A stretch of 53,621 bases of DNA, from the NCBI GenBank assembly GCA_937138345.1, contig CAKZOW010000014.1, positions 1 to 53,621 of the forward strand, written 5' to 3'. The translations under genes were made by a program, and so were the position numbers. Origin of the DNA: an uncultured archaeon. GTDB lineage: Archaea > Nanobdellota > Nanobdellia > Woesearchaeales > UBA583. Below, one piece after another: positions 1 through 53,621 of this stretch. A model generated the notes under the pieces. The model saw nothing but the letters and a program-made list of their open reading frames with translations, was not told where the DNA came from and did not search any database. Positions within the stretch are counted from its first letter, which is position 1, and the number at the start of each line of letters is the position of its first letter.

Positions 1-1
1 A

Positions 2-319
2 TTTGCCTTAAATGGCTTGGTTTTGGGTTTATTATCACTATTGGATATGTCCAAAATCATAAGTGCACGTTTTAATAAAACCGTCGCTGCCTATACCATA
101 TTCAAAGTTTGCCTCCTCAGCGGATTCGGCATTTATCTCGGCAGGTTTCTACGTTTTAATTCATGGGATGTATTGACAAAACCTAAATCTGTATTCTTCG
201 AAACCCTTTACACGCTTAGAGAACCAAAGGCATGGTTGATAACTTTTGCTTTTGGAGGCTTTCTTTGGATTTTGTTTTTGGTATTGCAATCTGTTATGCA
301 AGTTAAAAGCACAAAATAA
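2..319 (+). CDS. DUF1361-like membrane protein, 5' truncated by window edge
   Basis: The frame is open from base 2 and the true start lies off the window; the TTG at 17 is not needed as a start. The residues include a GIYLGRFLRFNSWD-type stretch, which I recognise as the conserved core of DUF1361, a bacterial multi-pass membrane family common in Bacteroidetes. At least two hydrophobic segments are visible (around the VCLLSGFGIYLG stretch and the C-terminal AFGGFLWILFLVL). Its function is unknown. Base composition and codon use (GCC, CTC, CGG) differ from everything after about 1.35 kb, so it likely belongs to a different organism. Confidence 0.7.
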   Translation, partial: FALNGLVLGLLSLLDMSKIISARFNKTVAAYTIFKVCLLSGFGIYLGRFLRFNSWDVLTKPKSVFFETLYTLREPKAWLITFAFGGFLWILFLVLQSVMQVKSTK

Positions 320-360
320 ATAGACCTTTCATTTCTCTCCTTACTCATAAATAAAATACA

Positions 361-768
361 ATGAAACTAACGTTCAACAAAAACTACTTCATAGCCTTCC
401 TCCTACTCTTTGTAGCAGAAGTAGCCATTGCCTTCTACCTTAAATCGGGATTCATACGACATACCGTGGGTGACTTTTTGGTGGTCATACTCATTTATTG
501 CTTTTTGAAAAGTTTTTTGAATGCAAATTCGATTATTGTGGCGATTGTAACTTTATTCATTGCGTACATCATAGAACTTTTACAACTCACAGATTTTCTT
601 CTGTACTTAGGAATCAAACACCATAAATGGGCCAATCTAATTTTCGGAAATTCTTTTAGCATACAAGATCTTGTTGCTTATACACTAGGTATAGTAGTCA
701 CCCTGTATGTAGAAAGGACCAGAATGTTAAGAATATTTTCCAATTCATCCCCTAAAAATGGAGATTGA
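361..768 (+). CDS. DUF2809 family membrane protein
   Basis: A 135-residue protein with about four membrane segments. The pattern FIRHTVGDFLVVILIYCF near the N-terminus, then IIELLQL and SIQDLVAYTLGI, matches DUF2809, a small membrane family frequent in Bacteroidetes and Firmicutes; its role is not known. It lies 41 bp after the DUF1361-like gene, on the same strand, so the two could be cotranscribed. Its last 17 bases overlap the 3' end of the gene on the opposite strand. Composition again differs from the archaeal part of the window. Confidence 0.75.
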   Translation: MKLTFNKNYFIAFLLLFVAEVAIAFYLKSGFIRHTVGDFLVVILIYCFLKSFLNANSIIVAIVTLFIAYIIELLQLTDFLLYLGIKHHKWANLIFGNSFSIQDLVAYTLGIVVTLYVERTRMLRIFSNSSPKNGD

Positions 769-1282
769 AAACCTTCTTAGCTGATTTACATAATTTTGGG
801 CAATTGAATTCAAAACTAACTATTGGATGTACATCCGGAACACCTTGCTTTTTGCCTTCTACCAAATAAACAACATTTAGGGTCTGTACATTTATAGATG
901 CAAACTCAAGGTCAAAAGAAAATGATTCATCGATTAAATGAGGTTGTGTGACAGCTGCCAAATCAAGATCCTTATGAGCAATTCTATGACTGTAAAGTCC
1001 ATGCTCATTTGCGGTTGATGTAAAATTGGCATTTTGCACATCAGATTCATATTCCAACATTAGCCAACCGGCCATTCCGTTAGAGCCAGAAGGAGTTACA
1101 GGCAAAATAAATCGAAAACCACTTAAAGAGGTAACACCCAAGGGTATTGAAAATTTATCGTAGACAGATTCATCCCCGTAGTGAAAATCCACCATGTGGG
1201 ATACCCAGCACTTGGTCTTACAATTGCATTCGCAATCACTTTCTTTACAAAATGATTCTAACTTTTTTTTACTTTTTTTCAT
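752..1282 (-). CDS. Hypothetical protein, cysteine-rich N-terminus
   Basis: I do not recognise this 176-residue protein. I start it at the ATG at 1282 because the longer open frame (to 1435) runs across the likely join with archaeal DNA. The N-terminus holds a cysteine cluster (ESDCECNCKTKC) after a lysine-rich stretch, and CPKLC lies near the end; the middle is beta-rich and soluble, with no signal peptide. Cysteines could bind metal, but no family is evident. Tail-to-tail with the DUF2809 gene, it belongs to the bacteroidete-like segment. Confidence 0.6.
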   Translation of the reverse strand: MKKSKKKLESFCKESDCECNCKTKCWVSHMVDFHYGDESVYDKFSIPLGVTSLSGFRFILPVTPSGSNGMAGWLMLEYESDVQNANFTSTANEHGLYSHRIAHKDLDLAAVTQPHLIDESFSFDLEFASINVQTLNVVYLVEGKKQGVPDVHPIVSFEFNCPKLCKSAKKVFNLHF

Positions 1283-1360
1283 GGTATTGTTTTTAAAAAT
1301 TGAACATCGTAGGTATTCGGGGTCATAGTACTGTCTTTTCAATATACTTTTATTAATTAT
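1283..1360. other. Probable chimeric assembly join
   Basis: To the left are bacteroidete-like genes with mixed codon use; to the right an AT-rich archaeal reading frame starts without a plausible start codon. The archaeal frame is open only back to a TAG at 1326-1328 and its protein makes sense from about 1359, so the switch lies between roughly 1283 and 1360. I see no transposon ends, tRNA or integrase here that would explain a real insertion. Confidence 0.6.
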
Positions 1361-2678
1361 TTTACCACTTGCAGCATCATTTGGATCACCTAGAGGTGTT
1401 TGGGAAGTAGTTATAATTTTATACAATATTATCATTCCTGTAGGAGTATTTTATTTTGGTTCAACAATATTAAATTCAAAACCTTCCGGTGCTACAGCAA
1501 TTAAAACACCAAAATTAAAAAACATTAAACAGCTTCAAAAATATGAGTTAAAAGTTGGAGGTAAATCTGTCTATATCTCTGCAAAAATTCCTGCACTAGT
1601 AATCTTTGGTGTATTTCTTTTTATTGGACTCTTACCATTACTTATCCATTTTGGTGGTACAATCCCAAGTGATGCCTGCTCTAGTTCACTAGATAACACA
1701 ATAAATAATTTATTTTCTCCAATTGGTACCGAGCCATTTAATAATTTTCAAGAATTTAAATATATCTCAGAAGATACTTCAGGATATTGTTTTGGACCTT
1801 ATGGTACCTATCCTTCATTAATTAGTCTTTTCATACCACTCTCACTAGCATTCTCAATTGGATATTATTTAAGATTTAGATATAAAAATCTCATTAATTT
1901 ACGTGATAAAACAAAAAAATTAGAAAAAGAATTCCCCACAGCAACATTCCAATTAGGAAACAGAGTAAATGAAGGAATCTCAACAGAGCTAGCTTTTGGA
2001 GTTGTTGCTGAATCAATGAAAGGAACAGAAACAGGTGAATTTTTCTCTAAAATCGATAGTAATATTAAATTTAATGGAATGTCTGTTGAAAAAGCAATAT
2101 TTGATCCTGAAAAAGGAGCAATTGTACAATACCCTTCAGAGTTAATAACATCATCAATGAAAATTGTCGTACATGCTGTTGAGAAAGGACCTGAAATTAC
2201 AGCTAAGACACTAATTGATCTATCTCGTTACTTAAGTGAGATACATTCAGGGCAAGAAAGAATGAAAGATCTCTTAGCTGAGAGTCTTGGGTCAATGAAA
2301 GGTCAAGCAACATTTTTAGCACCTCTTATTTCAGGAATTGTGATTTCAATTGTTTCCCTAATTACTATGATTATGGGTTCTCTCTCAAATAGAATTGCAG
2401 ACACAACATCTTCTGTAGATACATCATCTGTTTCTTCTTTCATCGGAGATGGAATTCCAACATATTTATTTCAGTCAGTAGTAGGTATCTACATTGCTCT
2501 TCTCATTATTATTTTAATCTACATGACATCCCAACTAGAACAAGGAAATGATCCAATTTATATGAAATATCAAATCGGTGAAAAATTAATATCAGGTATG
2601 ACAAAATACTCCATAATTATTACACTAGGAATCATTCTCTTCACATTCATTGGTTCTAATGTACTTGGTTCAATTTAA
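1329..2678 (+). CDS. TadC/FlaJ-like type II/IV secretion membrane protein, 5' truncated
   Basis: The frame is open from 1329 but has no credible start; an ATG at 2016 is internal. Five hydrophobic segments are visible: after the first ~75 codons, before a KNLINLRDK stretch, and three in the C-terminal third. The soluble part between them (EFPTATFQLGNRVNEG, then AVEKGPEITAKTL and a final membrane block) matches the second GspF domain of archaeal FlaJ/TadC proteins, the inner-membrane platform of archaella, pili and secretion systems. The N-terminal half is missing because of the join near 1.3 kb. Pilin-like small proteins elsewhere in the window may use such a platform (inference). Confidence 0.75.
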   Translation, partial: YCLFNILLLIILPLAASFGSPRGVWEVVIILYNIIIPVGVFYFGSTILNSKPSGATAIKTPKLKNIKQLQKYELKVGGKSVYISAKIPALVIFGVFLFIGLLPLLIHFGGTIPSDACSSSLDNTINNLFSPIGTEPFNNFQEFKYISEDTSGYCFGPYGTYPSLISLFIPLSLAFSIGYYLRFRYKNLINLRDKTKKLEKEFPTATFQLGNRVNEGISTELAFGVVAESMKGTETGEFFSKIDSNIKFNGMSVEKAIFDPEKGAIVQYPSELITSSMKIVVHAVEKGPEITAKTLIDLSRYLSEIHSGQERMKDLLAESLGSMKGQATFLAPLISGIVISIVSLITMIMGSLSNRIADTTSSVDTSSVSSFIGDGIPTYLFQSVVGIYIALLIIILIYMTSQLEQGNDPIYMKYQIGEKLISGMTKYSIIITLGIILFTFIGSNVLGSI

Positions 2679-2695
2679 GAAACAGTTAGAAAAAG

Positions 2696-2705
2696 TTTAT
2701 AAATC
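2696..2705 (+). promoter_or_regulatory. TATA box of tRNA-Phe
   Basis: The sequence gtttataaat lies about 30 bases upstream of the tRNA 5' end, the usual archaeal BRE/TATA spacing. Confidence 0.6.
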
Positions 2706-2730
2706 AAAATGCTTTCTTTTTTATTGTAGA

Positions 2731-2803
2731 GGGGACTTAGCTCAGTTGGTAGAGCACCAGACTGAAGATCTGGGTGTCCCCGGTTCAAGTCCGGGAGTTC
2801 CCA
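2731..2803 (+). tRNA. tRNA-Phe (GAA)
   Basis: A complete cloverleaf: acceptor GGGGACT pairs with AGTTCCC (one G-U), D arm GCTC/GAGC, anticodon stem CCAGA/TCTGG with loop CTGAAGA giving anticodon GAA, T stem CCCGG/CCGGG with TTCAAGT loop, discriminator A. No intron, and the CCA end is not encoded (next bases are ctc), so CCA addition is needed. A T-run follows at 2807-2812. Confidence 0.97.
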
Positions 2804-2806
2804 CTC

Positions 2807-2812
2807 TTTTTT
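2807..2812 (+). terminator. T-run terminator after tRNA-Phe
   Basis: Six consecutive T residues lie just after the tRNA 3' end; archaeal RNA polymerase terminates on such U tracts. Confidence 0.5.
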
Positions 2813-2913
2813 AATTCTAAATAAACAATAAAATACATAATTAATGATACAATTATCTTCCAATAACAAGTTTTCACCAAAAAGTAAATAAACAAAACAA
2901 CTTCAATTATACT

Positions 2914-3363
2914 ATGAAAGTTGAAATACAATACTTAGCAAGATTATTCTCAGTAGTTCCTGGAAAAAACCGTACACATCCCATTAATTCTAGGAATGGT
3001 TTTGGTATTGAAGAGAGAAAAAAAAATAACACTGTAGCAATAGTATTCAACAATAATTCTATATCTCGTAGAAATTTTAAGCATAAAGAATGTGATTGGC
3101 TTGAAAAAGAACTCGGAGACAGAAGAAGACTAATTAGAGATAGTACATCATGTTTTCAGCAGAGCGATATACTCTTTCCAGAATCAATGGAATACCAAAG
3201 AGTAAAAGAAATAATCACATTAGAAGAGGTAACATATAGACCTAGAAAAGTTAAAGAGCCAGAAGATATTTTTCTCTACAAAACATTTTTCTATAGTGGT
3301 ATAGAACATAATGAAGTAGAAGAGAGAATAAAACAAAGACTTGATCAATTATTACTTAGATAG
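2914..3363 (+). CDS. Hypothetical basic soluble protein
   Basis: I do not recognise this 149-residue protein. It is rich in Arg, Lys and Glu, with two cysteines (in KHKECDW and STSCFQQ), no signal peptide and no membrane segment. Middle charged blocks (KELGDRRRLIRD) and the C-terminal NEVEERIKQRLDQLLL look helical. It follows the tRNA gene by 110 bp on the same strand; no clear TATA box is seen. It could be a lineage-specific protein. Confidence 0.6.
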   Translation: MKVEIQYLARLFSVVPGKNRTHPINSRNGFGIEERKKNNTVAIVFNNNSISRRNFKHKECDWLEKELGDRRRLIRDSTSCFQQSDILFPESMEYQRVKEIITLEEVTYRPRKVKEPEDIFLYKTFFYSGIEHNEVEERIKQRLDQLLLR

Positions 3364-3373
3364 TATAGATAAA

Positions 3374-3384
3374 GTATATAAAAG
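3374..3384 (+). promoter_or_regulatory. TATA box for the 3404 gene
   Basis: The stretch gtatataaaag is centred about 25 bases before the ATG at 3404, as expected for a leaderless archaeal transcript. Confidence 0.5.
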
Positions 3385-3403
3385 AAATAGATGAGTAATT
3401 ACT

Positions 3404-3853
3404 ATGTTTAATCCAATTTTATTAACCTCATTCATATTATACATCGCTGCACTACTAATAGGATTTAAAATTGGTAAGAAAAATAAAAAAAAACACAATA
3501 AACTCTATAAAAGGTTTAAATGGCCACTTTATGCATTAATCTATATCATATTCTTCCTAAGTATCTATCTTCTCTATGAAGCACAAAAACTCCAACCAAT
3601 GATGTCATTTATTCTAGTACTTAATGTGATGTTTATTATGTATTTTAGTGCATTTACATTCAAAGAAACAAGATGTTGGAAACAACACAGAATGATTCCA
3701 TATAATTTCCTTTTGATATTAGCAATTTACATTTGCTCAGAAATACTAGCAGATATTAGAATTAACTATTTTGTATTTTTAATTATTGTATATAGCATAT
3801 TAGAGTTTCAATTTGCGATCTTTTCATACAAACAAAAACTCATTTGGGATTAA
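3404..3853 (+). CDS. Five-pass hypothetical membrane protein
   Basis: A 149-residue protein with about five hydrophobic segments (residues 4-21, 40-60, 67-88, 97-115 and 119-140) and a very basic loop after the first (KKNKKKHNKLYKR), which places that loop in the cytoplasm. No conserved motif that I know. It has its own TATA box. The next gene follows closely, so they may be cotranscribed, but there is no functional hint. Confidence 0.6.
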   Translation: MFNPILLTSFILYIAALLIGFKIGKKNKKKHNKLYKRFKWPLYALIYIIFFLSIYLLYEAQKLQPMMSFILVLNVMFIMYFSAFTFKETRCWKQHRMIPYNFLLILAIYICSEILADIRINYFVFLIIVYSILEFQFAIFSYKQKLIWD

Positions 3854-3901
3854 TTTTTGAGTTATAGGAAACTAAATAAAAAAAGTAAATATACAAATAA
3901 T

Positions 3902-4324
3902 ATGTCATACGAAATTAAAACAAAAAAATCACAAAAAGACGTTATTGAATTTATTGAAGAAATAGAATTTGATTACAAACAAGACTTCAAAGATTTATTT
4001 AATATAATTAAAGAAGTTACCAAGGAAACACCATCAATATTTGGGGAAAATATAATAGGATTTGGTCTTTATTCATACGAATCAAAAGCTAAATGTAGTG
4101 GTGAGTGGTTTCATATTGGAATTTCACCTAGAAAAGCTGGAATTAGTCTCTATACTATGTGTTATCAAAATAATAAAGTAAATTCATTAAAAGAAAAATT
4201 AGATGGAGTAAAACTTGGAAAGGCATGTATAACAATTAAAAAATATGAAAAAGTAGACAAAGAAGTATTAAAAGAGTTAATCAAAGAAGCTTATAAAGAC
4301 TCTAAGAAAAGATATGAAAATTAA
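3902..4324 (+). CDS. DUF1801 domain protein
   Basis: The 140-residue protein matches DUF1801 (YdhG/YjbR-like fold) over its full length: SYEIKTKKSQKDVIEFI at the start, FGENIIGFGLYSYES, GEWFHIGISPRKAGISLY in the middle and LGKACITIKKYEKVDKEVLKELI at the end. I use the ATG at 3902 instead of a TTG at 3857 because the family begins here. Members are small cytosolic proteins of unknown biochemical role, common in bacteria, so it may have been acquired by transfer. Its last four bases overlap the convergent gene. Confidence 0.8.
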   Translation: MSYEIKTKKSQKDVIEFIEEIEFDYKQDFKDLFNIIKEVTKETPSIFGENIIGFGLYSYESKAKCSGEWFHIGISPRKAGISLYTMCYQNNKVNSLKEKLDGVKLGKACITIKKYEKVDKEVLKELIKEAYKDSKKRYEN

Positions 4325-4647
4325 TTATCTTTCTTTTTATTAGGTGAAGCATAGAATTGTGCATAAGGCGTAACTAATAATATTTTTTCAAATGAATTCA
4401 AATTATAACTATCCTCTAAAGCAGAAGAATTTACTCCGTAAGTTCCTGCTAAAATCAATGAATATGCACACCACCTACTAGCTTTTGATGGTAGAATAAT
4501 TGCAGGAATAGAAGTAAAAGGATTCAAAGTATATAATGCAAATCTTTCCAACTTAAATCTCCCACTAATACTCTTTGAACTTAAATAATTTGAAGTTGCA
4601 TCTAAGCTATTAGATAGTATTGTCTCAATAGATTGTAAATTTCTCAT
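4321..4647 (-). CDS. Hypothetical protein downstream of ATP synthase genes
   Basis: An unrecognised 108-residue protein starting 21 bp after the stop of atpD on the same strand, so it may be the last gene of that transcript. It is serine- and leucine-rich, with a weak hydrophobic centre (FTSIPAIILP) and a lysine-rich end (PNKKKDN). No signal peptide or known motif. It ends in a four-base overlap with the DUF1801 gene. Coding status is supported by start context and packing only. Confidence 0.5.
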   Translation of the reverse strand: MRNLQSIETILSNSLDATSNYLSSKSISGRFKLERFALYTLNPFTSIPAIILPSKASRWCAYSLILAGTYGVNSSALEDSYNLNSFEKILLVTPYAQFYASPNKKKDN

Positions 4648-4666
4648 CTTTAGAATAAAATTATTG

Positions 4667-4682
4667 GCTAATTTGATTTAGC
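4667..4682 (-). terminator. Short hairpin overlapping the atpD stop codon
   Basis: GCTAA and TTAGC form a 5-bp stem with a 6-base loop, covering the stop codon at 4668-4670. It is one of several such hairpins in the window; weak on its own. Confidence 0.3.
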
Positions 4683-5300
4683 ATCAATCTTAGCTTTGAT
4701 TTTTTTCAATGCAATAATTGCATCTCTTTCTTGTTCTTGAAGAGTTAATTTAACATAAGACTCTTGTTGTTCAAGCTTTGGTAGAATATTAAATTCTAAA
4801 CCATTAACTCTTCTTTTTGTTTTCTCAATTTCCTTAAGTAATCTAATCATTGCAGTTTCAACTTCAGCTACAACAATAATTTGTTTTACCAAATCCTCAT
4901 ATTTAGAAATTGTTTCATCCATCGTATAAGACGAGTAAATTGTTTTTTGTCTCTCAATTAAATCTCTTTTTGCAAATTCAGATTTAATTTCTGGAACAGT
5001 TAAACCCATAATATTTTTTGATTGAAAATCAACTAAATTTCTTCCTTTTGTAGTTTTTGAATAAAGTTTTAATTCAAGATCAAAAGTTAAAATTCTCGTT
5101 TTTGTAAGTGACTTCTTAGCTTGTTTAAATGTCTCAATCATCTCTGATCTTAAATCTTTTGCATTTTCAAGAAGTTTAAAAAAATCCATAACAAGACCAT
5201 CTCTTTTTTTTTTAAGTAAAGAGTGACCTTTTTTTGCCATAGAAATCTTACCTTTAAGCCTTAAAAGTTCTGATCTATTTGGGGAAATTGTCTCTGACAT
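4668..5300 (-). CDS. atpD: A-type ATP synthase subunit D
   Basis: A 210-residue protein of the V/A-ATPase D family, which forms the central rotor stalk inside the A3B3 head together with subunit F. The N-terminus has the family pattern PNRSELLRLKGKI followed by AKKGHSLLKKKRDGL, and both ends are long helices that would form the coiled coil. Gene order A-B-D is standard, with 7 bp to atpB. The protein acts at the cytoplasmic membrane in ATP synthesis or hydrolysis. Confidence 0.93.
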   Translation of the reverse strand: MSETISPNRSELLRLKGKISMAKKGHSLLKKKRDGLVMDFFKLLENAKDLRSEMIETFKQAKKSLTKTRILTFDLELKLYSKTTKGRNLVDFQSKNIMGLTVPEIKSEFAKRDLIERQKTIYSSYTMDETISKYEDLVKQIIVVAEVETAMIRLLKEIEKTKRRVNGLEFNILPKLEQQESYVKLTLQEQERDAIIALKKIKAKIDAKSN

Positions 5301-5307
5301 TTTTTAT

Positions 5308-6672
5308 CTAATAATATTTCTCTCTAAGATCTTTACCAACTTTAGTTAGTTCTTCTTTAGGAATCATTCTCATAAGTTCCCAGGCTAAATCTAAAGTTTG
5401 TGCAAATGATCTATCTTCATCTAAACCTTGCTGTAAGAATCTCTCCTCAAATGCCTTAGCAAAATTTAATTTTCTAAGATCTCTAGCACTTAAAGCTTCT
5501 TCACCTACAATAGCCACAAGTCCTCTCAGGTCTCTCCCTTCAGCATACAGCGCATAACACTGATCAGCTACTTTTGCGTGGTCTTCTCTAGTTTTACCTT
5601 CTCCAACTCCTTCTTTCATTAAACGTGAAAGGGATGGAAGAACATCAATACAAGGATAAATATTTTGTCTATATAAATCACGACCTAATTGAACTTGACC
5701 TTCAGTAATATATCCTGTTAAATCTGGAATTGGATGTGTTTTATCATCTCCTGGCATTGATAAAATAGGTAATTGTGTAACTGATCCTTTTTTACCTTTA
5801 ACTAAACCTGCTCGCTCATAAAGCATTGCTAAGTCCGTATACATGTATCCCGGATAACCTCTTCTCCCAGGAATTTCTTCTCTAGCGGCACCAATTTCCC
5901 TTAATGATTCACAATAATTTGTCATATCAGTCATAATAACTAATACATGCATTTCTTTTTCAAAAGCAAAATACTCTGCTGCAGTTAAAGCCATTCTTGG
6001 AGTAATTAATCTCTCAACTGAAGGATCATCTGCTTTATTCATAAATAAAATTGCATTATCAATTGCACCTGATTCCTCAAAGGATTTTTGGAATTTAAGA
6101 GCTTCTTCATTTGTAATTCCCATAGCTGCAAAAACAACAAGGAACTCTGACTTATCTCCCACCACTTTTGCTTGACGAGCAATTTGAAGTGCTAGATCAT
6201 TGTGAGGTAAACCTGAACCTGAAAAGATAGGTAATTTTTGTCCCCTAACTAGTGAAGTCATCATATCAATTGATGAAATTCCTGTTTGAATACAGTTATC
6301 AGGAAAAACTCTTGAATATGGATTAATTGCAGCACCAGTAATATCATGTTTTTTACCTGTAAGCTCAACACCACCATCTAGAGGAGCTCCAATTCCTGAG
6401 AGTACTCTTCCTTTAATAGAATCATCTAATTTCAGTGTTACAGGTTCTCCCATAAATTTAACTGAAACATCTTTTCCAATACCTTGTGTTCCCTCAAATA
6501 ATTGAACTACAACTTGATTTTCACTAGTCTCTAATACCTGACCAAATTTTTTCTCATTGTTAACATTTAACTCAACAACCTCTCCATATCCAACTGGATG
6601 TGTTTTTTCTACAAAAATTAAAGGTCCTGCTACTCTGTTAACTGTTTTATACTCTTTTTTTATACTAACCAT
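5308..6672 (-). CDS. atpB: A-type ATP synthase subunit B
   Basis: A 454-residue B subunit, the non-catalytic nucleotide-binding subunit alternating with A in the A3B3 ring. It begins near [16 protein letters not shown] and has the B-type motifs [15 protein letters not shown] (replacing the P-loop), [13 protein letters not shown] and [17 protein letters not shown] start it at ATG 6672 rather than an upstream TTG because [11 protein letters not shown] matches the usual beginning. It lies 30 bp after atpA and 7 bp before atpD. Confidence 0.95.
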
Positions 6673-6702
6673 TTTAATTAATAAAAAATAAATCAACATG
6701 CA

Positions 6703-8448
6703 TTAAGCATATTGTTTAATTAAATCCTCCATTTCTTTTGAAATTGCTTTAGTTACTTCCTTAAGTAACTCTGAATGCTCTTTTTCCATTCTTACATCAG
6801 CAATTTGATATTTAGTTTTTGAATCAATAATATTTGATACTGGAACTCCTTTTTGAAGAGCTTTTGAAGCTTCTTCTCTAAAGTGAAGTACTAGGTCAAT
6901 TAAATCATTTGATTTGTTAATTGGACAGTATTTATCAACTTCGTGAAATGCATTTTGTTGTAATAACTCTTCTCTAATTAATCTTGAAACTTCTAAAGTT
7001 AGTTGTTGATTTTCAGGTAATGAATCTGATCCAACTAATTGAACAATTTCCATTAACTTATCTTCTTCTTGAAGTAAATCCATTAAAGCTCTAATTTTAG
7101 ATGCCCAATTTTTATCAACTTCTTCTCTAAAGTAATCTCTTAGTGATTCATGATAAAGTGAATATGACTTTAACCAGTTAATTGACCAATAATGTCTTTT
7201 TTCAGCTAATTTTGCATCAAGTGCCCAGAAACATTTAGCAACCCTTAGAGTATTTTGAGTAACAGGCTCTGAAAAATCTCCACCCGCAGGACTCACAGCA
7301 CCAATTACTGTCACAGACCCTTCATCTCCATTCAAAGTAGTTACACGTCCAGCCCTTTCATAAAAGTTAGCCAATTTAGTAGACAAATACGCAGGATATC
7401 CTTCTTCACCAGGCATCTCTTCAAGTCTTGATGAAATTTCTCTCATAGCTTCAGCCCATCTTGAAGTACTATCAGCCATCATTGCAACATTGTATCCTTG
7501 ATCTCTGTAATATTCTGCAAGTGTCATACCAACATAAACTGATGCTTCTCTTGCAGCAACAGGCATGTTTGAAGTATTAGCAATAAGAATTGTTCTCTCC
7601 ATCATTGGTTTTCCAGTTTTTGGATCAATTAAATGAGGAAATTCTGATAATACTTCAGTCATTTCATTACCTCTCTCTCCACAACCAACATAAACTACAA
7701 TATCAGCATCTGACCATTTAGCAATTGATTGTTGTGTAACTGTTTTTCCTGCTCCAAAAGGACCTGGAAGTGCAGCAACACCTCCTTTAGCTACTGGAAA
7801 AAATACATCATATACTCTTTGTCCAGTATTAAGAGGAATTGATGGTGCAAGTTTTGTTGTGAATTTTCTTGGAACTCTTACTGGTTGGAATTGTGATAAC
7901 TTTAATTCAGTACCATCTGATAATTTACCTAGAACATCTTCTACTGTAAAGTCTCCTTTAGAAATTGACTCAACACTACCTTCGCATTTTTGAGGTGCTA
8001 ACACTTTGTGTTCAATATCGAATTCCTTAACTGTTCCAATAACTTGACCAGAAGTTACTGTGTCTCCTTTTTTCACAGTTGGAGTAAAAGTCCATTTCTT
8101 TTCATGTGAAATTCCATTTGCATCAACTCCTCTTTTAATGAAATGGCCCATCTCATCTTCTAAAACTTGAAGTGGTCTTTGAATACCATCATAAATTGAA
8201 CCTAAAAGACCAGGACCCACCTCAACTGAGAGCGGGAGCTCTGTATTTGTTACAGGTTCCCCTGGTTTAACACCAGTAGTATCTTCATAAACTTGAATAA
8301 TAAAAGAATCAGTATCAACACGAATTACTTCTCCCATTAATGCTTCATCTCCAACTCTTACAATATCAGACATCCTAACTTCAATTCCTGTTGCTTCCAC
8401 AACTGGACCTGAAACTCTAATAATTTTTCCTTGAGCTTTTTTTGCCAT
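6703..8448 (-). CDS. atpA: A-type ATP synthase catalytic subunit A
   Basis: A 581-residue catalytic A subunit with the P-loop GPFGAGKT at residues 229-236, the archaeal-type non-homologous insert before it (roughly residues 110-190), VYVGCGERGNEMTEVL, and MADSTSRWAEAMRE. Length is normal. It hydrolyses or makes ATP at the A/B interface. A TATA box at 8478 shows that it starts its own A-B-D transcript, separated from atpF by a gene on the other strand. Confidence 0.97.
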   Translation of the reverse strand: MAKKAQGKIIRVSGPVVEATGIEVRMSDIVRVGDEALMGEVIRVDTDSFIIQVYEDTTGVKPGEPVTNTELPLSVEVGPGLLGSIYDGIQRPLQVLEDEMGHFIKRGVDANGISHEKKWTFTPTVKKGDTVTSGQVIGTVKEFDIEHKVLAPQKCEGSVESISKGDFTVEDVLGKLSDGTELKLSQFQPVRVPRKFTTKLAPSIPLNTGQRVYDVFFPVAKGGVAALPGPFGAGKTVTQQSIAKWSDADIVVYVGCGERGNEMTEVLSEFPHLIDPKTGKPMMERTILIANTSNMPVAAREASVYVGMTLAEYYRDQGYNVAMMADSTSRWAEAMREISSRLEEMPGEEGYPAYLSTKLANFYERAGRVTTLNGDEGSVTVIGAVSPAGGDFSEPVTQNTLRVAKCFWALDAKLAEKRHYWSINWLKSYSLYHESLRDYFREEVDKNWASKIRALMDLLQEEDKLMEIVQLVGSDSLPENQQLTLEVSRLIREELLQQNAFHEVDKYCPINKSNDLIDLVLHFREEASKALQKGVPVSNIIDSKTKYQIADVRMEKEHSELLKEVTKAISKEMEDLIKQYA

Positions 8449-8477
8449 TTTGTATAGAAAATAGTAAAATAAGACGG

Positions 8478-8486
8478 TTTATAAAA
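8478..8486 (-). promoter_or_regulatory. TATA box of atpA-atpB-atpD
   Basis: The stretch tttataaaa lies about 30 bases upstream of the atpA ATG, making A-B-D a separate transcription unit from K-E-C-F. Confidence 0.55.
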
Positions 8487-8610
8487 GTTAGTAAAAGCGC
8501 ATTAAAATATACAATAAAATAAAATAAATAAGAAAATAAAAAGTAAAAAAATCCTGTGAAAATAAGGAAAATAGAAGAAAAAATATAAAGAAGAAAAACA
8601 AATCAATACT

Positions 8611-9144
8611 ATGTTTTTAAGAAGTAAGTCTAAAGAGATTACAAATACTACGCCCAATAAAAATTATGAAAGTGAATACTTAAATTCACTCCAAGAATTT
8701 TTAGACTTAGAGTATCCAATATTATACCTCAAAAAAGATGCCTTCGTTTTTAATAAAAGACCCAGTAGTATAAAAAGTCTCGAAAATATTGTAATTGAAG
8801 GTCCAATGGTTTTAAAAATTCCAAATTATAGAGAAGAAAGACCCCAAATAGAATTACTTTTTTCTAACTTCGAAGAAATGCAACAACATGCAAAAATATT
8901 TAATTTTCCCATTAAAAAAGGACCGATAGGTGAAATAAAGACAATTAAAGTTGCCCATACATACTTACCACAAAATAGCACATTAAAAGTAGAAATGGTT
9001 GAGTTAAAATACTTCCAATTAATAGAAATGGCGTACACACAGAGATATTGTGAGGGTTTTTTATATCAAGCAACCCAAGACCCAACTCCGATAAAAGAAA
9101 ATATAAGAAAATATCTTTCTCAATTAAAAATGTTAAGAGAATGA
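8611..9144 (+). CDS. Hypothetical protein inserted in the ATP synthase locus, opposite strand
   Basis: I do not recognise this 177-residue soluble protein. It sits between atpF and atpA but reads the other way, with an AT-rich leader containing a TATA-like aatataaag about 27 bases before its ATG. The sequence mixes beta-like patches (IVIEGPMVLKIP) with helices, and the end (IKENIRKYLSQLKML) is helical; one cysteine. No signal peptide. Its stop region and that of atpF form a shared inverted repeat (AAGAGAA at 9135, TTCTCTT at 9162). A link to ATP synthase function is not shown. Confidence 0.65.
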   Translation: MFLRSKSKEITNTTPNKNYESEYLNSLQEFLDLEYPILYLKKDAFVFNKRPSSIKSLENIVIEGPMVLKIPNYREERPQIELLFSNFEEMQQHAKIFNFPIKKGPIGEIKTIKVAHTYLPQNSTLKVEMVELKYFQLIEMAYTQRYCEGFLYQATQDPTPIKENIRKYLSQLKMLRE

Positions 9145-9157
9145 AAATATAAAAAAA

Positions 9158-9451
9158 TTATTTCTCTTTTAGAAGATCAACACCTAAAGCACGAATAATT
9201 GCTTGTCTTAAGTTTCCACCTTTAATATCATCTTCAGATAAAATAATAACAATTGGCTTAAGTAACCTATCAACCTGACCCTTTAATTTAAGAGATAATT
9301 GCTCATAATCTTCTTGTGAAATAATTACAATTCCAGCATTTGAGTGCTTACTAATTACTTCCTCAAATTTATCAAATGAGTAAGCTTTAATACCCACCAA
9401 CTCAAAACCTAAAGTAAAATCTTCCTTTCCCACTACTACAATTTCTGCCAT
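9158..9451 (-). CDS. atpF: A-type ATP synthase subunit F
   Basis: A 97-residue F subunit of the central stalk. It starts IVVVGKEDFTLGFELVGI, the family signature (normally G-D-xx-GFRLAG), and has VIISQEDYEQL and IVIILSEDD as in other F subunits. The ATG overlaps the atpC stop by one base (TAATG), implying translational coupling. It is the last gene of K-E-C-F. Confidence 0.9.
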   Translation of the reverse strand: MAEIVVVGKEDFTLGFELVGIKAYSFDKFEEVISKHSNAGIVIISQEDYEQLSLKLKGQVDRLLKPIVIILSEDDIKGGNLRQAIIRALGVDLLKEK

Positions 9452-10458
9452 TAGTTATTTCCCCCCATCAATGATTCAATTTCATCATCAGTTAATTTCA
9501 TATATTTTGCTTTAAGTAAATATCTCAAAGATGTAATTTGATTTTCTAATTCAAAAAAGAATTTTAATACATAAAAAGGAGATCCAAATTTAATTTGTTT
9601 AAACATTTTAGAACCTGCTTGCTTGTGATTATTAAATGCCCTATCCAATGAGGAAAAAGAAGTAATTTCCATTGAGAATAATTCTGAAAATTTTTCTAAA
9701 ACTTCTTCATTAGCAATAGATTCAAGCGAAGTAAAGATATCTCGAGAAACCTTACCTCCTGAAACAAACAAATCATTAAAAGAGAGTTTTTCAATTCCGT
9801 CTACTTTTAATTTCAGAAATGCTCTCGCATTTAAAATGTCAATATATGATTGGATAAATTGTCTGAATTTATGTTCGTCTGAATTATTATAAGTAATATC
9901 AAATGAAAAAATTTGTTTGTAATACTGTGCATAAAGATAATTCTCTAAATCAAATAATCCTTTAGAATAAGCATCTAAAACCTCACCTTCATTAAATTTC
10001 AATTTCTTAGAAATATACACAATTGCATCTTCTAGAGGCATCTCAAAAGCTTTCACATATTTTTCTTGACGCCTATTATCACCAATTAAATAAGGAGTAA
10101 TATCTTTTTCATTAGAAATCCTACACCTCACAAGAGCCATTAAGTTATGGATTTGGTATTTCAAATAATAAGATTCCAAAAATTCTCTATTTTGTGAAGA
10201 TGAAGAAACCATTACATCACCATACATTAAAGAAAGATATTTATTTAAAACAACTTCAATTAAATAAAAACCTTCATAAGCAAGATAAGAAGTATCTATT
10301 GGTTCTTTAAAACCATGCTCTTCCATATATTTTAAAATTTCTTCAAATTCTAATTTTTTAAGAGAATCTAATTCTTCTTCAGAATAGAGTGAACCTCTTT
10401 TAACTGCAATTTTTGCACTCTCATAAGGACTTCTTTTTAATGTAACTGATTTTTTCAT
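9451..10458 (-). CDS. atpC: A-type ATP synthase subunit C
   Basis: A 335-residue C subunit (V-ATPase d family), the funnel that couples the membrane c-ring to the D/F stalk. It is all-helical with the family's three-fold internal pattern (for example LESYYLKYQIHNLMALVRCR and YYKQIFSF). It lies 3 bp after atpE and overlaps atpF by one base. The C-terminal ends MKLTDDEIESLMGG, which fits family members. Identification rests on position as well as sequence. Confidence 0.9.
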   Translation of the reverse strand: MKKSVTLKRSPYESAKIAVKRGSLYSEEELDSLKKLEFEEILKYMEEHGFKEPIDTSYLAYEGFYLIEVVLNKYLSLMYGDVMVSSSSQNREFLESYYLKYQIHNLMALVRCRISNEKDITPYLIGDNRRQEKYVKAFEMPLEDAIVYISKKLKFNEGEVLDAYSKGLFDLENYLYAQYYKQIFSFDITYNNSDEHKFRQFIQSYIDILNARAFLKLKVDGIEKLSFNDLFVSGGKVSRDIFTSLESIANEEVLEKFSELFSMEITSFSSLDRAFNNHKQAGSKMFKQIKFGSPFYVLKFFFELENQITSLRYLLKAKYMKLTDDEIESLMGGNN

Positions 10459-10461
10459 TCT

Positions 10462-11025
10462 TTATTCTCCCAAAATTCTATGAATTTCACCTTCTCTCTC
10501 TTCCATAACAGAATCTAAAAGTGATGAAATCCTCATATCTACTCTTTGTTTAGACGCTGTAGATTCAAACACAATACCTTCCCCCAAAGTAGAATCAACT
10601 TCAATTGAAACTCCCTTAGGTAAAAAAGACTCCACAACCACTACATCTTCTTTTCTAACATATACTAAATCAACTGAAATAATTTCAGTTGCCTTTGTAT
10701 AAAAATGAGAAAACAAAGTAGATTTTTCTTTAGTTGATAAAGATGAGAAATATTCCATAACTGAAGAAGTAATTCTTCCAAAAACCTGCTGTTTTGCCTC
10801 ATGTAACAAAGTAGTTGCTTGAGACTTAGATGCGCCAGTAATTGAAATATCTAAGGAATATTTTTCTTTTTCTAATAAAGTATGTTGAGTATCCTCAAAT
10901 AATGCTAATCTAGTTGTTGACTCTTGCTGTAAAACTTGTAGTTCCTCTTCTTTAAGCTTAATTTGCTCCTGAGCTAGTTCTTTAGCTCTATCTTGAACTT
11001 TTTTATTTAGTACATCAAAAGACAT
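10462..11025 (-). CDS. atpE: A-type ATP synthase subunit E
   Basis: A 187-residue peripheral-stalk subunit: residues 5-90 form a long charged helix (AQEQIKLKEEELQVLQQE) and the rest is the globular E domain that binds the A3B3 head, ending with DMRISSLLDSVMEE and IHRILGE. No partner subunit H is found here; it may be elsewhere. A strong hairpin lies in its 43-bp 5' spacer after atpK. Confidence 0.88.
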   Translation of the reverse strand: MSFDVLNKKVQDRAKELAQEQIKLKEEELQVLQQESTTRLALFEDTQHTLLEKEKYSLDISITGASKSQATTLLHEAKQQVFGRITSSVMEYFSSLSTKEKSTLFSHFYTKATEIISVDLVYVRKEDVVVVESFLPKGVSIEVDSTLGEGIVFESTASKQRVDMRISSLLDSVMEEREGEIHRILGE

Positions 11026-11044
11026 TTTAATTTAAAATAAGTGT

Positions 11045-11064
11045 TATAATGTTAAAACATTATA
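11045..11064 (-). promoter_or_regulatory. Intercistronic hairpin between atpK and atpE
   Basis: TATAATGTT and AACATTATA form a perfect 9-bp stem with a 2-base loop between the atpK stop (11069) and atpE start (11025). A second small stem, CTCC/GGAG (11065-11076), spans the atpK stop codon. The placement suggests mRNA processing or partial termination so that the c-ring subunit is made in excess (inference). Confidence 0.55.
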
Positions 11065-11068
11065 CTCC

Positions 11069-11308
11069 TTACGGAGCCATACCCATAATTAGGAATGCTG
11101 TTACGAAACCGAAAATTAAAGCTGTTTCTGGTAAAACTGCAAAAATAATTGCTTTTCCAAACATTTTTGGATTCTCTGAGATTGCTCCAACTGATGCAGC
11201 AAGAACTTCCCTTTGACTTAAACCTGTTCCAATTGCTGAAAGTCCAATTGCTAACCCAGCACCTAGTCCTAAAAGACCAGTTGTTGAAATTAATGATTCT
11301 AATACCAT
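11069..11308 (-). CDS. atpK: A-type ATP synthase subunit K (c subunit)
   Basis: A 79-residue proteolipid with two glycine-rich membrane helices (residues 8-30 and 52-76) and the ion-binding glutamate E61 in LPETALIF; the loop has the conserved SQREVLAASVGAISENP. It forms the rotor ring. The unduplicated length is the A-type/bacterial form. First gene of the K-E-C-F unit; the I subunit gene that usually precedes K is not here. Whether it carries H+ or Na+ cannot be settled by eye. Confidence 0.95.
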   Translation of the reverse strand: MVLESLISTTGLLGLGAGLAIGLSAIGTGLSQREVLAASVGAISENPKMFGKAIIFAVLPETALIFGFVTAFLIMGMAP

Positions 11309-11330
11309 ACTAAAAAATAATAAAAAGTAC

Positions 11331-11340
11331 TTTATAAATT
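11331..11340 (-). promoter_or_regulatory. TATA box of atpK-E-C-F
   Basis: The stretch tttataaatt is centred about 27 bases upstream of the atpK ATG, consistent with a leaderless transcript starting at K. Confidence 0.6.
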
Positions 11341-11414
11341 TTAAGTATAGATCTCAAAAAAATAGATAAAAAAAAGCATAACACAAAGAACCCACTAAAA
11401 AGTTGATGCAAGAT

Positions 11415-11424
11415 ATTATATAAA
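11415..11424 (+). promoter_or_regulatory. TATA box for the 11446 gene pair
   Basis: The stretch attatataaa lies about 27 bases before the ATG at 11446, back to back with the atpK promoter. Confidence 0.55.
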
Positions 11425-11445
11425 AAAATAAAGAATATAAATAAA

Positions 11446-11775
11446 ATGGCTCAATTTGCATTAAAAGAACTAGGTGAACTATTAATGCCAACATTGTTTT
11501 TTGTTATAATTCTCTCAGTAATACTAACATTTAATGCTAACTATTACGAATCCGAACTCAGAACTAGTGAAACACACACCCTTAGCCAGATACTGCCAAA
11601 AGAAAGTAGAATTGAAATAGAAATTGGAAAAGAATTCGAAATTATTGAAGATTCTAACAACAACTACGCAATTTCAATTGAAGATGCTAATTACAACTCC
11701 AAATTAAAAACAATCAAAGAAGGAGTAAAACTTGAAAAACAAGGTACTAGCATAATAATTAAGCAAAATGAATAA
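11446..11775 (+). CDS. Single-pass membrane-anchored hypothetical protein
   Basis: A 109-residue protein with one hydrophobic helix at residues 12-29 (LLMPTLFFVIILSVILTF) followed by a beta-rich charged domain of about 75 residues, probably outside the cell. The N-terminus is not a classic class III signal peptide. Divergently transcribed from atpK. It overlaps the next gene by eight bases, so the two are probably cotranslated. Not a recognised family. Confidence 0.65.
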   Translation: MAQFALKELGELLMPTLFFVIILSVILTFNANYYESELRTSETHTLSQILPKESRIEIEIGKEFEIIEDSNNNYAISIEDANYNSKLKTIKEGVKLEKQGTSIIIKQNE

Positions 11776-13711
11776 TGAAAATTTTGAAATAGTATTTTCC
11801 ATACTAAATACAGCAAATAAAGAAGAAAGACTCATTGAAAAAACACAATTAAAATATTTAGACGAAAACAAACAAGAAATTAATCCTAAACTTCTCACAA
11901 CTAAGATAAAAAAAGAAATCCACTATATTGTTGAAATACCTCTTCAAAAAAACAACGAATATATCCTAATAAAAGAAGAACATAAAGCAATATTTGAACA
12001 CTATTCAATAATTGTTGGAGATCAAACCAGATTACTCAAAGCAACATCAAAAACCACCAATAAAACATATTTTTTTGATAAAGAAATTTACGAAGAAATA
12101 AAAGATACATTACAACTAGAAGAAATACAAAAAATAACCCCTCAATATCTCCAAGGAAAAAAATACTCCTGGCCATATAAAACCATAGAAAAAATAGAGG
12201 AAATAAGAAAATATACTCGAGAAAAACTTAACACAGAATTAATGGAAATACATCTAGTACACCATAACAAACTCGAATTTTTTCTCCCAACACTCAATCA
12301 AAAACACAACTCTATTGCTCACGACATAAAAATACCCGTTGTTGGCGTGAGATTAGACCAATATTTTGAAGGCACTACAATTCACAGAGATGATGAAGTA
12401 ACACACCGAAATGAACTAAAGCCAATTGTTGTTACAGAAGAATCCAAAAATAAAAAAATATTTCAAGAAAAAATAATTGAAAAAGAACTCATAACCCAAC
12501 TCTATTTGAAAATAGAGAAAGATGAAATCCTAAAGAACTTCTCAAAACTCAAGGAACATAACCTCAATGAAGAAAAAATACTAGAGATAAGTAAAAAAAA
12601 AGAACTACTTTTTGGTACAAAAAATGGAACAATATGTCTCCCATTATTTAAAGGAGAAACATATAAAACATATCCTTCTATAAAAGAATTTGAAAATGCC
12701 GCGACAGTACATTACAAAAATAATAAAACATTCCTACAAGAAATATATATTCAAAAAAATGCTAGGACACAATATAGATTCAAAAACTATTTTCTCAATA
12801 TTGGATTAAATGAATTATGTAACAACAAAACAAAAGAAAAACACTTTGATTGTATCTCACACACACAAGCAATACTTATACTACAATATTTGCCAGAATG
12901 TGAACAAATCACAATTGCTCAAAAAATTTCACAAAACAAAACCAAAGAATTTCTCAAACACATCACTTCCCTCTCAAAACACATCATTATCAAATCCTTA
13001 GAAGAAAACCATATTCCAAAAGAAAAAAGAGCCACAAGTGCCATTGAAAATTATCTACTATCAAAGTATTCCTACCTTGAAAAAAAATTTCAAGAATATA
13101 AAAAAGACAATAACAAAAAAGAATTATTATCGCAGTCACTCAAAACAATAAATCAAATATTAAAACTCAAAAAAACAATTACAATGCAAAAAGAAGAACT
13201 TTATTTTCTCTATCAATGTAATTTAACATTTATTAAAATAGCATCCGTATTTGATTCTGAAAAAGCACATAAAATATCAACATTATTAACAGAGTACTTT
13301 GGAGAAGTTAAGCTAAGGCCCATGATATCTAAGATAAATGAAAAAAACGAAAAAATCATAGAGGACATCATTCTACTTAAAGGAATTTCAAAAAAATACT
13401 CTTGTCTCATTGAGATAAAAAGCGACATATATAATAGATACCTACCAAACAACATATCCCTATTACCTAAACATCATAAAGAAGATAAAATATTTTACAG
13501 AGCAAATACACACAAAATAAAACAAATTGCACCATATAGATACAAAGAAATATGTAAGCAGATTAATGGAGATAAACAAACAAATAAAATAACCATTGGG
13601 AAAAGAGAAATCAGTCTCAAAGAAAAAGAACATTACTTCATAACAAGATTTCACAACAATTACAAAGAAATTATCTCCAATGAAATATTCTCATTATTTG
13701 TGAAACATTAA
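11768..13711 (+). CDS. Large orphan soluble protein (647 residues)
   Basis: Not recognised. No signal peptide or membrane helix. Lys and Glu rich, low in Gly and Trp, with several histidines (an HLVHHNKLEF stretch and a TTIHRDDEVTHRNE stretch around residues 160-215) and a cysteine/histidine patch HFDCISHTQA near residue 360. The second half is mostly predicted helix, the first half more mixed. Translationally coupled to the membrane protein upstream, so it may be its cytosolic partner. Many poly-A/K codons reflect AT bias. It ends in a four-base overlap with the convergent O-methyltransferase. Confidence 0.65.
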   Translation: MNNENFEIVFSILNTANKEERLIEKTQLKYLDENKQEINPKLLTTKIKKEIHYIVEIPLQKNNEYILIKEEHKAIFEHYSIIVGDQTRLLKATSKTTNKTYFFDKEIYEEIKDTLQLEEIQKITPQYLQGKKYSWPYKTIEKIEEIRKYTREKLNTELMEIHLVHHNKLEFFLPTLNQKHNSIAHDIKIPVVGVRLDQYFEGTTIHRDDEVTHRNELKPIVVTEESKNKKIFQEKIIEKELITQLYLKIEKDEILKNFSKLKEHNLNEEKILEISKKKELLFGTKNGTICLPLFKGETYKTYPSIKEFENAATVHYKNNKTFLQEIYIQKNARTQYRFKNYFLNIGLNELCNNKTKEKHFDCISHTQAILILQYLPECEQITIAQKISQNKTKEFLKHITSLSKHIIIKSLEENHIPKEKRATSAIENYLLSKYSYLEKKFQEYKKDNNKKELLSQSLKTINQILKLKKTITMQKEELYFLYQCNLTFIKIASVFDSEKAHKISTLLTEYFGEVKLRPMISKINEKNEKIIEDIILLKGISKKYSCLIEIKSDIYNRYLPNNISLLPKHHKEDKIFYRANTHKIKQIAPYRYKEICKQINGDKQTNKITIGKREISLKEKEHYFITRFHNNYKEIISNEIFSLFVKH

Positions 13712-14280
13712 TTAAAAGAAAATACCAAAAAACCTGAATCAATGTCTAAAAGTTCACAAAATGTTGCTTGAGAAGAAATTTTCTCAACAAAAGCATTCAT
13801 ATAAGAGTGAGAATTAATATTGTCACATACAAAAACACAATTTGAAGAAACAAAATTCGAAGATCTTAAAAATTCTATGACTTCCAAATACCTTGGTTGA
13901 AGAGCATCAATAAAAACAAAATCATAGGGTGCATGTTGCTTCATAGAATCAGAGATCTTGAAAAAATCCCCTTCAAGAGAATTAATCCTATCATCTAAAG
14001 ACAATCTCAAAAACATCTCTTTTGATGAAGAATATCTCTTAGAATCTATCTCAATTGTTGTCAAAGAAGACGAATCAGACATAGAATAAGCCATCCAAAG
14101 TGTAGAAAATCCTACAGAAGTACCTAATTCTAAAATTTTTTTAGGAGAATATAGAGAAACTAACTCTGAGAGCAATCTGCCTTGCAGCCAAGTTACAGAC
14201 CAAGAAGTAAGTGTTTGTTTTTGTTGTTGAAGAAATTCTAAAGTTTTTAAAATTTCTTTTTTTTGCTTTTCGTTATCCAT
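13708..14280 (-). CDS. SAM-dependent O-methyltransferase, class I
   Basis: A 190-residue Rossmann methyltransferase: motif I ILELGTSVGFSTLWMA near residue 45, acidic strand-2 end LTTIEIDS, motif III region SLEGDF and YDFVFIDA. This pattern fits the O-methyltransferase family related to catechol O-methyltransferase (class I, about 190-220 residues). The substrate is unknown. I start it at ATG 14280 rather than the TTG at 14289. It lies just after the eL41 gene on the same strand. Confidence 0.8.
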   Translation of the reverse strand: MDNEKQKKEILKTLEFLQQQKQTLTSWSVTWLQGRLLSELVSLYSPKKILELGTSVGFSTLWMAYSMSDSSSLTTIEIDSKRYSSSKEMFLRLSLDDRINSLEGDFFKISDSMKQHAPYDFVFIDALQPRYLEVIEFLRSSNFVSSNCVFVCDNINSHSYMNAFVEKISSQATFCELLDIDSGFLVFSFN

Positions 14281-14302
14281 TTTAAGCAAAAAACTAGAAA
14301 AA

Positions 14303-14407
14303 TTATCTATTATTTTTTAATTTTCTTTTTCTAGCTCTCATAATCTTTTTTTGCCATTTCCATCTCATTTGGCCTTTTTTTTTCCATCTACGTGAACTTC
14401 TTTTCAT
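14303..14407 (-). CDS. rpl41e: Ribosomal protein eL41
   Basis: A 34-residue, extremely basic peptide (starts MKRSSRRWKKKGQMRWKW, then QKKIMRARKRKLKNN). It closely resembles the archaeal eL41 form I remember from Thermococcales, which likewise begins MKRRPRKWKKKGRMRWKW, followed by a single helix of Arg and Lys. eL41 is the smallest ribosomal protein and bridges the subunits. A Shine-Dalgarno-like GAGG lies 8 bases before the ATG, unlike the mostly leaderless genes nearby. It is easily missed because of its length. Confidence 0.85.
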   Translation of the reverse strand: MKRSSRRWKKKGQMRWKWQKKIMRARKRKLKNNR

Positions 14408-14548
14408 TTTACATCCTCGTTTGAGCTTAATGATTAAATAATCAAAATGTATAGTAAATTAAATGCCACTCTCTTTTTAAAACTTTCCAATCAAAAAAGA
14501 ATAGCAATTAACTAAAAAAGACGTTGTCGCTCTCCACTAGTCGCTAAA

Positions 14549-14559
14549 ATATATAAATA
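14549..14559 (+). promoter_or_regulatory. TATA box for the pilin-like gene
   Basis: The stretch atatataaata is centred about 25 bases upstream of the ATG at 14579. The 14408-14548 part of the spacer holds only the eL41 leader and AT-rich sequence. Confidence 0.55.
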
Positions 14560-14578
14560 AAAACCATAAAAAATAACT

Positions 14579-15049
14579 ATGATCAACAAAAAAGGAATTT
14601 CTGTAATCAAATACGTTTACATGATTCTTTTGACAAGTATCCTATTTATTCTTTTTGTAATTGTATTTTTTAACCTCAATTCAATAACACTAAATGAAAA
14701 ATCACTCCAACACCAAATAATTGTTGATTCAATAATTAAAAACTGCTACAGTCTTCACCCAATTGAAAATATTTCTAAAAGCACATTTCTCCATGAAGAT
14801 TTTTCACAATGCATACCCGAAAATAAAGAAATAACTGGAAGAATCATCATAGATACCTTAAACGAAGACAACCTAAAAAACACAACATTGAGAAAAAAAA
14901 TTGAATTTGGAGAGAATAATTTTCAAAGAGAACAACAATTTTGCTCAATATTATCAACAAAACACTGTAGCAAAATAACTCACAAAATACTCATTAGTCA
15001 TGAAAATGAACTAAAAGAAGGACTCATGACTATCGAAATCATTTCTTAA
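14579..15049 (+). CDS. Pilin-like protein with class III signal peptide
   Basis: A 156-residue protein beginning MINKKGISVIKYVYMILL: a short basic leader, KKG before the likely cleavage point, then a hydrophobic helix (residues 8-33), the layout of archaeal type IV pilins. The rest is a soluble domain with four cysteines (NCYS, QCIP, FCSI, HCSK), possibly two disulfides outside the cell. No known pilin family beyond the leader. The TadC/FlaJ-like fragment at 1.3-2.7 kb suggests that pilus machinery exists in the genome. Confidence 0.6.
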   Translation: MINKKGISVIKYVYMILLTSILFILFVIVFFNLNSITLNEKSLQHQIIVDSIIKNCYSLHPIENISKSTFLHEDFSQCIPENKEITGRIIIDTLNEDNLKNTTLRKKIEFGENNFQREQQFCSILSTKHCSKITHKILISHENELKEGLMTIEIIS

Positions 15050-15142
15050 AAGTAGATAAAATATATTAGTACTCTAAAATAATAATACAAACCTTTAAAT
15101 ACCACGAATTAACAAAAATTACTATTAACACAAAGTTAAAAT

Positions 15143-15215
15143 TGTTCGCTGAAGCACAATGCTAATGACTTGATATTATTGACAAGTTACTAATCAAAAC
15201 GAACATTTATAAATA
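15143..15215 (+). promoter_or_regulatory. Inverted repeats and TATA box before the TrmB gene
   Basis: TGTTCG (15143-15148) and CGAACA (15200-15205) form a spaced inverted repeat, the second arm abutting the TATA box tttataaata (15206-15215). Between them lies another imperfect pair, GACTTG and CAAGTT. They could be operators for autoregulation by the TrmB protein; this is inference. Confidence 0.35.
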
Positions 15216-15247
15216 ATAAAAAGTTTAATATAATATAAACATAAAAA

Positions 15248-16048
15248 ATGATTGTTAAAGAAGAATTTTTAAATATGTTAAGACAATACTTCAGTCTTAA
15301 TCTCTACGAAGTTAAAATCTGGACAGCATTATTATCACGTAAAGTTGCAACAGCAGGTGAATTAAGTGATCTAGCAGTAGTTCCAAGATCAAGAACATAT
15401 GATGTTTTAGAATCTCTTGAAAAAAAAGGATTCGTTATGGTAAAACTTGGTAAACCAATCAAATATATCGCAATTTCTCCAAAAGATGTAATCGATAGAG
15501 TTAAAAAAAGAGTTGCTGAAAAATCAGAAGAAAAACTTCAAAAATTAGAAGCTCTAAGAGACTCAGAAGTATTAAAAGACTTAGAACAATTACACGAACA
15601 AGGTATCCAACTTGTAGAGCCTTCAGATTTATCAGGTGCTCTTAAAGGTAGATACAATCTTTACAATCACCTAGAAGCAATGGTTAAATCCGCAGAATCA
15701 GAAGTAATCATTATGACAACATCAACTGGATTCTTAAGAAAGGTTGAAGCACTAAGAGGAGTTTTTGAAGATCTTCAAGCTAGAGGAGTTTCAATTAAAA
15801 TTGGTTGTCCTAAAACTGAGAAAACAAAAGAAATCCAAGAAGAACTCAAAGATGTTGCTGAGATTAGATTTACTGAACAAATCGAAGCTAGATTCTGTAT
15901 TATCGATGGAGAAGAAGTATTATTCATGACACTTCACGACAAAGACATCTATCCTGCATATGATATTGGAGTTTGGGTAAACACACCATTCTTCTCACAA
16001 GCACTTCAACAATTATTTGAAATCGCTTGGAAAGAAATGGAAAAGTAA
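15248..16048 (+). CDS. TrmB family transcriptional regulator
   Basis: A 266-residue protein with an N-terminal TrmB winged helix (residues 10-80: LNLYEVKIWTALL, AGELSDLAVVPRSRTYDVLESLEKKGFV), a helical linker, then a C-terminal PLD-like effector domain (SEVIIMTTSTGF, ARGVSIKIGCPKT, ARFCIIDGEEVLFM). Such proteins in archaea often sense sugars or act as global regulators; the catalytic HKD motif is absent. The gene uses better codons than its neighbours, hinting at high expression. A perfect 10-bp hairpin overlaps its stop codon. Confidence 0.88.
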   Translation: MIVKEEFLNMLRQYFSLNLYEVKIWTALLSRKVATAGELSDLAVVPRSRTYDVLESLEKKGFVMVKLGKPIKYIAISPKDVIDRVKKRVAEKSEEKLQKLEALRDSEVLKDLEQLHEQGIQLVEPSDLSGALKGRYNLYNHLEAMVKSAESEVIIMTTSTGFLRKVEALRGVFEDLQARGVSIKIGCPKTEKTKEIQEELKDVAEIRFTEQIEARFCIIDGEEVLFMTLHDKDIYPAYDIGVWVNTPFFSQALQQLFEIAWKEMEK

Positions 16049-16063
16049 GTATTACTTACTTTT
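16041..16063 (+). terminator. Perfect 10-bp hairpin overlapping the TrmB stop codon
   Basis: AAAAGTAAGT and ACTTACTTTT pair perfectly around an ATT loop; the TAA stop (16046-16048) is in the left arm. It ends in a T-run of four, so it may be a terminator or 3' end stabiliser, or a protein-binding palindrome. Confidence 0.45.
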
Positions 16064-16225
16064 GTGACAAGCAATTAGTTGCTAAATAAAGATAAATAAG
16101 TAGCATTAGTTACATTTAAAATATTAAACACTTTTTTCTTTTTTAAAAATAAACAATAAAATAATTTTTCTATAAAACAATACTAAAAACAGATAAAAAC
16201 TAGAATTAAAAAAATGAGATAAAAA

Positions 16226-16642
16226 TTATTTTTTCTTCAAAGTTTGAAGCTCCTTGTGCATCATTGCAGCTGCTTGCTTATATTTCATAAGTTCAATATT
16301 TGTCTTTAATAAAGAAGAAGACATGTCATTTAAGATATTTGAAAATTCTAAAGAATCTAAATCTAGTTCCTGAGGCTCTAAAATCTCAATTGAAGTAGGA
16401 GTATAGTCAATAATAAAAGAAAGCAGTGCCTCAACTGAGCTAAACTTAACTTCCATATCTAAAAATCCAGAATAAAGTTTACTCTCTTCATTTAATTCTG
16501 GTTTATTAACATCAATTTCAACAACTTTGAACTTCTTTTTTTCAGCTTCAAATTGATCTTTAAACTTATTCAATGCATTCTCAACATTTTCAACAGGTTT
16601 ACCTGCAATTTCAATAATAAATCTTGCAATAACTTTTGCCAT
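16226..16642 (-). CDS. Small conserved-looking archaeal protein
   Basis: A 138-residue soluble protein starting MAKVIARFIIEIAGKPVENVENAL. I have seen similar short proteins in Pacearchaeota/Woesearchaeota-type genomes (an ARFIIEMxGKPxEHVE-like start), without known function. The first 85 residues look like an alpha-beta fold, perhaps a ferredoxin-like domain; the C-terminus (LLKTNIELMKYKQAAAMMH) is a helix likely to oligomerise. It stands alone between the TrmB and membrane protein genes, with a TATA-like tttataaatt about 25-30 bases upstream of its ATG. Confidence 0.65.
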   Translation of the reverse strand: MAKVIARFIIEIAGKPVENVENALNKFKDQFEAEKKKFKVVEIDVNKPELNEESKLYSGFLDMEVKFSSVEALLSFIIDYTPTSIEILEPQELDLDSLEFSNILNDMSSSLLKTNIELMKYKQAAAMMHKELQTLKKK

Positions 16643-16696
16643 AGAAGATATAGTAAAAAGAAGTTTATAAATTTTAAGATAAAAAAGAAAAAAACT

Positions 16697-17164
16697 CTAA
16701 AGAGGTAAATTCTCTAGAAATGTACCTACAACAAAACCTTCAATCATAGGCCTAAATAAATCAATATAGTATGGTGCAAAACCAACTAAGGCTGAAATTA
16801 AAATTTTATGCCAAAATTTCTCTTTGAAACCATCTCCAGAAACACCTTTAATTGCATGAGATGTTACCATCTTTGCCATCATAAATAATGTAATTACAAG
16901 TGAGATAACAATAGATCTACCCATATCATCTACAAATAAAATTCCATTTAAAAATTCCGGAAACCATTCTTGTGAAATTAAAAAAGGTACATTTGTAGCC
17001 ACAAGTACACCCAGAACTGCAAAAACCAGTCCGTGCCACATATCTCCTAAAAAATCTTTACCTGAAGTCATATTTTCATCTTCATAGACAAAGTATGCTT
17101 CAATAATACCTACTATAAGCCCTACAACCAGAGGGATTACAATTGTTAATGCTATTTCTTCCAT
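16697..17164 (-). CDS. Four-pass hypothetical membrane protein
   Basis: A 155-residue protein with about four hydrophobic segments (residues 5-22, 45-62, 84-102, 118-140) and an acidic first loop (YEDENMTSGKDF). It has no motif known to me. It lies 31 bp after scpA, so it may be cotranscribed, although a hairpin at the scpA stop lies between them. Function unknown. Confidence 0.65.
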   Translation of the reverse strand: MEEIALTIVIPLVVGLIVGIIEAYFVYEDENMTSGKDFLGDMWHGLVFAVLGVLVATNVPFLISQEWFPEFLNGILFVDDMGRSIVISLVITLFMMAKMVTSHAIKGVSGDGFKEKFWHKILISALVGFAPYYIDLFRPMIEGFVVGTFLENLPL

Positions 17165-17183
17165 TTTTTATAGTTACTTTTCT

Positions 17184-17200
17184 ATTAGTAAAATACTAAT
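17184..17200 (-). terminator. Hairpin overlapping the scpA stop codon
   Basis: ATTAGTA and TACTAAT form a perfect 7-bp stem with an AAA loop covering the scpA stop (17196-17198). The arm sequence is the same ATTAGTA/TACTAAT found in the hairpins at 19196 and 19264. Confidence 0.4.
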
Positions 17201-18011
17201 CATCTCTTTTATGTATTGTAATTGAACCGAAATGCTCTTCTTGCTTAATTTCAACCCTAGATTGATTATGTAGATGAAGAAGAGGGATAAACTTATCTAA
17301 AACACCCATTTTATGTTCTTTTTCCTCAAGAAGAGAATGAAAGTGAACATGAGGAACATCATTTGAAAATTCTTGTGAAATAACATCAAATAATTCCTCA
17401 ATAATTTGTTTGAGATCCTTTGTTTTTTTGGAATACTCTGGACCTTTATATTCTACCGAAGTATTTTTCATTAGAAAATTTTTTCTTCTAGTATTACTTT
17501 GAATAAAAGTTTTTTCCAATGTTTTAATCAAGTCAAAAATATTTACTTTCCTCTTCCTAGCAATAGGATTTCTCACCTTGATTTGATAAGATTCTTTTTT
17601 CTTCTGAGTAAGATCTTCTAGTTGAGAGTCAAGTTCTTCTAGTCCATCAAGACCCATGTCAAAATCTTCTTCACTATATTGGACACTCTCAATTTTCTCT
17701 TCAATACCTCTAATATCATGCTCCACTAAATACTCTGCTTTTGTTTTCAATAAAAAAACAGCAATAGTAAGTAATTTTCCAGAAATATCAAAGTCAACTG
17801 AATTTACTTTTTTTAATTCATTAAGATAAGTATGTGTCAATACACTCAAATCAACATCCCAAGGATTTAAACCTTCCCTGTTAATTAAGTTATAAAGAAA
17901 ACCTTTCCAATCAAGTTCATCACGATTAGTTGCAATAGCATAAATTTTATCTTCTGGCCTAATATACTCCTGAATTTCAGGATTAGATTCATCAGATACA
18001 TGAGATTGCAT
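17196..18011 (-). CDS. scpA: Segregation and condensation protein A (kleisin)
   Basis: A 271-residue kleisin. The N-terminal domain has LDWKGFLYNLINREGLNPWDVDLSVLTHTYL split over residues 33-65, the ScpA signature, then SGKLLTIAVFLLKTKAEYL; the middle is an acidic linker, and the C-terminus (MGVLDKFIPLLHLHNQSRVEIKQEEHFGSI) is the winged helix that binds the SMC head. It bridges SMC for chromosome organisation. I chose ATG 18011 over a TTG at 18026 because a TATA box lies 25 bases upstream. No scpB or smc is nearby. Confidence 0.9.
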   Translation of the reverse strand: MQSHVSDESNPEIQEYIRPEDKIYAIATNRDELDWKGFLYNLINREGLNPWDVDLSVLTHTYLNELKKVNSVDFDISGKLLTIAVFLLKTKAEYLVEHDIRGIEEKIESVQYSEEDFDMGLDGLEELDSQLEDLTQKKKESYQIKVRNPIARKRKVNIFDLIKTLEKTFIQSNTRRKNFLMKNTSVEYKGPEYSKKTKDLKQIIEELFDVISQEFSNDVPHVHFHSLLEEKEHKMGVLDKFIPLLHLHNQSRVEIKQEEHFGSITIHKRDD

Positions 18012-18032
18012 ACTAAATTTTGACAAAAATGA

Positions 18033-18040
18033 TTTATAAA
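18033..18040 (-). promoter_or_regulatory. TATA box of scpA
   Basis: tttataaa, centred 25 bases from the ATG at 18011, supports that ATG and a leaderless mRNA. Confidence 0.6.
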
Positions 18041-18101
18041 CAAATGTTTTAACTAAAATAGAAGAATTAAAACTTATATAAGAAAGAACTAATTTTTAGC
18101 T

Positions 18102-19220
18102 ATGAGAAAAAACATATTCCTAATATTAATACTTCTTTGTTCTACATTTACCTATGCAATAGATTCATTTTATGTAGATAGAGAGGGATGGTGTAGAGGT
18201 CTTGAAATTCCCTTTACTGTGTATAACTTAAGTGAATGGAATGATAGAGAAGACATTTTAGATGATGATGACGAGAACTTTTCAAAGCTAAATTTTGAAG
18301 TTACAATATTTGATGGTCCATTTGATTTAGGAGAACCATTTTATGAAAAAGAGTTCAAAAATACCTATATGCCAGGATTCAATATAACATTCCCAAATGA
18401 AAAACCATATTTAATGGAAATTATAGCAACTAAAGGGAATTTTTCAAAATATAGTGAAACATTAGATATCAGAAATTGTATAGCAGTAGAAGAAAAAGTA
18501 AATCCTAAGACATACAACATCTCTGCATCATTTTCTAATTCTGTAGAATTAAACATTAAAAATACAACAATTGAAGATATCTCACAAATTAACTTGAATA
18601 AAGAAGAAATAAGTAACTATAATCTTGAGAACGGATCCACAATTTATTCTTTAAGCGGCCCTGAAGAGTTCAGAGGAGAAATTTCATTAGAAATTCCTTA
18701 TAATTCCAGTAACGAAAATGAAGTAGAAGTTTTCAAACTTGATGAACAAACAAATGAAAAAACTCCAATTACTACATATACCATTGAAGAAGAAAGTGTA
18801 ATAATTACAACTGAAGAATTAGGGACATATGGTATTTTTCAAAAAGAAGATAAAGAAGAAATCTCAGTAATTACCGAAGAACCAGAAGAAGTAGTTAGGG
18901 AAAAACCAAAAGAAGAACTAGAAGAGAGCAGCTCAACATTAGATATAGCAAATTGGATTATCATTGGAATATTCATTGTAGTAATATTTATTTTTGCTCC
19001 AAAACTATTTACAAGTAAAACTAAAAAAGAAAAATACCACGAAGAAAAAGAAAAAGAAAGTAGAAGCCAAGTTTCATCATCTAAAGAAGCATATCATAAA
19101 ACAAAAGAATATGTACAAAAATACAAAAACCAATATTCAAGAGAAGCAATAGAGAGTGCTCTTAAAGGAACTGGAGTAAGCGAAGAAATAATCCAATTAG
19201 TATTCTCTGAAGAATACTAA
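18102..19220 (+). CDS. Secreted protein with C-terminal membrane anchor and cytosolic tail
   Basis: A 372-residue protein: signal peptide MRKNIFLILILLCSTFTYA, an extracellular domain with two early cysteines (WCRG, RNCI) and beta-sandwich-like segments up to about residue 245, an acidic Glu-rich linker, one membrane helix (WIIIGIFIVVIFIFAP, about 287-303), then a highly charged cytosolic tail of about 70 residues. The tail ends SREAIESALKGTGVSEEIIQ, a small helical pattern seen at the ends of many DPANN membrane proteins, perhaps a docking tail. Its 3' end is duplicated downstream. Confidence 0.7.
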   Translation: MRKNIFLILILLCSTFTYAIDSFYVDREGWCRGLEIPFTVYNLSEWNDREDILDDDDENFSKLNFEVTIFDGPFDLGEPFYEKEFKNTYMPGFNITFPNEKPYLMEIIATKGNFSKYSETLDIRNCIAVEEKVNPKTYNISASFSNSVELNIKNTTIEDISQINLNKEEISNYNLENGSTIYSLSGPEEFRGEISLEIPYNSSNENEVEVFKLDEQTNEKTPITTYTIEEESVIITTEELGTYGIFQKEDKEEISVITEEPEEVVREKPKEELEESSSTLDIANWIIIGIFIVVIFIFAPKLFTSKTKKEKYHEEKEKESRSQVSSSKEAYHKTKEYVQKYKNQYSREAIESALKGTGVSEEIIQLVFSEEY

Positions 19221-19221
19221 T
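19188..19221 (+). repeat. 34-bp direct repeat, copy 1 (gene 3' end and hairpin)
   Basis: Copy 1 covers the last codons and stop of the preceding gene. It contains ATTAGTATTC and GAATACTAAT, a perfect 10-bp stem with loop TCTGAA (19196-19221). One base differs from copy 2. Confidence 0.85.
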
Positions 19222-19255
19222 GGATAGACAAGAACGCACGAAGTAAGTGTCTAGT

Positions 19256-19289
19256 ATAATCCAATTAGTATTCTCTGAAGAATATTAAT
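19256..19289 (+). repeat. 34-bp direct repeat, copy 2 (non-coding)
   Basis: 33 of 34 bases equal copy 1; the single C to T change is in the stem and would still allow a G-U pair on one RNA strand. The 34 bases between the copies include AGACA and TGTCT (a 5-bp inverted pair). Copy 2 ends a few bases from the stop of the convergent gene at 19296. Confidence 0.85.
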
Positions 19290-19295
19290 ACACAA

Positions 19296-19670
19296 TTATT
19301 TTTCAAATAACAATTCTCCAGAATGAAGAGAATAAAATAATCTATTAATTAATTCTTTTTCTTTTCTTATTTTTACATCAAGTAAAGCTGTCTCATCATT
19401 ACCCCTATTTTGATTAATAAAAGCAAGAGTATTTCTAGATGCACGAGATAAAGAACAAGAAAAAGAGCCATCATACTTTGTAGATGACATAGGAGAATAA
19501 AGTGAAAACCCTAATTGTAATATAGAAGGTAGTTTTTTAGGGATAGAAGAACCATAAAGTAGACATGTAGAAAACTTAGTGCACTCTAAATTAAAATCAA
19601 CAAAATCAGAGATGCATTCTGAAGCAAAATAGTTGAAAGTATCAAAAAATGGTCTTATATTTGAATTCAT
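19296..19670 (-). CDS. Hypothetical protein with several cysteines
   Basis: An unrecognised 124-residue protein, Ser and Phe rich, with four cysteines (SECIS, LECTK, STCLL, FSCSL) and no membrane helix or signal peptide. The C-terminal part, VKIRKEKELINRLFYSLHSGELLF, looks helical. It lies 47 bp downstream of lonB on the same strand, behind a terminator-like hairpin. It is convergent with the secreted protein gene. Confidence 0.5.
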   Translation of the reverse strand: MNSNIRPFFDTFNYFASECISDFVDFNLECTKFSTCLLYGSSIPKKLPSILQLGFSLYSPMSSTKYDGSFSCSLSRASRNTLAFINQNRGNDETALLDVKIRKEKELINRLFYSLHSGELLFEK

Positions 19671-19710
19671 AAAAGTAAAAAGAAAAAAGAATTGATAAAG
19701 TTAAGTAAAT

Positions 19711-19741
19711 AAAAAAACTATTTCTTAGAAGAAGTTTTTTT
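19711..19741 (-). terminator. Terminator-like hairpin at the end of lonB
   Basis: On the coding strand, the A-run of the last lysine codons (AAAAAAACT) pairs with AGTTTTTTT just after the stop, a 9-bp stem ending in a T-run, with the stop codon at its base. This looks like an intrinsic terminator built into the lysine-rich tail. Confidence 0.5.
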
Positions 19742-21790
19742 AACAGTTTTTTTAACTGCTTTAGTTGTAGATTTTTTAGCAGCTACTTTTTTAGTAGCAA
19801 TTGTTTTCTTAGCTACTTCCTTTTTAACTGGAGACTTCTTAGAAACAACCTTTGCTAAAGAAAATTCTTTTTTAATTAAATCTCTAATTTTCTTGTGTGA
19901 TGGTTTCCAATCTAAGATATTCTCTAATACTTCCCCGAAGTTAGATACTGAAATAATCTCAATATTTTTCTTGATTTCATCTGAAATTACAATATCTTGA
20001 ATATTAGACTCCGGAACTAAAACTGTTTTAATTCCTGATGCATAAGCACCTTCAATTTTTGCAGATACACCACCAATTGGTAAAACCTCCCCTCTAATTG
20101 ATAAAGATCCAGTCATTGCAGTATCTTGTTTTAAACCAATTCCTTTAAGAGCTGATACAATACATGATGCAATAGCAATTGATGCTGAGTCCCCTTCAAC
20201 ACCTGAGTGTGTTTGGATAAACTGAATATAAACACTATAATCTTTTGTTAAATCTTCACCAAACATTTTCTGAATTAAAGCCGAGATATTTGTAACTGAC
20301 TCTTTTGCAATTTCTCCTAGTTTACCTGTTGCAATAAACTGAGTTGCACCTTTACCACCTTTAACTACTTCAGCTTCAATTGGCATTACCATTCCAGCAT
20401 AAGGAGGAGATTGTCCAATTACTGCTAAACCATTAACTTTTCCAATTTCAACACCAGTAGTGTTAATAATTGAATATTGTTTTTTAGTTTCAATATATTT
20501 AGAGATCATCTGACCCTCAATTGATTTAACTTTTTCAAATGCTTCAAGTAAATGTTTCTCTGTAACTAATTTATCTCCAGCTCTTGCTGCAATATCTCCT
20601 GCAGCTCTTACAATTCCACCAAGTTCTCTAAATCTAGTTGTTAATTTATTTCCTTTATCAGCTCTTCTTTTAGCTTCTAAAACGATAATCTCACATGCTT
20701 CTGGTGTAAAATGAGGTATTTTTGAATCATTTTTAACTTCCTGAGCAATAAATTGTACTATTTTTTTCCTATTCTCAGGAGTATCATCCATTGTCTCATT
20801 CATATAAATTTCATACCCATACCCTCTAATTCTTGACCTTAGTGCAGGATGCATATGTTTAAGAGTATCTAGATTTCCTGCAGCAACAAGAATAAAATCA
20901 GTTGGTGCTGGAGTTGTTCTCACCATAGCACCTGCAGATCTCTCAGATCTTCCAGTAATTGGCATCTGTTTTTCTTGTAGTGCTGTGAGTAATTCTTGTT
21001 GCATTTCAGGTTTTAGCGTTGCAATCTCATCAATAAATAAAACACCTCCTGAAGCTTTGTGAATCATTCCTGGAACAATTCTCTGATGAGCAGGAGTTCC
21101 TAAACCACCTGATTGAAATGGATCATGTAACACATCTCCTAAAAGAGCACCCTCATGAGCTCCAGATGCATCTTCAAATAACATTTTCTTATCTGAATTA
21201 TCAACAACAAGTTTTGGAGCATTTGTATCTCCACCACCTGCTCCACCCATTCTCTTTGACATTGAAGCTGAAAGTGACATTGCAATTAAAATAGCAAAAA
21301 ATAAAATCACAGTAGATACAATTTCTGCAGCATAGATAGTATCAAAAAATTCCCCTCCTCTTGATTGCCATCTTGAGTAATTCCAAATTGAGAGAAGCAC
21401 AATAATTAAAATCATAATAATCATACCTGCCCCTTGACCTTTACCTACATTTTTAATCATAGCAGTTTTAGATTTATCAACTATTTTTTGACCATCCCCT
21501 GCTTTTGTTATTTTAATAATAGGATTATTCTCATCCTTTGGATTTGGATAAGATAACATATCTACTGCATTTTTAGTTGAAAGAATTTCAGCTAAAGCTT
21601 TTCCAAGCATGGATTTTCCTACACCTGGTTCTCCTAAAAGTAACACATGTCTCCTCTGGTCTGCTGCTTTTTTAATAATTTCAAGAGCTTCGTCTTGCCC
21701 TATTACATTATTAACCAAACCTGAATCAACAGTAACTTCTGAAGTATCTTTGAAATTAAGATATTCTTTATTTTTTGAAGAATTTACCAT
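19718..21790 (-). CDS. lonB: Archaeal membrane-bound Lon protease (LonB) with lysine-rich tail
   Basis: A 690-residue LonB: Walker A GEPGVGKS (53-60), two membrane helices inserted in the AAA+ module (about 122-137 and 157-173), Walker B LFIDE (251-255), sensor region VAAGNLDTL, then the Lon protease domain with catalytic S535 (EGDSASIA) and K578 (GGVSAKIEG). It degrades unfolded proteins at the membrane using ATP. The last ~40 residues are a Lys/Ala/Thr repeat tail (such as [19 protein letters not shown]), which typical LonB proteins of about 620-650 residues lack. Monocistronic, with a hairpin at its stop. Confidence 0.95.
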
Positions 21791-21859
21791 TATAAACTAT
21801 ACTACAACAAAGAATACTTTTAAAGATTAGCTTTATTTGCCAATGATAAAAATAAATAT

Positions 21860-22216
21860 TTAAAAATATCCTAAGATTTCAACAAACCTAAAAGAATAAT
21901 CACCTCGAGTTACTTCCCTAACATAAAACAAGTCTCTTAAAATTTTATATGATGTTGCATGAAACCAAAATACCCTATAATCATAATCAACTACTTTTTT
22001 CTCCCCCAGAGAAATTTTTGAATACACATATTCATTAGGATTTAATAAGATAAAGTCTTTTTTATTTCCCATATGATCTAAAAAAATAGAATCAAACTCT
22101 TTAGGTAATGTTCTATCAAAACCAACTATTTGAATTGAAGATAATTCTTTTTTCTCAGTAAAAATAACTAAAGGCTTTGCATATTCTCTCTCAATTAAAA
22201 ATCCTAAAAAACTCAT
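21860..22216 (-). CDS. Hypothetical protein cotranscribed with trmY
   Basis: An unrecognised 118-residue protein that starts one base after the trmY stop, so they share an operon. It is soluble, aromatic-rich (FVREV, YRVFWFHA, FRFVEILGYF) and probably alpha/beta. No motif points to RNA modification, though the coupling to trmY makes a role in tRNA handling possible. Followed by a short AT-rich spacer to lonB. Confidence 0.6.
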   Translation of the reverse strand: MSFLGFLIEREYAKPLVIFTEKKELSSIQIVGFDRTLPKEFDSIFLDHMGNKKDFILLNPNEYVYSKISLGEKKVVDYDYRVFWFHATSYKILRDLFYVREVTRGDYSFRFVEILGYF

Positions 22217-22217
22217 T

Positions 22218-22811
22218 TTAACTATTCAAGTTATCCAGTTCATAATTTAAAATTGTTATACCCTGTGATGTCAAATACATCTGAGGTCCTAAAGATAGAC
22301 GTTTAGTATTTTTTTTAAGAAACTTTTTTGCCTGTTTATCAAACCCGTCATGGTCTCCTAAGATAAATAAAGGATGTTGTAATTTCTCTTTTTCATTAGC
22401 AACAACCTCTTTAATGTGATCGCCATGAGCATCAAGCATAAATATCTCTGATACTCTCTCCCTCAGTTCGTCCAATACCTTGTCCAGTGGTTTCTCTTCC
22501 ACAAAAACGCCCGGATGTACTTCTTTTCTTTTACCTGGATAACATTTTCTAAGGCACATCTCCATCAACTTTTTCATATCTTTTTTAGAAATAGTGTTTT
22601 CAGGATGATACTCCAAAGTAATATATCTTGGAGCATTTGGGGGACCCATAAGCATTAAATGAAGTTTTACATCTTCTCTCATAGTATGTGATGCAAATAA
22701 AGCAGAAATAATTGCATGAAATAAAATATCCATTCTTCCAGCTCCTTTTAAATCTTTAATAAATGGTGCAGTAGTCGCTGTTGCAGAATATACAAGAAAC
22801 TCTCTAGTCAT
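22218..22811 (-). CDS. trmY: tRNA (pseudouridine(54)-N1)-methyltransferase TrmY
   Basis: A 197-residue SPOUT methyltransferase (DUF358 family) that makes N1-methylpseudouridine at tRNA position 54 in archaea. Visible signatures: REFLVYSATAT near the start, DLKGAGRMDILFHAIISAL at about residues 20-38, ILGDHDGF (SAM-binding knot, about 150) and LGPQMYLTSQGITILNYELD at the end. Length is normal. The gene has a TATA-like ttatttaaaa about 25 bases upstream and heads a two-gene operon. Confidence 0.9.
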   Translation of the reverse strand: MTREFLVYSATATTAPFIKDLKGAGRMDILFHAIISALFASHTMREDVKLHLMLMGPPNAPRYITLEYHPENTISKKDMKKLMEMCLRKCYPGKRKEVHPGVFVEEKPLDKVLDELRERVSEIFMLDAHGDHIKEVVANEKEKLQHPLFILGDHDGFDKQAKKFLKKNTKRLSLGPQMYLTSQGITILNYELDNLNS

Positions 22812-22853
22812 AAATTAATAAAGAAATACTTATTTAAAAATACTTACATTGAA

Positions 22854-22872
22854 ATTATTCTAATCCAATAAT
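22854..22872 (-). terminator. Hairpin at the stop codon of the DUF2341 protein gene
   Basis: ATTATT and AATAAT pair (6 bp, loop of 7) around the stop codon at 22855-22857. Weak because both arms are A/T only. Confidence 0.25.
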
Positions 22873-25800
22873 AAATAAATCTGACACATTATATTTTTGA
22901 TTATTTGGAGAATAAGAATAAGTAATATTCTCCGATCCTGATACATCCCATCCTAGTAGTCTTTTTGTTCCAGCTGAGATAATTTGGATTAAATCATAAA
23001 TTCTCGACCACGAACCACCAATATAATTTAGCCGAGTTACATCAAAATACGTAAAAGTAAATGATTCATTTGAAAGCATTGCTGTAGAAACATCAATTTG
23101 AAATTGATTTGGACCTACATGAGTAATTTCTTTTGATAAGAAAAGAGAAATATTTGGAATCAGATAAAATGTTTGTGTATCTGAAAAACTTCTATTTCCA
23201 AAACCATCTATTGCCTCAACATTCCAATCATAAATACCTCTACCATCAACAGGATAGATAAAAGAGACATTCTCTCCTGATTCACATAAAGTTGTATGTA
23301 TTAAATTTCCCTCAAAATATAACTCACAAGTATTATTTACAAATGATGTCCTCACATTCCAAGAGAAATTAATTGATTGATTAACATCTAAAAATTTTAA
23401 ATTATCTGTAGGAAAAATAAGACTCACATTTCCTTTATCTGTTATTTCAAAAGAAGCATTTGTATATGAAGTAATAGTACACAAATTACCTTTATCACAT
23501 ACAATAATATCTGAAATATTATAAATTCCACTGGCGTTTGTTTGGTTATACCTATAGAACCAACTAGAATCAGTTTCCCTATAATCAATTTCTACAAAAA
23601 CATCGCTCCACTCAAAAACATCCACATTATTTACATCAAAATTATCCATATTAAGACCACGAATCCTAACATTCCTATTATCTTTAAATTTCCAATTCTC
23701 TAAAAGTAACGCATTTGTAGTAGATAGAGAGTACACCCCATTAGTTGCTGGAAATAGTGAACCAATTACTTGCCAATCTGCATTTTCTGCATTTGATAAA
23801 CTTATCTCCAATGATGGAAAAATATTTGAGTTTTGCGTTGAACCATCAAAAGAAACATCAGTAATATTAATAAAAAAATTAATTTCACTAAGGTCTTGTA
23901 TTTGTGAATCCTCCACAAAAGAATATGTTTCATAAAGAGTCTCTCCTTCAATTGCATTTTTCCATTTTTTCTCTTCACCCCATGAAGTAAAAAAAGGTTC
24001 AGGTTCAACATATTTTCTAAGTAAAAAATCATCTGACCAATACTCTTGACCTCCGTGAATATAAAGAGTATTAAAATTAGAATAAGTAGAATCAAAATTT
24101 TCATATGTCTCAAAAACAGTCTCCGATAAATCCATAAAAAAGTGTTTGAAATTTCCTTCATATCTACTTAATCTTAGAATATACCAAGTATTAAACTCAG
24201 TTCCAAAACTCTTAATAATATTGGGTGAAAACTGTCTTGCTGCACCATTTTGTCTTCTCTCTAATTTGTATGTCATTGAAGGACCAAAAGAACTTGAAAA
24301 TGTAGAATAACCATTAGCATTTTCATCACTCACTCCATATCTATTAATTTGACCAGCTAATGAATTAATACGATTAGTCTTCCAAATCAATTCATAATTT
24401 GAAAAATTTAATCCTAAATTCACCCGACCACCATTAGGATCATTATTTTGTGTTTTTTTTAAAACTCTATTCCCACCTGTCTCTGTATCTAAAAGAACAG
24501 TACCTGAATTATAATCTTGCCAAGTAGGTGGTCTAATATCATCTGGAGTTGAACTATAATTCTCAAAATCTTCAAAATAAAGAAAAGTCTCATGCCCATT
24601 AGAATCTGAGACTGCTGAAGAATTCCCATAATACATATAAAAAGAAGTATTTGCAGGGTCTTGTGCAATAAAATCTAATGTTACCCAAAAAATTGCAAAA
24701 TCTGGACCCTCCCTTTCTTTCCAATATGAAAGCACACCTGACGAATTTGCTAAAGAATTAGTAAATCTAATATCAGAATAATCACTATTTGCCTTACCTC
24801 CAACATAAACATTATTTCCAACATCAGTTCCCTCCTTATTATAGACATTAAGTCGTAGAGTATAATTTGTTAAATCAGAAACATTAGACCCTGCAATAAA
24901 AAATTCTTTTCTATAATCCCAACCATCAAGCCAAATACTCTCATCAGGTGGAACTGATAAATTCCTAGTAGATAACTCCAAATCCGCAGAGATTACTTGC
25001 TCATCTGAGGGTGGAGAGTTTTCAAAAGAAACCAATTCAATAATAGAGTCTGGCCTTGAGACAATTCCAGTCACATTTTTTATAGTAAATACTGATTGAG
25101 GATCTGATGTGTTTAAAGTAAATAATACTTCATCATTTTCAAATGTAAATGTAGGAGATATAGATAAATTAGATGAATTAGGGGGAAGGTTTCCAAAAGC
25201 ATAAGGTTGTTCAAAAATAAAACCACCACCACTCTCGGAATTTGTATGAGACCTATCAATATTTTCATCAATAAATAATCTAATAGCTGAAGAAGTCAAA
25301 GAATGAAGAACAGCCCATCCTCCCTCACCACCTACATTAGAAGTTTGTGACACAACAGCACCTGTTGGTGTTGAGCTCCAAGATCCAGCATAGTTTTGAG
25401 CAAAAGGTCTTGAATTTGTATACCCATTAATCCAGCTACCTCCAGAAGTTCCACTGTCATCCAAATTCCATAAACTCTCAACTTCAATCCCATCAATAGA
25501 TGTGTAAAATTCATCCATAGCAATCCAATAAACAGTTTCGTATTGAGTAAAAGCAATAGAACTTGGGTTATTTGCAATTGATAAACCAATACATGCCCCA
25601 TCAACATCAGGACTCTGTGTTTCATCTAAAAGATTATTTTGAAAAGTGATTCCCCAAGAAGGATTATTATATGTCCCCCTAGATGCCATAACTAAAGGAT
25701 TTGATGAAAAATTCTCTGTAAAAAAAACCCTATTTCCATTAACTGGACACTCCCAGTTACCTGTTCCTGCAAGACCTACTCTATTGGTAGAAAATTTACC

Positions 25801-26154
25801 TGCCTCAATATTTGAAGTAGTTCCTGGGAAAGACCAATTTCCTTCTTCAAGAACAATATAATTTACAGTAATAGTATTTGTTGAATCACCTAAATGATTT
25901 GATGCAATAACTTCAAAAGTATTCTCTGTAACATTATCTAACCAAACACCAATTCCTCTATTTTGAGAAGTTGAAGCATATTCTGGAGACACGACAACAA
26001 TTGGAGAAACATAAGAATTTTGCATAGAAATTGTTGTCCAAGATTCAGCAGATAAAGAAAATTCTCCCCACTCCATCTGTAAGGTAGTTGAAAATAGAAA
26101 AAAAATATGATATGAAAAAAGTAAAATAAATACTACACATCTAAGAAATCTCAT
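22855..26154 (-). CDS. Large secreted surface protein with DUF2341 domain
   Basis: A 1099-residue secreted protein. After a signal peptide (MRFLRCVVFILLFSYHIF) comes a beta-sandwich resembling H-type lectin-like domains (WTTISMQNSYVSPIVVVSPE, then VWLDNVTENTFEVIA). Around residues 406-525 is a DUF2341 domain (LDGWDYRKEFFI, YSDIRFTNS, FYMYYGNSSA), frequent in archaeal surface proteins that may bind glycans. Later parts contain LamG/Ig-like beta segments and many N-glycosylation sequons. No C-terminal anchor is visible. A role in adhesion or host contact is inference. Confidence 0.8.
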   Translation of the reverse strand: MRFLRCVVFILLFSYHIFFLFSTTLQMEWGEFSLSAESWTTISMQNSYVSPIVVVSPEYASTSQNRGIGVWLDNVTENTFEVIASNHLGDSTNTITVNYIVLEEGNWSFPGTTSNIEAGKFSTNRVGLAGTGNWECPVNGNRVFFTENFSSNPLVMASRGTYNNPSWGITFQNNLLDETQSPDVDGACIGLSIANNPSSIAFTQYETVYWIAMDEFYTSIDGIEVESLWNLDDSGTSGGSWINGYTNSRPFAQNYAGSWSSTPTGAVVSQTSNVGGEGGWAVLHSLTSSAIRLFIDENIDRSHTNSESGGGFIFEQPYAFGNLPPNSSNLSISPTFTFENDEVLFTLNTSDPQSVFTIKNVTGIVSRPDSIIELVSFENSPPSDEQVISADLELSTRNLSVPPDESIWLDGWDYRKEFFIAGSNVSDLTNYTLRLNVYNKEGTDVGNNVYVGGKANSDYSDIRFTNSLANSSGVLSYWKEREGPDFAIFWVTLDFIAQDPANTSFYMYYGNSSAVSDSNGHETFLYFEDFENYSSTPDDIRPPTWQDYNSGTVLLDTETGGNRVLKKTQNNDPNGGRVNLGLNFSNYELIWKTNRINSLAGQINRYGVSDENANGYSTFSSSFGPSMTYKLERRQNGAARQFSPNIIKSFGTEFNTWYILRLSRYEGNFKHFFMDLSETVFETYENFDSTYSNFNTLYIHGGQEYWSDDFLLRKYVEPEPFFTSWGEEKKWKNAIEGETLYETYSFVEDSQIQDLSEINFFINITDVSFDGSTQNSNIFPSLEISLSNAENADWQVIGSLFPATNGVYSLSTTNALLLENWKFKDNRNVRIRGLNMDNFDVNNVDVFEWSDVFVEIDYRETDSSWFYRYNQTNASGIYNISDIIVCDKGNLCTITSYTNASFEITDKGNVSLIFPTDNLKFLDVNQSINFSWNVRTSFVNNTCELYFEGNLIHTTLCESGENVSFIYPVDGRGIYDWNVEAIDGFGNRSFSDTQTFYLIPNISLFLSKEITHVGPNQFQIDVSTAMLSNESFTFTYFDVTRLNYIGGSWSRIYDLIQIISAGTKRLLGWDVSGSENITYSYSPNNQKYNVSDLFIIGLE

Positions 26155-26228
26155 CCTTAATAAATTAGGAAGAAATGCTTTTTTAAAGTTAATTCATTTT
26201 AGTGAGTTACATCAGAGAAGTAAAGAAT

Positions 26229-26239
26229 TTTATAAATTA
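26229..26239 (+). promoter_or_regulatory. TATA box for the NSUN-type gene
   Basis: ttttataaatt about 30 bases upstream of the ATG at 26264; a second TATA-like cttataaata (26249-26258) is too close to the start. Confidence 0.45.
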
Positions 26240-26263
26240 AAAAAGATTCTTATAAATAGATAC

Positions 26264-27319
26264 ATGGGAAAAAAATCAAAAAAAAACCTAAAAGATTTGC
26301 CTCTAAAAGAACAAGTAAAACCTATTTTTAAAGAAAGATTTACACAGATGCTCTCTGGACCAAATAGAAGAAAAAAAGATGATGGAACTCTCTGGACCCC
26401 TGAAGAAGAATATGAACTTTTCGAAGAAACAATTTTAAGAGCACAGAGAAAGTCATTTAGAATTAATACATATAAATCCCAAAACCCTCAGAAAACATAT
26501 CAAAGTTTAGTTGACAAAGGATTAAAATTATTGCCTGTTCCTTGGAGCAAACATGCATATTTTTTAGAGCATGACAAAGAGACTCGATCTGATTTAGGAA
26601 ATCTCTTTGAACACTTCTTAGGAGAAATATATGTCCAAGAAGCAACTTCAATGACACCTCCTGAAGTCTTAGAAATACCTGATCTCTCCAGTCCCACGTC
26701 CCCCGAATCATTTCGCGTATTGGACATGTGTTCATCACCGGGTTCAAAGACATCGCAAATTGCTGCAATGATGAAAAATAAGGGACTTCTTGTTGCAAAT
26801 GAACTTGATTATAAAAGATTAGGGCCTCTAAAAATTAATTTAGAGAGATCAGGTTTTTCAAATATTGTAATCATCAACAATGATGGTGCACAAATTGATG
26901 GAATTGAAGTATTTGATAGAATTTGTTTAGATGCACCATGTTCTGGATCTGGAGTAATTAGAAAATCTCCTGGAACACTTAGAGCATACAATCCTAAAAA
27001 ACTCAGACAAATCAACGGAATTCAATTAAAACTTGCAATTCGAGCATATGAGCTTCTAAAAAAAGGAGGTATTATGACATATTCTACATGTTCAGTAGAT
27101 CCTGAAGAAAATGAATTACTTGTAAAAAAATTCATGGAACAAGTACCAGAAGCTAAGTTAGTTCCAGTAGAACTCGATGGTCTTATCCAACATAATAAAT
27201 TAACTGAATTTAAAGGAGAAAAAATTCCCGAGGAAATTACTGAGAAAACAGTGAGAATTTGGCCACAAGACAATGATACAAATGGATTTTATTTGGCTAA
27301 GTTTGTTAAACCAGAATAA
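26264..27319 (+). CDS. NOL1/NOP2/Sun family RNA m5C methyltransferase
   Basis: A 351-residue RsmB/NSUN-type enzyme that methylates cytosine-5 in tRNA or rRNA. SAM motif I is VLDMCSSPGSKTSQIA (152-167), motif IV DAPCSGSG (223-230, with C226) and motif VI TYSTCSVDPEENE (272-284, with the nucleophilic C276). Both cysteines of the family are present. The N-terminal ~110 residues are basic and may hold the RNA-binding part; no PUA domain is seen. The exact RNA target cannot be deduced. Confidence 0.92.
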   Translation: MGKKSKKNLKDLPLKEQVKPIFKERFTQMLSGPNRRKKDDGTLWTPEEEYELFEETILRAQRKSFRINTYKSQNPQKTYQSLVDKGLKLLPVPWSKHAYFLEHDKETRSDLGNLFEHFLGEIYVQEATSMTPPEVLEIPDLSSPTSPESFRVLDMCSSPGSKTSQIAAMMKNKGLLVANELDYKRLGPLKINLERSGFSNIVIINNDGAQIDGIEVFDRICLDAPCSGSGVIRKSPGTLRAYNPKKLRQINGIQLKLAIRAYELLKKGGIMTYSTCSVDPEENELLVKKFMEQVPEAKLVPVELDGLIQHNKLTEFKGEKIPEEITEKTVRIWPQDNDTNGFYLAKFVKPE

Positions 27320-27322
27320 ATA

Positions 27323-28138
27323 TCATCTATGTAAGACCTCTTTTGCTTGAGTTGCATAAGCTTCTAAAGAATTATATTTATCTAAGTCAAGTTCATGATA
27401 TTTATAGAGATAATTTGATTTAAAATCATAAAAAGTATCTTGAAATAAGTTCTTAGAATTAGTAACATTAAAATAGTTTTTTTGATGTAAATAAGCAAAT
27501 ACTTTCAAAGCAAAACCTGAATAACAAAGTATAATCCAACGATTCATATTTTTAGTAAAATCATCTTTAAAAGCAAAATGATACTCTTTTAAGACCATAT
27601 AAAAAAGTACTGCTTCTTCCAAAATAAACAACCGCCCATCATCAGTATCCTGTTTTTTTAATCTAGCAATATCTCCCAATAAATAATTTCCAAAACGCTC
27701 ATCTTCTAAAGAAAGTTTGTAAAGGTGATCTCTTGCTTCAAAAAGTTTTTTTCTATCAATATACTTATTAATAAATTCATCCCAATCCATATAAGAATAT
27801 GCACTTTTTTCCAAATAAGAAACTCCTGCAATTAATTTCTTTAATTCAACTTCATGTTCTTTAGCTAATTGTCTCATATCTTTTGCCAAATTAACATTAT
27901 ACCTTTCATAAAATGACGTAGAATAAATTATTAACACACTTATAGGATCCCCCTTCCACATTTTTTGAAGAACTTTCTCAACAATAAAATCAAAAATTTT
28001 TTTAGGAGATTGTTCTCCTTGAATTTTTGCCATAGAAATTGGAAAAATCATAAGCCCAGGTTGTCTTGGAAATTCTAAAATATCTCCGTCTTCTTGGAGT
28101 TTAATTTTCTTCTTAAATAAGGATAAAGGAAATTTCAT
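27323..28138 (-). CDS. Hypothetical soluble protein (271 residues)
   Basis: Not recognised. The N-terminal half looks alpha/beta (LMIFPISMAKI, VLIIYSTSFYERY), and the rest is helical and rich in Tyr, Phe and Lys (FVEEAVLFYMVLKEYHFAF-like). It lacks a signal peptide. It is convergent with the NSUN gene (3-bp gap) and lies 34 bp after a small pilin-like gene. No motif gives a function. Confidence 0.6.
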   Translation of the reverse strand: MKFPLSLFKKKIKLQEDGDILEFPRQPGLMIFPISMAKIQGEQSPKKIFDFIVEKVLQKMWKGDPISVLIIYSTSFYERYNVNLAKDMRQLAKEHEVELKKLIAGVSYLEKSAYSYMDWDEFINKYIDRKKLFEARDHLYKLSLEDERFGNYLLGDIARLKKQDTDDGRLFILEEAVLFYMVLKEYHFAFKDDFTKNMNRWIILCYSGFALKVFAYLHQKNYFNVTNSKNLFQDTFYDFKSNYLYKYHELDLDKYNSLEAYATQAKEVLHR

Positions 28139-28172
28139 ACCTCACATAAAAAAAGAACATATATAAAACTTT

Positions 28173-28379
28173 TTAACCCAAATTACTCAAAACATCAACA
28201 GTTTTATCACCTTGAGATCCAAACTCTCCAGTAATAATTCCAATAATATAAAGTAAAACAAGCAAAGCAACTAGTGCAATTATCATCTTTCCCATATACC
28301 CTAGCGCGAGATCAGCTTTTTTGCTTCGCAAAAATGAGACTGGGGTCAAAAGTATGTTTAATGATTTTTTTTGATTCAT
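28173..28379 (-). CDS. Small pilin-like or class III signal peptide protein
   Basis: A 68-residue protein starting at ATG 28379, four bases after the stop of the AlaRS half. A basic stretch with RSKKADLALGYMGK precedes one hydrophobic helix (about IIALVALLVLLYIIGI) and a short tail (EFGSQGDKTVDV). The K-K-A-D motif just before the hydrophobic region resembles class III leader cleavage sites of archaeal small pilin-like proteins. The DNA encoding the leader is unusually GC-rich (gcgcgagatc) and contains a TTTTTGC/GCAAAAA palindrome. Confidence 0.55.
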   Translation of the reverse strand: MNQKKSLNILLTPVSFLRSKKADLALGYMGKMIIALVALLVLLYIIGIITGEFGSQGDKTVDVLSNLG

Positions 28380-28383
28380 TTTT

Positions 28384-29235
28384 CTACATAACATAAATGC
28401 TAAATTTACCTTTTGGAATTGATTTTTTAGCTCCTTCTACCACCACACCCTCAGTTGCAATAATAAATTTTTTTGAAATTAATTTAAAGGACTCTTTCTT
28501 AGCAAATACTTTTGTGAAAACTTCCATTAAAAATCCCATATCAACATCTAAATCAATTGTAAACTCATTTTCTCCAGATGATTCAATTTGAGAAATAAAT
28601 CCATCTTTTAGTGATTTTTGTAAATTTTCAATTGTTTTTTTCTGATCTTTCCAATCATTGAAAAATTTCTCAGAAGTTTTAACTAATTGATTCTCAGGTA
28701 CAGAAAACACTTGTTTGATCTCTTCAATAATTGATTGCTTTTCTTCAATATATTTTTGAGCAAATTCTCGAACAACATATTTCAATCTAATAACACCATC
28801 TTGAATTTTTTGAGACTCAATAATTTTTAAAAAACCAATACCTCCTGTAGACTCCATATGTAATCCTCCGCATGCTTCAATATCATTATCCATCACATGA
28901 ATTACTCTTAATGTTTTCATAGGAATTGCACCACCTTGATATAGAATAAAACCATATTTACTCTCAGCTTCTCCCCTATCGAGTTCTTCTATAGTTACTT
29001 TTTTATTTTCAAAAATAACTTCATTAACCATAGACTCAATTTTAGAGATCTCATCTGCACTTAACTGGTCATAATGAGTAATGTCTAAACTCCCTTCCTC
29101 AGGTTTTAAATTAGAACCATTTTGCCAAACATGATTTCCTAAAACTTCCCTAGCACAAAAATTTACAATATGAGTTGCAGTATGAAGTCTTCTTAACTGC
29201 TCCCTTCTTTTCATATCAACTTGTATTTCAACCAT
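28384..29235 (-). CDS. Free-standing C-terminal half of alanyl-tRNA synthetase (editing and C-Ala domains)
   Basis: A 283-residue protein colinear with the C-terminal part of archaeal AlaRS: HTATH (H18, H22) and CGGLH (C122, H126) are the four zinc ligands of the editing site, preceded by VDMKRREQLRRL; then LDITHYDQLSADEISKIE, ESQKIQDGVIRLKY, a coiled coil and a C-Ala-like end (EGVVVEGAKKS). It hydrolyses Ser/Gly-tRNA-Ala and binds tRNA. No catalytic AlaRS half is upstream, so the enzyme is probably split, as in Nanoarchaeum equitans. An AlaX-L free editing protein is the alternative, but the archaeal AlaRS middle and C-Ala region favour a split. CGGTH is CGGLH here. Confidence 0.82.
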   Translation of the reverse strand: MVEIQVDMKRREQLRRLHTATHIVNFCAREVLGNHVWQNGSNLKPEEGSLDITHYDQLSADEISKIESMVNEVIFENKKVTIEELDRGEAESKYGFILYQGGAIPMKTLRVIHVMDNDIEACGGLHMESTGGIGFLKIIESQKIQDGVIRLKYVVREFAQKYIEEKQSIIEEIKQVFSVPENQLVKTSEKFFNDWKDQKKTIENLQKSLKDGFISQIESSGENEFTIDLDVDMGFLMEVFTKVFAKKESFKLISKKFIIATEGVVVEGAKKSIPKGKFSIYVM

Positions 29236-29302
29236 TTCTAATTAATATAGTATATCTTCATTTAAATTCTCTTTGGTTTTATCTAATAAAAAGCATGAGA
29301 GA

Positions 29303-29557
29303 TTATTTTAAAATTAATCCGATAATTAAAAAAACTACCCCAAATAATGCATAATTCCAACCTCCTTGTAATACTGGAAAAAATGTTGCAACTAATTCTA
29401 CTATCCCAATTGTAAGCAAAATTCCAGCCATTAAAAACGCAAAAGACATCTCCGAGATCCGAATTATTTTTTTAGTTACCTTATCTTTAACATAATCTCC
29501 TGCCATCTCAAGTCCTTTTTCTTCAACCCTATCAAAAAATGTTTTTCTCTTTGCCAT
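29303..29557 (-). CDS. Small two-pass membrane protein
   Basis: An 84-residue protein starting at ATG 29557 with a basic N-terminal segment (AKRKTFFDRVEEKG, VKDKVTKKIIR) and two hydrophobic helices (about 37-60 and 64-83), ending FLIIGLILK. A longer open frame upstream is antisense to bud32 and not coding. It is divergent from bud32 with only 40 bp between. Resembles small DPANN membrane proteins of unknown role. Confidence 0.6.
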   Translation of the reverse strand: MAKRKTFFDRVEEKGLEMAGDYVKDKVTKKIIRISEMSFAFLMAGILLTIGIVELVATFFPVLQGGWNYALFGVVFLIIGLILK

Positions 29558-29597
29558 ATTCAATAAATTTATATTAAAAATACGATTATTTAAACTT

Positions 29598-30191
29598 ATG
29601 GAGAAACTAAGTGTTGGTGCAGAAAGTGAAATTTTAATTATTGATAATAAAACTCTCAGGAAAGTTAGACTTGAAAAAAAATATAGACATGAACTCTTAG
29701 ACTTAAAACTTAGAAGATCAAGAACTAAAAGAGAATTTAAAATACTTGAAAAACTACATGAAAAAAATGTAAATATTCCAAAACCATACAAAGTCAATTT
29801 AAAAGAAACATATATTGATTTTGAATATCTAAAAGGAGATGTTCTAAAAGACGTAATAGATGAAGAAAAATTAATTAAAGCATTTAAACAGATATGTCTT
29901 CTACACAAAGAAGAAATAGTTCATGGAGATTTAACAACTCTTAATATGATGTTCGCAAATGAAAAAGTTTATCTAATTGATTTTGGGCTTTCTAGTTTTT
30001 CAAATAATGTAGAAGAGAGAGGAGTTGACTTAAATTTATTTTTTACATGTATTAAAAATGAACATCCTAATTTATTTCATCTAAAAGAAGACTTACTTCA
30101 AATCTATAAAAAAGAAATCAAAGAAGGAGAAGAAGTAATTAAAAGACTCGAAGAAATTGAGATAAGAGGAAGAAATAAAGCTAAGCAATAA
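29598..30191 (+). CDS. bud32: KEOPS complex kinase/ATPase Bud32
   Basis: A 197-residue PRPK-type kinase fold, the ATPase of the KEOPS complex that, with Kae1, makes t6A in tRNA. Seen: GAES (7-10), Lys/Arg-rich KKYRHELLD, catalytic loop HGDLTTLN (109-116, D111) and DFGLS (128-132), ending GRNKAKQ-like basic residues. Length is normal for a free-standing archaeal Bud32; Kae1 is not fused or adjacent. Three bases after the stop lies a repeat shared with another gene's 3' end. Confidence 0.93.
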   Translation: MEKLSVGAESEILIIDNKTLRKVRLEKKYRHELLDLKLRRSRTKREFKILEKLHEKNVNIPKPYKVNLKETYIDFEYLKGDVLKDVIDEEKLIKAFKQICLLHKEEIVHGDLTTLNMMFANEKVYLIDFGLSSFSNNVEERGVDLNLFFTCIKNEHPNLFHLKEDLLQIYKKEIKEGEEVIKRLEEIEIRGRNKAKQ

Positions 30192-30193
30192 CC

Positions 30194-30215
30194 TTGTCTA
30201 AAACAACAAATAAAA
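30194..30215. repeat. 22-bp 3'-end repeat, copy downstream of bud32
   Basis: TTGTCTAAAA-type sequence matching 20 of 22 bases at 30444-30465, the stop region of the surface protein gene. Read on the minus strand it spells the same ending YLLF then a stop. Confidence 0.6.
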
Positions 30216-30249
30216 ATACATAAGTCAAAGATTTATGAATCACACATTC

Positions 30250-30351
30250 TCAAAACAGAAGGTAAAATATCAATAAACCAACGCTAACAACTAAACCTAC
30301 TCGTTCCCAATGATCTTTTATTTTAACATTCCTTGCGTAATCTACGATTAC
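30250..30351 (-). pseudogene. Remnant of a paralogue's C-terminal membrane anchor
   Basis: The minus strand encodes VIVDYARNVKIKDHWE then RVGLVVSVGLLIFYLLF and a stop. The last 16 residues after the first Arg are identical to the end of the surface protein at 30448, yet codons differ at many synonymous positions, so this is a diverged paralogue tail rather than a fresh copy. An upstream stop at 30352 and lack of a start show that it is a fragment. The rest of the 30192-30447 spacer is AT-rich, without another feature. Confidence 0.6.
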
Positions 30352-30429
30352 TTAAGTCATTAAAGAAAAGTCTCACCAAAGAAACCTTATTTTAATGTAC
30401 AAGAATGAATGAAATGAATGTGTGGTATT

Positions 30430-30448
30430 GACAAAGGATAGCTTTGTC
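30430..30448 (-). terminator. Hairpin after the surface protein gene
   Basis: GACAAAG and CTTTGTC form a 7-bp stem with a GATAG-side loop of five; the right arm (plus strand) touches the stop codon at 30448-30450. Confidence 0.4.
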
Positions 30449-30465
30449 TAAAATAATAAATAAAA
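30444..30465. repeat. 22-bp 3'-end repeat, copy at the surface protein stop
   Basis: Second copy of the repeat described at 30194; contains the TAG stop and the codons for YLLF of the anchor. Confidence 0.6.
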
Positions 30466-32097
30466 TATAAGTAATCCCACACTTACAACTAAACCGACTT
30501 TTTCAATTGTTCTTGGTTTTTCTTGAAATATGGTAACAATTTCTGCTGATGAAATTAAAGTTCCATAAACATTTTCTTGCTCAATTCCAAATACTTTTGG
30601 CAAATTATCAAGAGTTGGGTTTCTCTCAACTAAATAGCTAACTTCCCACTCTTCCCCAGGTAGTAAAGTATTAATTCTCCAGGATCCTCTCTCAAAAAAG
30701 ATTTGTGATATCTCTTTTACAATTACATCATCAGGAATATCATCAGTTACAAGCAAATCATCAATTGAAATTGAACCTAAATTCCTTACCCTAAGAGTTA
30801 CTCTTGCAAATGTGTCATCTACAATATCAACTTCTTTTTGAACAAATACTTTTTTATCTGGTAATAAATCATTAATTACAAGAACCCCTTCTGAGAAAAG
30901 AGTTTCTGAGTCATAAACTAATTCTGCTGGTTTTAGATAAGTAATACCAGATACACCATTATTATTTGATAATGTATATGAAATCACATTGGAAGAATAT
31001 CCTTCTAATTCATCAATTGTAAATTCTAGAAGAGAATTTGAAATTTTTGCCTCTAAAGAGATATCTTTAACTTCATATCCTGATGGAATTTCATCTGTTA
31101 CTTGTAAATTTTCAAAAGATGAATCACCAGTATTTACAATTGTCAAATAAACAATAAATTCATCACCTGATCTAACTACTGTTTTATCTACTGATTTTTT
31201 AATTAAAACAGTCTCTGATAAATTTACTTCATCAGCAGGAGATCCAAAGGAACCTCCACCACCACCTGAAGAACCACCTCCTCCACCACCTGAAGATCTT
31301 TTCTGTTCTTTAGATATTCTTGTTATATTAGTAATTACATCAGTTTGAATTAAAAATTTTGAAGAAATCCAATATACTGAATTATTAACACTAGAAGGAT
31401 CAAAAAAGTCTAACTCTCTAAATGCAAAAGGGAGTAAAGATAAGTTTGTAAATGATGTTAAAAGTGAACCTGATTTAAACATAGGATCATCTGCAGTTGT
31501 TGCATAAATATTTACATTTTCAACATCTAAAAGAAAATCAGTTGGATTTCTAATTCCAGCTGTAACAAGTCTTTTTGAGGTATTTTCTCCCTCAGAATTG
31601 TTCAAACTACCATCTTCATTATACCTAATTCCTTCTCTCTCTGGTTTTTGTAGGCTCAGTACTGCTTTTGGTACGAATTCAAAATCTGAATAATATTCTA
31701 AAACAGATTCATTTTGAGATACTTTTGAGAAAACATCATAAGAAACTAAACCATAAATATTATAACCTGTCCTAATAGTTTCATTAGGCCCTAAAAGATA
31801 TCCCTTTATTCTATCAAAACTAAAATCAAAATTTGATGATGTATTATCTACATTCTCTTGTGAAATACCAATTAATGAATCTAAATTTAGGGGTATTGAA
31901 TATTCATATACTTTAGATACATTTGAAGGATTATGAAGTTCAATAACTCCATCAACATCTAGAGAATAAGAACCTGATAAGAGTTTTGTAGAAGTAGCAT
32001 CTTCAACAATAGACACCTCAATTTCTGTAGAGTAAAGAGAAAAAAAAGAAATAGAAAAAACAAATACAATAATTAACAAATTGATAAAATTTTTCAT
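30448..32097 (-). CDS. Surface protein with DUF11-like repeats and C-terminal anchor
   Basis: A 549-residue secreted protein: signal peptide (FINLLIIVFVFSISFFSLYS), a beta-rich N-terminal half, a glycine linker of about 20 residues (GGGGGGSSGGGGG near 270), then two DUF11-type domains (SVDKTVVRSGDEFIVYLTI from about 300; VQKEVDIVDDTFARVTLRV about 100 residues later), and a C-terminal membrane helix VGLVVSVGLLIFYLL with no cytosolic tail. DUF11 domains serve as stalks in surface proteins. Its ATG overlaps the previous gene's stop by four bases (coupled). Its tail is duplicated downstream. Confidence 0.8.
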   Translation of the reverse strand: MKNFINLLIIVFVFSISFFSLYSTEIEVSIVEDATSTKLLSGSYSLDVDGVIELHNPSNVSKVYEYSIPLNLDSLIGISQENVDNTSSNFDFSFDRIKGYLLGPNETIRTGYNIYGLVSYDVFSKVSQNESVLEYYSDFEFVPKAVLSLQKPEREGIRYNEDGSLNNSEGENTSKRLVTAGIRNPTDFLLDVENVNIYATTADDPMFKSGSLLTSFTNLSLLPFAFRELDFFDPSSVNNSVYWISSKFLIQTDVITNITRISKEQKRSSGGGGGGSSGGGGGSFGSPADEVNLSETVLIKKSVDKTVVRSGDEFIVYLTIVNTGDSSFENLQVTDEIPSGYEVKDISLEAKISNSLLEFTIDELEGYSSNVISYTLSNNNGVSGITYLKPAELVYDSETLFSEGVLVINDLLPDKKVFVQKEVDIVDDTFARVTLRVRNLGSISIDDLLVTDDIPDDVIVKEISQIFFERGSWRINTLLPGEEWEVSYLVERNPTLDNLPKVFGIEQENVYGTLISSAEIVTIFQEKPRTIEKVGLVVSVGLLIFYLLF

Positions 32098-32837
32098 TGT
32101 CCATATTCAGATTTAATTCTTTTAACCTCCCTTCTAATCTCAAAGAATAAAAAGAGAGCTAAAATAATATTTACAACAATCCAAAATAAATATGACCCTT
32201 GGATACCTCCTACATTCACAGGAATATAAGAATATTCAAATAATATGGAAGATGGCGTATTATCTTCAATTTGCCATGTTGCTTGATTGTTATTAATTAC
32301 TCCCTCAGCACCTTCAGATTCTAAATAAGTGAAATGATAACTTGACGGAAGCTCTACAGTGAATTCTCCTTGTTCAATTGGAATTGTACTCTCCCTAATT
32401 GGAATTTGTAATGATTTAAAGAAAATACCACCAGGATCATAAGATAATTTATAGTAGAGATCAAATTCATACTCAAAACCAGGAAGAAGAGGGTAATATA
32501 CATCAATAATAATAACTGAAAATTCCTTAGATTTTCTAATTTGGGATTTAATTTCTTTTCCAAAAGCATCAACAGCATAAACTTCTTGTACATCAATATT
32601 ACCTAGGGAACCTTCAGTTCCTTTAGCAATTTTAAACTCAATTTGACCTGGAACAATTCCCACATCATAAACATTTTTTAATGTTAGAGATTTATTAATT
32701 TCAATAGTATCATCATCATTAATTTTTAAATGAGTAGAATAATCTGAGAAAACCTCAACTGATGCATAGGAAGTAAAAAAAGCACCTAAAAAAAGTACAA
32801 CAAAGATACATTGCTTTAGGAAATTTGAAATATTCAT
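32094..32837 (-). CDS. Secreted protein with C-terminal membrane anchor
   Basis: A 247-residue protein with a signal peptide (LKQCIFVVLFLGAFFTSYA), a beta-sandwich extracellular domain without cysteines after the leader (DIDVYYPLLPGFEYEFDLYYKLS-like pattern), and one C-terminal helix (YLFWIVVNIILALFLFFEI) with a short basic cytosolic end. The domain resembles archaeal proteins with a membrane-anchored Ig-like fold, but I cannot name it. Coupled to the DUF11 protein by a 4-bp overlap, so the two probably act together at the surface. Confidence 0.7.
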   Translation of the reverse strand: MNISNFLKQCIFVVLFLGAFFTSYASVEVFSDYSTHLKINDDDTIEINKSLTLKNVYDVGIVPGQIEFKIAKGTEGSLGNIDVQEVYAVDAFGKEIKSQIRKSKEFSVIIIDVYYPLLPGFEYEFDLYYKLSYDPGGIFFKSLQIPIRESTIPIEQGEFTVELPSSYHFTYLESEGAEGVINNNQATWQIEDNTPSSILFEYSYIPVNVGGIQGSYLFWIVVNIILALFLFFEIRREVKRIKSEYGQ

Positions 32838-32860
32838 TCTAAAATAAGTTAAAAAAAAAG

Positions 32861-32879
32861 AGTATTTAATTATAATACT
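32861..32879 (-). terminator. Hairpin with stop codon in its loop
   Basis: AGTATT and AATACT pair (6 bp) around a 7-base loop that holds the stop codon (32870-32872) of the 604-residue surface protein. Confidence 0.35.
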
Positions 32880-34684
32880 AAACCAATGAGTAACAAAACA
32901 CTTGCAACTACTGCAAACAATGCTTCAGTACCTTGAAGTTTATCTAAAATCTCTGTAATAACTGGTGAACTGGATACTCCAGCACCTTCAACTTTTTGAG
33001 GGTCTAAACCAGTTACAAACACATCTAATACTTCATAATCTCCAAAACCAGTTACATTATATTCTGCATACCATGTAGTATTTTCATTTTGAGCAGGACC
33101 TGATGCAAATGATGTATTTAATGAATTAGTTGGAATAATAGCCCATTGATGTAGAGTTCCATTAAAAGGACCTGCTACGGAGTTATTTGACTCTGCAGTA
33201 TTATACCAAGGAGATGATGAATAAGTCATTGCACCTGTTACATTAAATGTCTCTGGAATAAAATCATAAATTGTAACAATTGCATCTCCTGGAGTTACTT
33301 GATTACCTCTATTATGAACATCAATTCTTACACTATATTGATCTCCACCTAAAGATGTAACATTTTTCTCAATTTCTAACCAATAACCAATAATTAAGTA
33401 AAGTTCTTTGATATAGATATCATTATCATTTACAGTAACTGATCTATTAACAAGTTGAGTTCCATCGTTTTGAATTGTAAAGTTAATATCCATCCAAACA
33501 ATAGGTGAAGGTAAGTCTGAGTAATTAAAGAGCCAAGTATTTGATGCCCAAGGTGTTGATGTGTTAATTAACACATTTGGATAATAAGTAATATTTAAAG
33601 GAGCACCTGAAATTGGATCATTATCAATAGTGTTTGGATCAGTATATGAACCATTTACATTTCTCTGTGATACCCAAAATGTTGCTTCAGTTAAATTATA
33701 TGTAATATTTGTATCTGTATTAAAAAATCCAGTTACATTCCAAGTTACATTTGATCCATATAAAACTGGATCTGCTGGAGAAATAATTTGTTTTTCAAAT
33801 GAAATCTCTCCTTCTGATACTGCAGTAATATCAACAACTCTTAAGTGTGAAATTGTTTGATTTAATGAGTAAGATAATGTAGTATTTGATACTGAAAAAG
33901 CATCTGTTTTTGGAATATTGTAAGGGGTAGTAATGTTATAGGAAATATCTGTTCTATCTCCTAAATTCATACAATTACCAGCCCTAACAGTCCATGTTTG
34001 AGTTAAGTTATCTGCTGTGTGTGTCACATTAGTGGCATCCGTACCAGCAATTGAAGCAGGATCAAAGAGGAAATCTTGAGGTGATCCTGAAAAATCAACT
34101 GGTGTTGTAGTTTGATTTAATACAATATCATAAATACAAGTATTTGCTTGAAATGCTGCATTATCAAAAACATTCTCTAAAGTATCTGATAACCTAAATT
34201 CAGCACCTGCTAAAACTTTTGTATCTGAATATGCTGTGGTTAAATTTAATGGGGGTCTAACTGCAGTAGTATTTACAGTATATTCCCATGTTGAATTTTC
34301 ACCAGAAGCAATTTCTGGAATATGTAACATAATATTTCCTGATGAAGTATCATTTACAACAAATGAACCATTTCTACCTGTGAAATATTGAGGTAAAGTC
34401 ATATTCTCAGTAAAATCAAAGAGAACATAAATATCAGAAATAGTTTTTCCATTTGGGTTCTCATTTGTTACTGTAATATATCCAGTAATATTATATACTG
34501 ATTGATTCTCATTTGAATCAGCCCAGATCCCAGTAGTAGCTTCAAGAGGATTGTATGTCACAACTTGAGTTACTTCTTCTTGTAAATTAATTCTAACTTG
34601 TTCTTGTGTTGCAAATACTAATGAAGGCACAATCATTGCAATCAAGAATGAGTAGATAATGAATCTCAAACTTTTTTTATTCAT
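32870..34684 (-). CDS. Surface protein rich in Asn/Thr with C-terminal anchor
   Basis: A 604-residue secreted protein: signal peptide (LRFIIYSFLIAMIVPSLVFA), then several beta domains with phrases typical of DUF11/CARDB-like archaeal surface proteins (ITGYITVTNENPNGKTISD, VDVHNRGNQVTPGD-like), numerous N-glycosylation sequons (NVT, NIT, NTT) and a C-terminal helix TEALFAVVASVLLLIGLVL. Cys are very few. A TATA-like element about 30 bases upstream suggests its own promoter. Abundant S-layer or adhesion protein is possible; codon quality suggests good expression. Confidence 0.75.
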   Translation of the reverse strand: MNKKSLRFIIYSFLIAMIVPSLVFATQEQVRINLQEEVTQVVTYNPLEATTGIWADSNENQSVYNITGYITVTNENPNGKTISDIYVLFDFTENMTLPQYFTGRNGSFVVNDTSSGNIMLHIPEIASGENSTWEYTVNTTAVRPPLNLTTAYSDTKVLAGAEFRLSDTLENVFDNAAFQANTCIYDIVLNQTTTPVDFSGSPQDFLFDPASIAGTDATNVTHTADNLTQTWTVRAGNCMNLGDRTDISYNITTPYNIPKTDAFSVSNTTLSYSLNQTISHLRVVDITAVSEGEISFEKQIISPADPVLYGSNVTWNVTGFFNTDTNITYNLTEATFWVSQRNVNGSYTDPNTIDNDPISGAPLNITYYPNVLINTSTPWASNTWLFNYSDLPSPIVWMDINFTIQNDGTQLVNRSVTVNDNDIYIKELYLIIGYWLEIEKNVTSLGGDQYSVRIDVHNRGNQVTPGDAIVTIYDFIPETFNVTGAMTYSSSPWYNTAESNNSVAGPFNGTLHQWAIIPTNSLNTSFASGPAQNENTTWYAEYNVTGFGDYEVLDVFVTGLDPQKVEGAGVSSSPVITEILDKLQGTEALFAVVASVLLLIGLVL

Positions 34685-34748
34685 ATATCAATTTTTTCTG
34701 AATTATTCATATAAATTTTATGTACTACTTATAGGTGACCTGAAAACG

Positions 34749-37700
34749 TCAATCAACAAATACTGAAAAGAAATCCTCTGCATTTCCTAAAAGTGTTCTT
34801 TGATAATGTGATTGTAAATCAAATGTAGAATTTATAGGCAATGAGAGGTCATAATAATATAATGTGTCTAAACCAACAACTTCACTAAAATCTTCTGGAT
34901 TTGATGAAGAAATTCTACTAAAAGGAGAAGGAGAGAACTCTGCGTAAGTATAATTTTGCCAAAATCCAAAATTCTCAACACTAGAATTAATAATAATTGT
35001 ATCATTTCCAGGCAAAATAATTGATTTAGATACTCTAACATGTTTATCTGGAAGTACATAAAAAACATGAGATAAATTCACCCTATTATCATAAGAATCA
35101 TTTACTTCAACATATAAATCATATCTTCCAGTAGTTAGATTTCTATAACCCTCCCAAAGAGTTGAAGAAAGAGGAGATAAAGTATCATTGATAACAATTC
35201 CTGCAATACTATACCATGCTAAATCCAAAGGAAGAGTACTATCTAAAGTAATATTTAATTCATCCCCTAAAAAGATTTTCGAATTATTCAATGGAGAAAG
35301 TAATGTTAATACTGGAAGTGGTGCATTAATTTGAATTGTTCTAGATCCAGTACAGTTAATATTATCTAAGGAATCATTTGCACAAACTCTATAAGAATAA
35401 ATACCATTTTTAATACCAGTGCTCCCATTGCAATAGTAACTAATTCCTGAATTAAGAGTACAACTAAGAGATAAATTCTCTCCTTCAAATTCTAACCATG
35501 CTGAATCAAAAGTTGTATCTTCAATAGATACATTAACATCAAATGTAGATATTGGATTAATCGAATTATTTGCAGGAGTAGGTGCTAAAAAATTAATCCT
35601 TGGAGGTTCGGATACTACAAAATTTCTAACACCACTTGTAACGATATCTCCATCACTATCATCACAAAAAATCTCAATTTGATGATTACCATCAGGAAAA
35701 TTATTTACAAATGCCTCTAAATAATTGAAACTAGGATTTGACATAGTCACATTTGCTGCACCATTAAGAGAATAACCACACCACCCTCCAAAACCATAAC
35801 TAGAAGTATCTAATGTAATATTAATTCGAAATGATTCTGTATTATTTAAAATCTCACTAGGGTTCAAGTAATTAATAATTAAAGATTGAATTGTAAATGG
35901 ATATGAGTCATTAATAAAAGAACCATCATCCTCATTTTGAAGCACATTCCCTGATGCATCCGTTAAAGCAACATAAGCAGTATAATTACCTAGTTGAAAA
36001 TTACCTGCAATAGAGTAAGTCCAAAAATCACTTAGTTGCCTAGCTTCTCCAGGATTGATAGAGATAGGATCAAAATTCAAAGTCTCAACAATACCTCCTG
36101 TTGAATTTTTAAATTGCTGTAAAAGATACGCAGTTAGTTGTCCTTCTCCATTATTTTCTACAATTGAAGGTGTAACATATTCTCTTTTAACATTTGTAAA
36201 TTCTATTGAATCACTTTGATCCATATTTATTGCTCTAAATCTAATATTCCTTTGATTAGCATTTGTCCAAGGGTCCAAATATGTAGGAATATTCTTCACA
36301 ATAACTTCACAGTAATGTGGATAAAATATAGTATCATCTAAATTACATAAAAAACTACCTGAATATGAAGTCCCATCAAAAATTTGTACTTCAATATCTG
36401 GGCTTGGATTCCCTAAAGTATTTGATCCCGAAGAATTATAATTAGTAATATTAAATCCAAGTTTAATTGCAGTAATTTTATCAACATCAGAACCAAAACT
36501 AGAATCAATAATATTCCAATCATTTTCCCAATCAACTCTTGGATTAAAGGAAATATTTACTGAATCTACTGTCCAACCATCCCTAACAGTATTAGCATTT
36601 GAGGTTAACCTAAACCTTACATAAGAATCACTTTGATCATCTAATTCTGGAAGAAGATAAGATGAAGTTCCATCTTGAAGCTCATAATCTAAACCACCCG
36701 TTCCAATAAGAGAATCTTGAAAATATACTGTCCAAGACCCTCCGGCATTATTTGAACCTTCAAAAAATGCCCTATCTGTAGTTGTACCATCTTGAAGTTC
36801 TAAAGCTCTCCAATATGTAGCTCTAATATTTGTCCTTCCAGTAAAGTCAAACAATGGAGATCTTAGCCATTGATTGGCATTATTATTATAATTGCCATTT
36901 AAATCAATGGCATAACAATTACCACTATCACAATTATTATTAAATGCAGTAGATGGCACCCCTCTTTCCCATTCATTTTGAGCACCTCCAGTAGTCCATC
37001 CTTGAACAGAAGAATCAAAATCATAATAAAAAAAACTTACATCTCCTTCCTCAGTGTATGTTGTCGTTGTAATATCCTCTACTTTATTGAAACTACTCAA
37101 ATTCAACGATTCACCTAATTTAAAAATATTTTGTTGAGATTGGATACCAATAAAAGCTCTCACACCAACTACCTCAAAATTTTTTGTTGATGAAAAAGCA
37201 GGATTTGATGAATTATCTTCACCAATAATCACATATCTATAGACACCATCTTGCAAAGTATCTGAAAAATTAAATGCATACAAATCAGCTCCAATATTAG
37301 ACATTAGATAAGTAGATTTAGAAAAATCTGGGAAAGTAACTTCAACTTGAACATTATCAACTAAAACATTATCAGTTACATTGGCAGATATAGTAGTTAC
37401 ACCACCAATTGAAAAAGTAGGTGAAGAAATTGACACATTTGTTATAACTGGAATAGTAATATCTGTGTTATTTGCCCTCACAAATAAAGTTCTCTCTCCA
37501 CTATCTTGAGAAGACATCTGAAAATAATTTACAAGGCTTGATTGTCCTACACAGGAGATATTATACTCTCCAATCGTATTCTCTGTGAATGAATAAGAAG
37601 TTCTTCCAGAAGAGTCAGTAAAATTTGAACCCAATAAGACCCCATCTTGAAAAAATTGTACTTCAAGGCCAGAATAAGTAGTTGATGGAATATTTGCATC

Positions 37701-40553
37701 CACAAATTGGCAAGATATAGTAGTATTTATACCCTCATAACCAACATTTGGAATTAAATCTGTTTGATTAATTCCAAGTTCTGCAATAATATCAAAAGTT
37801 CTAGTTATGGAAGAATTTCCCCTAAGATTAAAGTAAAGGTCATTAGCACTTGTTTGAGAGATAGTTACAGGGCCAATAGATGAAAATAAAGAGGTATCTG
37901 AAGTATCCAAAGAAGTTAAAGTTGAATTTTGATCAACAGTATCAACTAAGTACTCAACTACTGAACCATCACCATTGTGAGTTAAAGATCCACTTTGAAG
38001 AGGTAAATCCCAAAGTACTGTTGAATTAATAATATTTCCTCTAATTACATTCAGATTATTTCCAACTGAAGTTCCATTCTCCAAATTCCATGAAAGTAAA
38101 ATCGGAGCAACTTTATCTAATACTTCAAATTCAACATCATCATGGTCTCTGTATGTAGGTTCATGACAAATTCTATTTACAAATCCTTGGTATACAACAC
38201 TCGCTCTTACATGATGAGCTCCAACATAATTTGTTAATGTTTGAGTTGTACAATATTGTTGAATTCCAATACATGCTGTTGCATCTCCTGTTGTTCCTGT
38301 CTGAAAAATAACATCTGAATTTGCAAAATCAGAAGCCCTACCTTTATATCCAATCGATGCCCTATCACCATTATATGCAGTATCACAAGTAACATCAATA
38401 CATATTTCAATAGTATCTCCAACTCCAAAATAGGAGCCATTTAAATTTCTAACAATAATATCATCTACCCACTCATATTCTTTATTACCATCATTACAAG
38501 TAGTATCAATAGTCTGGTCTCCTGCTACCGGAGTATCCAAACCATCTCCTACTCTACAACCCGCACCACAAATACATGGAGATTCAGAACCACAAACTTG
38601 AGCAGCAGGATCAATTGCAAATAACCAAGAACGATTTTCATAAAATACTCTATTCTCATATTCAATCCAAGAGTTACCCAAGTAATAAAGATAAGGGGTA
38701 ACTAGAGGTACTTGTGCGACATAATAAGGTTCAAAATCAGAAGTTATATTAAACCACTTCAAATACATTGTGTCATTTTCGCTATAATAAATATTAGCGT
38801 TAGTTTCATTAATTTCAAAATCAGAACTCACTACTTCAATTAAATCAAATTCTCCTACATATCTTGAATCAACATTTGATATATCAAAATCATTTCTAAA
38901 AGGTCCAAGCCAAGGATCAATAGTTACAGGAACATCCCTAATAATATCAAAAGGATAACTCTCAACAACATTAAAAAAAGAAGTAATATCTACAATCATA
39001 TCTTCTAACTCTACCTGAGCATAAAGCGAATACTCTCCAATCTCATCAGTTAGAAGAGATGTTTCATACACACCAATATTTTCTGTTTTAAAAATTTGCC
39101 CTGATTGTGATGTTAGCACAAGAGTTTCATTTGAAGGTTTTGTAACCTCTAAAGTAATTTGAGCATCATCAACTAAAAAACCCCATTTATCTAAAACAAC
39201 AATTAACATCTCAGATACTTCATTTTCTTTGTAAAGTGGTTTTTTTGTATTAATTGAAATCAAACCATAAGCAAAAGAATCCTGTTCAACTTCCTCCGAA
39301 CCATCTTCATATCGAGTTATTTTCTCATAAGTGTAAATCCCTGGTTGTAATTTTCTCTGAGATAAAGACTCAGAATCATTTACTTCAATTAATTTTTTTC
39401 CTTGATCAAAATAAATTTTCTCATCCTCAAAAATAATTTCTTTATCTTTTTGAATAGAACTTCCCTGTAAGTCATTAGATTCGGAAATATTTGCTTCAAT
39501 AATAGTTAAATTATTTTCTAAAAGAGGTTTTTCTAATAAAAATGATTCATTATTGGTAAAATTCTCAGCCATTCTAGTAAAACCCACAGAGAAATTAGTA
39601 ATTTGATTACTTAAGTTATCTAAAGATTCAACATTTGTAAAACTAGGAATTTCTTTTTTAGATGGAAGTTTATCTTTAGATGATAATTTTACTTTATAAG
39701 AATTCATCTCTTGTGTTTCCCTATCTAATTTAGAAATCTCGTCCATATCTACTAAACCATCCTCTGAGACTTCCAATACTTTTTCTCTTCCTTGAAAATC
39801 AATTCCTATTACCTCATTACCTGAGGAATTAATTTTAACAATAGTTGATAAATTTTCTTTTACAACTTCCGTTTCTAAATCTTTAGAAAATAATACAAAA
39901 GAAGATGACAAAGTATCATCAGGCAAATATACTTGAACTTGATATTTACCAAATTCCAAATCTTTTGAGAGATTTATTGAAAAATCACACTCCAAATCAC
40001 AAGCAATGACCTCATCAATTTTTTTACTAGGATTTCCTTGAGGAAATATTCTAAAAATAACATTTTCTTGAGCTCTTTCTAAGAAAAGAGTTCCTTCTAA
40101 AAAAGGAATCTCATAAGGTTTAACTTCCACGTTTGGATTTAAGAAAATACTATTATTAGATTGTTTTTTTTCTAAAAGAAAGGGAATTGATTGTAAATAT
40201 CTATCTCCCTCATAACTTGAGTAAATATGTAATTGTAACTCTTCAAAAAAAACTTTTTTAATTGGCACTTTTACCTCACAAATATCTTGGTTACAATCAA
40301 TTGACTCCGAACCTAACACTAAATTTTCTTTTCCATATAAAATTTCAAAGTCAAGCTCTAATTCTTCACCTACATTATTTTCAACTTCAACTAAAACAGA
40401 ATAAGGAATTTTTTCATTATTAATATACGTGATTTTAGCATCAAAAATACCATCTGAGCTCAAATAAGAAATAGCTGAAAGAGAAGAAATAATAAAAATA
40501 CTAAAAATTAAACTAAATAAGTACCATTCCTTTCTAATAAAGGGTTTATTCAA
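34749..40553 (-). CDS. Giant secreted multi-domain surface protein (about 1934 residues)
   Basis: The frame has no ATG near its start. I start it at a TTG at 40553 (NKPFIRKEWYLFSLIFSIF, a proper signal peptide), 29 bases after a TATA box; a TTG at 40610 is the alternative. Seen: Glu/Ser-rich N-terminal region to about residue 400; Ig-like and macroglobulin-like beta domains; a cysteine-rich patch near 650 (CGSESPCICGAGC); a MAM/jellyroll-like domain about 1176-1331 (FDSSVQGWTT, RDGWTVDSVNISF); and several Ig-like repeats to the end. There is no C-terminal anchor. Next to the ABC pair at 40.6-42.5 kb. Confidence 0.8.
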   Translation of the reverse strand: MNKPFIRKEWYLFSLIFSIFIISSLSAISYLSSDGIFDAKITYINNEKIPYSVLVEVENNVGEELELDFEILYGKENLVLGSESIDCNQDICEVKVPIKKVFFEELQLHIYSSYEGDRYLQSIPFLLEKKQSNNSIFLNPNVEVKPYEIPFLEGTLFLERAQENVIFRIFPQGNPSKKIDEVIACDLECDFSINLSKDLEFGKYQVQVYLPDDTLSSSFVLFSKDLETEVVKENLSTIVKINSSGNEVIGIDFQGREKVLEVSEDGLVDMDEISKLDRETQEMNSYKVKLSSKDKLPSKKEIPSFTNVESLDNLSNQITNFSVGFTRMAENFTNNESFLLEKPLLENNLTIIEANISESNDLQGSSIQKDKEIIFEDEKIYFDQGKKLIEVNDSESLSQRKLQPGIYTYEKITRYEDGSEEVEQDSFAYGLISINTKKPLYKENEVSEMLIVVLDKWGFLVDDAQITLEVTKPSNETLVLTSQSGQIFKTENIGVYETSLLTDEIGEYSLYAQVELEDMIVDITSFFNVVESYPFDIIRDVPVTIDPWLGPFRNDFDISNVDSRYVGEFDLIEVVSSDFEINETNANIYYSENDTMYLKWFNITSDFEPYYVAQVPLVTPYLYYLGNSWIEYENRVFYENRSWLFAIDPAAQVCGSESPCICGAGCRVGDGLDTPVAGDQTIDTTCNDGNKEYEWVDDIIVRNLNGSYFGVGDTIEICIDVTCDTAYNGDRASIGYKGRASDFANSDVIFQTGTTGDATACIGIQQYCTTQTLTNYVGAHHVRASVVYQGFVNRICHEPTYRDHDDVEFEVLDKVAPILLSWNLENGTSVGNNLNVIRGNIINSTVLWDLPLQSGSLTHNGDGSVVEYLVDTVDQNSTLTSLDTSDTSLFSSIGPVTISQTSANDLYFNLRGNSSITRTFDIIAELGINQTDLIPNVGYEGINTTISCQFVDANIPSTTYSGLEVQFFQDGVLLGSNFTDSSGRTSYSFTENTIGEYNISCVGQSSLVNYFQMSSQDSGERTLFVRANNTDITIPVITNVSISSPTFSIGGVTTISANVTDNVLVDNVQVEVTFPDFSKSTYLMSNIGADLYAFNFSDTLQDGVYRYVIIGEDNSSNPAFSSTKNFEVVGVRAFIGIQSQQNIFKLGESLNLSSFNKVEDITTTTYTEEGDVSFFYYDFDSSVQGWTTGGAQNEWERGVPSTAFNNNCDSGNCYAIDLNGNYNNNANQWLRSPLFDFTGRTNIRATYWRALELQDGTTTDRAFFEGSNNAGGSWTVYFQDSLIGTGGLDYELQDGTSSYLLPELDDQSDSYVRFRLTSNANTVRDGWTVDSVNISFNPRVDWENDWNIIDSSFGSDVDKITAIKLGFNITNYNSSGSNTLGNPSPDIEVQIFDGTSYSGSFLCNLDDTIFYPHYCEVIVKNIPTYLDPWTNANQRNIRFRAINMDQSDSIEFTNVKREYVTPSIVENNGEGQLTAYLLQQFKNSTGGIVETLNFDPISINPGEARQLSDFWTYSIAGNFQLGNYTAYVALTDASGNVLQNEDDGSFINDSYPFTIQSLIINYLNPSEILNNTESFRINITLDTSSYGFGGWCGYSLNGAANVTMSNPSFNYLEAFVNNFPDGNHQIEIFCDDSDGDIVTSGVRNFVVSEPPRINFLAPTPANNSINPISTFDVNVSIEDTTFDSAWLEFEGENLSLSCTLNSGISYYCNGSTGIKNGIYSYRVCANDSLDNINCTGSRTIQINAPLPVLTLLSPLNNSKIFLGDELNITLDSTLPLDLAWYSIAGIVINDTLSPLSSTLWEGYRNLTTGRYDLYVEVNDSYDNRVNLSHVFYVLPDKHVRVSKSIILPGNDTIIINSSVENFGFWQNYTYAEFSPSPFSRISSSNPEDFSEVVGLDTLYYYDLSLPINSTFDLQSHYQRTLLGNAEDFFSVFVD

Positions 40554-40576
40554 TAAGAAAATATCACAATTCTCAT

Positions 40577-40586
40577 TTATAAAATT
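40577..40586 (-). promoter_or_regulatory. TATA box of the giant surface protein
   Basis: tttataaaat (an ATTTTATAAA element on the minus strand) about 29 bases before the TTG at 40553 supports that start and a leaderless mRNA. Confidence 0.5.
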
Positions 40587-40615
40587 ATACTTTTTCTCAA
40601 AAATGAACAAAAAAA

Positions 40616-41296
40616 TTATTGTGAATCAATAACAACCCCATCCTTCATCTCAATTACTCTATCAACTTGTTTTTTAAAGTCATCTTCATGAGTAACCATA
40701 ACAATAGTCATATTAAATTTCTTATTTAAAGACCTAAATAAAGACATAATTTCCTGTGAATTTTTAGAATCTAAATTAGCAGTAGGCTCATCTGCAAAAA
40801 GAATTAAAGGTTTATTCATAATTGATCTAGCAATAGATACTCTTTGTTGTTGACCTCCACTTAGCTCAGAAGGAAGTTTTGAGAGTTGGTCTCCTAACCC
40901 TACTTCCCTTAAACATTCATGTGCTCTAGATCTTGATTCTTCTACAGACATAGAATCTGCAATACCAATAATTTCTAAATTCTCAGTAATAGTGAGTTCT
41001 GGAATCAAATTAAAATCCTGAAAAACATACCCCAAATACTTTAGTCGAGCATTTGTCTGTTCAGTACTTGTCATCTCAAGCATACTATGTCCATGAATAA
41101 TTACTTTCCCTTCATTTGCTTGATCTAAAAGACCCATAATATAGAGCAAAGTAGACTTTCCTGAACCTGATGAACCAACTAATGCTACAAACTCCCCATA
41201 TTCAATATCCAAATTTACTCCTTTTAAAATTTCAACTGAATTATTCTTACCAAATTGATAAGATTTTCTAATATTTTTTACCTCAATAAATGCCAT
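40616..41296 (-). CDS. MacB/LolD-type ABC transporter ATP-binding protein
   Basis: A 226-residue ATPase: Walker A GSSGSGKST (41-49), Q-loop in VFQDFNLIP, signature LSGGQQQR (145-152), Walker B LILFADE (164-170), H-loop MVTHEDD. The LolD/MacB subclass typically drives a mechanotransmission permease instead of substrate import. It lies one base after the permease gene and is followed by the giant surface protein. The pair could export or remodel surface lipoprotein-like substrates; that is inference. Confidence 0.93.
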   Translation of the reverse strand: MAFIEVKNIRKSYQFGKNNSVEILKGVNLDIEYGEFVALVGSSGSGKSTLLYIMGLLDQANEGKVIIHGHSMLEMTSTEQTNARLKYLGYVFQDFNLIPELTITENLEIIGIADSMSVEESRSRAHECLREVGLGDQLSKLPSELSGGQQQRVSIARSIMNKPLILFADEPTANLDSKNSQEIMSLFRSLNKKFNMTIVMVTHEDDFKKQVDRVIEMKDGVVIDSQ

Positions 41297-41297
41297 G

Positions 41298-42494
41298 TTA
41301 ATCCACCCCCCTTAAAACACTGACAATATTTTTTTTCACAGTTTTATGTGAAGCAAAAAATCCTCCAAAAAGAGAAGATACAATGATAATTAATGAAGAA
41401 GTTAATAACTCTAAAATTGTATATTGTGGATAAAAAAAACCCATTGGCAGTTTAATTGGATTTAATTCTAAATAAAGAGTCAACATAGCAAAACCAATAA
41501 AACCAATAATAATCCCAGCAATTGCATATAAAAGACTCAAAATAACATAAGATTTGATAATTGTTTTCTCCGAAATTCCCACTGCTTTGAGAATAGATAA
41601 TTGTTTTTTCTTATTATTTACATTAATGTAAATAATGATAAAAATAACAATAAATGTTGAAAAAATTCCAATAACATTAGCTAACAAAGTAGTTATTTTC
41701 TGTGATTCTAAAATGGTTTCTGCTAGAGATAATTCTTCAAGTGAATCAATAACTTTCGCATTAATTCCCAAATTTGCAACTTGTACCTTAACATCTTCTT
41801 TAGTATAACCTTCATTGATCTTAATTAAAATTTCTGAAGAAATATCTTCATTAAAACCATAAACCTCTCTAAGTTCATCAATAGAAATTAAGAGATAAAA
41901 ATCAGGAATCCAAAATAATGTATCCATAATTCCCGATACAGTATATGATTTTTCAACACCATTATCAAAAATCAATTTAGCTCTCTGACCTACCCTCAAA
42001 TCTAAAGGTTCAAAACCTGTAGTTCCCTTAGCTCCATCAAGATTTCCTACTAATTCATCACCTAAAATAACCTCATCTCGAACATTTCTCCCCAAATAAG
42101 AACCCCTCTCAATTGATGAGTGGAACTTTGAAATATATCTCTCCTCATTAATATCAATACCTTTAATAACTGGAATAAATGAACCTTTATCATCAAACAA
42201 TGAACCTGTTGCAGAAAGCCTAGGACTAGCAGCATAAACTGAACCCAAAGATCTAACTTTTTTTAAAATTTCTTCAGTCTCATAAATAAAAGTCTCTTCT
42301 TCTTTAGGTATAATTGTCAAATCTGCAAATGCATAGTCTATTAATTTCGTATTAGTTACATCTTCAATACCATTATTTAGAGAATTAAAAAATGATAAAT
42401 TAATAAAAGAAAATGATAAAATACTCACTACTAAAAAAAAAAGCTTTATTGATGATTTTAAATTCTTTATTGCTAAAAAAAATGAGAGATTCAT
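41298..42494 (-). CDS. FtsX/MacB-like ABC transporter permease
   Basis: A 398-residue permease with the MacB layout: one N-terminal helix (IKLFFLVVSILSFSFINLSF), a periplasmic-type extracellular domain of about 230 residues (including LIDYAFADLTIIP and SISELR-like turns), and three C-terminal helices (VIGIFSTFIVIFIIIYINV, YVILSLLYAIAGIIIGFI, LLTSSLIIIVSSLFG). The motif LSILKAVGISEKTI between the last helices is typical of the FtsX family. Works with the ATPase after it and follows the CARDB-like protein by 6 bp. Confidence 0.9.
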   Translation of the reverse strand: MNLSFFLAIKNLKSSIKLFFLVVSILSFSFINLSFFNSLNNGIEDVTNTKLIDYAFADLTIIPKEEETFIYETEEILKKVRSLGSVYAASPRLSATGSLFDDKGSFIPVIKGIDINEERYISKFHSSIERGSYLGRNVRDEVILGDELVGNLDGAKGTTGFEPLDLRVGQRAKLIFDNGVEKSYTVSGIMDTLFWIPDFYLLISIDELREVYGFNEDISSEILIKINEGYTKEDVKVQVANLGINAKVIDSLEELSLAETILESQKITTLLANVIGIFSTFIVIFIIIYINVNNKKKQLSILKAVGISEKTIIKSYVILSLLYAIAGIIIGFIGFAMLTLYLELNPIKLPMGFFYPQYTILELLTSSLIIIVSSLFGGFFASHKTVKKNIVSVLRGVD

Positions 42495-42500
42495 ACTATA

Positions 42501-43604
42501 TTACCTTCTTTTTACAAGTAACACTAAAATACCTACTACAAGTAAAACACCCACAACAATAATAGGCAAATTTGATTTTTTCTCAACCGGGAAAACAACT
42601 TCTTGAGTTGAAGTATGTTCTCCAAAGTCATCCTCATAACTAATTGTCAAAAATAGAGGTAAAGAACCACTAGTTTGTGGAGTTAATGAAAAAATAAATG
42701 GCAAATCTTCATTTTTATTTATAGTACCAAAAAATGCTTCTTTTTGTCCCATTACGTCTCCTTCTAAAGAAACTCTAACATTTTTAGCCTTACCTAAACC
42801 GTCATTTTCAAGCCTAATTGAGAGTTGTGTTGATTCACCTTCAAAAATTGCATCTTCTATTTCTAAATGTTGTAAAATAATATTTGCTCTATCCTTAACT
42901 TCCATACCAATAGTCTCCCTAACTTCATAGAGATTATTTTGTGAATCTTCATAAGTTAAAATAATAGGAAGAAGTAAATAACCTGACTCAACTGAAGAAG
43001 AAGATAAAAATCTCCCTTCAATAACTTGTTTTGAATTTACATCCAAAGTTCTTTGAAATAAAAAATTCTCATCTAACAAACCCAAACTAGAAGAGTCCGG
43101 AGTTAATTTAATATTTTTTGCAAGACCTGTACCCTCATTGATAATCTCAAGTGCTAAGTTAAATTCTGTCTCTGGAATTATCTCAACATCGTTTGCAACA
43201 TTGAGAACTAAATTTGGAAGACCTGTAACTTGTACTGAAAAATCTCTTTCAACTGAGAGTGTTGAGTCATATTGGGTTGTAGCTTTAATTGTATAAAAAC
43301 CTGATTCTAAAGAAGATTTTGCTGTTAAAAAAAAAGTAATGGTTTTAGAACATGATGTACACAATCGAGATTCTGAATCACTTTGATCATCACTTTTTAA
43401 AATAAAACTATCTCCAAATGTCAGACTAGTCCTACCTAAAATGATTTCATCATTACCTTCATTAGTTAATCTAAGCTGTAGCGTTACATCTTGACCAGGT
43501 TGAACTGGATTGGGTTCTATGGAATTAAGAGAAATCTGTGGTGCTGCTGAAAATACAGAAGCCATCATAAAAAAAACCATCAATAAAAACATATAAAATT
43601 TCAT
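42501..43604 (-). CDS. S-layer-like CARDB-type protein with C-terminal anchor
   Basis: A 367-residue protein from ATG 43604 (MKFYMFLLMVFFMMASVFS signal). Three Ig-like domains of the COG1361/CARDB type follow (SLNSIEPNPVQPGQDVTL; LVLNVANDVEIIPETEF; IILQHLEIEDAIFEGEST), with two cysteines (LCTSCS). It ends in a membrane helix (PIIVVGVLLVVGILVLLV) and KRR. Such anchored proteins often sit beside MacB-like ABC permeases in archaea, here in the order protein-permease-ATPase, so it is likely the outer component of that transporter. Confidence 0.8.
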   Translation of the reverse strand: MKFYMFLLMVFFMMASVFSAAPQISLNSIEPNPVQPGQDVTLQLRLTNEGNDEIILGRTSLTFGDSFILKSDDQSDSESRLCTSCSKTITFFLTAKSSLESGFYTIKATTQYDSTLSVERDFSVQVTGLPNLVLNVANDVEIIPETEFNLALEIINEGTGLAKNIKLTPDSSSLGLLDENFLFQRTLDVNSKQVIEGRFLSSSSVESGYLLLPIILTYEDSQNNLYEVRETIGMEVKDRANIILQHLEIEDAIFEGESTQLSIRLENDGLGKAKNVRVSLEGDVMGQKEAFFGTINKNEDLPFIFSLTPQTSGSLPLFLTISYEDDFGEHTSTQEVVFPVEKKSNLPIIVVGVLLVVGILVLLVKRR

Positions 43605-43706
43605 AAGATAACATGCAGATAAATTATATAATAGTATTTGCAACAACTAATGAGTAAAAAGAAAGAAACAAAAGTATTGTTTTAACTCAAAAAAACATAT
43701 GTAAAC

Positions 43707-43718
43707 ATTTATATAATA
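43707..43718 (+). promoter_or_regulatory. Strong TATA box of the ThiF-like gene
   Basis: atttatataata, centred about 25 bases before the ATG at 43737; the surrounding aacatttatataata is repeated before the 46495 gene. Confidence 0.6.
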
Positions 43719-43736
43719 TTAACATAACTACCAATT

Positions 43737-44591
43737 ATGACTAAGTTTAACTACAAAGAAGCATTTCAAAGAAATCTTGGTTTAGTAGGTGAAGAAGAAC
43801 AAGAAATTATAAAAAATACTACTATTGCTATTCCTGGAATGGGTGGAGTTGGTGGATCTCATCTAATAGCCCTTGTTAGACAAGGATTTGAGAAATTCCA
43901 TATTGCCGATATGGATGAATACGAAGTAAAAAATATCAATAGACAATACGGAGCTACAATCAAAACTATAAATAAATCTAAAGTTCTAACTATGAAAGAA
44001 AGAGCCCTTGAAATAAATCCAAATTGTAAAATCAAAGTATTTGAAAAAGGAATCAATAAAGAAAATATTGATATATTTCTCGAACATGTTGATATCTCAG
44101 TAGATGGACTTGATTTCTTTGAAGTAGATATTAGAAGATTATTTTACAATAAATCACTAAAAAAAAACATTCCACTCATAACTGCAGGTCCTATTGGATT
44201 TAGCGTAGCATCGTTAATCTTTGATCCAAAAAGCAAATATAATTTTGATACTTACTTCGATATTGATGACTCTACAAAATATATAGACAAACTATTAAAA
44301 TTTGGTGCCGGACTAACACCTTCATTACTTCAAAGACCATACATAAAAAAAATTTCTCTCAAAGAAAAAAAGGGACCCTCCTCAATTGGTGCTGTAAATA
44401 TGTGTTCTGGTTTTGTAGTTATTCAAACTCTAAAAATTATCCTCGATTGGAAGAATGTTAAATATGTACCATATTACCACCAATTTGATGTGAGAAGAGA
44501 CAAATACATATGTAAAAAAAATTATTGTGGAAACAAAAATCCTATTCAAAAGATAAAAATAATGGTTGCTAAAAAACTATACAATAAGTGA
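43737..44591 (+). CDS. ThiF/MoeB/E1-like adenylyltransferase
   Basis: A 284-residue Rossmann protein of the ThiF/HesA/MoeB family, which adenylates the C-terminus of ubiquitin-like or sulfur-carrier proteins. ATP motif GMGGVG (34-39), DMDEYEVKNINRQ (58-70, with the conserved Asp, Asn and Arg), and VDGLDFFEVDIR are clear. The zinc CxxC pairs of MoeB are not seen; CKKNYCG near the end is a possible remnant. A catalytic cysteine is uncertain (MCSGF). Target unknown; no small Gly-Gly protein is nearby. Confidence 0.85.
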   Translation: MTKFNYKEAFQRNLGLVGEEEQEIIKNTTIAIPGMGGVGGSHLIALVRQGFEKFHIADMDEYEVKNINRQYGATIKTINKSKVLTMKERALEINPNCKIKVFEKGINKENIDIFLEHVDISVDGLDFFEVDIRRLFYNKSLKKNIPLITAGPIGFSVASLIFDPKSKYNFDTYFDIDDSTKYIDKLLKFGAGLTPSLLQRPYIKKISLKEKKGPSSIGAVNMCSGFVVIQTLKIILDWKNVKYVPYYHQFDVRRDKYICKKNYCGNKNPIQKIKIMVAKKLYNK

Positions 44592-44628
44592 GATACTTTT
44601 TTACAACTAATAAGTTTCACTCAAACTA

Positions 44629-44638
44629 CTTATATAAT
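44629..44638 (+). promoter_or_regulatory. TATA box of the tyrosine-rich gene
   Basis: cttatataat, centred about 24 bases before the ATG at 44656; an ATG start is preferred over the GTG at 44650 for this reason. Confidence 0.55.
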
Positions 44639-44655
44639 GTATTTAAAATGTGGAT

Positions 44656-46419
44656 ATGGAGACTCTCAAAGAACTCTATTCACAAATGGAATCTTACCAA
44701 GCTGGTAAATATTCTTATTTCGCAGACGTACAAGCTCTTGAATCACTCAAAGAGAAAGCATATCAAGAATCCGATTATGCTACGCTAAAAAAATTAACAA
44801 AATCTCAGTTAAGATTAGTAAATAATTTCAAATCATCATTGTATGGTACATATAAACAAAACCTTGATTACAAAGAAGAATATGCAGTTTACAAACAATA
44901 TGCTAAAAAATTAGGATATAAAGTATATGCATACTATCAATACAAAGCAGTAATGCTTGCCTATGAAGTATACGGATATGAAGCAGGATATTACAACTAT
45001 GCAACTCTTGCTAAACAAAATGAATATGATGTAGTTGAATATGAGAGTTATTGTGAAATTGTAGAAACTTATTATGAATATATGTATGAACAAAGATATC
45101 AAAGATATCTAGAATACATGAAAGTTAATTCTTATGAAGCTCTTTCATATGAAGATTATTCCTATGTGATGGAAGCTTACTCATATTATGGATATTATGA
45201 AGTAAAATCAAAAGAATATTATTCATATTATCAAGAATATGCTAAAATGAAAGGATACTCCGAAGTATCTTATGAACAATATTATTATGCAATTAAAGCA
45301 TATGATAATTATAAATATGAAATCGCATATCTAAGATACCAAGCTTATGCTTCAAAAGATTCTGCTCATTACCTAGAATATGAAACATACAAAAATGCAG
45401 TAAAAAGTATTGGATACTCATATGAATACAGCGGTTACGACTACTATAAAAACTACATCTCAGGATATGAAGGAAACTACTCAACAGCATACAAAGATTA
45501 TGCATACATGTATTATTCCTATTACAATTATGGAGTAGAAGCTGGATACCAATATTACAAAGAATACAACGAATATTATGGTTATGCATATTTAAGTTAT
45601 GAACAATATGAAGAATATACTGAGTATTATGCTAGTTTAAGTTACAAAGAACTCTACAACTATTATGCTAGTCATTATCAATATTACAACTACTATGATG
45701 TTAGTCAAAAAGCATACTATGAAGCATACTCCTACTATTATCACTACGATGCTAAATATGATTACAGTAACTACTACAAAAATTACTATGAACATCACTA
45801 CTATTCAAATAATGCTCAATACTATGCATTAAGTGTAGATTATGTATTAAACACACTATACTATATTTCAGAAGCTCTAAATGCACAATATTCATATTAC
45901 TCATACTTATACAATATGAAATACGAAGCAGGATCATATTACTATGATGTGGCTTACTCATATTATGCTAAATACGCAGAAGAAAAACAGTATTATGTTA
46001 TGACTGAAAATGATTATTACAACATGGCATATGCTCTGAGATATTACTATAATAAAGGGGGATATGATTACGGATACTATTTATCATACCAAGAATACTA
46101 TGATTTAATGCAATCTTATGGATATAATACGCTTGTTGAAAAAGATTATAACGAATATGTTGAACTTGCTAAATCCTATGATTATGAAGATTATTACCAA
46201 TATGTTTCAGCTCATGTATATTATGGTTCATATGAAAAACAAAATGAGAGTTATGTTAACTACTTACTTGGTAAATTTTCAAATCTCCTTGCTAAATCTA
46301 AAGAGAGTGGATCAGAATACAGTGAGTATTACTCAAACTTAGCAAAATCCCTCTACTCTAAAAAACAAGAAGTAGAAGGAGCTCTAAGTGCATATAGAAC
46401 ATATGCAAATTATTATTAG
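44656..46419 (+). CDS. Extremely tyrosine-rich helical-repeat protein
   Basis: A 587-residue protein. Counting from the GTG two codons earlier gives 170 Tyr in 589 residues (29%), no Pro or Trp, three Phe and one Cys. No signal peptide or membrane helix, so it is probably cytosolic unless exported by another route. The core (about residues 65-500) shows imperfect units of 35-45 residues following YAKxxGYxxxSYExYxYxxxAYxxYxY, for example EYAKMKGYSEVSYEQYYYAI, like TPR/Sel1-type two-helix repeats with tyrosines on both faces. The N- and C-terminal 50 residues are less Tyr-rich. Not a family I recognise; a structural or redox role is speculative. Confidence 0.85.
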   Translation: METLKELYSQMESYQAGKYSYFADVQALESLKEKAYQESDYATLKKLTKSQLRLVNNFKSSLYGTYKQNLDYKEEYAVYKQYAKKLGYKVYAYYQYKAVMLAYEVYGYEAGYYNYATLAKQNEYDVVEYESYCEIVETYYEYMYEQRYQRYLEYMKVNSYEALSYEDYSYVMEAYSYYGYYEVKSKEYYSYYQEYAKMKGYSEVSYEQYYYAIKAYDNYKYEIAYLRYQAYASKDSAHYLEYETYKNAVKSIGYSYEYSGYDYYKNYISGYEGNYSTAYKDYAYMYYSYYNYGVEAGYQYYKEYNEYYGYAYLSYEQYEEYTEYYASLSYKELYNYYASHYQYYNYYDVSQKAYYEAYSYYYHYDAKYDYSNYYKNYYEHHYYSNNAQYYALSVDYVLNTLYYISEALNAQYSYYSYLYNMKYEAGSYYYDVAYSYYAKYAEEKQYYVMTENDYYNMAYALRYYYNKGGYDYGYYLSYQEYYDLMQSYGYNTLVEKDYNEYVELAKSYDYEDYYQYVSAHVYYGSYEKQNESYVNYLLGKFSNLLAKSKESGSEYSEYYSNLAKSLYSKKQEVEGALSAYRTYANYY

Positions 46420-46446
46420 AGAAATCTAATTTTTATTCTTTTTTCT
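46416..46446 (+). terminator. Intrinsic-like terminator at the end of the tyrosine-rich gene
   Basis: TTAGA-gaaa-TCTAA forms a 5-bp hairpin with a GNRA-like loop that includes the stop codon (46417-46419), followed at once by a T-rich run (ttttattctttttt). Confidence 0.5.
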
Positions 46447-46464
46447 ATATAAGTAATTCATAAC

Positions 46465-46476
46465 ATTTATATAATA
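46465..46476 (+). promoter_or_regulatory. TATA box of the HTH_40-like gene
   Basis: atttatataata, the same core as before the ThiF-like gene, centred about 25 bases before the ATG at 46495. Confidence 0.6.
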
Positions 46477-46494
46477 CAATACCCCACATTCTCT

Positions 46495-46848
46495 ATGAAA
46501 AATAGTTCTTCAACTTGGCTTCAATGGTGTCAAGAATATAAAAAAGCACCCTATACACCCAAAGTTGCACTAACCCATAAACTCTTTATAATACACAAGT
46601 CACTTTCAAAAGTTGCAAATAAAAGAGAAGTAAACATTGAGACAATTGAGAGACAAATAATTCAACTTATCGTAAAAGGTCTCATCTCAATAGATGAAGT
46701 CGTTGAAGAAGGAGTAAAAAAAGAAGTGTTAGATGTACTAGAAAATGAAAACATAACTAAACTCTCAGAAATAAAAGAAAATATAGATAAAAATATCTCT
46801 TGGTTTGAAATAAAAGCAGTAATAGCTTCAACAGGAATAGAGGCTTAA
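46495..46848 (+). CDS. HTH_40-like (RecQ C-terminal type) DNA-binding protein
   Basis: A 117-residue protein that resembles the helix-turn-helix domain HTH_40 found at the C-terminus of RecQ/YpbB-type helicases: LHKSLSKVANKREVNIETIERQIIQLIVKG is not exact, but KVANKREVNIETIERQI and LIVKGLISIDEVV, then VLENENITKLSEIKE and WFEIKAVIA, follow its pattern. Here it stands alone, without a helicase. It may bind nucleic acid and regulate its neighbours. Cotranscription with the tyrosine-rich gene is unlikely given the terminator and separate TATA box. Confidence 0.55.
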   Translation: MKNSSSTWLQWCQEYKKAPYTPKVALTHKLFIIHKSLSKVANKREVNIETIERQIIQLIVKGLISIDEVVEEGVKKEVLDVLENENITKLSEIKENIDKNISWFEIKAVIASTGIEA

Positions 46849-46860
46849 AAAAATAAAAAA

Positions 46861-46880
46861 TTATTCTACTTGTAGAATAA
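46861..46880 (-). terminator. Perfect 9-bp palindrome at a stop codon
   Basis: TTATTCTAC and GTAGAATAA pair with a 2-base loop; the stop codon of the His-rich protein is the first triplet of the left arm (46861-46863). Confidence 0.4.
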
Positions 46881-47382
46881 CTGTATCTTGAATAGTTTCT
46901 CCAGTTAATGCTAAATCTTTATGATCATTAGTATTAAGAGTAACTGTAATTTCATTATGACCTTCAAGTTCCCCTAAATAATAGCTACTTGAGTAAAGCC
47001 TTGAGATTTTTTCTCCATTAATATAGAGGTGTGCATGTCCCCTAAAAACATCTAATTGGTTATCTTCAAAATTATGTGTTGAGACAAATTCAAAATTAGT
47101 TGTATCAATTTCTAAGTTATATCCTGATTTAGAATCTTCATGAACTGAAATCTCAATTGTAGGAGCCATCTCAGGAGATACTTCTAATTGTTCGTGAGAA
47201 TGAATGTCATGACTATGAGTTGAATGATCATGCATATCCTCATGACTCTCGCTTGTGGACTTACTTGTCCCAATAGTAAAACCAATAATTAAACCAACTA
47301 AAACACTAATAATAATTATAGTAGATGTTGAAATAATAGGTGATTGATTTGAGGTAGATTGTTGTTTACTTCTCTTTACCAT
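46861..47382 (-). CDS. Membrane-anchored histidine-rich extracytoplasmic protein
   Basis: A 173-residue protein: one N-terminal helix (TIIIISVLVGLIIGFTIG), a His/Glu-rich linker with eight or more His (HEDMHDHSTHSHDIHSHE), then a domain containing FRGHAHLYINGEKISRLY and ITVTLNTNDHKDLALTG. That second pattern occurs in bacterial and archaeal proteins near copper-handling genes; the conserved His fits metal binding. It is probably tethered outside the membrane and may bind copper, zinc or nickel. Confidence 0.7.
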   Translation of the reverse strand: MVKRSKQQSTSNQSPIISTSTIIIISVLVGLIIGFTIGTSKSTSESHEDMHDHSTHSHDIHSHEQLEVSPEMAPTIEISVHEDSKSGYNLEIDTTNFEFVSTHNFEDNQLDVFRGHAHLYINGEKISRLYSSSYYLGELEGHNEITVTLNTNDHKDLALTGETIQDTVILQVE

Positions 47383-47421
47383 AATGAAGAAATAAAAAAA
47401 GCAATTTAAAAATATTTAGTA

Positions 47422-47916
47422 TTACTTACCAGATTGTTGAGACATTTGTTGGAGTTTTTCTTTAAGTGAATTTGCCAGTTTTTCTAATTCAGAATCAGAA
47501 AGTGATTCTCCTTGAACATCAAAGTTAAGTCCATCCCCAGAATATCTTGGAATAATATGCATCATAAAATGTTGTACTTGTTGACCTGCAGCACCACCAT
47601 TTGCCATGTACATAGTAACGTCCTGAGCAGAAAATGCTTCTTTTAATAAATCACTCAAATACTTAGAAATTACTGACAGGTGGCCTAAAATTTCATCTGG
47701 TACCATCGGCATCATCATATAATGCTCTTTTGGCATCAAAAGAAGATGGCCATTAGTTGCAGGATTAATATCTAAAATCGCCATACAGATATCATCTTCA
47801 AAAACAACTTTTCCTGGAATTTCTCCCTTAATAATTTTACAGAAAATACAATTTTCTTTCATCATCTCAATTCTTTTTTGAATTTCTTCCTGACTTAGTT
47901 GTTCTTCTCCTGCCAT
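47422..47916 (-). CDS. HIT family protein lacking the middle (nucleophilic) histidine
   Basis: A 164-residue HIT-fold protein starting at ATG 47916. CIFCKIIKGEIPG with a zinc CxxC (C23, C26), NPATNGHLLLMPKEHY and GQQVQHFMMHIIPR are present. The family motif HxHxH reads H116-F-M118-M-H120: the central His, the nucleophile that takes up the nucleotide, is Met. Either activity is lost or changed, or this is a distinct subfamily. An N-terminal helix (EEQLSQEEIQKRIEMMKE) is added. Neighbours on both sides are unrelated. Confidence 0.88.
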   Translation of the reverse strand: MAGEEQLSQEEIQKRIEMMKENCIFCKIIKGEIPGKVVFEDDICMAILDINPATNGHLLLMPKEHYMMMPMVPDEILGHLSVISKYLSDLLKEAFSAQDVTMYMANGGAAGQQVQHFMMHIIPRYSGDGLNFDVQGESLSDSELEKLANSLKEKLQQMSQQSGK

Positions 47917-47956
47917 TATTATATAAAATAAAAAATACAATATTTAAAAGTTTGTA

Positions 47957-48274
47957 CTACCTTAACAAAGAGTTATGGTGTTGATGAAAATCTTCTTGAA
48001 TTGATTGTGGAAAAACTTCCAAATATTTTAAAATAACTGAATTTCTTAACTCTGATGTGACTTTGAAAGAAAATCTATTTTTCTTTTTAATTTTCTCATC
48101 TAACACATCAATATTTTCAAGCAATTGATTTAAGGTTGGAAGTGACTTTGGAAAAATATTTTTTGATAAAATATTAAAAATTTGAGATTCTTCTGAAGAT
48201 AAATTACTTTTTAATTCATTTAATTTTTTTCTATTAAGATAATTTACTTTCTTACCTTCTTTCTTAATTTCCAC
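47957..48274 (-). CDS. Hypothetical basic protein cotranscribed with the SufT-like gene
   Basis: A 105-residue protein with a GTG start one base after the SufT-like stop. It is Lys, Ser and Leu rich, helical in appearance, without Cys, signal peptide or membrane helix. Parts such as QLLENIDVLDEKIKKK and LKYLEVFPQSIQEDF are coil-like. Not recognised. It may be a lineage-specific partner of the MIP18-like protein. Confidence 0.55.
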   Translation of the reverse strand: MEIKKEGKKVNYLNRKKLNELKSNLSSEESQIFNILSKNIFPKSLPTLNQLLENIDVLDEKIKKKNRFSFKVTSELRNSVILKYLEVFPQSIQEDFHQHHNSLLR

Positions 48275-48275
48275 T

Positions 48276-48845
48276 TTAAAATTTACTCATACATGCTGAA
48301 CAAATATGAGTTTTTTCTCCCTTATATCTACATTCTAAAACTGGTCTTTTCTCTTCTGTTGCTCCACAATTAAAACAAACAGGTTCTTTTATGGATGAAT
48401 TCTCATTAAGTACACCAGTCCTTAATCCCGAGTCTCCTGTCACACTTGTCTGAGTACTCTCTTGCACGCCTGTTTTTCCAAGTCCCGTCTGGTCTCCTTG
48501 AAATACACTTTGAACTGCAAGATTTTCTGCTTGGGGAGATGATGCTAAACCAAGTTCTTCTTTTGCTTCTTGAGATACTCTCTCAGGAGTCCATTTAGGT
48601 TCAAATGTAAGAACTAATTCAACCTCATTTACTCCAGGTGTTCCTTCAATAGCTTCTCTTATAATCATTTGAAGATAATCTGCAGTAGGACATGTGGGTG
48701 ATGTCAAAGACATTACTGCATATACATCATTATTTTCTTTAATAGTAATTTCATAAATTAATCCTAAATCATACACATTAATTGGAATTTCAGGGTCATA
48801 TACTTCTCTTAACTGTTCAATAATTGCTTCTTTTAATTCACTCAT
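48276..48845 (-). CDS. MIP18/SufT-like protein with C-terminal zinc ribbon
   Basis: A 189-residue protein. Residues 1-100 are a DUF59 (MIP18/PaaD/SufT) domain with DPEIPINVYDLGLIYEI and SLTSPTCPTADYL (C52), involved in iron-sulfur cluster assembly. A Ser/Thr/Gln-rich linker (about 110-150) whose DNA is noticeably more GC-rich follows, then a zinc ribbon with four or more Cys (C157, C160, C172, C182, C185). The ribbon may bind the cluster or a partner. Close packing with a GTG-started gene downstream. Confidence 0.85.
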   Translation of the reverse strand: MSELKEAIIEQLREVYDPEIPINVYDLGLIYEITIKENNDVYAVMSLTSPTCPTADYLQMIIREAIEGTPGVNEVELVLTFEPKWTPERVSQEAKEELGLASSPQAENLAVQSVFQGDQTGLGKTGVQESTQTSVTGDSGLRTGVLNENSSIKEPVCFNCGATEEKRPVLECRYKGEKTHICSACMSKF

Positions 48846-48910
48846 CTAATAATTAACAATTGTTAATAATTTAAATACTTAATCAAAGAATATTAAAGAA
48901 TAAAGACAAA

Positions 48911-49489
48911 TTACTCATCCTCATAGAATCTCGTAATTCTTTGCTTACCTCCAAATCTTTCAAAGTAATGAAGAGTCCCTGATGCTGCATAGTTTTCCCA
49001 CTCTGGATTTTCTTCAACAATCATAGATCTTAATGTTGTAGCACTAATGTCAATGAGTGGTTCTTCTATAATTTCTTCTGGTTTTAGAGTTTGATAACCA
49101 AATTCTCCAAAAACATCTTGAACCCACTTATTTCCTGAAACTATTTTTGTTCCAGCTCTCAATTGAGCATTATCTAATATATAATGAATCCAATCTTGAT
49201 CTTCATTAAAATCAGGCATATGGATAAATCTGTAATTACTTAGTCCTTTATCATCTAATGATTTTCTAAGCATCATCTCTCTCTCAACGGAGTAATATGG
49301 ATTTGATTTATTGATGATATTTGCACTACCAATTCCAATAATTACTTCATCTACCATTGAGCATGCTGCCTCAAGCATTGATATATGTCCTCTGTGAGGC
49401 GGCTGAGTTCTTTGAGGGATAAATAATGAAGTTTCTTCATGTCTTAATTTACTTGTTCTTTGTTCTATACCTTTGTCTTTCCAAACCAT
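48911..49489 (-). CDS. nadM: Nicotinamide-nucleotide adenylyltransferase (archaeal NadM type)
   Basis: A 192-residue nucleotidyltransferase that joins NMN and ATP to NAD. HRGH (32-35) is the active site of the superfamily; IGIGSANIINKSNPYYSVEREMM (about 50-73) and DISATTLRSMI (about 149-159) match archaeal NadM. It has about 20 extra N-terminal residues and an unusual IPQRTQPP before HRGH instead of GRFQPxH. Upstream of the SufT-like gene by 65 bp. Confidence 0.88.
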   Translation of the reverse strand: MVWKDKGIEQRTSKLRHEETSLFIPQRTQPPHRGHISMLEAACSMVDEVIIGIGSANIINKSNPYYSVEREMMLRKSLDDKGLSNYRFIHMPDFNEDQDWIHYILDNAQLRAGTKIVSGNKWVQDVFGEFGYQTLKPEEIIEEPLIDISATTLRSMIVEENPEWENYAASGTLHYFERFGGKQRITRFYEDE

Positions 49490-49560
49490 AATAATTCTAC
49501 GACTTGTATTTTATTTATACACTTTTGACAAAAATTTGTCATTAGAGTTGTACTTTTAGA

Positions 49561-49570
49561 AATATATTTA
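49561..49570 (+). promoter_or_regulatory. TATA box of the PLD-like regulator
   Basis: atatatttaa about 28 bases before the ATG at 49594, in the divergent spacer with nadM. Confidence 0.5.
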
Positions 49571-49593
49571 AGTAAAAGATACGATATAAGTCT

Positions 49594-50445
49594 ATGGTAT
49601 TAGATTTAACAACAATTGAGAAAATTAAAGGACTTGTATATCAAAAGCCACAATCAATCAATAGTATAGCTTTAGCATTAGGAAAAAATTGGAGAACTGC
49701 AGATAGATATGTAGAAGAAATAAAAAAGAAAACTGGGACCATCAAAACAATGACATTTAGAGAAGGAACACGTGGTGCTCTAAAAATTGTATACTGGAAT
49801 AATACTGAGAAAATATACTCAACAGATATTCAAGAAGAATTATTTAAAAAAATTGAACTTGGAATTAATAAATCTGATTTCTCGCCATTTGAAATATATC
49901 AGTATGTAGATCCACAAAAACGAGAAGGTTTTTATGAAGAAATAAAACATGAAAAAAATTATAATTATAGAATCGAAGATCTCATCCCCTACATTGAAAC
50001 ATCTGAGAAAGAAATTAGTATTTTTGCTGGAAATCTCGCATTTATACATTTAGAACATAATAAGAGAAAAATAATTGATTATATACATGATGCAATTCAA
50101 AGAGGTGTATTAATCAAAGTAATCTCATCTATCAACTTAGTTGATCTAAAAAATATTGAATTACTGTTATCTTTAAATCAAGGATTAAGAGAACCATTAG
50201 TTGAAATAAGACATAGTATTATTCCATTAAGAGGATATATTTTTGATACTAAAATACTTCGTTTAGGAGAAGTAGCATATGGACAAAAAAAAGAAGGTCA
50301 AGTTCAAAATACAATTGCTAACTATTATGAAATCAGAGATGAGATGTGGGTTGAATGGATTGAAAAATTATTTTGGAAAAAATTCCAACAAGCAATCCCT
50401 GCGAAAAAAAGATTAGAACATATCAACTCACTTAAAAAGTTGTAA
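49594..50445 (+). CDS. Winged-helix protein with PLD-like domain
   Basis: A 283-residue protein: an N-terminal helix-turn-helix (residues 5-50: KPQSINSIALALGKNWRTADRYVEEI), a linker, then a TrmB/PLD-like sensor domain (ISIFAGNLAFIHLEH, RGVLIKVISSINLVDL, LRGYIFDTKILRLGE). It is a likely transcriptional regulator, without catalytic HKD residues. Its last 14 bases overlap the convergent ferredoxin-like gene. Target and ligand unknown. Related in layout to the TrmB protein at 15.2 kb but distant in sequence. Confidence 0.75.
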   Translation: MVLDLTTIEKIKGLVYQKPQSINSIALALGKNWRTADRYVEEIKKKTGTIKTMTFREGTRGALKIVYWNNTEKIYSTDIQEELFKKIELGINKSDFSPFEIYQYVDPQKREGFYEEIKHEKNYNYRIEDLIPYIETSEKEISIFAGNLAFIHLEHNKRKIIDYIHDAIQRGVLIKVISSINLVDLKNIELLLSLNQGLREPLVEIRHSIIPLRGYIFDTKILRLGEVAYGQKKEGQVQNTIANYYEIRDEMWVEWIEKLFWKKFQQAIPAKKRLEHINSLKKL

Positions 50446-50755
50446 TAGATAATTCCGATTTAATTAAATCTTCTATCTCTTTAACTGAATTAATAAGATA
50501 ATACTCCTGTTTTGGCTGTAGTAAAATAATTGAACCTCTAGGAGAACAAAATCCTAAACACTTAGTCTGTGTTAGTTTAACATGACATGAAATTTGAGAT
50601 AATTTTATTCTAATTTTTAAATTTTTTAATTCTTCCAAATCAATAGTTGGGCCACAGCTAGGCTTCGAGGTTTTTTGTCCATTTTGTGTTTCACCTCTGT
50701 CATTAACACATACAAAAATATGAAGTAGTGGTTTTTCAATGTTTAATTTTTCCAT
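50432..50755 (-). CDS. Thioredoxin-like [2Fe-2S] ferredoxin
   Basis: A 107-residue protein of the thioredoxin-like ferredoxin family: LHIFVCVNDRGET, SCGPT, then TKCLGFCSPRGSI. Cysteines C16, C34, C66 and C70 are likely cluster ligands; C57 is extra. It carries electrons in the cytosol. It is a single gene, with 14 bases overlapping the regulator's 3' end. A hydrogenase or other partner is not seen nearby. Confidence 0.85.
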   Translation of the reverse strand: MEKLNIEKPLLHIFVCVNDRGETQNGQKTSKPSCGPTIDLEELKNLKIRIKLSQISCHVKLTQTKCLGFCSPRGSIILLQPKQEYYLINSVKEIEDLIKSELSITTF

Positions 50756-50779
50756 AAGAAATTAAAGGTGTTGATGTTT

Positions 50780-50808
50780 AAAAATCAATTCATTATCTTT
50801 GGATTTTT
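50780..50808 (-). terminator. Terminator-like inverted repeat after the antiporter-like gene
   Basis: AAAAATC (50780-50786) and GATTTTT (50802-50808) pair around the stop codon; on the transcript the last arm is T-rich. Weak on its own. Confidence 0.3.
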
Positions 50809-51780
50809 CTTAAGAAAAAACTCTAAAATAAAAGGAAATAATAATGTAGTAATCAAGGCAGTAATTACTAAAATTGAAAATAAAAGTTCTGAAATTAAAT
50901 TTGCATGAAGTGCAACTAAAGCAAGAGCAATACCAATTGCACCACGAGAATTCATACCCCAAGAAATCAAATGAAGTTGTTTATTAGAAAATGTTGTATG
51001 AGATTTTGCCAAAAATGTTCCAATAAATTTTGAACTAATACCAACTAACAAAATTACTGCAAAAAGAAAGAGATCTGACTTCAAAGAATCAAAAGTGAAA
51101 TTTAAACCCAAACTTATAAAGAAAAAAGGGACAAAAAAATTTGCAAATAGAAATTCTGTTTTTTTTGTAATATGATGTTCCAAAAAAAAATGTTGAGTTG
51201 TAAGACCTACGATAAATGAAATTAAAATTCCTGCTAAGAGAAGATATTCAAAATATTCATTAAAGCCTGAAAAAAATAAAATAACGAAAAAACACACTAA
51301 TGTGAAAATATTAACAATAAATCCTCCTGCAAGAAGTGCAGATGCTACTTTTGTTTTTATTAAATTAAGCTCAATAAATTCCCTTGCCTTAGAACCTTCT
51401 GAAGATACACATAAGCAAAGCCCAATAATAATTGATTCAATAAATGAAAAACCTAACATAAAAAATACAAAAAATGAAAGAGCTAACGTTATTGCAAAAT
51501 TAAAAATTGAGAGCTCAAATGCATCATGTTCCTCCTCAATGAGTGTTTTATATGAAGATTCAAGACCTGCTAAAAACATAAGTGATAATAGACCAACATG
51601 CCCTAAAATAAGAATTGTTTCTTGTGCTCCTTGGATAAAAAAGATACCAAAATTAGTTGAACCAAAAATAAGTCCTAAAAGAATAAGAGATACAACTTTA
51701 GATATTTTTAACTTCCTCAAAAGATAAGTAAATAAAAAAGAAATAATAATCAAGGAAATTAAAACTAAAAATGTTTGCAT
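50785..51780 (-). CDS. CPA2/Kef-type cation:proton antiporter-like membrane protein
   Basis: A 331-residue protein with ten to twelve helices resembling the Na+/H+ exchanger domain of CPA2 (Kef/NapA) transporters: LRKLKISKVVSLILLGLIFG, GHVGLLSLMFLAGLES and SEGSKAREFIELNLIKTKVASALLAGG align with conserved helices. The expected D/ND ion-binding pair in the middle helix reads IVNIF here, without an acidic residue, and the usual SST is SSEGSK. It may have a changed or lost transport mechanism. Shorter than the family norm (about 380-400). Confidence 0.7.
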   Translation of the reverse strand: MQTFLVLISLIIISFLFTYLLRKLKISKVVSLILLGLIFGSTNFGIFFIQGAQETILILGHVGLLSLMFLAGLESSYKTLIEEEHDAFELSIFNFAITLALSFFVFFMLGFSFIESIIIGLCLCVSSEGSKAREFIELNLIKTKVASALLAGGFIVNIFTLVCFFVILFFSGFNEYFEYLLLAGILISFIVGLTTQHFFLEHHITKKTEFLFANFFVPFFFISLGLNFTFDSLKSDLFLFAVILLVGISSKFIGTFLAKSHTTFSNKQLHLISWGMNSRGAIGIALALVALHANLISELLFSILVITALITTLLFPFILEFFLKKNPKIMN

Positions 51781-51841
51781 AGCAGAATCGCTAAAAAAAT
51801 CTATTTAGTATTTAGTTTAAATTAAACAGGAGTTAAAGAAA

Positions 51842-52741
51842 TTACAATAAAATAAATCCTAAACCTATAAGCATTAAGACAACAGCAATTATTTTTCTCA
51901 TCATATGTTTTTCATGAAATAGTAAGCCACCTCCAATTGCTGAAAATAATGTAGATGTTCTTCTAATAGGAATTAAAAGAGAAAGGAGTACTCCTGGAAT
52001 TGCTAAAGCACTTAAAATAATTAATGAATCAACAAATCTAATAATTCCTATTGAAAATGTTTCTGGCTCTTTTACCATTTTTTTGAGTCTATCTTTAAAA
52101 TTTCCTTTCACAATAAAATAAATAGAAACTAATGCAAACACACATACTGAAGTAAAGTACATATTAGAATAAACACTCATTCCTGTATCTAATAGAGTCT
52201 TGTCTAATATTGAAGTTAAGGACATCATAGTTAGGAGTAAAAATGCATATACAAAAAATTCAGATGGTTTTCTAAATAATTGTTTAAAGTGAAATTCATG
52301 AGGTTCTGATTTTGTATGATGGTGATGATTAACTTCTAAAATATATGTTGCAACAATTGTAATTAAAATACCAATAATTTGAAAAAAACTTACATGTTCA
52401 CCTAAAATTGTTGATGTGAAAATAAGTAAAATAATAGGAGACAAGTTTGCAAGAGGAGAAACTACAGATACCTCGTATTTTTTCATCAAAGAAAAATAAA
52501 CAATTGCAACTCCTGCAACAATAAGTCCTTTGAATAAAAAAATATAAAAATATTCATAAAAAAAAGTAAAATCAATAAAAGGGAAAAATACCAACAAAAT
52601 AATTAAAATATTAAAAAGATGTTGCTCAAACATAATTTGTGTAGGAGAAGTGTCATATTTAGTTAGTATTTTTTTAGAGATAATATCTGCCAAAGCATAA
52701 GTAATTGCAGATAAAAATCCTAGTAAAATCCAAAGTTCCAT
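51842..52741 (-). CDS. EamA/DMT family transporter
   Basis: A 299-residue protein with ten hydrophobic helices in two EamA repeats (start LLGFLSAITYALADIISKK; second repeat from FVYAFLLLTMMSLTS; end LGFILL). The family exports or imports metabolites such as amino acids or sugars. The loop between the repeats carries a natural HHHH plus further His (EVNHHHHTKSEPHEFHF), which may bind metal. Located between the antiporter-like and Bax inhibitor-1 genes, with separate upstream AT-rich spacer. Confidence 0.85.
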   Translation of the reverse strand: MELWILLGFLSAITYALADIISKKILTKYDTSPTQIMFEQHLFNILIILLVFFPFIDFTFFYEYFYIFLFKGLIVAGVAIVYFSLMKKYEVSVVSPLANLSPIILLIFTSTILGEHVSFFQIIGILITIVATYILEVNHHHHTKSEPHEFHFKQLFRKPSEFFVYAFLLLTMMSLTSILDKTLLDTGMSVYSNMYFTSVCVFALVSIYFIVKGNFKDRLKKMVKEPETFSIGIIRFVDSLIILSALAIPGVLLSLLIPIRRTSTLFSAIGGGLLFHEKHMMRKIIAVVLMLIGLGFILL

Positions 52742-52872
52742 ACCATAGAAGTCAAAGAATTCTTTTTAAATAAATAGTATTTAAATTAAGTAAAAAATTA
52801 AAAAAATTAGCTTAAAAATAGAAAAAAATTTATTAAAATAATTTCAATTTAATGCTACTTTAGTCTAACAAC

Positions 52873-52894
52873 TAAATTATCTATTTCTTAATTT
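52873..52894 (-). terminator. Hairpin overlapping the Bax inhibitor-1 gene stop
   Basis: AAATTA and TAATTT (6 bp, 9-base loop) lie around the stop codon at 52877-52879. Weak alone. The 52742-52872 spacer otherwise shows only AT-rich sequence. Confidence 0.25.
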
Positions 52895-53611
52895 TGCTAA
52901 AAGTCTTAAAATTTCAAAATATAACCAAACTAATGTAACAAGCAGAGCAAATGCACCATACCACTCCATAGCCTTTGGTTGGTTATTTGCTATTTGTTTA
53001 TCAATTAAATCAAAATCTAAAAGTAAACTCAGCGCAGCAATAGTTACAACAAAAAGTGAGAAACCAATACCAATCAAACCTGATTCATGAATTTGAGGAA
53101 TAGTTGATCCAAAAAAACCCATTACAAATGAAATTAAGTAAACAATAAGTATCGCTCCTATTGCTAAAGTCATAATTGATCTAAATTTTTCAGTAACTTT
53201 AATAATTTGATTTCTATACAACACAACCATTAAAACAAAAACTGCTAAAGTAAGCATAATTGCTTGTAGTACAATCCCATTATACATTGAATTATACAAA
53301 CTAGAAACCAAACCTAAAAATAAGCCTTCAACAATTGCATACACAGGAGCTAAAAATGGAGACCATAGGGGTTTAAATGATAACGTAATTGCAATTACAA
53401 AACCAATGATTAAGGTCCCAATTAAAATTGGAAATAAAAGAGCTGTACTAATTTGAGTCCAACCAATATACGCAAACACTAATAACAAAGACAATAGTAA
53501 AGTTATTTTTTGCGTTGTTCCTTCAAGCGTCATTACATTACTTCTAGAAGTTGAATGTGACACTCTATTAAAACCACCCATTGCAGGGTTTGAACTTTTT
53601 GTGAGTTCCAT
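52877..53611 (-). CDS. Bax inhibitor-1/YccA family membrane protein
   Basis: A 244-residue protein with seven helices (first from ITLLLSLLLVFAYIGW) in the Bax inhibitor-1-like family: SSNPAMGGFNR near the start, PVYAIVEGLFLGLVSSLY in the middle, and LDFDLIDKQIANNQPKAMEWYGAFAL near the end, including acidic residues that may form the pH-sensing pair of the family. This bacterial subfamily (SSNP start) suggests horizontal gain. Members leak calcium or protons across membranes. Ten bases remain upstream of the start in the window. Confidence 0.85.
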   Translation of the reverse strand: MELTKSSNPAMGGFNRVSHSTSRSNVMTLEGTTQKITLLLSLLLVFAYIGWTQISTALLFPILIGTLIIGFVIAITLSFKPLWSPFLAPVYAIVEGLFLGLVSSLYNSMYNGIVLQAIMLTLAVFVLMVVLYRNQIIKVTEKFRSIMTLAIGAILIVYLISFVMGFFGSTIPQIHESGLIGIGFSLFVVTIAALSLLLDFDLIDKQIANNQPKAMEWYGAFALLVTLVWLYFEILRLLAKLRNR

Positions 53612-53621
53612 GTAGATATAT

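Follow-up and report, generated by a model that had tools for sequence, protein, structure and literature searches.

Alpha-solenoids of the TPR, PPR and Sel1-like kinds are built from tandem helical hairpins of 34-36 residues. High tyrosine content is known from cross-linked surface material, as in CotC of Bacillus, a small coat protein of Tyr, Lys and Asp. Tyrosine-rich precursors also build the dityrosine walls of Eimeria (PMC2726925), chains of Tyr and Trp carry holes and protect proteins (PMC11087555), and alpha-solenoids usually act in binding (PMC11514114). In this work, we analyzed a gene of an uncultured archaeon of the Woesearchaeales, whose draft genome comprises 1.80 Mb in 162 contigs. 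The gene lies on the + strand at positions 44656-46419 of a stretch of 53,621 nucleotides, hereafter the window, and its product is a new protein, an orphan outside the known families as far as our searches reach; we count it as new because no similar protein was found in any database searched.

Results

Reading frame, composition and expression signals

Read from the ATG at 44656, the gene encodes 587 residues including 170 Tyr (29%, against 4% in the other genes of the window); counted from a GTG at 44650, the frame has 589 codons and the same 170 Tyr. The ATG is probably the likelier start, because a TATA box lies 22-23 nt upstream of it, near the spacing found at the neighbouring genes, in a leaderless arrangement. 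The original prediction, which started at the GTG two codons upstream, therefore holds for its frame counts and probably not for the start itself. Its composition counts were all correct on recount over 589 codons (Y170 E58 S54 A49 K46 L37 N31 V27 Q26 G23 D21 T13 M12 R6 I6 H6 F3 C1, no Pro and no Trp), as was its mixture of Tyr codons, 112 TAT and 58 TAC. A wrong reading frame was ruled out, the other frames across the gene being open for at most 98 codons. With one Cys and six His, we saw no sign of an active site.

The genes at 43737 and 46495 carry near-identical TATA boxes 24-25 nt before their ATGs. The three consecutive + strand genes for ThiF, the tyrosine-rich protein and the HTH_40 protein (window 43700-46500) have in common the box (C/T)TTATATAAT, 22-25 nt before each ATG, suggesting strong leaderless promoters; a strong promoter had been predicted for the tyrosine-rich gene. 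The terminator claimed at its stop is represented by an oligo-T run, a candidate archaeal terminator; a hairpin terminator was looked for downstream and none was found. On a scale calibrated with 20 ribosomal proteins from this genome, the gene ranked second among the 51 window genes for ribosomal-like codon use (fourth when Tyr codons were left out), with a score level with those of the A and B subunits of the A-type ATPase, and TAC accounts for 34% of its Tyr codons, compared with 30% in the ribosomal proteins and 19% in the window. Codon use and TATA box together predict high expression, in keeping with the abundant protein that had been proposed. The most ribosomal-like codon use in the window belongs to a TrmB-type regulator (15248-16048), which is unusual for a regulator. 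No hydrophobic N-terminus, signal peptide or transmembrane stretch was present in the tyrosine-rich protein (maximum 19-residue hydropathy 0.72), the missing signal peptide having also been read originally, and the protein is probably cytosolic.

Table 1. Features of the tyrosine-rich gene and its surroundings (window positions)
Feature	Position	Strand	Basis or remark
PRK08223-type ThiF (E1-like) gene	43737-44591	+	64 nt upstream of the tyrosine-rich gene
TATA box CTTATATAA	44629-44637	+	22-23 nt before ATG 44656; neighbours' boxes near-identical
N-terminal region, more ordinary composition	44656-44874	+	Tyr counts; ends at residue 75 (GTG numbering)
Repeat unit 1, 36 aa	44875-44982	+	internal repeat comparison
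Repeat unit 2, 36 aa	44983-45090	+	internal repeat comparison
Repeat unit 3, 41 aa with 5-residue insert	45091-45213	+	internal repeat comparison
Repeat unit 4, 36 aa	45214-45321	+	internal repeat comparison; units 1-4 predicted helical hairpins
Repeat unit 5, 36 aa	45322-45429	+	internal repeat comparison
Repeat unit 6, 37 aa	45430-45540	+	internal repeat comparison
Repeat unit 7, 36 aa	45541-45648	+	internal repeat comparison
Most Tyr-dense stretch (37% Tyr), register unclear	45649-45948	+	Tyr counts
Degenerate repeat unit, 44 aa	45949-46080	+	internal repeat comparison and repeat profile
Degenerate repeat unit, 36 aa	46081-46188	+	internal repeat comparison and repeat profile
C-terminal helical region, lower Tyr content	46189-46416	+	Tyr counts, full-length structure model
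Oligo-T run, candidate archaeal terminator	46430-46445	+	sequence read
HTH_40 protein gene	46495-46848	+	downstream neighbour

Repeat architecture and predicted structure

The protein repeats with a period of 36 residues (z 5.7 against shuffles of the repeat core), one unit having 41, and the best internal 36-residue match scored 101, compared with a mean of 70.6 and a maximum of 92 in 30 shuffles. The register is clear over residues 76-333 and recognisable, in degenerate form, over 434-513; residues 334-433 are Tyr-dense and lack a clear register. The repeat described in the original prediction is thus real, and its unit length, given as 35-45 residues, has to be corrected. The unit consensus reads xxYxxYxxYAxxxGYxxxxYExYxxxxxxYxxYxYE. 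Nine of the 36 columns contain 48 of the 69 Tyr of six units, and Tyr occupies 8 columns in at least five of these six units, compared with 3.9 columns in shuffled units that could take any register (p 5e-5, an optimistic value as the units were picked after inspection). The view that this composition, however extreme, is not random low complexity is supported. A simple DNA repeat was ruled out, the units being at most about 80% alike over short stretches and their Tyr codons mixed. Tyr recurs most strongly at 110-120 degrees per residue and not at 100, a less than ideal fit for a straight alpha helix.

Since a multi-row alignment of the repeats lost register, AlphaFold2 was given a two-row alignment of residues 76-224 against residues 225-369 of the same protein. 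The four repeats of residues 76-224 were predicted as helical hairpins (pLDDT 78.4, pTM 0.60) with helices at model positions 2-13, 20-33, 35-48, 56-84, 92-105, 113-126 and 133-147, which match the repeat as a helix of about 12 residues, a 6-residue loop, a helix of about 14 residues and a tight turn; what emerged was periodic helix and not disorder devoid of periodicity. The full-length chain modelled alone was all-helical and unreliable (pLDDT 41), and Foldseek against the PDB and viral models gave no fold match at E 0.001. Helical repeats are therefore supported, as a prediction of moderate confidence for residues 76-224. Of the regular two-helix solenoid anticipated over residues 65-500, the part within this segment gains support and the whole-chain part does not; a solenoid along the entire chain would be an extension from the segment.

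The predicted 36-residue hairpins, together with the role usual for alpha-solenoids, give some weight to a binding scaffold, in which a Tyr-lined solenoid groove would hold an extended ligand (peptide, glycan, nucleic acid or lipid) in the manner of TPR proteins. We consider this unlikely, as the conserved Tyr follow a packing-face spacing and are not groove-specific, Phe and Trp would also be expected, and there is neither similarity to TPR or Sel1 nor a fold match.

Replacement of hydrophobic residues and selection on tyrosine

Relative to the 50 other window genes, Tyr is 7.2-fold enriched, Phe and Ile stand at 0.09 and 0.11 of their share there, and Trp and Pro are missing altogether. Hydrophobic residues other than Tyr make up 14% of the protein, as against 34% in the window, whereas adding Tyr brings the two close together (43% and 38%); Tyr would thus stand in for the usual core residues. 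Mutational bias was ruled out as the cause, because AT-rich drift in this window of 30% GC would raise Phe and Ile, and both are about tenfold depleted.

At matched Tyr sites, TAT and TAC differ in 51 of 111 pairs (46%, compared with 45% for random use) and the residue is retained. As synonymous Tyr codons swap at chance level and the residue stays constant, the repeats appear to be old and their Tyr maintained. This indicates that Tyr has been kept by selection across old repeats, although Tyr itself served in part to align the units; in a protein lacking relatives, conservation was judged among the repeats of this one sequence. The same observations bear on the idea of a fast-evolving, lineage-specific gene whose Tyr expanded without any phenol-specific function. 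Presence in one genome only, among the genomes searched, favours such an expansion; on the other side, the old, diverged repeats have held on to Tyr in fixed columns although their synonymous sites are saturated, and codon use is optimised. We regard it as very improbable, the least likely of the explanations considered.

That Phe and Trp are avoided suggests a part for the hydroxyl, be it in hydrogen bonding, in solubility, in cross-linking or in redox chemistry, although a need for solubility alone may explain the choice of Tyr over Phe. If phenol chemistry is what favours Tyr, the array might have a redox role as a radical sink or hole-hopping relay, protecting the cell or wiring a redox partner. 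The capacities of Tyr/Trp chains noted above fit this role, and a multicopper oxidase in the genome makes exposure to oxygen plausible. Against it, the protein has no Trp, one Cys and six His, neither a cofactor motif nor a redox neighbour was seen, and in the hopping chains known so far a few residues suffice to serve a cofactor. A redox role is accordingly improbable in our estimate and stands behind the binding scaffold.

Search for relatives

The protein's own genome returned only the self-match. No relative was found in 60 related genomes, in 353 genomes of the order searched with the repeat profile and the full protein (the few weak matches look like chance), in 371 genomes of the phylum, in about 85,000 species plus viral contigs searched by peptide words, or in phages and plasmids by tblastn, where one phage match reached E 4. 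The repeat profile works, as it recovers nine units in the tyrosine-rich gene itself; in the 353 genomes of the order it revealed no Tyr repeats elsewhere. Pfam, NCBIfam, PHROGs, PADLOC and the PDB gave no match, so that a described Tyr-rich family, a finding that would have told against the original prediction, did not turn up in Pfam, NCBIfam, PHROGs or the PDB, and our literature searches brought up no archaeal Tyr-rich helical protein. These negatives are to be read knowing that low-complexity filters can mask Tyr-rich matches. DNA patterns of the Tyr spacing, each occurring four times in the gene and requiring exact spacing, were also run on the species and viral sets; among the matches listed there was no relative, and these were microsatellites, Ltp-type lipoproteins and unrelated Tyr-rich or chance frames. 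A scaffold of Anaerococcus (L182, - strand) carries another unusual Tyr-rich frame of 323 codons, in which Tyr reaches 26% and Pro and Ser are also abundant (SSYYSYYPY type); its pattern is unrelated to the Tyr repeats.

Genomic setting

The window contains A-type ATPase genes, archaeal LonB, the TrmB regulator and an archaeal-type nicotinamide-nucleotide adenylyltransferase. These genes mark the organism as an archaeon, and gene content and genome size together point to a probable member of the DPANN. On its - strand, positions 30448-43646 hold a cluster of a 1953-aa Big_13 protein, DUF11 and CARDB proteins and an ABC/FtsX transporter pair, which gives the impression of surface proteins together with an export system.

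The ThiF gene upstream raises the possibility that the protein is a precursor or carrier of modified tyrosines (a cross-linked coat, or adenylylated, sulfated or halogenated residues), perhaps made with the help of this neighbour. The short intergenic distance (Table 1), the matching promoter box and the Eimeria precursors cited above are in its favour. Furthermore, like the tyrosine-rich gene, the neighbouring ThiF is missing from five congeners, whose ThiF matches are all distant (E 2e-13 or weaker). However, a second PRK08223-type copy in the same genome (contig C48, L008 1501-2376), 54% identical, has no Tyr-rich neighbour; each gene has its own promoter box; the protein has no GG tail for an E1 enzyme and no signal peptide for a coat; and a conserved pairing of E1 enzyme and substrate gene was not seen: among 338 genomes searched in the order only two others have a ThiF match at E 1e-50 or better, and the Tyr repeats were seen in no other genome of the order. 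A shared origin with the neighbours was ruled out, since HTH_40 has a different gene neighbourhood in three congeners and the second copy of ThiF stands alone. The one multicopper oxidase of this small genome (contig C58, L320 403-2244, 613 aa) is CueO-like; its N-terminus is of the lipoprotein type, and it has Met-rich stretches. By its sequence it is a surface lipoprotein, and it has no genetic link to the tyrosine-rich gene. Oxidative cross-linking is chemically conceivable. Neither a cofactor motif nor a partner gene nor a Tyr-modifying enzyme linked to the gene turned up in our searches. We take the upstream ThiF as a weak lead and place the carrier of modified tyrosines below the redox role, as a poor prospect.

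Discussion

Taken together, the sequence supports a real gene, its repeat, a Tyr lattice, selection on Tyr and a codon bias. The interpretation that we tentatively favour, while giving it less than an even chance, is that of an abundant, probably cytosolic scaffold of helical-hairpin repeats packed through Tyr, with a phenol-dependent role in assembly and possibly in cross-linking. The product would be a non-secreted protein of tandem 36-residue hairpins. Helix A would carry Tyr at positions 3, 6 and 9 and be followed by a Gly-14/Tyr-15 turn; helix B would open with an (S)YExY cap and carry Tyr at 20, 23, 30 and 33, so that Tyr would occupy packing faces that normally belong to Leu, Ile, Phe or Trp. 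Stacking of the hairpins would give an elongated scaffold; its ordered phenols would pack, within a molecule as well as between molecules, through stacked rings and hydrogen bonds of the hydroxyl groups. Such a scaffold may serve as structural or assembly material, and its tyrosines could also be oxidatively cross-linked.

In our ranking this structural or assembly scaffold comes first, with the binding solenoid, the redox array and the substrate for Tyr modification as close rivals. The function, the solenoid along the chain, self-assembly and the dependence on phenols are what we infer, and the roles proposed for the protein remain guesses. It is tempting to speculate further that the protein represents a new class, a Tyr-core helical solenoid in which an ordered lattice of phenols takes over from the aliphatic core and has a function of its own, in radical storage or conduction or as a cross-linkable intracellular material; we hold this to be doubtful. 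Provided that the packing prediction holds, Tyr can stand in for the usual hydrophobic core of a stable helical repeat protein, which would bear on protein folding rules, phenol-based materials, radical chemistry and the orphan genes of small archaea. Should the expansion be driven by solubility only, the protein would still serve as an extreme case from nature for testing core composition.

Comparison with known systems

Hole-hopping chains of oxidoreductases resemble the protein in their arrays of redox-capable phenols, but consist of few residues, including Trp, at a metal centre, while here there are 170 Tyr, no Trp and no cofactor site that we could see. The cross-linked wall proteins GAM56 and GAM82 of Eimeria share regions very rich in Tyr (29% here). 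The Eimeria and Bacillus wall and coat proteins are, however, secreted or located at the surface of the spore, and their Tyr is found in short stretches or in a small protein, whereas in the archaeal protein Tyr stands in register over more than 400 residues of helical repeats, and no signal peptide, hydrophobic N-terminus or transmembrane stretch pointing to export or a surface location was found. The same Tyr spacing recurred in the genome and viral pattern scans in surface lipoproteins that we take to be of the Ltp family (L178, L233, L259, L285, L291 and L298). These have 5-10% Tyr and Leu/Phe-rich repeats of 47 residues, we found no evidence of homology, and the common spacing is probably a coincidence.

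Similar in build are the TPR, PPR and Sel1-like solenoids, which the protein resembles in its 36-residue length, predicted two-helix unit and Gly turn. Sel1-like repeats also have a similarly long loop between their helices. No repeat segment had a Pfam match, and no structural match to these solenoids was obtained. For TPR, three-repeat segments gave no match at E up to 10 and the whole protein none at 0.01, a profile comparison with a manually written consensus reached a probability of 0.3%, and, of the features of a TPR-like superhelix, helix pairs are predicted while Foldseek had no PDB match at E 0.001. For Sel1, with its consensus of 36-44 residues, Pfam had no match, a profile comparison with a manually written consensus gave a probability of 0.04%, and Foldseek returned a single meaningless match at E 6.1. 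The Tyr-rich protein would count as a helical-hairpin repeat protein in the broad sense, and we do not class it as a TPR or Sel1 member: its repeats have no Pro and none of the consensus residues of these families except Gly, and Tyr takes the places of Leu, Ala, Phe and Trp.
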